A stretch of 33,577 nucleotides of DNA from the NCBI GenBank assembly GCA_018818835.1, contig JAHIRD010000156.1:1-33577 (forward strand). Reading direction: 5' to 3'. This DNA comes from Pseudomonadota bacterium (GTDB lineage Bacteria; Desulfobacterota; Desulfobacteria; Desulfobacterales; Desulfolunaceae). The translations under genes and the position numbers were made by a program. Positions 1 to 33,577 of this stretch are shown in pieces (position 1 is the first letter of the stretch; every line of letters begins with the position of its first letter). The notes beneath the pieces were generated by a model. The model was not told where the DNA came from and searched no databases. It saw nothing but the letters and a program-made list of their open reading frames with translations.

Positions 1-38
1 ATTGCCTTGTAAACCGGGGATCTTGGTATAGATTAAGG

Positions 39-65
39 TTGACAAAGAAAAAGCCTTTTTATAAA
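39..65 (+). promoter_or_regulatory. possible sigma-70 promoter, far upstream of the barrel gene
   Basis: A perfect -35 TTGACA (39-44) is followed after 15 nt by TATAAA (60-65), or after 17 nt by TAAACA. The spacing is short for the better -10, and the site lies about 290 bp before the first start codon, so it may serve something else or drive a long leader. Confidence 0.3.
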
Positions 66-123
66 CATAGTTATGTATCAAGAACGCAATTTACAACAGT
101 TTGTCGTAGTTATGCTACTTGAA

Positions 124-189
124 CGGCAATGGTCTAAATGAAAATCAACAGTTAAATATTGACTTGTAAGACGTGTATCGCCATTGCCG
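124..189. repeat. 9-bp inverted repeat in the 5' intergenic region
   Basis: CGGCAATGG (124-132) and CCATTGCCG (181-189) are perfect complements separated by 48 nt. They could form a long hairpin in the leader of the downstream operon or mark a regulatory site. The rest of 1-351 is AT-rich and shows no coding sequence I can support. Confidence 0.3.
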
Positions 190-351
190 GGAACCCAGAA
201 CAAAACGGGAATCCCCCTTTTTTATTATAAATTCTCAGCTATTGGGTGGTGTTTTTTATAGATGCCCAAGCAGGAGTGTTTATTTTAAGACCTTTTTTTA
301 GAAGTCTTATTTATAATGTCGGTGAGGGTTTCGGGCGAACAGGAGACGGTT

Positions 352-1560
352 ATGAAAAACAGTATGGCTCCTTTGTTGGGCATACTTCTGATGATTTTGC
401 TGACAAGCTCTGCATGGGCCATTGAAATTGATGAGCCCGGTGGAATTGATCTTCACGGATTTATTTCCCAGGGTTTTTTGCAGAGCACTGACAATAATTT
501 TTTTGCCAACACCGAGAACGGAAGTTTTGAACTGAAAGATACAGGCATCAGCTTTTCCACAGATATCACCGCCAGGATCAGGGTGGGAATCCAGCTCATG
601 GCTTATGAAATGGGCGATTTCGGAAGTGATGCGATCCAGATCAACTGGGCCAACGGAGATTATTCTGTAAACGATTGGCTGGGAATAAAAATTGGAAAGA
701 TGAAACTTCACCATGGTCTCTACAATACTGGCCGCGACGGTGATTTTTTAAGAACCAGCATCCTCCTGCCCCAGAGTATCTACAATGAAGCCTGGAGATC
801 CACCGTTGCCGGTATCAGCGGGTTTGAAATCTATTCAAGTCTCCCCGGTGGCTATTTGGGTCGCCTGTCCATGAACGGGCAGGTGGGAAAAGTGGATATC
901 AATCTGGACAGCGGTGTGGCCACCACCACCAAGGAACAGCTTCTGGAGAATACAATCATCTATGATCCCAACGATATTCAGCAGGACACCGCGTTTGTAG
1001 GTAGACTCCTCTGGGAAACGCCTTTTCCGGGACTCAGCCTCAACACGACGTTCTGGACCGTGGATTTGACCATGACCGGAACAGCGCAATCGGACTATCT
1101 AAGCCTCGATGATGATAATTCGGTTTACAAGACTTCTGCACAATCCGTGACCGGATCCCTTGAGTATTCCTACGGAGATTTTCTCTTGGTTTCGGAGTAT
1201 TCTATCTGCAAATATGACTTTTCCTTGTCATCTGTTTTTTCAAAGCAGAAACTCGAAACAGAGGGGTATTATACCAGCCTTGCCTATCGTTTCACAAACT
1301 GGCTGGAAACAGGTTATTATTATTCCGTGTATTATCCCAACAAGGATGATAAAAAAGGTGAACGTTTTGTTGTTGACCATTCTGCCTGGCTCAAGGACTC
1401 TTGTCTGTCCTTTCGTTTCGATATTCTGGACAACTGGGTTTTTAAACTGGAAGGGCACCTGATGAACGGAACAGCGGTTATGATGAACAATAATAATCCC
1501 GATGCCCAAAAAAAAGAAGACTGGACCCTGTTCGGTGCTAAGGCAACCTTTAGCTTTTAA
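352..1560 (+). CDS. outer-membrane beta-barrel (porin-like) protein
   Basis: Predicted secreted outer-membrane protein of 402 residues. The ATG at 352 is preferred over the upstream ATG at 316 because AGGAG (341-345) lies 6 nt before it and translation then begins directly with a signal peptide: a lysine, a hydrophobic core, then SSAWA as cleavage site. The mature part is rich in alternating hydrophobic and polar residues with many Tyr, Trp, Gly and Asn, and it ends in ATFSF. A terminal Phe is typical of barrels recognised by the BAM complex. An HGFISQGFLQS stretch near the mature N-terminus resembles the first strand of several deltaproteobacterial porin-like proteins. It is the first gene of a tight three-gene unit (36 nt to the next). 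Substrate is unknown; the exact barrel family is not recognised. Confidence 0.7.
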   Translation: MKNSMAPLLGILLMILLTSSAWAIEIDEPGGIDLHGFISQGFLQSTDNNFFANTENGSFELKDTGISFSTDITARIRVGIQLMAYEMGDFGSDAIQINWANGDYSVNDWLGIKIGKMKLHHGLYNTGRDGDFLRTSILLPQSIYNEAWRSTVAGISGFEIYSSLPGGYLGRLSMNGQVGKVDINLDSGVATTTKEQLLENTIIYDPNDIQQDTAFVGRLLWETPFPGLSLNTTFWTVDLTMTGTAQSDYLSLDDDNSVYKTSAQSVTGSLEYSYGDFLLVSEYSICKYDFSLSSVFSKQKLETEGYYTSLAYRFTNWLETGYYYSVYYPNKDDKKGERFVVDHSAWLKDSCLSFRFDILDNWVFKLEGHLMNGTAVMMNNNNPDAQKKEDWTLFGAKATFSF

Positions 1561-1596
1561 TATAAAACCGGGAAAAAGACCTGGGGATGGTTTATC

Positions 1597-3870
1597 TTGG
1601 ATGTTTTAAATGCAAACGTAATTCGACGAATCCGGCTTGTTATTGGTGTTCTTTCAATCATCCTGTTGTTTGGTATGATTTACGCCTGTACGACCAAGGC
1701 ACCTCTCTTATCGAATTTATCCCCTGAAACATTGGTGGAAAGCCCCGAAGACGAACACCCCTTTGAGGCCATGGACAATCTTGATCCGGCTGTGAGGGAA
1801 CAGGGGGCCATCACACTTGGGGACATCAGCCCCATCAAGCACCGGTATATGAGTTCTTACCTGAAATCTTTGAAAAAATCCGAAGAATCTGACCGATTGA
1901 CAGCCATGGATAACATGGGGGGCCTAAGTGCAGGCATGGCTCCTGTGATCAAGGTCTTGTGCAACGGGTCAAGGGACTTTGACGCCAGGGTTCGCCTGGC
2001 ATCTGTCAAATCACTCGGGTTGATTCTTTCCGAGTTACTCCAGCCATCGGAATATCTTGAAAAACTCAAGGTAGCTGATCCATCAGGCTCCATGGGCCAA
2101 TCGGCACGTCGTTGTCTGGAAAACCTCAAAGCACAAACAGTCATCATCAACGCAACCCTTCAGGTACGACGTGAAGATGTGGACCGAAAAGTCCGCAAAA
2201 CCGCAGCGAAAATTCTTTCCAAAAATAATCTGGAGCCTGTCCAATATAGTGTGGCCATGGAAAGCCCTGCTCCTGAAATCAAACCGGCCGAGTCACAGGT
2301 GCCGGAGCCTGAGTCTGGTCAGGAAGATCCAGTGGAACTCAAAACAGATGGTGACGGTGAAACCATTGATTTCCCAGAGATGGATATCTTGCTGAAGAAA
2401 CTGGAAAGCTTTGACCTATCAACCCGCCGATTCGCCTTGGTTGCTATCGGGCATCTGGCCGGGAAAGAGCTCAAGGATCTTCCCATTCATGTCACGTCCA
2501 TCAAAAGCGGTGATATCACCCTTCGAACCGAATCGGTCCATTATATATTTGAATGTGTATCAAAGATGGAACGAACGGTTTACGCTCTTGAACACAGCAT
2601 GGAGGATGCGGATGATGACATGCGGATCAGTACGGCACAAACACTGGCTCAGATTCTAAAGCCTTTGGCCTTGGCCTTGGTTCCCTTGTATAATACCCCG
2701 CGTGAGATTGAAGATACCTTGAACAATGAAAAAGTGGTCCCTGACCCCATGGTCCAGGTTCAGCTGAATATTTTCACGGAAGCAACCCAGGATGCCATAC
2801 GTAAGATTGATATTCTGCTGGTCAAGGGTATCCCTGTATTGGTACGGGGGTTGGACGACAAAAATTATGATGTCAGGATTGCCTCGGCCTTATCTTTGAG
2901 GCAAACCATTCCACAGCACGTTCTGGTTGAGGATGGTGATACTGGTGTGCCCAGGGTCTGGCAGGAATTTTTTAACACCCTGGGTGAGAATCAGCATGAC
3001 CTGTATGTCCGCCTCCTGGTAAATGATCTTGGAAATACAAGTGTCAATATCGCTCGCCAGGCCGCCAAGGATCTATGTGGCATGGGGGCTTCAGCAAAAA
3101 AAGCCATTCCGGCCCTTATTCATGTGGTCAGTGATGTCCGAAACCAGCATGTCCACTACAAGTACGTTCAGGTAGACGCCATGAAAGCCCTTGGGAATAT
3201 GGGTTCGGTCGCTGCCCAAGCCGTTCCGGTTCTTATAGAACGGTTGAAGGATATCCGTTTTGAAATCAGGCATGGGGCAGTGATGGCCCTGGGACAGATC
3301 GGAGGTCGGCAAGCCACGTTCAAAGTACTTGATTTGTTTGGGCATGACAGTTCGGCCCTGGTCCAGGGCGCAGCATTGACTGCCCTGGCCTCCCTGGACC
3401 CTCATGATTGCCTGGACGAGGTCCTTCTTGCCTTATTCAACGCCTTGAAAGACCCTTCGGGGGATGTGCGAATCAAGGCGTTCAATGCACTTGTGAATTA
3501 TGAAATCAAAAACAAGGCCACTGGAATTATCAAGTGGAAACCCTATGCTCATCCTGTGCTGGGGTACAGGGTCTGCCTGAAAAATGACCGGGGTGTGGTG
3601 GAAAGCTGTTTTGAAACCGGCCAGGTCACGGCCTTCAGCCTGGGTGATTTCAATAAACCTGTCCATGGACTCGAGCATGTGAGGGTTGAGGCAGTTCAGG
3701 TGACGGGAACACGGGAGATGGAGGCCGTCTTTGTGGATATGACCTCCATTCTCCAGAAATCAGTAGCCATAGAAAAAGATGCTTCTGTCAGGACAGAAAA
3801 AGAAAAATTATTGCTCACACTGTTAAAAAGCCTTGAAAAAAATGCTCCCGGTGCATTTAAAGCACCCTAA
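1597..3870 (+). CDS. HEAT-repeat lipoprotein
   Basis: 757-residue protein, likely exported and lipid-anchored. The start is TTG at 1597; no in-frame ATG precedes the hydrophobic segment, and GGGGA at 1583 could be its ribosome site. Residues about 10-31 form a membrane or signal segment ending in MIYAC, a loose lipobox. From about residue 45 there are many HEAT/PBS-lyase-type helical repeats, with phrases such as VRLASVKSLG, VRIASALSLR and IRHGAVMALGQIGG. An acidic, Pro-rich linker (about residues 225-255) separates an N-terminal repeat block from a longer C-terminal one, and the last 130 residues look like a different, beta-containing domain. HEAT arrays are usually protein-binding scaffolds. 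Being encoded between a barrel and a coiled-coil protein suggests a periplasmic scaffold for an envelope complex, which is inference. Confidence 0.65.
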   Translation: MDVLNANVIRRIRLVIGVLSIILLFGMIYACTTKAPLLSNLSPETLVESPEDEHPFEAMDNLDPAVREQGAITLGDISPIKHRYMSSYLKSLKKSEESDRLTAMDNMGGLSAGMAPVIKVLCNGSRDFDARVRLASVKSLGLILSELLQPSEYLEKLKVADPSGSMGQSARRCLENLKAQTVIINATLQVRREDVDRKVRKTAAKILSKNNLEPVQYSVAMESPAPEIKPAESQVPEPESGQEDPVELKTDGDGETIDFPEMDILLKKLESFDLSTRRFALVAIGHLAGKELKDLPIHVTSIKSGDITLRTESVHYIFECVSKMERTVYALEHSMEDADDDMRISTAQTLAQILKPLALALVPLYNTPREIEDTLNNEKVVPDPMVQVQLNIFTEATQDAIRKIDILLVKGIPVLVRGLDDKNYDVRIASALSLRQTIPQHVLVEDGDTGVPRVWQEFFNTLGENQHDLYVRLLVNDLGNTSVNIARQAAKDLCGMGASAKKAIPALIHVVSDVRNQHVHYKYVQVDAMKALGNMGSVAAQAVPVLIERLKDIRFEIRHGAVMALGQIGGRQATFKVLDLFGHDSSALVQGAALTALASLDPHDCLDEVLLALFNALKDPSGDVRIKAFNALVNYEIKNKATGIIKWKPYAHPVLGYRVCLKNDRGVVESCFETGQVTAFSLGDFNKPVHGLEHVRVEAVQVTGTREMEAVFVDMTSILQKSVAIEKDASVRTEKEKLLLTLLKSLEKNAPGAFKAP

Positions 3871-3906
3871 TCATCGATGTGTGAAGAAGACCTTGGAGGA
3901 ATGGGC

Positions 3907-5091
3907 ATGAAAAAATGGCGAGGTATGATCGTTTCAACGGGAACGTTACTGGCACTTTGTCTTGGCACCTGGGCCATGGGTGAGCCTGTGACCGGGTATT
4001 CCTCCTATGTGAATCTTCTCCCGGGAGGAAAGGATAAACAAAGTTCCAATTTCGATCTGATCACCTCTGCCCAGGAAGAAGTCCGGGCCCTTGAATCGGA
4101 AAAAAGAAAACGTGAAATCAAATTCGATAGGCCGGTGGATATCCATTTTTTGAGTGATACATACACCATGATCAGCTTTGACGTTTTTTTCAGGCCCATG
4201 GAGAATTCACGTTTTTCAACAAACCCGGCTGTATTTGCCTTGCTTTTCAAAGGAACGGGGCGAAATGGCCTCTCCAGCTATACATCACGGTATATCAAAT
4301 GGATTGGCAAGCCAGATATCCAGGAATACCAGGACAGTCAGATCAATGATTTTTGCGATTATTTCAGGAGAGCAGGTGTTGAAGATTGCTTTCCAGGAAA
4401 AGGAGGGGAGAAGGCCCCGGAAGATACCAAAAAAACAAAGACGCCCGTGGTCGTTCAGGCCATGAATGGGGACATGATTTCCTCAGGGATAATAAAATCC
4501 GCCTATATTGACCCGGCCATTGCGCGAAAAAAAGATGTGGAATCCGGCCTTGAAAAAAATGCAGCGATCATTGACAATCTTTCTGACGAGATAAAACAAA
4601 TCCGGAAACAATCCGATATTATTGATAGTCAAATCAAGGGTATGGACCAAAAAATCAAGCATGTGTCAACCCTATTGTTGCAAACACCTCCGGCAAAGAC
4701 CCGGGATGATGGCTCCCCGACAACGGACCACCTCAAAGAGATTGAAGATACGCTTAAACTCCAGGTGAGTGAGATCCGTGACCTGAGGCAGCAAATAACA
4801 GCTCTTCAGGAATTGCTCCAGGGCTTTACGCGGAACAGAAATACCTTGTTGTTGACAGGTGCAAATCTTCAGATTGTCAATGGGACGGGGGAATCCCAGG
4901 GTCATAGCAACGGCACCGGAAACCTGATCATCGGATACAACGAGAAGAAGCCGGGCGAACCCCTTCAGCCCGGATCGCATCAGCTGATTCTGCCCAAAGG
5001 GGAATCGGTTGTGGCTCCAAAGGACAATGAGAAAAAATCCGAAAAGAAATTATTTGGGGGGCGTTGTTTTATCGGGACTCTCTGGGATTAA
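3907..5091 (+). CDS. secreted coiled-coil protein with a GTGNLIIGYNE-type segment
   Basis: 394 residues. ATG at 3907 is chosen because GGAGGA (3895-3900) lies 6 nt upstream; ATG 3901 abuts that site. A signal peptide (LLALCLGTWAMG) is followed by a globular region with several Phe and Tyr, then a heptad-like coiled coil at about residues 210-320 (IDNLSDEIKQIRKQ and LRQQITALQELLQGF). Next comes LQIVNGTG...NGTGNLIIGYNE...GSHQLILPKG. From memory this resembles a segment that precedes collagen-like or autotransporter-like bodies in some secreted bacterial proteins, but here the expected long repeat region is absent. The protein ends in GGRCFIGTLWD, reminiscent of the CFIATAAYGS C-terminal module cut short. 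The same frame stays open for 34 codons after the TAA, so a shortened gene is possible. Function unknown; last gene of the operon. Confidence 0.6.
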   Translation: MKKWRGMIVSTGTLLALCLGTWAMGEPVTGYSSYVNLLPGGKDKQSSNFDLITSAQEEVRALESEKRKREIKFDRPVDIHFLSDTYTMISFDVFFRPMENSRFSTNPAVFALLFKGTGRNGLSSYTSRYIKWIGKPDIQEYQDSQINDFCDYFRRAGVEDCFPGKGGEKAPEDTKKTKTPVVVQAMNGDMISSGIIKSAYIDPAIARKKDVESGLEKNAAIIDNLSDEIKQIRKQSDIIDSQIKGMDQKIKHVSTLLLQTPPAKTRDDGSPTTDHLKEIEDTLKLQVSEIRDLRQQITALQELLQGFTRNRNTLLLTGANLQIVNGTGESQGHSNGTGNLIIGYNEKKPGEPLQPGSHQLILPKGESVVAPKDNEKKSEKKLFGGRCFIGTLWD

Positions 5092-5311
5092 AAGAAAACA
5101 CTGTCCACAACACTCGTACTCAGTCCCGAAGGGACGGTACGCATCCTCGAAAAATACAAAGTCAAAGTATTCGACCATGAAGGTCATCAAGGTTAAATCC
5201 CCTGCCGGAAGCAAATTCTTCGTGTTCGTGGCAAACCTGTTTTTCCACCACCCGCTCCCGGTGGTCGCTGAAGGACACGAAGAAGAGCAAAAGAATTTCC
5301 CTTCCGGGGGC

Positions 5312-5330
5312 CAAACTTTTGAAAAGTTTG
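5312..5330. repeat. 19-nt near-perfect palindrome
   Basis: CAAACTTTT, one G, then AAAAGTTTG form two perfectly complementary 9-nt arms. With a single base between the arms the folded hairpin would lose central pairs. It may be a repeat end or a weak terminator for the operon ending at 5091. Confidence 0.4.
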
Positions 5331-5398
5331 ATCCATCGTCGCCAAGGCTATGACGGGACAGGCAAACAGGTTTAATCTCTGCGTCATGGTTTTTCTCG

Positions 5399-5446
5399 CT
5401 CCCAGGCCCCAGCCTGGGAGTGTATTCCGCATGGCTCCAGCCATGC
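5399..5446. repeat. tandem REP-like hairpins
   Basis: Two adjacent hairpins: CTCCCAGGC (5399-5407) pairs with GCCTGGGAG (5412-5420) around CCCA, and GCATGGCT (5429-5436) pairs with AGCCATGC (5439-5446) around CC. This resembles the widespread 'cccaggctccagcctggga / catggctccagccatg' intergenic repeats seen in many deltaproteobacterial and cyanobacterial genomes (recognised from memory). More partial copies (CCTGGGAAC, GCTGCAAAGCTGC) follow to about 5490. Confidence 0.55.
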
Positions 5447-5502
5447 CTCTGGGTGAAAGAACCTGGGAACACGGCTGCAAAGCTGCCCCAAAAACAATTC
5501 TC

Positions 5503-5554
5503 TATAGGTCCCATAGGTCTTATAGATCCCATAAGACCCATCATGGGACTTATG
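5503..5554. repeat. short TATAGGTCCCATAAG-type repeat cluster
   Basis: Four near-identical units of the type (T/C)ATAGGTCCCATA follow each other at roughly 10-nt intervals and end in an imperfect palindrome, CATAAG-A-CCCAT...ATGGG-A-CTTATG (5530-5554). A related motif recurs near 23298-23330. Function unknown; similar tracts are common between genes in these bacteria. Confidence 0.45.
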
Positions 5555-5623
5555 TCATTTTATCTCGTCTTTATCTGGACATTATTTTTCTTTATATCCT
5601 TTTTTTGCTTCATCGTTTTGGAT

Positions 5624-5965
5624 TTATGGCTGCCAGAGATAGGCATGAAGGTCAATGGTATCGTTAGGGCCAAATCGAACGCCTTCTTCAACAAGAAGGG
5701 CTTTCTGGATTTCATATCCCTCAAAGTGACCAAGGGAAATGCGACCCATACGATTGACCACCCTGTGCCATGGGAGATTATCCTTCCGAGAACAGGAATG
5801 AAGCAGCCGGGCGACGTGACGGGCTGCGCGGTGATTGCCCGATGCTGCAGCAATTAATCCATAGGTGGTGACTTTCCCCTTGGGTATTCTGTGAATGATT
5901 TTTTTTGCTCGTGTTGAAAAATCGTTCATCATTTCTTTTTTGGTTTTGCTCATGTCCTTTGTCAT
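5624..5965 (-). CDS. alkyltransferase-like (ATL) MGMT-family protein
   Basis: 113 residues from ATG at 5965 (ATG 5953 is an alternative; a TTG at 6004 also opens the frame). It matches the C-terminal DNA-binding domain of O6-alkylguanine-DNA alkyltransferases: IPKGKVTTYGLIA, then the RAARHVARLLHS recognition helix, then LPWHRVVNRMGRIS. In true MGMT the last motif is PCHRV with an alkyl-accepting Cys. Here the Cys is Trp, the hallmark of ATL proteins, which bind O6-alkylguanine and hand it to nucleotide excision repair instead of removing the alkyl group. Length also fits ATLs. It is transcribed towards the repeat-rich stretch and has no operon partner. Family confidence is high; the exact start is uncertain. 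Confidence 0.85.
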   Translation of the reverse strand: MTKDMSKTKKEMMNDFSTRAKKIIHRIPKGKVTTYGLIAAASGNHRAARHVARLLHSCSRKDNLPWHRVVNRMGRISLGHFEGYEIQKALLVEEGVRFGPNDTIDLHAYLWQP

Positions 5966-6231
5966 GCCATAGTCTTTGCCCGTGTATGATGGGTAGAAAA
6001 ACAAGAGTAATTAGCTTAATCAATGGCCTAATATAAGTTAAAAAATACAAAATATAAAGGCGATTTAACCAAAAAATTAGCGATTTATAAAACAATATAT
6101 CATAAGATGATTGAATTCCTTTCTTTAATTCAGTATGCTAATAATACTTCAACGATTGTATGGAATGGTTATCACTTTTTGATCCGTCCCGTATTTTAAT
6201 TTTATTAACGTTAAAATGTGTAGGATTATCC

Positions 6232-6507
6232 ATGAGTAAATTCACTTTATTCGGTATTATATCGCTTGTTTCAGGACTTTTCATGCTGGTCTTCAAGGCC
6301 ATTTCATCCTTAACAAGTATAACTCTGGCCTTTCCCGACTTAACACTTCAAGACGCCATGACGCCTGATAATCTTGCCTGGCTTGATGGATTGTCCGAAG
6401 GCTTTTTTCATACCGTTGCCGTCTCCGTTGCATCATCTCCTTTGTATCTGGTCTGTATTGTTATCGGGGTACTGCTTCTTCTTATCGGAGGCATTTTGGG
6501 GAAATAA
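6232..6507 (+). CDS. small two-helix membrane protein
   Basis: 91 residues from ATG 6232, preceded by TAGGAT at 6221; a longer frame from 6160 lacks support. Two clear hydrophobic segments, LFGIISLVSGLFMLVF near the N-terminus and LYLVCIVIGVLLLLIGGILG at the C-terminus, flank a polar loop with DAMTPDNLAWLDGLSEGFF. The topology suggests a small inner-membrane protein with the loop on one side. I do not recognise the family. It stands alone with about 180 bp to the next gene. Confidence 0.5.
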   Translation: MSKFTLFGIISLVSGLFMLVFKAISSLTSITLAFPDLTLQDAMTPDNLAWLDGLSEGFFHTVAVSVASSPLYLVCIVIGVLLLLIGGILGK

Positions 6508-6690
6508 ATATTTGCCCATGCTGTTTTGCATTCAAGGTTCTGGCCAATGGAAACCACGGATGGGGTGAGCTGCGGATATAAAGACTGACGATTTCCTTTT
6601 GAAAGAGATACACGCCTGCCTGGCCATGAAAAGAAAATAATTCTCGTTATCACGGACAATTCTTTTATATACCATGACAGGGATAATGAA

Positions 6691-7545
6691 ATGTTGAATA
6701 AATCAAGAAATGTACGACAGGTCTTGCGCGCCCGGTCTACCATGGAAGGTGCTGGGGTGAAATTATACCGAGCATTCGGTTTTTTTGAAGCGCCTCTTTT
6801 TGATCCGTTTCTTCTTTTGGATGATTTCCATTCACAAAATCCTGCTGACTACATCAAAGGCTTTCCCTGGCATCCCCATCGAGGCATTGAGACCATGACC
6901 TATGTGTTGAATGGTTTGATCGAGCATGGGGACAGTATGGGAAACACGGGGAAAATTTCATCCGGTGATGTACAATGGATGACGGCTGGAAGCGGAATTA
7001 TTCACCAGGAAATGCCCCAAGTCACCGAACATTCGTTGATGTGGGGATTTCAGCTCTGGTTGAACCTTCCATCATCACATAAGATGATGCCCCCCCGGTA
7101 CCGGGAAATCCCATCATCGGGAATTCCTGAGTCGTTTCGGGATAATGGTGTCCGCATCAGGGTGATCAGTGGAATGATTGATGGGGTGACAGGCCCGGTC
7201 TCGGATGTGGTGACCCAGCCTACATTCTTCGATGTTGCGATTCCTATGGAACAGGACTTCGTATATGACCTGCCATCTGATCACACACTTCTGATCTATG
7301 TTATACAGGGCGCAGGATTCTTTGACCCAGGAAAAACAGTACTTACCGGAGAAAAGGCCCTTGTTGTCTATGGACCGGGTGAGTCCCTTTACGTTAAATC
7401 CGGGGCTGACAGTGTGCGGTTTTTGCTGATGGCGGGTAAACCCATCGGTGAGCCAGTGGCATGGAAAGGTCCCATTGTGATGAATACGGACGAAGAACTT
7501 GAAAACGCCTTTCAGGAATTCAGGGAAGGACGCTTTATTAAATAG
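6691..7545 (+). CDS. pirin family protein
   Basis: 284-residue bicupin of the pirin (YhhW-like) family. The N-terminal cupin carries the metal-binding set: PWHPHRGIETMTYVLNG gives His61 and His63, and GSGIIHQEMP gives His105 and Glu107. The flavour-typical FDPFLLLDDF and HGDSMGN motifs are also present. Length is normal for the family. Bacterial pirins are cytoplasmic metal proteins; some oxidise quercetin, others modulate enzymes, and the substrate cannot be read from sequence. A purine-rich AGGGATAA precedes the ATG. It is followed by a strong hairpin and looks monocistronic. Confidence 0.88.
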   Translation: MLNKSRNVRQVLRARSTMEGAGVKLYRAFGFFEAPLFDPFLLLDDFHSQNPADYIKGFPWHPHRGIETMTYVLNGLIEHGDSMGNTGKISSGDVQWMTAGSGIIHQEMPQVTEHSLMWGFQLWLNLPSSHKMMPPRYREIPSSGIPESFRDNGVRIRVISGMIDGVTGPVSDVVTQPTFFDVAIPMEQDFVYDLPSDHTLLIYVIQGAGFFDPGKTVLTGEKALVVYGPGESLYVKSGADSVRFLLMAGKPIGEPVAWKGPIVMNTDEELENAFQEFREGRFIK

Positions 7546-7558
7546 TCCCCATTAGAAA

Positions 7559-7588
7559 AGTGCACAATGGGCAAGCCCACTGTGCACT
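7559..7588 (+). terminator. hairpin after the pirin gene
   Basis: AGTGCACA-A-TGGGC (7559-7572) and GCCCA-C-TGTGCACT (7575-7588) form a 14-position stem with a single mismatch and a two-base AA centre. It begins 13 nt after the stop codon. There is no T-run, only a CT-rich tail, so termination may be Rho-dependent or the hairpin may protect the 3' end. Confidence 0.5.
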
Positions 7589-7955
7589 GATCACTTCTCT
7601 CTCTCGTGCTGGTCCTTACAGGCTGTGAGTACGGTCACCGTAGCCGGTTCAGAGCCAAGGTGTCAGCATCTAACATCTATTTGGATTTATTCTCTCTTCT
7701 CGTCAAAATTTTAATTTTTACGGTGAATGAATAAATACCTCCATTTAGAGTTTAAGTTCAGGATTTTCTCATTTCCGATCAATCCTCTTTGATTATAAGG
7801 TAAGAACTGAATAATGTTTGTCAAACAAATTTAGGCATGCCTCATAAAATTATTTAAAGAAGGGCATTTGTGATGACGACAAAATAAAAGAGGCAGAAAG
7901 AAATTTATGAATAAAAGTATGGACCTATGGATAAAAACTTGGTTAATGTGTCCCC
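7589..7955. other. intergenic region without a recognisable gene
   Basis: About 370 bp, AT-rich from 7680 on. It holds a small palindrome, TACGGT-C-ACCGTA (7631-7643). I checked both strands for short genes and found none that is convincing. Confidence 0.5.
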
Positions 7956-9071
7956 ATGCTGACATCATGTGATCAAGAACAATTTTTCAAATTAATTAAA
8001 AAACTTGCCATAACGCCCGGGCCCAGCCTGGGTGAGGCTCCTCGCCGCTCTGTTCTGGAAGGGTTTTTTTTAGAACACAAGGTTTCCTACCAGGTGGATA
8101 TGGCAGGGAACCTTTGGGTATCCTATGGACAAGGGTCCTGGACCGATACGGTTGTGTTTGACGCCCATATGGATGTGGTCCAGGAGGGATATACCAAATT
8201 CGTAGAAGAAAGGGACGGTTGCATAAGGGGCCTGGGTCTGGGAGATAACCTGACGGCTGTGACTCTGCTGGCCATGCTTGCCGTTGATCTTCAAAAAAAG
8301 GCTCCAGGGTTCAGGCGACCGCTTAATATTTTATTCAGCATCGGAGAAGAGGGCGAGGGTAATCTCAAGGGGGTGCGTCAGGTTGTTCAGGACCATGACA
8401 AAGCACCCTACGCCTTTGTGTCCTTTGATCTTTCTTTTGATGAATATTCCCTGGCCGGGCTGGGATCAAACAGATATGCTGTCGAGATGACTTGTCCCGG
8501 AGGTCACAGTTGGAGTGACTATGGCCTTCCCGGGGCCATTGATCAGATGATGCAGTGCCTAACATCCCTCAAGGAAAAAGTCCGGGAACTGTCCCATGAA
8601 AATCCGGGATGCCTGTCCTTTAATATCGGGACAATCCAGGGGGGAGAGGGTATCAATTCCATTGCACGAAAGGCTCAGGCACGATTTGAGTTCAGAAGCA
8701 CAAACCCCCAATACCTGAAAATTCTGGATCACGAGGTTGGGGAAAACCTGGCCATGGTCAACCGGATCCCAGGCGTCAGTGCATCATGCACCCTGATCGG
8801 TAGTCGTCCGGCAGCCCCGCCGGTTTGCCCGGAGCGAACAGAACCCCATGTGGTCAGGATTCTGGCTGAATTGGATGAAAAAACAAGACCCGTTGTACGC
8901 AGCACCAACATCAATGCCACCCTGGCTGCGGGCTGGCCGTCCATCTGCCTGGGACTGTGTGAAAGCGGCCGGTTTCACAGCCACGACGAGTATGTGGTCA
9001 TTAATTCCCTGGAAAAAGGCTGGTCCGTGCTTGTCAAACTGGCCCAAACCTTGCTTGAAAAAGCGCCTTAG
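7956..9071 (+). CDS. M20-family zinc peptidase/deacylase
   Basis: 371 residues with the di-zinc M20 layout: VVFDAHMDVV supplies His71 and the catalytic Asp73, RGLGLGDNLTA the bridging Asp97, SIGEEGEGN the catalytic and metal Glu pair 131/132, FVSFDLSFDE Asp158, and FHSHDEYVV the final His near residue 343. The insert at about residues 180-285 (CPGGHSWSDYG...) is the dimerisation domain. Such enzymes hydrolyse peptide or N-acyl bonds; GHSWSDYG-type members are often annotated as peptidase T/ArgE-like, and the substrate is open. No clear Shine-Dalgarno precedes ATG 7956, and no alternative start preserves the N-terminal helix. No operon partner. Confidence 0.85.
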   Translation: MLTSCDQEQFFKLIKKLAITPGPSLGEAPRRSVLEGFFLEHKVSYQVDMAGNLWVSYGQGSWTDTVVFDAHMDVVQEGYTKFVEERDGCIRGLGLGDNLTAVTLLAMLAVDLQKKAPGFRRPLNILFSIGEEGEGNLKGVRQVVQDHDKAPYAFVSFDLSFDEYSLAGLGSNRYAVEMTCPGGHSWSDYGLPGAIDQMMQCLTSLKEKVRELSHENPGCLSFNIGTIQGGEGINSIARKAQARFEFRSTNPQYLKILDHEVGENLAMVNRIPGVSASCTLIGSRPAAPPVCPERTEPHVVRILAELDEKTRPVVRSTNINATLAAGWPSICLGLCESGRFHSHDEYVVINSLEKGWSVLVKLAQTLLEKAP

Positions 9072-9195
9072 CTTTGATTTTGCTGTTTCAGTAATCTCAA
9101 TGATTGGCAACCTTTTTAAAAGAGCTTGTGGCCCCCGGCAGGGATAATCTTTTGCCCTTCTTCGATAATGAATCGGTGTGACAACTACTTTTTTT

Positions 9196-9220
9196 GTAAC
9201 GTAATGCCCAAATTTACGTT
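9196..9220 (+). promoter_or_regulatory. putative ECF-type promoter of the sigma-factor operon
   Basis: GTAAC (9196-9200) and CGTT (9217-9220) are separated by 16 nt, matching the usual ECF layout (an 'AAC' -35 and a 'CGT' -10). The two boxes also lie in an inverted repeat, AACGTAA/TTACGTT. The site sits just before the sigma gene, as expected for autoregulation. A transcript starting about 7 nt after CGTT would leave only some 5 nt of leader. Confidence 0.45.
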
Positions 9221-9231
9221 AATAAGATAAC

Positions 9232-9717
9232 GTGGAAACTTACAGAGTATTTTACATTGAGACCAAAGATAAGCTGTTTGGTTATCTTATGCGTTTGACC
9301 GGGGATTATCAGCTTTCATCGGATATCCTCCAGGAGAGTTTTACCCGGATGTTGTCCTCCTATGGGACAGGCGAGCAGAACAAGGCCCTTTTGTTCAGGA
9401 TCGCAAGAAACGCACTGATGGACAGCAGGCGCAAAGGGAAACAGACCCGGGACGTGGAAGATTATGACCTGAAAGATGACAAGGACCCGGAGAAAGAGAT
9501 GATGGTCCGGGAATCTTATCAGAGGGTCATAAAGGCCATGGGTCATCTTGAAGAATTGGAAAGGGATATCCTTTCAATGTCCGTGAGCTCTGATTTTTCT
9601 TATCGTGAGATAGCGAATATCGTTGGCATCAGTGAGGCCAACGTCAGGGTGAAAATTCACAGGGCCCGGGCCCGCTTGAAGGATATTCTTAAACGGGGAG
9701 GAAAAAACGATGTATGA
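9232..9717 (+). CDS. ECF-type RNA polymerase sigma factor
   Basis: 161 residues from a GTG start at 9232. Region 2 is seen as LFGYLMRLTGDYQLSSDILQ followed by ESFTRML and NKALLFRIARNALMDSRRK. A charged linker (DLKDDKDPEKEMMV) leads to region 4, LEELERDILSMS...SYREIANIVGIS followed by VRVKIHRARARLKDIL, a helix-turn-helix for the -35 element. There is no region 1 or 3, so it is group 4 (ECF). The stop overlaps the next start by 8 nt (ATGTATGA), indicating translational coupling with the presumed anti-sigma protein. The Shine-Dalgarno is weak (AAGATAA), which fits the very short leader predicted from the upstream promoter. Confidence 0.88.
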   Translation: METYRVFYIETKDKLFGYLMRLTGDYQLSSDILQESFTRMLSSYGTGEQNKALLFRIARNALMDSRRKGKQTRDVEDYDLKDDKDPEKEMMVRESYQRVIKAMGHLEELERDILSMSVSSDFSYREIANIVGISEANVRVKIHRARARLKDILKRGGKNDV

Positions 9718-10270
9718 TATGGTAAGTCTGTTTATAGACGATGAATTGACTCTGGATTTAAAGCATGATTTTGTTGAAAACATTCATAATGATCAGGAGT
9801 TCTATCTTGAAACAATTGATTTTATTGATCAGGAAAAACTTCTGCGGGGAGACGTTGTCGACCGGGTACCGGACACCGGGTATGTGGAACAATCGTTTAA
9901 AAACAGATTTTTCAGATCCGTGATGCGCCCCTTGGCCTATGGACTGGCTGGCGCTGCTACAATGGTGCTTGTGGTCTGGATGTCGTGGGTGAATCATGCT
10001 CAGATCCCGGCCCATATGAATCGTTTTGTTATTTATCGTCCGGATGTGACAAAGGTTGAAATCGCAGGGAGTTTTACAGGATGGGAACGGATACCGTTAA
10101 CGTCCCTGGGTCAAAGCGGATATTGGGAAGTTACCTTGGAAGTGCCAACAGGGGTTCACCGGTATACCTATATACTTGAGGGGGAAACCCCTTTTGCTGA
10201 CCCAACCATTCTTGCGGTGGAAAGTGATGATTTCGGCGGCATTAATTCAATTCTTACGACGGAGTCCTGA
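9710..10270 (+). CDS. probable anti-sigma membrane protein with a glycogen-binding-like (CBM48) domain
   Basis: 186 residues. The first 60 (MYDMVSLFIDDELTLDLK...) resemble the short acidic N-terminal domain of anti-sigma factors (a 'DDEL' followed by a helix), but the zinc-binding HxxxCxxC is absent. A transmembrane helix follows at about 84-101 (GLAGAATMVLVVWMSW). The rest is an E-set fold of the AMPK/CBM48 type: VTKVEIAGSFTGWERIPL, GYWEVTLEVPTGVHRYTYIL, and FADPTILAVESDDFGGINSIL. This is how branching enzymes and AMPK beta subunits recognise alpha-glucans. The topology would place the glucan-binding domain outside the inner membrane and the sigma-binding part inside. Overlap with the sigma gene supports the pairing; the anti-sigma role is inference. 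Confidence 0.7.
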   Translation: MYDMVSLFIDDELTLDLKHDFVENIHNDQEFYLETIDFIDQEKLLRGDVVDRVPDTGYVEQSFKNRFFRSVMRPLAYGLAGAATMVLVVWMSWVNHAQIPAHMNRFVIYRPDVTKVEIAGSFTGWERIPLTSLGQSGYWEVTLEVPTGVHRYTYILEGETPFADPTILAVESDDFGGINSILTTES

Positions 10271-10271
10271 T

Positions 10272-10598
10272 ATGAAACCCTGGCTGATATATTTAGGTGT
10301 GGCTGTTTTTTTTATTCCGGCATGCTCGGTCCACTATTATAAAATAAACGATGATTCCATTTCATTTTATCTTAAAGATAAAGATGCAAAAGATGTACAT
10401 TTTCAATATTCCTATGATGGGTTTGAATGCCACGAGGCCCAAAAGATCAAGGGCGATACCTGGAAGATCATCGTTCCTTCCGTGAATGAGTTTTCATATT
10501 TCTACATGGTGGACGGTAAGGTCTATGTCCCACCCTGTCTGTTCACGGAACATGACGATTTCGGAAATGAAAACTGCATATTTTCAGAGGGCATGTAA
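10272..10598 (+). CDS. small lipoprotein with a second E-set-like domain
   Basis: 108 residues from ATG 10272, one base after the previous stop, with GGAG (10261-10264) as ribosome site; a longer frame from 10176 merely overlaps the previous gene. The signal segment ends in FFIPAC, a plausible lipobox. The remainder parallels the C-terminal domain of the preceding protein: DVHFQYSYDGFECHEAQ aligns with the GSFTGW strand, DTWKIIVPSVNEFSYFYMVDG with GYWEVTL...YTYILEG, and HDDFGNENCIF with SDDFGGINSIL. It is therefore likely a diverged CBM48-like domain tethered to a membrane, possibly a duplication of its neighbour. Confidence 0.65.
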   Translation: MKPWLIYLGVAVFFIPACSVHYYKINDDSISFYLKDKDAKDVHFQYSYDGFECHEAQKIKGDTWKIIVPSVNEFSYFYMVDGKVYVPPCLFTEHDDFGNENCIFSEGM

Positions 10599-10650
10599 CC
10601 TTTTGCCGGGGAAAGCGTTATAGTATTAAAACCATCATAAGGAGGAGGGG

Positions 10651-11598
10651 ATGATGAAAAAGTTTGGTTATGTTTTACTGATTATGTGCATCAGCGTGGC
10701 AGTGGCCTTTGCTGAAAACGGTATGGAAGAAAAAGAAAAAGCGGAAGGCCGCGTCATGACGCGTCAAATGATCGAGGCGGGAATACCCGCAGACAAGATC
10801 GAGCACATGTCACGCATGATGGAAGCAAATCATTTCCGGCATGCATCCATGGTATCTGCACAAAAAACAGTTATGGAAGCGGCCCAGGAAGGGCTGCCCA
10901 CAGATCCTGTCATGAACAAAGCCTTGGAGGGCATGGCCAAAAAGGTTCCGGAGACGGCCATTGTCAATGCCATGGAAAAAACCCGTCAACGGTATGCCAA
11001 TGCCTTTCAACAAGCCCGGCAGTTTAGTCTGTCCAAGGAAAAAACGAATCGGGTTGGAAATACAATTGCCGAATGCATGGCAGCAGGCTTGACTGAAAAA
11101 GATATGGCCCAGGTTATGACACAGCTCCAAAGCCGGGTCCGTGAGGCCAAAGAGGTCAAGGATCAGGACCAGGATCTGGTAGAACAGAGTCTTCTTGCAG
11201 TCCGGACCATGTCACGGATGGGTGTTGACTCTGACAAAACCCAGGCGGTGGTCTGCCAGGCTTTGAAGAATCAATACAGTGCACAGGATATGCAGGCCAT
11301 GCAGAATCGTTTCCAGGAGCAGGTCAGGACACAAACAGCCAACATGGTTGCCAACGCCTATGCACATTCCATATCCCAGGGCGTGGGTGCTCAGAATTTG
11401 GGCCGATCCGGTGATGCCGGGCCGGGCTCTGGGTCAGGTGGTCCGGGAGGAAACAGCGGTTCCGGGGGGGGCTCAGGAAGCGGATCGGGCAGTGGCTCTG
11501 GTGGCGGTTCCGGGGGTGATTCAGGCGGCGGCTCAGGCGGTGGTTCTGGTGGTGGTAACGGAGGTGGGGGCTCCGGCGGAGGTGGCCGAGGTCGTTAA
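10651..11598 (+). CDS. secreted helical protein with a Gly/Ser-rich tail
   Basis: 315 residues. An excellent ribosome site (GGAGGAGGGG, 10641-10650) precedes ATGATG; either Met may be used. A signal peptide (YVLLIMCISVAVAFA) is followed by about 210 residues of predicted amphipathic helices rich in Met, Gln, Ala and Lys. They contain loosely repeated phrases (RVMTRQMIEAGIPADKIEHM, VQALKNQYSAQDMQAM-like), which suggests degenerate repeats of about 40-70 residues. The last 65 residues are almost only Gly and Ser. This final gene of the ECF operon could be the main exported product of the regulon, for instance a cell-surface or matrix component. No family recognised. Confidence 0.65.
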   Translation: MMKKFGYVLLIMCISVAVAFAENGMEEKEKAEGRVMTRQMIEAGIPADKIEHMSRMMEANHFRHASMVSAQKTVMEAAQEGLPTDPVMNKALEGMAKKVPETAIVNAMEKTRQRYANAFQQARQFSLSKEKTNRVGNTIAECMAAGLTEKDMAQVMTQLQSRVREAKEVKDQDQDLVEQSLLAVRTMSRMGVDSDKTQAVVCQALKNQYSAQDMQAMQNRFQEQVRTQTANMVANAYAHSISQGVGAQNLGRSGDAGPGSGSGGPGGNSGSGGGSGSGSGSGSGGGSGGDSGGGSGGGSGGGNGGGGSGGGGRGR

Positions 11599-11609
11599 TT
11601 CTGTCTTGG

Positions 11610-11638
11610 GCCGGGTTATAAATCTTTACTGACCCGGC
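11610..11638. terminator. hairpin between convergent genes
   Basis: GCCGGGT (11610-11616) pairs perfectly with ACCCGGC (11632-11638) across a 15-nt loop, directly between the ECF operon and the convergent phosphatase gene, whose stop codon begins at 11641. No T-run on either side, so it is a weak terminator candidate serving both strands. Confidence 0.45.
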
Positions 11639-13036
11639 TCATATCTTAAGCCCGATCACAGTAATATCATCTCTCTGCTCGTTTTGCCCCATATACTCTG
11701 TCAATGCCCCCAGTATTTTTTTTCTCTGAATATCAAATGGCTTTTGATGATTCTCCATAATCAGATGTTTGAACCGGCCTGTGGTGAATCGAAGATTTTT
11801 TTCCCCCCCCATCTGATCTGTAAATCCGTCTGTTTTTAAATAAATAAAACACTCTTCACCGGCTTTAATGGTGTGGTTTTTGAAGACAAAATGCTCATCG
11901 GAATGCTGGTAACCCAGGCTGTGCTTGTCTGCCTTAACCATGGTCAGTTCATTGTTTTCAATATAAAAAAGAGGGATATGGGATCCGGCATAACGGATCG
12001 TTCTATCCTGGTGATTGATATTGACCACGGCTGCATCCAGGCCATCATCGGCCATATTTTTATTCCCGTTTTTATACAGAACTGTTTTCATGGATCGATT
12101 CAGGCGACCCAGAATGCCTGAGGGATCATGACAGGCGTCTTCAAGGATAATTTTCCGTATTTCCATATAGGCGATCATGGTCAGAAACGCGCCGGGCACC
12201 CCATGCCCTGTGCAATCCATAAGGGCAATAATGGTGCTCCCTTGATAGGTGCAGGTAAAGAAAATGTCACCGCCGACAATGTCCTTGGGCATCCAGATAA
12301 TAAGGCTGTTGGGGCTTTCGGTTTTCATGCGGTCAATGCCGGGAAGCAGGGACCTTTGGATCATTTCAGCATAGTGCATGCTTTCAAGCATCCTTTGGTT
12401 AAAGGATTCCAGTTCCAGGTGGGTTTCTTCCAACTCAAGGAAGGTTGTTTTGATTTTATCCCTGGACTGTTTGATTTCCCGGTGCTGCTTCTGGACAATA
12501 CCGCACATATAGGCAATGAAGGTGGATGAGGGAATGAAAACAATCGCCATCAGGATATCTTTCCCGAAAATGATGGATTGACCTGTCTGGATGCTGTTTA
12601 AATAGGATATGGCAAGATAAGCCAGGGTGACAATGGCAATGACTGAAAAGGAAACAAGCAAACGCGACTGGATAAATACAAAAATCAGAACAATAAAACA
12701 GGTCACCAGAATCAGATAACTCAAGTCCTTCATCACATATAAGGTGAACATCATAAGAATAAAGCTTACGACGACTTGGAAGTACATCGTGATGGTAATA
12801 AACCTTAAGGTGATCTGGCCTTTGAGTTGTATGGCTGCATGTGTTGCGATATTGGCTATGACCATGGCCAGATAGATATGGATAACTGGCCTGTAGTCGT
12901 ATTGGGCTATTTCCATGAATCTGGCTAAAAAGGCTATGCCCAGAGGGACATGGTAGACAAGAATAGCAAGGGCTGAATATTTGGTCAGGGATTTTCGTCT
13001 TTTTTTGTTGACGAAATCAGGTAGGGTGTTCTCCAT
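11639..13036 (-). CDS. membrane-bound SpoIIE-type (PP2C) serine/threonine phosphatase
   Basis: 465 residues. Six or so transmembrane helices (about 20-190) form an unclassified 7TM/MASE-like sensor. A short coiled coil (about 190-225, QSRDKIKTTFLELEETHLEL) leads to a SpoIIE phosphatase domain: IQRSLLPG, IVGGDIFF, ALMDCTGHGVPGAFLTMIA, LKTDGFTDQMGG and QRDDITVIGLKI. All the metal-binding Asp positions appear present. Such enzymes dephosphorylate anti-sigma antagonist or STAS-type proteins (RsbU, SiaA). It lies 163 bp downstream of a diguanylate cyclase on the same strand, a pairing that recalls SiaA and SiaD, but no SiaB/SiaC or STAS gene is in the window. Confidence 0.85.
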   Translation of the reverse strand: MENTLPDFVNKKRRKSLTKYSALAILVYHVPLGIAFLARFMEIAQYDYRPVIHIYLAMVIANIATHAAIQLKGQITLRFITITMYFQVVVSFILMMFTLYVMKDLSYLILVTCFIVLIFVFIQSRLLVSFSVIAIVTLAYLAISYLNSIQTGQSIIFGKDILMAIVFIPSSTFIAYMCGIVQKQHREIKQSRDKIKTTFLELEETHLELESFNQRMLESMHYAEMIQRSLLPGIDRMKTESPNSLIIWMPKDIVGGDIFFTCTYQGSTIIALMDCTGHGVPGAFLTMIAYMEIRKIILEDACHDPSGILGRLNRSMKTVLYKNGNKNMADDGLDAAVVNINHQDRTIRYAGSHIPLFYIENNELTMVKADKHSLGYQHSDEHFVFKNHTIKAGEECFIYLKTDGFTDQMGGEKNLRFTTGRFKHLIMENHQKPFDIQRKKILGALTEYMGQNEQRDDITVIGLKI

Positions 13037-13199
13037 GAAAAAACCTGGTCGAAGTTCGGGTTGAATGTCAGTTTGCTTAGAATAACCATCGCAAATTATT
13101 TGTGGACATCATAGCCCATGGTTTTTCAAATAACAAGTTCAAAGGTTTTTCCACAGAGCCACATAGAAATCCTTTTTGAGTCAACACCTGTGTTTAGAA

Positions 13200-14243
13200 T
13201 TACATGCATGAATTCGTTTTAATGGGAAGCTTGTCGAAAAAGGGCATGACACAGTTTCTTCCATTTTCTTTTGAACGGTAAAGCATGGCGTCGGCTTCTG
13301 ACAAAAGACTCTGGCTGTTATCACCTTGATTTAATGAGGACACGCCATAACTTGCAGTGACTTTAAGGTCACCCTTTGTGGGTGTTTGAAGTCGAAGATT
13401 TTCGATTTTCCATTTGAGCCTGTGGGTGATCTCAACGGCCACAGACAGAGATGTTTCAGGCAAGACCACCACGAATTCCTCCCCACCATACCGTGCAAGG
13501 AAGTCGCCTTTTCGGATAAATCCATGGATTTCATGGGAAATGGCCTGGAGGACCTTATCTCCGAACAGGTGGCCGTGGGTGTCATTGATGGATTTGAAAA
13601 AATCGATGTCCATCATGATAAGGGATACATCCCGTTTGTATCGCTGGGCATTGTTGATCGTGCGGTCCAAAAGATCATTGAGAGCCCTTCGGTTGTAGCA
13701 GCCGGTCAAAGGATCGGTGGTCACGGTTTTTTCAAGATCATTGATTTTAAGGATCGTGTTAAGGGTGTTTTTAAACGATGAGATCAATATACTGTAAGTT
13801 TCTTTCTCACTTGGGGTGGTGTGATGCTTGTGGATTAGATACAATTTTGCTTTTTGGGTGGCATTTGAGAAATCATAGGATAAGACGGATTCGGGTTTGT
13901 GAAAAAAGGTGCTGATGATATTGCTTTCGTTTTTTGAAATATAACGCAGGGTGCCGATGTCCGCAGATGGGAAATCTTTTCCCACGATGGCAAGGAGGCT
14001 GGACTTGCTTAAAAGGGGGTCAGACCAGATGTGGAGTCCGTCATCTCCGGAAAGCACAAAGGCAAAGAGTTTGTAATTGAGAATGACCTTCAGGATTTTG
14101 GATGTTTCCGATACAAGGTCTTCAATGGTGCCCTGGGAGTGGATTGACAGGATATGCCGATTCAGGGCTTTGGTCCTTGTATTCCAAAGCAGGTTGGCCA
14201 GTGAGATGGGACGTCTGAGAAATCGAAGGAAGTCTTTATTCAT
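13200..14243 (-). CDS. diguanylate cyclase (GGDEF domain)
   Basis: 347 residues, cytoplasmic. Residues about 35-165 form a GAF-like sensory domain without a recognised ligand signature. A linker (about 155-175) leads to the GGDEF domain: TDPLTGCYNRRAL at 176-188, MMDIDFFKSINDTHGHLFGD at 210-229, and GGEEF at 253-257 as the catalytic site. The inhibitory I-site RxxD is present as RKGD (244-247), five residues before GGEEF, so product inhibition by cyclic di-GMP is expected. Asn/Asp residues for Mg and GTP are intact, so it should be active. A sigma-54-like promoter lies 58 nt upstream of the ATG. Confidence 0.92.
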   Translation of the reverse strand: MNKDFLRFLRRPISLANLLWNTRTKALNRHILSIHSQGTIEDLVSETSKILKVILNYKLFAFVLSGDDGLHIWSDPLLSKSSLLAIVGKDFPSADIGTLRYISKNESNIISTFFHKPESVLSYDFSNATQKAKLYLIHKHHTTPSEKETYSILISSFKNTLNTILKINDLEKTVTTDPLTGCYNRRALNDLLDRTINNAQRYKRDVSLIMMDIDFFKSINDTHGHLFGDKVLQAISHEIHGFIRKGDFLARYGGEEFVVVLPETSLSVAVEITHRLKWKIENLRLQTPTKGDLKVTASYGVSSLNQGDNSQSLLSEADAMLYRSKENGRNCVMPFFDKLPIKTNSCM

Positions 14244-14300
14244 GGGGGAGGGTCGCCTTTGTGATCTGTTTGGGTTAAGTCCAACTTAATGGGTTGATTT

Positions 14301-14316
14301 AGCAAAATGTATGCCA
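14301..14316 (-). promoter_or_regulatory. sigma-54-like promoter for the diguanylate cyclase gene
   Basis: Reading the minus strand, TGGCATACATTTTGCT has GG and GC exactly 10 nt apart and matches the -24/-12 consensus TGGCAY-N5-TTGC. It would give a leader of about 45 nt. No enhancer-binding protein gene is in the window. Confidence 0.45.
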
Positions 14317-14396
14317 GTGCTGTTTTCTTCTGTTCTTGAAGGCTATATTTTCTTGGCTTATGTTTGTAATAATTTGATATTATTAGATGTAATTAT

Positions 14397-14416
14397 ATTT
14401 ACCTGAAAAGGTAAAT
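14397..14416. promoter_or_regulatory. palindrome/hairpin ATTTACCT-GAAA-AGGTAAAT
   Basis: A perfect 8-bp inverted repeat around GAAA, in the 400-bp divergent intergenic region 14244-14646. It could be an operator for a dimeric regulator of either flanking gene, or a small RNA hairpin. No coding sequence is seen in the rest of this gap. Confidence 0.35.
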
Positions 14417-14646
14417 AAATACCGTTGCTTACCATGCTGGTTATAAACATGGAATATTTTGCCGGTCAGCAGAGTCACATATGAAGGAAGCCTGTCATTA
14501 TTTTGACTGACTAATCCATGAATATACTTTGAAAAATCTTATAAAAAACGTTTCATCCACATAAATTTTATTGTAACGTATCTAAATAATCTATTCTTGA
14601 CAGGCCTGTGTTATCCCTGGCCATTCATCATACGACAAGGACATTC

Positions 14647-15657
14647 ATGAAGACACGAATCACAGACCTTTTCGGCATTTCCTATCCCATCCAGTGCGGT
14701 GGCATGCTATGGATAGCCACACCCGAGTTGGCAGCAAGTATCAGTAACGCCGGTGCCATGGGAAATCTGACCTCCGGGAATTACAACGCCGGAGACGATT
14801 TGAAAAACGCCATCGACCAAACAAGGGCGCTGACAGACAAGCCTTTTATTGTGAATATTACCACCATGCCGTCCATTCGGCTCCCTGTGTCCCTTCTCCA
14901 GGACTATTTTCGCATCTGTTGTGAAAAAAAAGTTAAAGCCATAGAAATCGCAGGTGCTCCGGTGGACAGGTTTCTTGGTCAGGAATTTATCCCCATGGCT
15001 AAGGTCGCAGGTGTGAAGGTCATCCATAAGGTGGGAACGGTCAAGCATGCGGTCCATGCCGAGAAAGCCGGATATGACGCGGTAACGGTGGCTGGTTTTG
15101 AAGAGGGAGGCTTCCCCCACAAAGACAATGTCTCCACCATGATTTTATTGCCTAAAGTGGCCGAAGCCGTGAATCTGCCCATCCTTGCAGCCGGGGGCAT
15201 GGTGGATGGGAAAAGCCTGGCCGCAGCCCTGTCCCTGGGCGCCGATGGCATGATGATGGCCACACGGTTTTTGGCAACCAAGGAAAGTGGTGTTCATCCC
15301 AATATTTACAAAACCCTGATTGAAAAAAATGAATACGATACCGTGCTGGCCTTGAAAACCCTTCTGGGTGGGCTGGGCCTTCAGGTCCGTGCCTTGAGAA
15401 ACGAGATCATTCGAAAAATTGAAGAGGTGGAACAAGGGGGCGGGGATCTTGCTGCCCTTCTCCCCCTGATATCCGGTGAGAGGGCAAAAGCGGTCTGGAA
15501 AGAGGGGAATGCCGAAGAAGCCATGCTGACCATCGGTCAATCCGTTGGGAGAATTACGGATATTCCCTCGGTCAACGAATTGATTCCCCGTATCATGGAT
15601 GAGGCCAGGCAGGCGGTTCAATCTTCGATGGCGAAACTTGGCATCAAAAGAACCTGA
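14647..15657 (+). CDS. nitronate monooxygenase-like FMN enzyme (NPD family)
   Basis: 336 residues from ATG 14647, preceded by AAGGA (14637-14641) at 5 nt; the GTG at 14608 adds an unlikely extension. It is a TIM-barrel FMN protein of the 2-nitropropane dioxygenase/nitronate monooxygenase group: YPIQCGGMLWIATPELAASI at the N-terminus, PFIVNITTMP, GVKVIHKVGTVKHAVHAEKA, GYDAVTVAGFEEGGF with the flavin-binding turn, LPILAAGGMVDGKSLAAAL and GADGMMMATRFLATKES. Members oxidise alkyl nitronates, and related proteins act as enoyl reductases (FabK) in lipid synthesis. The usual catalytic His near HxxEAGGH is not clearly present (the motif reads FEEGGFPHKD), so the substrate may differ. Confidence 0.8.
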   Translation: MKTRITDLFGISYPIQCGGMLWIATPELAASISNAGAMGNLTSGNYNAGDDLKNAIDQTRALTDKPFIVNITTMPSIRLPVSLLQDYFRICCEKKVKAIEIAGAPVDRFLGQEFIPMAKVAGVKVIHKVGTVKHAVHAEKAGYDAVTVAGFEEGGFPHKDNVSTMILLPKVAEAVNLPILAAGGMVDGKSLAAALSLGADGMMMATRFLATKESGVHPNIYKTLIEKNEYDTVLALKTLLGGLGLQVRALRNEIIRKIEEVEQGGGDLAALLPLISGERAKAVWKEGNAEEAMLTIGQSVGRITDIPSVNELIPRIMDEARQAVQSSMAKLGIKRT

Positions 15658-15731
15658 TTTTGAACTCCTTTCGCGGCCATTAGCGTCATTCGCGGCAAAC
15701 AATTTTTTAAGCACGAAGAACGAATACGATT

Positions 15732-15760
15732 TTGACAAACACGAACATTATTGCTAATAT
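15732..15760 (+). promoter_or_regulatory. strong sigma-70 promoter
   Basis: TTGACA (15732-15737), a 17-nt spacer and TAATAT (15755-15760): consensus -35, optimal spacing and a -10 with five of six matches. Transcription would start near 15767 and drive the dikinase-like gene with a leader of about 180 nt. The preceding 70 bp hold degenerate TTCGCGG and CACGAAGAACG repeat fragments. Confidence 0.6.
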
Positions 15761-15950
15761 TACCCCATCTCATCACCTTATTTGTGAAATCTGAATCGTA
15801 CAGTAATTTAAGTTTTTTATTCTGTCATTGCCGGTGTCACACTAAGTCTAAAAAAATCATCATCAAAACCGGAGTCGGTCCGGTTTATGTGTCAGGATTT
15901 GCTAACCCGTCGTAAACGCGTTGTTATTCGCCCATGGGAAGATGCAGGCC

Positions 15951-18900
15951 ATGACCGTCAGATCAAAAGCCCTTGAAGTCAATCTTGCGGATTACCACGT
16001 GGATGTGGATATTCACCCTCGTTTTGTTGTTCTTGAACAGGTGATGGCCGTCTATTCAGGCATGCATGATGAATTTAAAATTTTTCTGGAAGAACTGTCC
16101 CACCCATACAAAAATCAAGAATTCATCATTAAGAAGGCCCGGCGTTACTGTTTGGATTATTTTTATCTGTTTCGGAATCATCCGGATGGCCATAAGGGCG
16201 TAGGGCTCTACATGGACATCTTTCTGGATGTCCTGTTGTCGGCAAGCACACCGGCTGTAAAGACCGATGCTGTGGATAACATGCTTCTTTATATTCAAAA
16301 AATCATTCGGGAATCAGGGGATGCTTTTATACGATTTTCATCGGTTCTGGATGATGCCTTTGATCGCATCGGGACGCTGGATGATCACTCCTTTGACTAC
16401 GTTGTTAAAAGTTATTATTCCCTGACCCAGACCGGTGAGATCCTTGTCTTGAGGGATGAATCACGATCCCAAGGGTTTCAAAGTTTGAACCGTTTATTAA
16501 TTCGCTATCTGACCTGTACCTGCCGTTATTTTATAGAAATCAAGGACCCCTTGGAATGGTTTAGCGAGCATACGGGTGAATCCTCTGACAGTCCGGAGGC
16601 CCAGGAAATTTTCCACGATATATCAAGGGATACCTTGGGGAAAATGTGGGATGAGCTCAGGTGTGCCGGAGATGAAGATGACCTGGACTCAGCCATGTTG
16701 ACCAAAAAACTTGCGGCTTTTCCCGGGTTCAGCATCATGGTGAAGCACTACAGGAATGTCACCCGGAAACTGTATGAAGCCGGATCCGATACACAGGCAT
16801 CACATCGTTGGAAATTGCTCTTTCTGTTTCATATCATGGGAATTAACGGGTTGGGCCTGATACACGAGGATGCACTCCGCGACATCAATCGAACCATGAA
16901 GGCCATCATTGAAATCGAAAAACAGGCCGATGTCCTGAACCTCATGGACCAGGCTTTTCCGATTTTGAAAAAATGGGTGGGTCGCTATCCGGATGCTGCC
17001 TTGAACTGTGTTCTCAGCATGGGTGAGGGTATTTATAAAACCGATGATGTGGATTTTGTAAATTTTTTCATTGATCGGGTGATTGAGCTTGGGTTTAAGG
17101 CCCCGTCTCCCGAAGGAAAGATGGAAGAAAATCCTTTAAAAACAAATAGTGATCATCTCTTGAATATCAGAATCTGGATGAAGATTATTGAACTGAATCC
17201 CAAGTGGTCAACCCGGCTGATGTCTGCACTGATCATTCATCTGAGTACCTGTGGGATTGTGATCAAGGATACGGACCTTTTTCCCCGAGATATTACCCGT
17301 TTTCTTGGGGGCCGGATTGAGCCGGTATATTATTTAAGCAAGCAGCTTGCCCGCCTGTTCCCGGCCTATTTCAATGATATCGGAGCAGAAGGCCTTTTGA
17401 GGGATATTTCCACGGAAATTGATGAACTGTGCCAGCGAAGAGATCTTTTGGTGCATTATATTCGTAAACAAAGCCATGTGGAAAGCAGTAATCGTCTTCC
17501 CCGTCTTCTGGAAAATCTATTTGAATTCTGGAAGGATGGTCGTAAAGAGCACCTGGAACATTTTATCCCGGATTATCTTTACCAGGACATTGGTCCGGAA
17601 GACCCTTATTTTGAAGGAGTTCATGGGGTTGTCAATGAGCTCCATCAACAGGCCATGCCGGGACAAGGCCATGTTCTCTCTTTGCCCTCACATGCCTTTG
17701 GGAAATTGATGAAAAAGGTCAGGGCAGGATCGGAAAAGGACCGGAAACGGGTGTCTCTTGCCCATAGCTTTTACACCCTTCTTTGCCAGAAATACCGACC
17801 CGATGTTTCTGATCTGGACACATATATCTCAGGCCTTGAATCCAAAGGATTTGCGGGGATCGAGGCACTTAGAGCCATTATATCCGAATCCGATTCCAAA
17901 AATAGGCTCTACAAGCTCCTCAGCTATCTTGAAAAGCTTAAAAACCTGATCAACTCGGATAAGGAATACGAGATTATCGAGGACATTTACCAGAAACGAC
18001 ATATTACCGTGGATATCCCTTCCATGTACGGGAGTTACCACGAAGCCAGGTTTAATGCCATGGGGCTGACATTCCGCCTGGAATCCCTTGTGAATGTGCT
18101 TTTTGAAGAATACACCCATGATGTCGATTTGTCTCTGATCACCAAAGCGACTTTTTTTCAAATTTACAACCGGTTGATGCTGTTTGACAATGCTTTGAAA
18201 ATCGATGGGATCCAATCCAGGGAATATGAAAAACAATTGAACCTTATGATTGTTGCCTTGGGCTCAAGCGGGTTTACCTTTACCCAGTATCTGGACATTA
18301 TGAAAGGCTTTGTTCAGGCTGTCAGAAATATCGTGAATGTCTATTTTACAAACATTTATAAACTCAACCTTGATCGTATTCTTCCCCAGCTTGATCAGGC
18401 GCACCTTTTTTCAAAATACAGGTCAAGCCATGACCAGGAAGATTCTGACAAGCTGAAACTCAGAGTTTCAGAGATGTTTTTTCGGGAGAAGATTTCACAG
18501 GTCCTGGGGCTTCAGCAACTTGATCTTTTTTTAAGTCGGATCCTTACAACGCTATACAATCAGGCAGATATTCTTCCGGAACAGGAACTCAGGTTGCTAT
18601 TGAACTACGATCCCCAACGAGCCATGGCCGGGATTGATAAAAACGAATCCCAGGCCCTGGGCATTGTGGCCCTGGGGAATAAGGGTCTTAACCTTTGTCG
18701 GATGACCGGTTTTGGCTGGCCCGTTCCTCCGGGTTTTATCATTACCACAGAAGTGTTTCGATGCAGGCGAATTATCACCAGTTACCCCAATGCAGATGTA
18801 AATTTCAACCACCAGTTGTTGCGTCACATAAGGACCATTGAGACCCGGACCGGCAAACGATTTGGAGATCCGAAAAATCCCTTGCTCCTCTCGGTTCGAA

Positions 18901-20132
18901 GTGGGTCTTCCATCTCCCAGCCCGGTATGATGGACAGTCTTTTAAATGTGGGGATGAATCCGGAAATTGCCGAGGCCATTGCCAACGATACTGGGAATAC
19001 ATGGTTTGCCTGGGATAATTATCGACGTTTTCTGCAATGCTACGGTATGGCTTTTGATCTGGAGAGAGATGATTTTGACCTGATCATCAATGAATACAAA
19101 AAGGAAATAGGTGTCAGGTTCAAACGTTTATTGACCGGACAGCAGATGTGCGAGCTTGCAATGAAATATCGGGACTTTATCATTTTTTCAGGGGTGTCTG
19201 TCCAAGACGACCCATTTGAACAGTTAAAAATCTGCTTATGGAAGGTGATGGAATCCTGGAATCTTCCCAAGGCCAAAGTGTATCGTTCCATCATGGGTAT
19301 TTCCCATGACTGGGGCACAGCTGTAACGGTTCAGGGCATGGTGTTCGGTAATATTTCAAACGATTCGGGAAGCGGGGTGATTTTCACCCATAACCCCAAA
19401 TTGCCTGGAGATACCCTTAAGCTCTGGGGGGACTTCACCATTGGTAACCAGGGAGAAGATGTTGCCTCCGGACTGGTGAACACCTTGCCTATTTCCAATA
19501 TCCAGAAAGGCATGGAGCAACGGAATACGGACATTTCCCTTGAAACACATTTCCCGGAAATTTTTAACCTCTTGAAATATTATGCAGCTGATCTGATTCG
19601 TAACCGGAACTGGAGTCCCCAGGAAATGGAATTTACCTTCGAAAGCCCAAAAGCCAAGGACCTTTATATTCTCCAGACACGGGACATGGTTTTTACCCTT
19701 GGCCAGAAAAAACCCATGTTCGATGTTGAGGATCAACGGTTCCAGAACAGCTTGGTTGCCCACGGAATTGGCGTCAGTGGAGGGGCCATGAGCGGCCGGA
19801 TCGTTTTTTCTCTGACCGAGATTGACTCCTGGCGGAAAATTGAGCCGGAAACCTGTCTGATTCTGATCCGAAACGATACGGTGCCCGACGATATCAAAGA
19901 GATCTACGCTGCGGACGGACTTCTGACAGCGCGTGGCGGCATCACATCCCATGCTTCGGTGGTGGCCCACAGACTTGAAAAAACCTGTGTGGTCGGGTGC
20001 AGTGAGCTGATCTGTGATGAAAAAAACAAGGTGTGCCGTTTGGGGCCCTTGGAGTTCAAAAGTGGGGAATTCATGAGTATCAACGGACAGGAAGGGTCTA
20101 TATATCAAGGGTTCTTTGAGGTGAAAGAGTGA
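15951..20132 (+). CDS. large dikinase-like protein: helical N-terminus plus PPDK ATP-grasp and phosphohistidine domains
   Basis: 1393 residues from ATG 15951 (GGGAAG 9 nt upstream; ATG 15942 and TTG 15921 are alternatives). Residues 1 to about 895 are a long, mostly helical region that I do not recognise. From about 900 it matches pyruvate phosphate dikinase: ALGNKGLNLCRMTGFGWPVP then PGFIITTEVF, LLLSVRSGSSISQPGMMDSL, GNTWFAWDNYRRFLQCYGMA, WGTAVTVQGMVFGN, GSGVIFTHNP, IGNQGEDVASGLV and YILQTRD are the ATP-grasp part. LLTARGGITSHASVVAHRLE is the swivelling phosphohistidine domain, with His at about residue 1334. The protein ends soon after, so the C-terminal PEP/pyruvate TIM barrel of PPDK is missing. 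It should load phosphate from ATP onto its His and pass it to an unknown acceptor, perhaps bound by the N-terminal region. A GAPDH-like gene follows 110 bp downstream. Confidence 0.8.
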   Translation: MTVRSKALEVNLADYHVDVDIHPRFVVLEQVMAVYSGMHDEFKIFLEELSHPYKNQEFIIKKARRYCLDYFYLFRNHPDGHKGVGLYMDIFLDVLLSASTPAVKTDAVDNMLLYIQKIIRESGDAFIRFSSVLDDAFDRIGTLDDHSFDYVVKSYYSLTQTGEILVLRDESRSQGFQSLNRLLIRYLTCTCRYFIEIKDPLEWFSEHTGESSDSPEAQEIFHDISRDTLGKMWDELRCAGDEDDLDSAMLTKKLAAFPGFSIMVKHYRNVTRKLYEAGSDTQASHRWKLLFLFHIMGINGLGLIHEDALRDINRTMKAIIEIEKQADVLNLMDQAFPILKKWVGRYPDAALNCVLSMGEGIYKTDDVDFVNFFIDRVIELGFKAPSPEGKMEENPLKTNSDHLLNIRIWMKIIELNPKWSTRLMSALIIHLSTCGIVIKDTDLFPRDITRFLGGRIEPVYYLSKQLARLFPAYFNDIGAEGLLRDISTEIDELCQRRDLLVHYIRKQSHVESSNRLPRLLENLFEFWKDGRKEHLEHFIPDYLYQDIGPEDPYFEGVHGVVNELHQQAMPGQGHVLSLPSHAFGKLMKKVRAGSEKDRKRVSLAHSFYTLLCQKYRPDVSDLDTYISGLESKGFAGIEALRAIISESDSKNRLYKLLSYLEKLKNLINSDKEYEIIEDIYQKRHITVDIPSMYGSYHEARFNAMGLTFRLESLVNVLFEEYTHDVDLSLITKATFFQIYNRLMLFDNALKIDGIQSREYEKQLNLMIVALGSSGFTFTQYLDIMKGFVQAVRNIVNVYFTNIYKLNLDRILPQLDQAHLFSKYRSSHDQEDSDKLKLRVSEMFFREKISQVLGLQQLDLFLSRILTTLYNQADILPEQELRLLLNYDPQRAMAGIDKNESQALGIVALGNKGLNLCRMTGFGWPVPPGFIITTEVFRCRRIITSYPNADVNFNHQLLRHIRTIETRTGKRFGDPKNPLLLSVRSGSSISQPGMMDSLLNVGMNPEIAEAIANDTGNTWFAWDNYRRFLQCYGMAFDLERDDFDLIINEYKKEIGVRFKRLLTGQQMCELAMKYRDFIIFSGVSVQDDPFEQLKICLWKVMESWNLPKAKVYRSIMGISHDWGTAVTVQGMVFGNISNDSGSGVIFTHNPKLPGDTLKLWGDFTIGNQGEDVASGLVNTLPISNIQKGMEQRNTDISLETHFPEIFNLLKYYAADLIRNRNWSPQEMEFTFESPKAKDLYILQTRDMVFTLGQKKPMFDVEDQRFQNSLVAHGIGVSGGAMSGRIVFSLTEIDSWRKIEPETCLILIRNDTVPDDIKEIYAADGLLTARGGITSHASVVAHRLEKTCVVGCSELICDEKNKVCRLGPLEFKSGEFMSINGQEGSIYQGFFEVKE

Positions 20133-20190
20133 TGGCGTCGTATATGGACCTTTTTCCATAGCCATCTGTCGACTTTTTAAGACGCTATCA
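20130..20190. repeat. internally deleted copy of the 155-bp inverted-repeat element
   Basis: Starts with TGATGGCGTCGTA, continues with TATGGACCTTTTTCCATAGCCAT and ends TCGACTTTTTAAGACGCTATCA. These are the two ends of the element found at 30437-30589 and 32393-32549, in inverse orientation, with the central hairpin and one arm lost. The first TGA is the stop codon of the preceding gene. Confidence 0.6.
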
Positions 20191-20242
20191 CGTCCTATAA
20201 ACATCCGGTAAAGACTTAGGGCAAACAAGGAGATAAATAACA

Positions 20243-21490
20243 ATGAATTCGGACAAGAAAGTCTTGGGTATCAATGGTCTGGGCCGCATTGGCAAGCTGA
20301 CCGTGTGGCAGTCTGTGTTCAGGAAATATTTTGATGAAATCGTGGTGAATCTGGGACGTCAGGTGGGCACGTGTCTGGGAGATATCGCCCATTACCTTGA
20401 GCGGGATTCGACATACGGCCATTTAAGTGCCTTTCTCCATGGTTACCATGCGAATCCCGTGATCAGTGACCTTGATGAGGCAACGGGGCGCATGACCATC
20501 GACGGTACGTCGATCCGTTTCTTAAGGGCCCAAAGAAATCCCTCGTCCATTGGCTGGGCCGACCACCAGGTCCGACTGGTGGTGGATACCACAGGGCAGT
20601 TTCTCGATCCGTCAATGCCACCTGAACATCCCAAGGGATCTGCACGTGGGCATCTTATGGCCGGTGCCGAAAAAGTGGTGGTTTCAGCTCCCTTTAAATT
20701 ATCCGGAAGTGTGAAGGATATGCCTGGGGATACTGTCACCACGGTGATGGGTATCAATGGAAACGATTATGATCCTCGAATCCATAGTTTGATTTCTAAT
20801 GCGTCCTGCACCACCACCTGCCTTGCACATATGATCAAACCCTTGCTGAATCATTTTGGATCCGAAGCCCTTCTTTCGGCCTCCATGTCCACAATCCATG
20901 CGGCAACCGGGTCCCAGGAAGTTCTGGATAAGCTTCCCAAGGCGGGAAAAACAGACCTGCGGAAAAACAGAAGTGTGATGAACAATATTATTTTAACAAG
21001 CACCGGCGCTGCCACGGCCCTGGGTCTGGTCATCCCGGAAATGAGACGAATAGGGTTCATTGCCGAATCGGTGAGAATTCCTACCACCACAGGCTCTCTT
21101 ATCATTCTTGTGCTGAATTTTCAGGAAGATCCGAACCGGGAGGAAATAAGACGCCAACTGATCAACGACATCTATGCCCGGACCGCATCCAATGACCCCT
21201 CCGGGTATCTTAATTTTTCGGACAAACAGAACGTGTCCTCGGATATCATCGGCATGCCAAGGGCTGCTGTGGTCATTGAAAGCAAAGAAACACACACCCG
21301 AACCGCCACGGCCACCATCAATCTGAACCATGTGCCCGGAATTCCCAAATCCGTGATCATATCCCTGCCCGACGCATATATCCGGGTTCCCGTGACCCAG
21401 GCCGTGATTTACGGCTGGTATGACAATGAAATGGGAAGTTATGTGAACATGCTCTGTGACAGAATTGAGTCCGTGGCAGATTTACTCTGA
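20243..21490 (+). CDS. divergent glyceraldehyde-3-phosphate dehydrogenase-like protein
   Basis: 415 residues, longer than the usual 330-340. The Rossmann start VLGINGLGRIGKLTVWQSV, active-site NASCTTTCLAHMIKPL (Cys189), IHAATGSQEVLDKLP (catalytic His219), STGAATALGLVIPE, VRIPTTTGSLIIL and the closing GWYDNEMGSYVNML place it in the GAPDH superfamily. Differences from classical enzymes are clear: the NAD-ribose Asp motif 'INDL' is replaced by VNLGRQ, there are insertions around residues 38-60 and 120-140, and the phosphate-site loop is altered. Reaction (phosphorylating or not) and cofactor are therefore uncertain. AAGGAGA (20227-20233) gives a good ribosome site. Position after the dikinase-like gene suggests a shared role in central carbon metabolism. 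Confidence 0.82.
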   Translation: MNSDKKVLGINGLGRIGKLTVWQSVFRKYFDEIVVNLGRQVGTCLGDIAHYLERDSTYGHLSAFLHGYHANPVISDLDEATGRMTIDGTSIRFLRAQRNPSSIGWADHQVRLVVDTTGQFLDPSMPPEHPKGSARGHLMAGAEKVVVSAPFKLSGSVKDMPGDTVTTVMGINGNDYDPRIHSLISNASCTTTCLAHMIKPLLNHFGSEALLSASMSTIHAATGSQEVLDKLPKAGKTDLRKNRSVMNNIILTSTGAATALGLVIPEMRRIGFIAESVRIPTTTGSLIILVLNFQEDPNREEIRRQLINDIYARTASNDPSGYLNFSDKQNVSSDIIGMPRAAVVIESKETHTRTATATINLNHVPGIPKSVIISLPDAYIRVPVTQAVIYGWYDNEMGSYVNMLCDRIESVADLL

Positions 21491-21503
21491 CACGGACTCA
21501 ATT
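21463..21503. terminator. bidirectional hairpin between convergent genes
   Basis: AATTGAGTCCGTG (21463-21475) is perfectly complementary to CACGGACTCAATT (21491-21503), a 13-bp stem with a 15-nt loop. It spans the GAPDH-like stop codon and touches the stop of the minus-strand gene, so it can terminate both. Confidence 0.65.
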
Positions 21504-21991
21504 TATTTGTCCAAAATTAGTTGGATTTTTTGAACAACATCTTCCGGGCTTGTGGCCATGATCAAACCCTGGTTCTTCATCAGTATGGCTAACTCTGATT
21601 TTGGATCAAATCCAAATAGAATAAGAGGTTTGCCGCACTTGACGGACAAGGCGATTTCAGATAAGGTTCCGGCCCCACCAGGGCAGGCAACCACCACATC
21701 GCTGGACAGAATATTGATGGTATTCCGAGCATGACCCATGCCCGTGACAATGGGAATCGTGATATACTTTGACATGGTTTCTGTCCCACTGTCCGGGAGA
21801 ACACCCACGGTGATTCCACCCGTTTCAAAAGCGCCTTTGGCTGTGGCTTCCATGATGCCTGTGCACCGTCCGCCATTTAATAGAATCCAGCCCTTTTCAG
21901 CAATCAAGGTGCCTAGTTTTTCAGCGTGTTCAAGGGCCTGAAAATCGGCATTTCCCCCCCCCATGACTCCAATGATCGGTGTTCTTTTCAT
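21503..21991 (-). CDS. TIGR00725/LOG-like Rossmann nucleotide-binding protein
   Basis: 162 residues from ATG 21991; AGGTG lies just upstream on the minus strand, and the frame extending to 22078 lacks support. Motifs PIIGVMGGGNA, LLNGGRCTGIMEATAKGA, TGMGHARNTINILSSDVVVA and CPGGAGTLSEIALSVK belong to the SLOG superfamily. The last motif corresponds to the PGGxGTxxE signature of lysine-decarboxylase-like LOG proteins. In TIGR00725/MoCo-carrier-like relatives the site binds a nucleotide or cofactor; a cytokinin-type hydrolase role is possible but not shown. Monocistronic, divergent from the methionine aminopeptidase gene. Confidence 0.75.
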   Translation of the reverse strand: MKRTPIIGVMGGGNADFQALEHAEKLGTLIAEKGWILLNGGRCTGIMEATAKGAFETGGITVGVLPDSGTETMSKYITIPIVTGMGHARNTINILSSDVVVACPGGAGTLSEIALSVKCGKPLILFGFDPKSELAILMKNQGLIMATSPEDVVQKIQLILDK

Positions 21992-22195
21992 TTTTTCACC
22001 TGAAATGTGTTTTATTTCATGAAAGCTGCTGTTATAATCACCCAAAATTAATGAAAAAGACGATACATCTATTTTCAAGATTCTTCAAGCGGGGATACGA
22101 TAATCAGCCTTTTTTATAAGAACAGCTCAAATTGAAACATGGGTCTGAAACCTGTTCGATGACGTGCTGGTGAAAGGGAAAATACGTAAAAACGA

Positions 22196-23083
22196 ATGAA
22201 AAAACTGAATATTAAAGTTGGTCGGAACGATGCATGCCCCTGTGGAAGCGGATTAAAATTCAAAAAATGCTGCGAAGGCAAGGAAGCCCCCATACCTGTG
22301 AACCTGGACGCCTATTACAGAAAAAAATATGATATCCATCTGAAGAAAGAGGCGGATATCGAGGCCATTCGAAAAGCCGGAGCCCTTGTGGTTGAAACCC
22401 ACAAACGGGTGGAGGAGATGATCAGGCCAGGCTTGAAAACCGATGATATCAATGCCTTTGTTCACGAATTCACACTGAAAAACGGCGCGGTACCAGCCCC
22501 CCTCAATTACAAGGGCTATCCCAAAAGTGTCTGCATCTCTGTAAACGATGTCATCTGTCACGGGATCCCCGGTGATCAGATCCTGGCTGACGGGGATATC
22601 GTCAACGTGGACATCACGTCCATTTTGAATGGATATTATGCAGACTCCAATCAGACGTTGTTTGTGGGGACACCTGGCCCGGACGCACAGAAAATTGTTG
22701 CTGTGGCACGGGAAAGTCTTAGGGCCGGTCTATCCATGGTCAAACCCGGCAATACCATCGGTGACATCGGCTGGGCCATCCAAAGTTGCGCCGAAGCAGA
22801 ACACTGTTCCGTGGTTCGGGAATTTATCGGCCATGGCATTGGTTTTGATTTCCATGAATCCCCCCAGGTTCCCCATTTTGGCAAACGGAACAAAGGCATC
22901 CGGCTGGTGCCTGGCATGGTGTTTACCGTTGAGCCCATGATCAATTTGGGCGGTCCCCGGCTTTATATCCTCGATGACCATTGGACTGCTGTGACTGCCG
23001 ACGGGTCCTTATCAGCCCAGTTCGAAGAAACCATCGTGGTCACCCAGGATGGCTATGAAAGTTTGACTCCCATGGGGATTTGA
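22196..23083 (+). CDS. map: methionine aminopeptidase, type I, with N-terminal SEC-C zinc motif
   Basis: 295 residues. The N-terminus (VGRNDACPCGSGLKFKKCC) is an SEC-C motif: Cys14, Cys16, Cys25 and Cys26 should bind zinc, as at the SecA C-terminus. The rest is a pita-bread aminopeptidase: His122 in ICHGIP, Asp139 in VNVDIT, Asp150 in YYADSNQTLF, His213 in GHGIGFDFHE, Glu246 in TVEPMI and Glu277 in QFEETI complete the metal and catalytic set. It removes the initiator Met from new proteins in the cytoplasm; the zinc motif probably aids ribosome or protein interaction. AAGGG at 22173 is far from the ATG, so the start is supported mainly by the SEC-C motif. No operon partner is evident. Confidence 0.93.
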   Translation: MKKLNIKVGRNDACPCGSGLKFKKCCEGKEAPIPVNLDAYYRKKYDIHLKKEADIEAIRKAGALVVETHKRVEEMIRPGLKTDDINAFVHEFTLKNGAVPAPLNYKGYPKSVCISVNDVICHGIPGDQILADGDIVNVDITSILNGYYADSNQTLFVGTPGPDAQKIVAVARESLRAGLSMVKPGNTIGDIGWAIQSCAEAEHCSVVREFIGHGIGFDFHESPQVPHFGKRNKGIRLVPGMVFTVEPMINLGGPRLYILDDHWTAVTADGSLSAQFEETIVVTQDGYESLTPMGI

Positions 23084-23614
23084 TCTCCAGTGTCATGAAC
23101 CCTTTCTCGGGTGAGTGACTATGAACTAAGGGATTCGCGCAGTAACGTCACAAACAAAAAATGGACTTTGGGAAAAAATGAACCCCCAGGGTCTGTGTGG
23201 GTAAACCTGCCCCATGAACCTCTGCCAGGACCTCATCCGTTCTATTCGGTTATTAATGAATTAAGCTCAGAATAGTCGCAACTCAAACAAAAGATCTGGG
23301 ACTTATGCGACCAATGGGACGTATATGTCCTGTTAAAATCCAACGTATAAAAAAAATTAAACATTAATTCGGAATTCCTTGGTTTGATATATGCAAAATA
23401 TAGTTGAGGCTGTTTATACATCGCCTCCAGCTGTTGGTTTGCGACGTTCTTCCGAATTATTCGTATGCGTACGACTATTTTGGATCGACATCGGATGTTG
23501 ACGCGAGATAAAATTCAATTTATACGAATGATAAAAAATATCTTGACAGATGAAGGTGTACAAAATATGAGTAATTAATATATACTAACCCAATATTCCT
23601 ATCGAGGTGCAGAC
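23084..23614. other. 530-bp intergenic region with palindromes
   Basis: No convincing gene on either strand. It contains a GGGACTTATG...GGGACGTATATGTCC tract (about 23298-23330) related to the 5503-5554 repeats, an inverted repeat ATTCGTAT/ATACGAAT (23459-23466 and 23522-23529), and TCGACATC-G-GATGTTGA (23495-23511). The last two lie upstream of the lipoprotein gene and could be operators. Confidence 0.4.
23543..23571 (+). promoter_or_regulatory. possible sigma-70 promoter for the lipoprotein gene
   Basis: TTGACA (23543-23548), 17-nt spacer, TATGAG (23566-23571). A perfect -35 with a weak -10, followed by an AT-rich tract 44 nt before the start codon. Confidence 0.4.
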
Positions 23615-24841
23615 ATGAAACGAAACTTCTATTTTAGATGGCTACGTGTGATATTATGTTTAGGATCACTTATGCTCTTTGCCGTTTCCTGTGATGAGAT
23701 TATAACGGAAACGTGGGAAGCTGTTTATCCGGTAAATACTGACAACATACCTGAGTTTGTTTGTGAAACGTCAGACGGCAATATCCTGTCAGGCGGGGGA
23801 ATCCGTTCAAACTCGGATTACAGTCCATCTGTCTGTGCCATTGTCATGACGGATTCCCATGGGACCATGCTGTGGACAAAAACATTCGACCAGGTGCGTA
23901 ACATCTACGCAAATTCCCCGATCATGGCAAGGGAGGTTTCAAACGGATGTCTTGTGGCGTATCTGGATTATGATAATCTAAGTGTAAATCTGACCCTCCT
24001 TGACATGAACGGTGAGCACATTGATGCATGGTCTTTTCCAACTTCTTTTGTCCGTGTCAGAGCATTTCAACTTACTGAAGAGAGTATTCTGATTTCGGGA
24101 TGGACCGTGTGTGATCGCTATGATGCCAATAACCCAAGTCAGTGTATCATGTATTCAAATCAATCAACGGCCCTATTTTCCCTGAATGGCGATATGCTTT
24201 GGGCCTGTGATGATGCATCCAATGTCATCACAGCCACACGGGATGGCGGGGCTGCCATTGTCACTGAATTTTCTGACTCGGACAATGATACAGTGCATTA
24301 CGGAGTTGTAAATAAGATCAACGCAAGTGGTGAACGGGAATGGGCCACCACCGTCAAGACAGGGGCTCTGATCTTCAGCGATTACTGCACCCCCAAGTTC
24401 ATCCGGGAAAACGAGACTGGCGGATTCGTCTATGCGGCTTATTATGGACCGGTCTATGAGATGCGGCTCGGCACCATGGTTTCGACCCTGGCCAGCACCG
24501 GACGGGTGGTTAGATCGGTTTATTCAAACGATCAGTTTATAAAGGGTCTTCGTGAGAATCCTGGAGGGGGCTATATAATCACAGGTTATGTCTCAACCAC
24601 CTACAGCCTTGTTGATGATTTGGTGATTGATGGCATTTATGTCCGTAAGTTGACTTCAGGTTTGTCCGTGGACTGGAATCAGGAATTTATAGCTACGGGA
24701 ACCGATCCCTGGAAAATGTCCTATGATGCCTGTGAAACACAAGACGGCGGGTATGTGGTTTCAGGCTCTAAAACCACGGCAAACTACTGGCTCATGAAAA
24801 CAGATTCACTTGGGCGCATTGATGTCGCAGCTGAACCGTAA
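23615..24841 (+). CDS. secreted lipoprotein with propeller-like repeats
   Basis: 408 residues; GAGGTG 5 nt before the ATG. A type II signal peptide ends in LMLFAVSC, so Cys26 is the lipid-anchored residue. The mature part contains recurring blocks of the form 'DGG(x)YVVSGS...W(L)MKTDSLG' (last copy at about 375-400, with weaker copies such as SDGNILSGGGI and NPGGGYIITGY), each with a WxxxF/Y strand. This is the pattern of beta-propeller-like repeat proteins found in secreted proteins of many environmental bacteria. Substrate or partner is unknown. It is flanked by long non-coding DNA and has its own promoter candidate. Confidence 0.65.
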   Translation: MKRNFYFRWLRVILCLGSLMLFAVSCDEIITETWEAVYPVNTDNIPEFVCETSDGNILSGGGIRSNSDYSPSVCAIVMTDSHGTMLWTKTFDQVRNIYANSPIMAREVSNGCLVAYLDYDNLSVNLTLLDMNGEHIDAWSFPTSFVRVRAFQLTEESILISGWTVCDRYDANNPSQCIMYSNQSTALFSLNGDMLWACDDASNVITATRDGGAAIVTEFSDSDNDTVHYGVVNKINASGEREWATTVKTGALIFSDYCTPKFIRENETGGFVYAAYYGPVYEMRLGTMVSTLASTGRVVRSVYSNDQFIKGLRENPGGGYIITGYVSTTYSLVDDLVIDGIYVRKLTSGLSVDWNQEFIATGTDPWKMSYDACETQDGGYVVSGSKTTANYWLMKTDSLGRIDVAAEP

Positions 24842-24875
24842 ACATAAACAATGCCCCAAGCATTCATCTTGATTT

Positions 24876-25118
24876 TTAGCGCGGTTTTCCGCAATTCTAT
24901 CATTGAGTGAACTGATCTTCCAATGATTCGCCGCAGGTACGGCATATCCATGTGGTTTTGTCAGATGGGGCTTGGGCCTTTGTTTGTTCATAATCTTCAA
25001 TGATTGATTTTGACTGATCAAAGGCCAAGTCATCAAATATCCAGTTTGTGAAGATGAAGAAACATAATATCAATGATGCACGATGGCTGTCCGGATTCTT
25101 TTTTGTCAGGGCTGACAT
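24876..25118 (-). pseudogene. decayed DUF2007-like zinc-ribbon gene with two adjacent stop codons
   Basis: The open part (25118-24900, 72 residues) ends NWIFDDLAFDQSKSIIEDYE, then TTWICRTCGESLEDQFTQ. This closely follows the C-terminal half of DUF2007 proteins (putative signal transducers), which normally finish WxCPxCGExxEGQFxxCWNCG. Here the codons at the expected Cys-Trp are TGA (24900-24902) and TAG (24897-24899). The frame then resumes Asn-Cys-Gly and reaches TAA at 24876. The N-terminal half of the family is missing or frame-disrupted. ATG 25118 lies 2 nt after the kdsD stop, so the remnant was probably cotranscribed. The best reading is a pseudogene; the family call rests on memory of the motif. 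Confidence 0.55.
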
Positions 25119-25120
25119 TG

Positions 25121-26110
25121 CTATACGGCAACCGTTGTGCTTCCATTGAACTTGAACTGACCTTTCCCAAGAATATCGTGAAGATGAAGAACTCCCAGGA
25201 TTATGTTGTTGGAATCCATAACCGGGAGAACGGTGATCTGTTTTGTCTCCATGAGGTTCAGGGCATCATACACCGGTGTGCCTGCCTGGACCTGTTTGGG
25301 GTTTCTTGTCATGAATCGGGACACTGGCTGGCTGGCGTCCATTTTTTTCATGGCAATAAGGTGTCTGACATCTCCGTCGGTGAGGATGCCTTTTAACTGG
25401 TTGCCGGGCCCTGCCACAAGGACAACCCCAAGGCGCATGCGGTCCATGACGTCAATGGCCTGGCCAAGGGTTGCTGTTTCCGGAGAAAGGGGTGTCCTGT
25501 CCCTTTTAAGCATGAGTTCTTCCACATTGCAGGAAAGACGTTGGCCCAGACGGCCACCGGGGTGAAATTTTTTGAAATCGGTTGATTTGAATTGTTTCAT
25601 GGTGATCAGAACCACGGAAAGGGCATCACCCATGGCCAAAAGGGCTGTGGTGCTGGATGTGGGGGCAAGCCCCATGGGGCATGCTTCTTTTTCAACCCCC
25701 ACATCAATAATCAGATCCGCAAAGGATGACAGGGTGGAGTCCTTTTTGCCAGTAAATGCGATGATGGGGCATCCAATGGCCTTGATGCTCGGAAGGAGAA
25801 TGTTCAATTCGTCGGTTTCACCGCTGTTTGAAAGGGCAATAAAGATATCCCCCTGGCAGACCATGCCCAGGTCTCCGTGCATGGCTTCCACTGGGTGAAG
25901 GAAAAAAGCATGGGTCCCTGTGCTGTTCAGTGTGGCGGCGATTTTTCTGCCGATCAGTCCGGATTTCCCAATACCGGCTATGATAACCCGGCCTTTGGCA
26001 TGGGCGATGAGCTCAACCATTCGGATAAATTGATCATCCAGACGGGGAATCAGGTTTAATATGGATTCCGCTTCAATTTTAAGAACCTCTGCGGCTTGTT
26101 TGATAATCAT
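25121..26110 (-). CDS. kdsD: arabinose-5-phosphate isomerase
   Basis: 329 residues of the KdsD/KpsF/GutQ family. It converts ribulose 5-phosphate to arabinose 5-phosphate, the first step towards Kdo of lipopolysaccharide, in the cytoplasm. The SIS domain (about 35-185) shows GRVIIAGIGKSGLIGRKIAA, FFLHPVEAMHGDLGMV, ALSNSGETDELNILLP and EACPMGLAPTSSTTA. Two CBS domains follow (about 205-325: LVAGPGNQLKGILTDGDVR and ITVLPVMDSNNIILGVLHLHDI). Length and order match the family. In many genomes kdsC, kdsA or lpt genes are adjacent, but here it is followed only by the DUF2007-like remnant. Confidence 0.93.
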   Translation of the reverse strand: MIIKQAAEVLKIEAESILNLIPRLDDQFIRMVELIAHAKGRVIIAGIGKSGLIGRKIAATLNSTGTHAFFLHPVEAMHGDLGMVCQGDIFIALSNSGETDELNILLPSIKAIGCPIIAFTGKKDSTLSSFADLIIDVGVEKEACPMGLAPTSSTTALLAMGDALSVVLITMKQFKSTDFKKFHPGGRLGQRLSCNVEELMLKRDRTPLSPETATLGQAIDVMDRMRLGVVLVAGPGNQLKGILTDGDVRHLIAMKKMDASQPVSRFMTRNPKQVQAGTPVYDALNLMETKQITVLPVMDSNNIILGVLHLHDILGKGQFKFNGSTTVAV

Positions 26111-26189
26111 AAGTGTTATATCCCGGTGCCCATCAGTACAATGGACAGGAAAAAAGTTGTCTGATCAGAGTTGAGGCATCCTTAAAAAG

Positions 26190-26202
26190 TACGACGCCAT
26201 CA
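26190..26202. repeat. solo end of the inverted-repeat element
   Basis: TACGACGCCATCA, preceded by AAAAAG, repeats the outer end (TTTTTACGACGCCATCA) of the elements at 30437-30589 and 32393-32549. No second end is nearby. Confidence 0.4.
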
Positions 26203-26307
26203 GTGTTCGAAGTCCCGGACTCGAACTATATCAGCCTTTATTTTTCAGGTCTTGGTATAAAAATCAAGTTAAAATCAAAAGAAGATCGTAACATTAACAT
26301 TTTGGGT

Positions 26308-26337
26308 TTGACAAAAAACATCCATATCTATTATAAG
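26308..26337 (+). promoter_or_regulatory. sigma-70 promoter for the PxxKW gene
   Basis: TTGACA (26308-26313), 18-nt spacer, TATAAG (26332-26337). The predicted leader is about 75 nt, and the gene ends in a strong terminator, so this is a well-delimited single-gene unit. Confidence 0.55.
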
Positions 26338-26419
26338 TATCAGGTTAAATTTGTTACAGCATGATCATATGTATATATAGTCAGGCTAATCATCAAAACC
26401 TGATAGAGGAGTGTATCCG

Positions 26420-26698
26420 ATGCTTTGTACTACTGTAAGAGATCAAGTCGAATGTCCGTTTATGACCCTTCAAGGATGTTCTTATGACGGCAATGTCTGC
26501 AAACCCATTGTACCCCAGTGTGAAGGTTGCGGACGTGTTATCGAATATGCGTCAAAACATTACTGCCAGTCACAGCCTAATCCGGCTGCAAAATGGAAAC
26601 TTGGTAACTGTAATCTGGCTACCCATATTGTCGCAGAGAAAGCTGAAGCCAAACAGAAAGTGAACCCGATTAAAGCATCTAAACGAGGAAAGGGTTAA
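26420..26698 (+). CDS. PxxKW-family cysteine-rich small protein
   Basis: 92 residues from ATG 26420; GAGGAG (26406-26411) is 8 nt upstream and favours it over the GTG at 26411. Eight cysteines occur in the pattern C...C...C...C...CEGC...C...C (VECPF, QGCSYDGNVC, PQCEGCGRVIE, HYCQ, GNCNLATH), followed by the PNPAAKWKLGNC segment that names the PxxKW family known from sulfate-reducing deltaproteobacteria. The Lys-rich tail (KAEAKQKVNPIKASKRGKG) could bind nucleic acid or membranes. The Cys pattern suggests zinc or Fe-S binding. Function has not been assigned. Own promoter and terminator. Confidence 0.75.
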   Translation: MLCTTVRDQVECPFMTLQGCSYDGNVCKPIVPQCEGCGRVIEYASKHYCQSQPNPAAKWKLGNCNLATHIVAEKAEAKQKVNPIKASKRGKG

Positions 26699-26798
26699 CG
26701 GCCGCTCCATCAAAAAAGAATTTTATGATGTATCGACTGTTAAACACCTGACGACAGCGTTTGTCATTATTTTTCCGGCGTTGTCAGACCTGGTCGTA

Positions 26799-26830
26799 AC
26801 CCCTGTTCCAAAAGAACGGGGGTTTTTTTT
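26799..26830 (+). terminator. Rho-independent terminator
   Basis: AACCCCTGTTC (26799-26809), loop CAAAA, GAACGGGGGTT (26815-26825), then six more T. It is an 11-bp stem with one T-G wobble and a clear T-run, about 100 bp after the PxxKW gene. Confidence 0.85.
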
Positions 26831-26945
26831 ACTGTGAACCACCCGTTTATTCTATTCCTCGTGGCATAAAAATTTAACCCTTTTTTGACAGCTGGCCGGG
26901 CATCCCAGTCGTCACGGTCAGATAAGGACACATAAGGAGACCCAT

Positions 26946-28259
26946 ATGAATGAATTGGCAAAACAGCTGAACGCTGACATTGTTGCCGGAAACTCGATGA
27001 CCTTTGATATGCTTTCCAGTATTGGGAAGAACCTGTTTTTCCCCAAGGGAATCCTCAGCCAGTCTGCAGAGGCCAAGCAGAAAGCCCATAAACTCAATGC
27101 GACCATAGGCATTGCCAAGGAAGAAGGCAAGATCATGTATCTGCCTTCCGTCATGGATGCCATTGACATGGAGTCCATTCCTCCCGAGGAATCCCTGACC
27201 TATGCACCGTCCTTTGGTATTCCGGCATTGAGGCAGGCATGGAAAGAGGCTCAGTATGAAAAAAATCCCTCTCTGTCAGGAAAGACGACCAGTCTTCCGG
27301 TTGTGACCTGCGGCATTACCCATGCCATAAGCATTGTGGCTGATGTCTGGGTTGATCCTGGCGATGTTGTGATTGTGCCGGATATGATGTGGGGAAATTA
27401 TAACATGATCCTCAATGTCAGAAAAGGAGCTGAAATCAGCAAATACACCCTGTTCTCGGACAAGGGGGGGTACAACATTGAGGCCTTTGAAAAGAAAGTC
27501 AGGGAAGAGGCAGCCAAACGTGATAAAATTGTTGTTCTTCTTAACTTTCCCCAGAATCCCACCGGGTATACGGCCACCCATGAGGAAGGCAGACAGATTG
27601 CCGATATCCTGACCCGGGTTGCCCAGGAAGGGACCAAGGTGATTGCCGTGACCGATGACGCGTATTTCGGCCTGTTTTTTGAAGATGATGCCATGAAAGA
27701 ATCCATGTTTACCCTGATGTGTGACCGGCATGAAAATCTTCTGGCCATCAAGCTGGACGGTGCCACCAAGGAAAATTATGTCTGGGGTCTGAGGGTGGGT
27801 TTTATCAGCTATGGAACACGGATCACGGGCGATGCGGCCAAAGTATATGAGGCCCTTGAAAAGAAAACAGCCGGCTGTGTCCGTGGAAATATTTCAAACT
27901 GTTCACACCTGGGTCAGACCATTGTATTAAAATCCATGAAAGACCCGCGTTATCAGGCTGAAAAACTGGAAAAATTCAACACACTTAAATCCAGGGCCAA
28001 CCGGGTGAAAGACGTTTTAAAAAACGAGAAATACAAGGACGCCTGGGATGTCTATCCCTTTAACTCCGGCTACTTCATGTGCATTCGGCTTAAGAATGTG
28101 GCGGCGGAAACCTTGCGTGTTCATTTACTTGACACCTATGGCGTGGGGCTTATCGCCCTGGGGGAAAAAGATTTGAGGGTCGCTTTTTCCTGTCTGGATC
28201 TTGATGACGTGGAAGTCCTTTTTGATACGGTTTTACAGGGCGTCAAGGATTTGTCCTGA
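26946..28259 (+). CDS. PLP-dependent class I/II aminotransferase
   Basis: 437 residues with AAGGAG (26934-26939) 6 nt before the ATG. Fold-type I motifs: LTYAPSFGIPALRQAWKE, the cofactor-binding NFPQNPTGYTAT (Asn204), VTDDAYFGLFF (Asp238 and Tyr240), LDGATKENYVWGLRVGFISY (Schiff-base Lys275, Arg283) and LRVAFSCLD near the end. The Lys motif 'DGATKENYVW' differs from the more common SKxxxxPG, as in a bacterial subgroup annotated only as aminotransferase. Amino donor and acceptor are unknown, with aromatic or branched-chain amino acids possible. Length is slightly above average. No operon partner. Confidence 0.85.
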   Translation: MNELAKQLNADIVAGNSMTFDMLSSIGKNLFFPKGILSQSAEAKQKAHKLNATIGIAKEEGKIMYLPSVMDAIDMESIPPEESLTYAPSFGIPALRQAWKEAQYEKNPSLSGKTTSLPVVTCGITHAISIVADVWVDPGDVVIVPDMMWGNYNMILNVRKGAEISKYTLFSDKGGYNIEAFEKKVREEAAKRDKIVVLLNFPQNPTGYTATHEEGRQIADILTRVAQEGTKVIAVTDDAYFGLFFEDDAMKESMFTLMCDRHENLLAIKLDGATKENYVWGLRVGFISYGTRITGDAAKVYEALEKKTAGCVRGNISNCSHLGQTIVLKSMKDPRYQAEKLEKFNTLKSRANRVKDVLKNEKYKDAWDVYPFNSGYFMCIRLKNVAAETLRVHLLDTYGVGLIALGEKDLRVAFSCLDLDDVEVLFDTVLQGVKDLS

Positions 28260-28280
28260 TCGAAAAAAAGGATCGGTTGT

Positions 28281-28310
28281 TCACCCGGCTTCCTCTTGGG
28301 GGCCGGGTGA
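28281..28310 (+). terminator. hairpin after the aminotransferase gene
   Basis: TCACCCGGC (28281-28289) pairs with GCCGGGTGA (28302-28310), a 9-bp GC-rich stem with a 12-nt loop. The tail ATTTGAAAACTCTTTATT is only moderately T-rich. It lies 22 nt after the stop and 60 nt before the next gene. Confidence 0.55.
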
Positions 28311-28370
28311 TTTGAAAACTCTTTATTATGAAGTGTTGTCATTTTACAGTTCAGAATGTAATGTATTCCT

Positions 28371-30206
28371 ATGACGATTCTTTCCCGAATATTCAAGCCC
28401 CTGAAATCAGAAAATGGAAAAAAAAGGTCGTCGGATCTGGCCAACGCGGGCAAATGGATGTCCTATTTTGTGCTGATTGGCCTGATCGCAGGCTTGGGTT
28501 CTGTCCTTTTTCACTATCTCTGCGATCTGGGTATGCATTACTTCCTGGACCTGCTGGCCGGGTTCAGGCCCGATTCACCTGCAGGTGAGCATCGCCTTTT
28601 CCCAGCCACACAAACCCCGTTCAATAAATGGATGCTGCTGGTTCTTCCGGCTCTTGGTGGTATTTTAAGCGGTTTTCTTGTGTATACCTTTGCTCCCGAG
28701 GCAGAAGGCCACGGAACCGATGCGGCCATTGATGCATACCATAACAAAGGGGGCGTCATCCGGGCTCGGGTGCCCTTGATCAAAACCATTGCCTCGGTAT
28801 TGACCCTCACAAGCGGGGGCTCTGGTGGTCGCGAAGGACCCATTGCACAGATCGGCGCGGGTTTCGGTTCATTTTTGGCCACCCGCATGAAGGTCTCAGA
28901 CCGTGAACGGAGAATCATGATGGCAGCGGGTATCGGTGCCGGGGTCGGCAGTATCTTTAGGGCACCCCTTGCAGGTGCTCTTTTTGCCGCTGAGGTTCTT
29001 TACCGGGATCCTGAATTTGAATCCGAGGTGATTATCCCTGCCGGGATTTCATCGGTTATCGCCTATTGTGTGTTCTGTCTTGTTTATGGATGGGGCTCGC
29101 TGTTTCATTCCCAGGATTTTCTGTTCAGAAATCCCCTGGAACTCGGGCCCTATCTGGTTCTTGCCTTTGTCATCGTGCTTGCCGGTATTTTCTATATCAA
29201 GGCCTTTTACGGTATTACTCATTTTTTTCAGAAACTGAAAATGCCCAACGCACTCAAGCCAGCCCTGGGTGGTTTATGCACTGGGATCATCGGATTTCTA
29301 TTCTGTGGAAGCCTGATTCATGTATCCCCCCTGGCCTTTGGTTATGGTGCGATCCAAAAGGCTCTGGACAACGAGGTTGCCATTGGAGCCCTCCTTGCCC
29401 TTGCCCTGGGAAAGATTTTGACCACATCGTTCTCCATAGGTTCCGGTGGAAGTGGTGGTGTTTTCGGCCCTTCAGTGGTGATCGGAGGTGCCTTGGGCGG
29501 TGCTGTGGGTAAATTTTTTCATAGTGTGATGCCCCAGGTGGTCACCGAACCCGGTGCCTTTGTGATCGTGGGCATGGCGGGTTTTTTTGCGGCTGTATCC
29601 AATACACCCATTTCCACCATTATTTTTGTCAGTGAGATGACCAATTCCTACCACCTGCTTCTTCCCAGTCTTCTTGTCTGTGCAGTGGCTTATCTGATGG
29701 CCCAGAAGTGGTCGATTTTTGAAAATCAGGTTAAAAGCAAGGTGGACTCTGCGGCCCATGCCGGGGAATTCATGGTGGATATTCTACAGAAAATAAAGGT
29801 CCGCGACTTGATGGATCTGGTTCGGCCGGTGACCCCGGTTGCCAAGGATATGCCTTTTTCCAAATTCAAGATCTTTTTTTCAAAGACCAAACAGCATTAT
29901 TTCCCAGTTAACGATGAAGATGGCCGTTTGGTGGGAATCTTTTCCTCCACAGACATTCGGTCCGTTATCTTTTCCCAGGAAATTGAGCCCCTTATCGTTA
30001 TGATGGATCTTGCCACCACCGACATCATCGTGACAACACCCATGGAAGATCTGAACTCAGTTCTCCAGAAATTGACCACACGAAATATTGACAGCCTTCC
30101 GGTTGTCAAGGATGAGGACCACGGGATTCTTCTGGGCATGCTGGACAGACGGGCGGTTATTGCCAACTATAACAGGCAGATTGAGCGGTTGAAGAGTAAT
30201 AAGTAA
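28371..30206 (+). CDS. ClC-family chloride channel/transporter with C-terminal CBS pair
   Basis: 611 residues. About ten hydrophobic helices (30-450) carry ClC signatures: TSGGSGGREGPIAQIGAGFG (the gating or proton Glu is at 155), GAGVGSIFRAPLAGALFAAE, and IGSGGSGGVFGPSVVIGGAL with the GxFxP anion-binding motif. The retained gating Glu is typical of H+/Cl- exchangers, but also occurs in channels. The GSGIP selectivity motif reads GGSGGREGP here, so anion preference is open. The C-terminal 150 residues hold two CBS domains (KVRDLMDLVRPV..., VTTPMEDLNSVLQKL...GMLDRRAVI), usually nucleotide-sensing. ATG 28371 has no clear Shine-Dalgarno. Inner-membrane protein. Confidence 0.92.
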   Translation: MTILSRIFKPLKSENGKKRSSDLANAGKWMSYFVLIGLIAGLGSVLFHYLCDLGMHYFLDLLAGFRPDSPAGEHRLFPATQTPFNKWMLLVLPALGGILSGFLVYTFAPEAEGHGTDAAIDAYHNKGGVIRARVPLIKTIASVLTLTSGGSGGREGPIAQIGAGFGSFLATRMKVSDRERRIMMAAGIGAGVGSIFRAPLAGALFAAEVLYRDPEFESEVIIPAGISSVIAYCVFCLVYGWGSLFHSQDFLFRNPLELGPYLVLAFVIVLAGIFYIKAFYGITHFFQKLKMPNALKPALGGLCTGIIGFLFCGSLIHVSPLAFGYGAIQKALDNEVAIGALLALALGKILTTSFSIGSGGSGGVFGPSVVIGGALGGAVGKFFHSVMPQVVTEPGAFVIVGMAGFFAAVSNTPISTIIFVSEMTNSYHLLLPSLLVCAVAYLMAQKWSIFENQVKSKVDSAAHAGEFMVDILQKIKVRDLMDLVRPVTPVAKDMPFSKFKIFFSKTKQHYFPVNDEDGRLVGIFSSTDIRSVIFSQEIEPLIVMMDLATTDIIVTTPMEDLNSVLQKLTTRNIDSLPVVKDEDHGILLGMLDRRAVIANYNRQIERLKSNK

Positions 30207-30241
30207 TCAGGAATTGCATCATTCGAAACCCCTGAACCGGT

Positions 30242-30385
30242 CGCCACGTGTAGGGGCACGATGCATCGTGCCCTTGTTCGCATCGCAATGAGGTTTATTG
30301 AATTGAGCATGGTTGGACAGCCTTATTTGACTTCAAAGAAATGCATGGATAAAAGGGCACGGCGCACCGTGCCCCTACGGTGGCG
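30242..30385. repeat. REPIN-like element with paired hairpins
   Basis: The ends are inverted copies: CGCCAC...GTAGGGGCACGATGCATCGTGCCCTT at the left (30242-30275) and its imperfect complement at the right (30352-30385). Each end contains a palindrome: GGGCACGATG/CATCGTGCCC at the left and GGGCACGG/CCGTGCCC at the right. About 75 bp of unique-looking DNA separates them. GTAGGGGCACG repeats of this type are dispersed in many bacterial genomes. Confidence 0.6.
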
Positions 30386-30436
30386 AACCCTAAGGGTCAC
30401 GAAAACATTGATTCTCGTTCGTCGCCATCAAGGATT

Positions 30437-30589
30437 TGATGAACTCGTAAAAAGTCGACGTATGGCTATGGAAAAAGGTCCATAGGCAAGGCATAGTGTT
30501 TGGCCGGGCGTGAAGGCATACTTGGTCGTATGTCGAACGTCCGGCCAAACACTATAACGCCGCATATGGGACTTTTTACGACGCCATCA
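30437..30589. repeat. 153-bp terminal-inverted-repeat element, copy A
   Basis: Ends: CTCGTAAAAAGTCGACG at the left and GACTTTTTACGACGCCATCA at the right. Inside are CTATGG/CCATAG around AAAAAGGT, then a long perfect arm pair ATAGTGTTTGGCCGG (30493-30507) and CCGGCCAAACACTAT (30541-30555), itself enclosing CATAC/GTATG. It carries no gene and looks like a MITE or large REP. Its right end supplies the last residues and stop codon of the minus-strand HAD phosphatase. Confidence 0.7.
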
Positions 30590-31250
30590 ATGATTTGATC
30601 AGGTCCAGGAGTTCCAGAGGGCGTGCGATCAGGGAGCGGGCACCGTTTTCTTTGAGTTCCTTTTCACTGCGGAAGCCCCATAGGACACCCACCGGGTAAA
30701 GGCTGGCTGAAACGGCTGTTTGCATATCCACGGCCGTGTCTCCCAGGTAGAGACATTGGTCGGGCCTGAGGCCCAGAATGTTCAGTATCTCAAAGACCGC
30801 ATGGGGATCGGGTTTTTTTGGAATGCCGTCCCGCTGTCCGAATACGACCTGAAAGGGGATGTCCGGTAGAAATAAAGAGATGTTTTTCACGGTCAGGTCA
30901 TGGGGTTTGTTGGACAGAAGGGCCAGGGCAAACCCATGCTGATGAAGCGAATGGAGAAGTTCGGGGATGTCCTGATAAAGACAGGCATATTTTCCGCATT
31001 CGTCTCTGTAAAGACATAGAAATTCCTCAAGACACTTATGGACCACAGAAAGGGTTGCCTTTTCCCCCAGGGCTCGCCTGATCAGTGTTTCAGCGCCATC
31101 ACCCACGAAAATACGATAAGCAGCCATGGGGTGGGGGTGATAGCCGTTAGTTTCAAGCACACGGTTGCAGAGGATGCCCAGTTCGTCAAGGGAATCCAGA
31201 AGGGTTCCGTCAAGATCGAAAATAATGGCTTTGAAGCCTGGATCAGTCAT
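30576..31250 (-). CDS. HAD-superfamily phosphoglycolate-phosphatase-like hydrolase
   Basis: 224 residues from ATG 31250; AAGGTGG on the minus strand lies about 5 nt upstream, better placed than for the GTG at 31259. HAD motif I is FDLDGTLLDS (nucleophile Asp12, acid/base Asp14), motif II LLSNKPHD, motif III around KKPDPHAVF and motif IV LGDTAVDMQTA. The helical cap between motifs I and II is the Gph/PGP type. It would hydrolyse a small phosphate ester such as 2-phosphoglycolate. It is third in an operon behind truA (15 nt gap). Its final residues MAS and TAA stop come from the adjacent repeat element, so the native C-terminus may have been replaced. Confidence 0.85.
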   Translation of the reverse strand: MTDPGFKAIIFDLDGTLLDSLDELGILCNRVLETNGYHPHPMAAYRIFVGDGAETLIRRALGEKATLSVVHKCLEEFLCLYRDECGKYACLYQDIPELLHSLHQHGFALALLSNKPHDLTVKNISLFLPDIPFQVVFGQRDGIPKKPDPHAVFEILNILGLRPDQCLYLGDTAVDMQTAVSASLYPVGVLWGFRSEKELKENGARSLIARPLELLDLIKSLMAS

Positions 31251-31265
31251 TCGTGCCACCTTTTT

Positions 31266-32012
31266 TTATGAGGGATCATAGTCCACTTTAACAAGAAACA
31301 AGCCCTGGGGTGGGGCTGTGGCCCCTGCCTTTGTTCTGTCTTTGGACTGAATAATGGCCCTGAATTCGTCCGGTGTCAACTTCCCCAAGCCCACGTCCAC
31401 CAAGGTCCCCACGATGTTACGAACCATGAATTTTAAAAAACCGTTGGCACTGATTTCGAAAATCACCCAGTTGTCTTTAGTCTGGAAGTCTGCCCGATCA
31501 ATATGTCTGACCGTGCTTGTTCTAGGGCTTCCGGTTCCCTCAAAGGATTTATAATCCATTTCCCCTACCAGATGATTGGCTGCCGCTTGCATGGCTTGAA
31601 TATCAAGGGGCTTTGGAATAAACCAGAAGTAGTTACGGCCAATGGATCGGGGCGTGGCTGAATTGAAAATACTGTAACGGTATGTCTTTTTCTTCACACT
31701 GTATCGGGCATGGAAGGATGCGTCCACTTTTTGGCAGTCTTTGATCACAATGCCCGGTGGAAGCATCAGGTTCAGGGCGATGCGGAAACGTTCGGCACTG
31801 ATCCGGGTGTCACAGGAAAAATGGGCCACCTGTGCCAGGGCATGGACACCGGCATCGGTTCGTCCTGAGCCGTAAATCTTGATTTCTTCCTGGGTCATGG
31901 TTTTAAGAATGCGTTGGATTTCATTCTGGATGGTGGGCAGACCCGGTTGAATCTGCCACCCGTGAAAAGCGCTTCCATCATATTCTATGGTGAGTTTGAA
32001 ATTTGTCAGCAT
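31266..32012 (-). CDS. truA: tRNA pseudouridine(38-40) synthase TruA
   Basis: 248 residues, normal for TruA. KLTIEYDGSAFHGWQIQPG, then the catalytic GSGRTDAGVHALAQVAHF (Asp53), IALNLMLPPGI, FHARYSVKKKTYRYSIFN, NHLVGEMDYKSFEGTGSP and NGFLKFMVRNIVGTLVDVG are all present. It isomerises uridines 38-40 in tRNA anticodon arms in the cytoplasm. The ATG at 32012 has no strong Shine-Dalgarno and lies 22 nt downstream of the stop of the small selenoprotein gene, so it probably depends on coupled transcription from there. Confidence 0.95.
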   Translation of the reverse strand: MLTNFKLTIEYDGSAFHGWQIQPGLPTIQNEIQRILKTMTQEEIKIYGSGRTDAGVHALAQVAHFSCDTRISAERFRIALNLMLPPGIVIKDCQKVDASFHARYSVKKKTYRYSIFNSATPRSIGRNYFWFIPKPLDIQAMQAAANHLVGEMDYKSFEGTGSPRTSTVRHIDRADFQTKDNWVIFEISANGFLKFMVRNIVGTLVDVGLGKLTPDEFRAIIQSKDRTKAGATAPPQGLFLVKVDYDPS

Positions 32013-32034
32013 GAATCTGTATTACATACATCCA

Positions 32035-32223
32035 TTACAGTCTGTTGCATGGGATATTCCCAAGTTGGTCTTCCAGATACTCATCGATCAAATAGGCAAA
32101 TGAATCGCTTGAAAAGCGTGACTTGCACGACCTGCAAGCCAGATAAACACTTTTTCAGGTTTTGCACAATGAAAGAATACCCTTGCATTTTGGACAGGTC
32201 ACACGTGATTCGATTGAAATCAT
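32035..32223 (-). CDS. small zinc-ribbon-like selenoprotein (in-frame TGA)
   Basis: 62 codons from ATG 32223 (AGGGG 6 nt upstream) to TAA at 32035, interrupted only by TGA at 32155-32157 (codon 23). Read with selenocysteine (U), the protein has CPKC at 10-13, CKTU at 20-23 and CRSC at 30-33, then an acidic helix (DSFAYLIDEYLEDQL) and IPCNRL. The Cys pattern and the LIDExLExxL...PCxRL ending match, from memory, the 'dual CXXC motif small (seleno)protein' family of deltaproteobacteria, in which the U position is Cys in other members. The similarity continues on both sides of the TGA without a frame change, and a SECIS-like hairpin follows. A CxxU motif suggests a redox or metal-binding role. 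It is first in an operon with truA and the HAD phosphatase. Confidence 0.75.
32120..32140 (-). promoter_or_regulatory. SECIS-like hairpin
   Basis: On the minus strand GGCTTGCA-GGTCG-TGCAAGTC forms an 8-bp stem (one G-U pair) with loop GGUCG, inside the coding sequence. The loop's GGUC starts 22 nt after the TGA, within the 16-37 nt window of bacterial SECIS elements. The core TTGCAGGTC is the same as in the E. coli fdhF SECIS, whose GGUC loop contacts SelB. Confidence 0.65.
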
Positions 32224-32257
32224 TTTTTCCCCTGTTGTTACATGATAAATTTTTGAA

Positions 32258-32286
32258 AATATAGACGAATACATATTAAAATACAA
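32258..32286 (-). promoter_or_regulatory. possible sigma-70 promoter for the selenoprotein operon
   Basis: Reading the minus strand: TTGTAT (32286-32281), 17-nt spacer, TATATT (32263-32258). The -10 is good and the -35 weak. It lies about 35 nt upstream of the start codon at 32223. Confidence 0.35.
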
Positions 32287-32392
32287 GTCTGAACTCATCT
32301 ATCGGTCATATTTCATAACAAATTAAATATAAGCTGTATGGAAATTTCGTGCCAGATCTGCTAAGAAGGGTAAAAAAAATAACCGTATAGAT

Positions 32393-32549
32393 GCTGAGCT
32401 CGTAAAAAGTCGATACATGGATGGCTATGGAAAAAGGTCCATAGGCAAGGCATAGTGTTTGGCCGGGCGTGAAGTCATACTTGGTGCGTATGTCGAACGT
32501 CCGGCCAAACCCTATAACGCCGCATATGGGACTTTTTACGACGCCATCA
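32393..32549. repeat. 157-bp terminal-inverted-repeat element, copy B
   Basis: Same ends and architecture as the copy at 30437-30589: GAGCTCGTAAAAAGTCG at the left, GACTTTTTACGACGCCATCA at the right, CTATGG/CCATAG, and arms ATAGTGTTTGGCCGG (32452-32466) and CCGGCCAAACCCTAT (32501-32515) with one mismatch. A small TGGA insertion and a few substitutions distinguish it. It sits 23 nt before the pseudouridine synthase start and may affect its transcription. Confidence 0.7.
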
Positions 32550-32572
32550 AAGATATACAGAGGCAGAACACC

Positions 32573-33283
32573 ATGACATTAATGCGTTTACAAAAATTCC
32601 TCTCTGCTGCCGGGGTGTGTTCCAGGCGTAAAGGTGAGGAACTGATTGCCAAGGGAGATGTTCGTGTGAACGGGAAGGTGGTCACTGTTCCCGGAACCCA
32701 GGTGGATTCCATGAAAGACTCGGTGTCGGTCCATGGAAAGACCGTCAGGGTTCAGGAAGAAAACATCTATATTGCTCTTCATAAACCCGTTCATTATGAA
32801 AGTACCTGCCAAACGAAACATGAGCGCATTGTCCTTGATTTAGTGGATATCCCCCAGCGGATTTATCCGGTGGGCCGCCTGGACAAGGATTCGGAAGGTT
32901 TGATTCTGTTGACAAACGACGGTCGGATTCATCATGGTTTGTCCCACCCCTCCTTTGAACACGAAAAAGAATATGTGGTGGGTGTGAAAAAAGATTTGAG
33001 CGATGATGACCTCCGTAACATGGAAGGGGGCATGAGACTTGCGGACTTTCAGACCCAGCCCTGCCGGGTGAAACGTCTGGATCGAAAGAGTTTTAAGATT
33101 GTCCTCAAAGAAGGAAAAAACAGGCAGATCCGCAAGATGGTGGAACACCTGGGAAATGATGTCCTGTTTTTAAAACGGGTCAGAATCGCCCATATCCCCC
33201 TTGGAAACCTCAAGCCCGGAAAATGGCGGCTTTTGAACGTCAAAGAAGTGACGGATTTAATGAACATTCTTGGATTGACCTGA
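32573..33283 (+). CDS. RsuA/RluB-family rRNA pseudouridine synthase
   Basis: 236 residues from ATG 32573, with AGAGG 9 nt upstream; longer frames begin inside the repeat element and are spurious. An S4 RNA-binding domain (MRLQKFLSAAGVCSRRKGEE...GDVRVNGKVV) is followed by the synthase core: YIALHKPVHYESTCQ, YPVGRLDKDSEGLILLTNDG with catalytic Asp104, HEKEYVVGVKK, and LKEGKNRQIRKMVEHLGNDV near the end. The arrangement fits RluB/RluE/RluF/RsuA, which modify single uridines in 23S or 16S rRNA. RluB-like is the best guess from length, but the target nucleotide cannot be told. Confidence 0.9.
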   Translation: MTLMRLQKFLSAAGVCSRRKGEELIAKGDVRVNGKVVTVPGTQVDSMKDSVSVHGKTVRVQEENIYIALHKPVHYESTCQTKHERIVLDLVDIPQRIYPVGRLDKDSEGLILLTNDGRIHHGLSHPSFEHEKEYVVGVKKDLSDDDLRNMEGGMRLADFQTQPCRVKRLDRKSFKIVLKEGKNRQIRKMVEHLGNDVLFLKRVRIAHIPLGNLKPGKWRLLNVKEVTDLMNILGLT

Positions 33284-33286
33284 TAC

Positions 33287-33433
33287 ATGAAAGAGAATTC
33301 AACACAGTTATTAACCACCCGCTTCATGGTGACACTGTTCTTCCAAAACAAATCCATTGAAAATACCGAAGATTTTCATTACTATGAGTACGTTAAGATG
33401 GCTTGGAACAAACGGGTGCTTTTTAGAAAATAA
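33287..33433 (+). CDS. 48-residue hypothetical small protein
   Basis: ATG 33287 lies 3 nt after the pseudouridine synthase stop, so translation could be coupled; there is no Shine-Dalgarno of its own. The product has a short hydrophobic patch (RFMVTLFF) and an aromatic, basic C-terminal half (EDFHYYEYVKMAWNKRVLFRK). No family recognised; it may be chance. Confidence 0.25.
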   Translation: MKENSTQLLTTRFMVTLFFQNKSIENTEDFHYYEYVKMAWNKRVLFRK

Positions 33434-33437
33434 AACA

Positions 33438-33457
33438 TGATGGCCCTGTAAAAAGTC
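33438..33457. repeat. solo end of the inverted-repeat element
   Basis: TGATGGCCCTGTAAAAAGTC differs at only three positions from TGATGGCGTCGTAAAAAGTC, the outer end of the elements at 30437-30589 and 32393-32549. No partner end occurs before the window stops. The remaining 120 bp are AT-rich with no recognisable feature. Confidence 0.45.
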
Positions 33458-33577
33458 AGAAGTAGTATTAAATACAAAATTGTAATAAACGAACATTTCG
33501 AAACATATTTGCAATCTTAAATTTATCTTTTTTTTGACTTTGCTCTTTGAAAATCAAAATCAGATGGAATATTTGAA

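Follow-up and report, generated by a model that had tools for sequence, protein, structure and literature searches.

This study was concerned with a question raised by one TGA codon (positions 32155 to 32157, minus strand) in a 33,577-nucleotide stretch of DNA from a sulfate-reducing bacterium; this stretch was analyzed as a whole and is called the window here. Does the TGA stop translation after 22 residues, or is it read as selenocysteine (Sec), and possibly also as Cys, within a longer gene? Our analysis indicates that the frame is very probably a genuine, translated gene of the NF041197 family, also known as OS_HP3, in which the UGA is read as Sec. Sec insertion itself is what we infer from the gene, its family, the conservation of the TGA, the hairpin behind it and the Sec machinery of the genome, all of which were established by computation.

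The gene, its family and its relatives

The selenoprotein gene occupies positions 32035 to 32223 of the minus strand and consists of 62 codons and a TAA stop. An initial annotation had described a 62-codon minus-strand frame with a single in-frame TGA at codon 23, and both the coordinates and the frame were borne out. Read through the TGA, the product is MISIESRVTCPKCKGILSLCKT-U-KSVYLACRSCKSRFSSDSFAYLIDEYLEDQLGNIPCNRL, which contains the CPKC, the CRSC and the PCNRL end that the annotation had listed. The first CxxC pair (CPKC, residues 10-13) is encoded at 32185 to 32196 and the second (CRSC, residues 30-33) at 32125 to 32136, both on the minus strand, and from the alignments both pairs are presumed zinc ligands. 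The ribosome-binding site that the annotation had mentioned, AGGGGA, lies at 32228 to 32233 (minus strand), and its AGGGG is 5 nt ahead of the ATG. The next gene, truA (31266 to 32012, minus strand), is a neighbor outside the system. It begins 22 nt downstream of the selenoprotein stop, a gap that agrees with the one given earlier, and its identity is supported by TIGR00071 (216.5 bits; cut-off 142.85).

Three other features of the window were noted. Positions 32395-32545 and 30440-30585 hold copies of a repeat, about 150 bp long, whose inverted ends read TCGTAAAAAGTC and GACTTTTTACGA. At least 40 copies with at least 91% identity are present in the genome, counted from 40 scored candidates among 288; the selenoprotein gene and a divergent pseudouridine synthase gene have one copy between them. 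A small Cys-rich protein of the PxxKW family (NF038144, 114.6 bits) is encoded at 26411-26698 on the plus strand. A tandem repeat at 11456-11556 has a 24/48-base unit and looks Gly/Ser-rich.

The initial annotation had drawn a link to the dual-CXXC small (seleno)protein family, and the profile search confirmed membership. With the TGA translated as Cys, the product scored 61.6 bits against NCBIfam NF041197.2, "dual CXXC motif small (seleno)protein" (curated cut-off 40; E 5.7e-17), and the match spanned positions 1-53 of the 53 in the profile. A six-frame search of the genome also placed the gene above the cut-off (52.4 bits). The family layout of two CxxC pairs with Sec or Cys between them is represented here by CPKC, U23 and CRSC. 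In the portion consulted, a 2026 review (PMC13188914) equates the NF041197 family with hypothetical protein OS_HP3, motif RxU, which it credits to Zhang and Gladyshev 2007, and gives a second entry under NF041197, "Hypothetical protein DW," motif GxU. A 2022 review lists OS_HP3 and, in the portion consulted, gives no function for it; an excerpt of the deep-Sep paper reports OS_HP3 of Desulfosarcina widdelii PP31 as the sole known selenoprotein missed in its test genomes. Our full-text literature search, which covered few subscription journals, found no functional study of NF041197 or OS_HP3. OS_HP3 and the window gene share both CxxC pairs, a TGA at the Sec position and a C-terminal DR/NR-L/I end. 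OS_HP3 is printed as RxU, whereas the window gene reads K-T-U with Cys at -3, and little else differs. Thus, the window gene is a further member of a catalogued, functionally unstudied selenoprotein family and not an unknown kind.

In a survey of the phylum, 112 of 395 genomes matched NF041197 at E <= 0.001 and 88 were over the cut-off, while 0 of 14 control genomes matched. Of the 144 survey matches, 120 were extracted and sorted by motif into two types, which the tree places on opposite, fully supported sides. Type A, to which the window gene belongs, comprised 64 TGA forms, 26 Cys forms and one truncated match in 33 families; its TGA rows span 29 families and its Cys rows five. Type B, the sister type, comprised 27 TGA and two Cys forms in 15 families. 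The annotation had suggested a search for homologues with Cys or TGA at codon 23, and one or the other was found in all 119 extracted matches that hold the position. In the window's order, Desulfobacterales, 15 of 17 genomes gave matches (14 type A with TGA, plus the truncated match). The tree implied four changes between Sec and Cys, a result that is weak because only 52 columns were available for 119 rows. No match to the selenoprotein was obtained by tblastn in phages and plasmids. One viral contig matched the CxxC stretch at query residues 3-25 only; its frame has no TGA there, and the match was taken as chance.

The sister type, with its GRU-like motif, was observed beside type A in many genomes, L098 and others with two matches among them; in the window's genome, the NF041197 survey found no type B copy. 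Type B was considered as a new family and rejected, since full-length type B sequences reach or approach the cut-off (36.3-46.8 bits; eight tested, six over 40) and a GxU entry stands under NF041197 in the consulted portion of PMC13188914. The sister type is probably the DW entry. DW has the CxxC..U..CxxC layout in common with the window gene, but by motif it fits type B, whereas the window gene is type A.

A scan of named genomes returned 26 loci, mostly from Desulfobacula, Desulfotignum, Desulfobacteraceae and the like, and 25 full loci were aligned with the window gene. A cultured relative, Desulfatibacillum alkenivorans DSM 16219, also has the TGA form. The TGA is kept at the position of codon 23 in all 26 sequences (window included). 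Median pairwise dN/dS was 0.24 before the TGA (209 of 325 pairs usable) and 0.16 after it (208 of 325). Homologues cover both sides of the TGA; the annotation had named a lack of such homologues as evidence against a selenoprotein.

The same annotation held that the TGA completes a CxxC. The window gene does have Cys at -3 relative to Sec, but this is not a feature of the family. Cys at -3 was found in 14 of 64 type A Sec forms, in none of 26 Cys forms and in none of the 25 near relatives in the alignment, which means that, as a rule, the TGA completes no CxxC. The CxxU is therefore a local trait, present also in certain distant clades, rather than the family's working motif. Other positions are better conserved. 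Relative to Sec, CxxC stands at -13/-10 and, in every type A row counted, at +7/+10. Arg or Lys at -2 was found in 56 of 64 type A Sec forms, and Arg in all 26 Cys forms; Arg or Lys at +1 was found in 55 of 64 Sec forms. The family pattern is CxxC...[R/K]-x-U...CxxC.

The hairpin behind the UGA

A SECIS-like hairpin is predicted at 32112 to 32154 (minus strand), directly after the UGA. Its two 8-bp stems are separated by a bulge, and the upper one ends in a 5-nt apical loop, GGUCG (32128-32132), in which the first G lies 23 nt past the UGA. Its folding energy is -16.2 kcal/mol (z -3.37); none of 200 dinucleotide shuffles and one of 150 synonymous-codon randomizations were as stable. Against a synonymous null, the mean z was -1.50 in type A Sec forms (27 of 64 at p < 0.05), -0.28 in type A Cys forms (2 of 26) and -0.11 in control stretches (26 of 326). 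In a loose geometry test, a G had to occupy one of the first two loop positions at 16-38 nt from the UGA. Among type A sequences, 60 of 64 Sec forms and 15 of 26 Cys forms passed; among type B sequences, 24 of 27 Sec forms and 0 of 2 Cys forms did so. Because 530 of 1574 control stretches passed as well, alongside many Cys forms, this test is only supporting.

The second CxxC codons form the apical part of the hairpin. The stem is therefore partly a by-product of TGC...TGC, and comparison was made at two stem pairs that lie clear of the invariant Cys codons, 18-32 and 17-33. The first was kept in 30 of 36 distinct near-relative sequences (as C-G or U-A) compared with 9 of 25 Cys forms, and the second in 26 of 36 (G-C, C-G or U-A) compared with 5 of 25. 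In addition, 28 of 29 distinct near-relative sequences use AGG for the Arg of C-R-x-C, where local usage predicts 4.9; other surveyed Sec families with Arg at this position use AGG in eight cases and CGG in five. These flanking pairs and the AGG bias are the informative evidence for the hairpin. Outside the order, the best-fold loop of Sec forms lies near +17 in 26 of 50, instead of near +24. The SECIS-like element thus seems to occur in two registers within one family; pair counts split by register lean to pairing, because the split was itself made by folding. In the window, the SECIS features of a hairpin directly after the UGA and a G opening the apical loop were found by structure prediction and comparison.

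Sec machinery and the decoding of the UGA

The genome (6.75 Mb, 334 contigs) was searched for selA, selB, selC and selD, as the initial annotation had advised, and all four were found: a canonical tRNA-Sec with G73 (74.1 bits), selA (607 bits), selB (SelB1; 366 bits) and selD (363.5 bits), which has one in-frame TGA of its own. Across the phylum, co-occurrence of the TGA form with tRNA-Sec is uninformative, because tRNA-Sec is over the cut-off in 355 of 395 genomes. SelB, most likely SelB1, would act on the hairpin behind the UGA to deliver Sec-tRNA-Sec, placing Sec at residue 23, and the ribosome would read through to give the 62-residue protein. Decoding as Sec, which the annotation had put forward, is supported by the machinery, the conservation of the TGA and the hairpin. 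However, Sec may not be the only residue inserted, because the genome also holds a selC*/selB*-like set of the kind held to insert Cys.

This second set lies on contig C160. It consists of a tRNA-Sec-like gene (L203:3474-3565, minus strand; 56.6 bits) with a UCA anticodon, A1:U72 and U73 and, some 50 nt downstream of this gene, a second selB (L167:12301-14226, minus strand; 298 bits), which is only 32% identical to the first. Contamination was considered as its source and is unlikely, since C160 shares the 150-bp repeat with the rest of the genome and has a tetranucleotide make-up similar to that of the window (r 0.96). According to PMC7609411, a selC* tRNA-Cys occurs with selB* in Syntrophobacterales and Desulfobacterales, a set credited to Mukai et al. 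2017; CysRS* was shown to charge the tRNA, and cysS* lies downstream of selB* in Desulfobacterales. The C160 set resembles the published Desulfobacterales set in A1:U72, UCA, U73 and a selB copy downstream. It differs in having no cysS* beside it: none of the six CysRS matches in the genome is on C160, and for this reason the set is named selC*-like only. Elsewhere in the genome, contig C100 (L234:589-2880) has a 763-aa frame with a second full CysRS match, which by inspection reads as a cysteine synthase/CysRS fusion.

Genes resembling the second selB were also sought in the phylum. In 17 of 395 genomes, a SelB stood out as clearly more similar to it, with 36-54% identity (54% in a partial match); the rest reached at most 34%. 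Flanks of 26 SelB loci were scanned, and 21 held a tRNA-Sec-like tRNA (9 UCA, 12 GCA; 20 U73, 1 A73; 4 with A1:U72). The counts include five tRNAs next to SelBs from the less similar group and some that are more than 1 kb distant. The NF041197 family was present in 13 of the 17 genomes with a SelB2-like gene compared with 99 of the 378 others, a link that may reflect common descent because the 13 genomes fall in only seven families.

These results bear on the reading that competes best with Sec, namely that the UGA is recoded as Cys, wholly or under selenium shortage, by a selC*-type UCA tRNA and SelB2. We regard it as unlikely, with several points in its favor. The C160 tRNA gene and its own divergent selB are arranged as in PMC7609411, which reports that such a tRNA can be charged by CysRS*; the contig is probably native, by its shared repeat and make-up; and Cys would be tolerated at residue 23, given that Cys forms exist in five families. 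However, canonical tRNA-Sec (G73), selA and selD are all present, and the C160 set has no cysS* beside it, the second full CysRS match being the fusion on C100. Furthermore, the TGA is kept in near relatives, several of whose surveyed genomes have no SelB2-like gene. A combined reading is that two SelB/tRNA pairs serve one UGA: SelB1 would bring Sec-tRNA-Sec, and SelB2 a selC*-like UCA tRNA charged with Cys, so that the Sec form would be made when selenium is plentiful and the Cys form when it is scarce. This, too, is rather improbable in our estimation.

It is also conceivable that the frame serves chiefly as a selenium-sensing leader of truA, in which termination at the UGA would lower coupled translation of truA. 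On the same strand, truA follows the frame after 22 nt. In seven surveyed type A loci of the order, truA likewise lies no more than 1 kb downstream in the same orientation, and it is present in the DNA examined around the gene in 4 of 26 named relatives, in one of which it overlaps the gene's end. However, conservation of the protein holds at the level of single residues, and in other lineages the neighbors are different (pyrE, fabD, asd, rpoD or alaS-type, named by sequence inspection), which makes the leader reading very improbable. Least credible of all is a true stop, with a 22-residue peptide and a decayed or chance frame behind it; TGA is a standard stop codon, but purifying selection continues past it (median dN/dS 0.16), the family match crosses it, Cys homologues have no stop there and the hairpin is kept. 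The 62-residue frame is more than chance, as seen from the family match, the homologues on both sides of the TGA, the dN/dS and the hairpin.

Fold and possible function

An AlphaFold2 model of the protein, built from 26 sequences, was of middling confidence (mean pLDDT 66.6, pTM 0.46). Its strands span residues 3-9, 16-21, 26-30 and 36-38, followed by a helix at 49-54. Residue 23 lies in a turn between two strands that carry the CxxC pairs at their far ends. A sequence profile search of the PDB gave 2jrp (E 1e-4), plus weak zinc-ribbon matches. The structural matches are weak: in VIA the best was topoisomerase I (Z 5.8 over 57 residues), with RPB9 reaching 3.9, and none of 158 Foldseek hits in the PDB had E <= 0.001. 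Among Pfam zinc-ribbon models, none reached its gathering score, the best being PF07191 (18.7 bits; gathering 25). The zinc ribbons of the YfgJ-like double zinc ribbon 2jrp, RPB9 and topoisomerase I resemble the window protein in having two CxxC knuckles about 16 residues apart with a beta hairpin between them. They differ in having no Sec, and the similarity in sequence is below Pfam gathering. On the model, the window protein is probably a zinc ribbon with Sec in the hairpin turn, and its two CxxC pairs presumably bind zinc.

In the mechanism that we favor for the Sec form, pairs 10-13 and 30-33 probably hold one Zn in a zinc-ribbon fold, and Sec23, near the conserved Arg/Lys at 21, would sit in the turn between beta strands, away from the zinc knuckles. 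The zinc ribbon would then be a scaffold that presents a reactive selenol beside Arg. The likeliest job would be reversible thiol/selenol chemistry, carried out at this exposed turn and directed at a partner protein or a small molecule; thiol chemistry is argued because Sec is replaced only by Cys in the matches examined. The redox role itself is put forward tentatively, as somewhat doubtful.

Other routes to a function were considered and rejected. First, a CxxU redox selenoprotein of the thioredoxin-like class would have a conserved Cys three residues before Sec, and the counts at -3 given above (14 of 64, 0 of 26) do not show one. Secondly, the C-terminal Cys of the window protein, residue 59, was considered as a conserved resolving partner, but no second Cys is conserved in such a role. 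The fourth residue from the end is Cys in 30 of 64 Sec forms and otherwise mainly Val, a count in which a few rows with one extra residue shift the position. Third, clusters of neighbors recurring in at least four families were housekeeping genes (by inspection; truA by NCBIfam). Since the neighbors are housekeeping genes and differ between lineages, genomic context points to no function.

The window gene is a clear new case of a selenoprotein family that apparently no one has yet studied for function. Its comparison exposes the conserved core, which is a lone Sec/Cys beside Arg/Lys, placed in the hairpin turn of what is probably a zinc ribbon, and not a CxxU pair. The possible double reading of the UGA is the part that would surprise a specialist. 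Because one UGA could be served by two SelB/tRNA sets here, the choice between Sec and Cys at a given codon might be directly measurable in this organism. If true, dual decoding would be a back-up that keeps the gene expressed when selenium is scarce.
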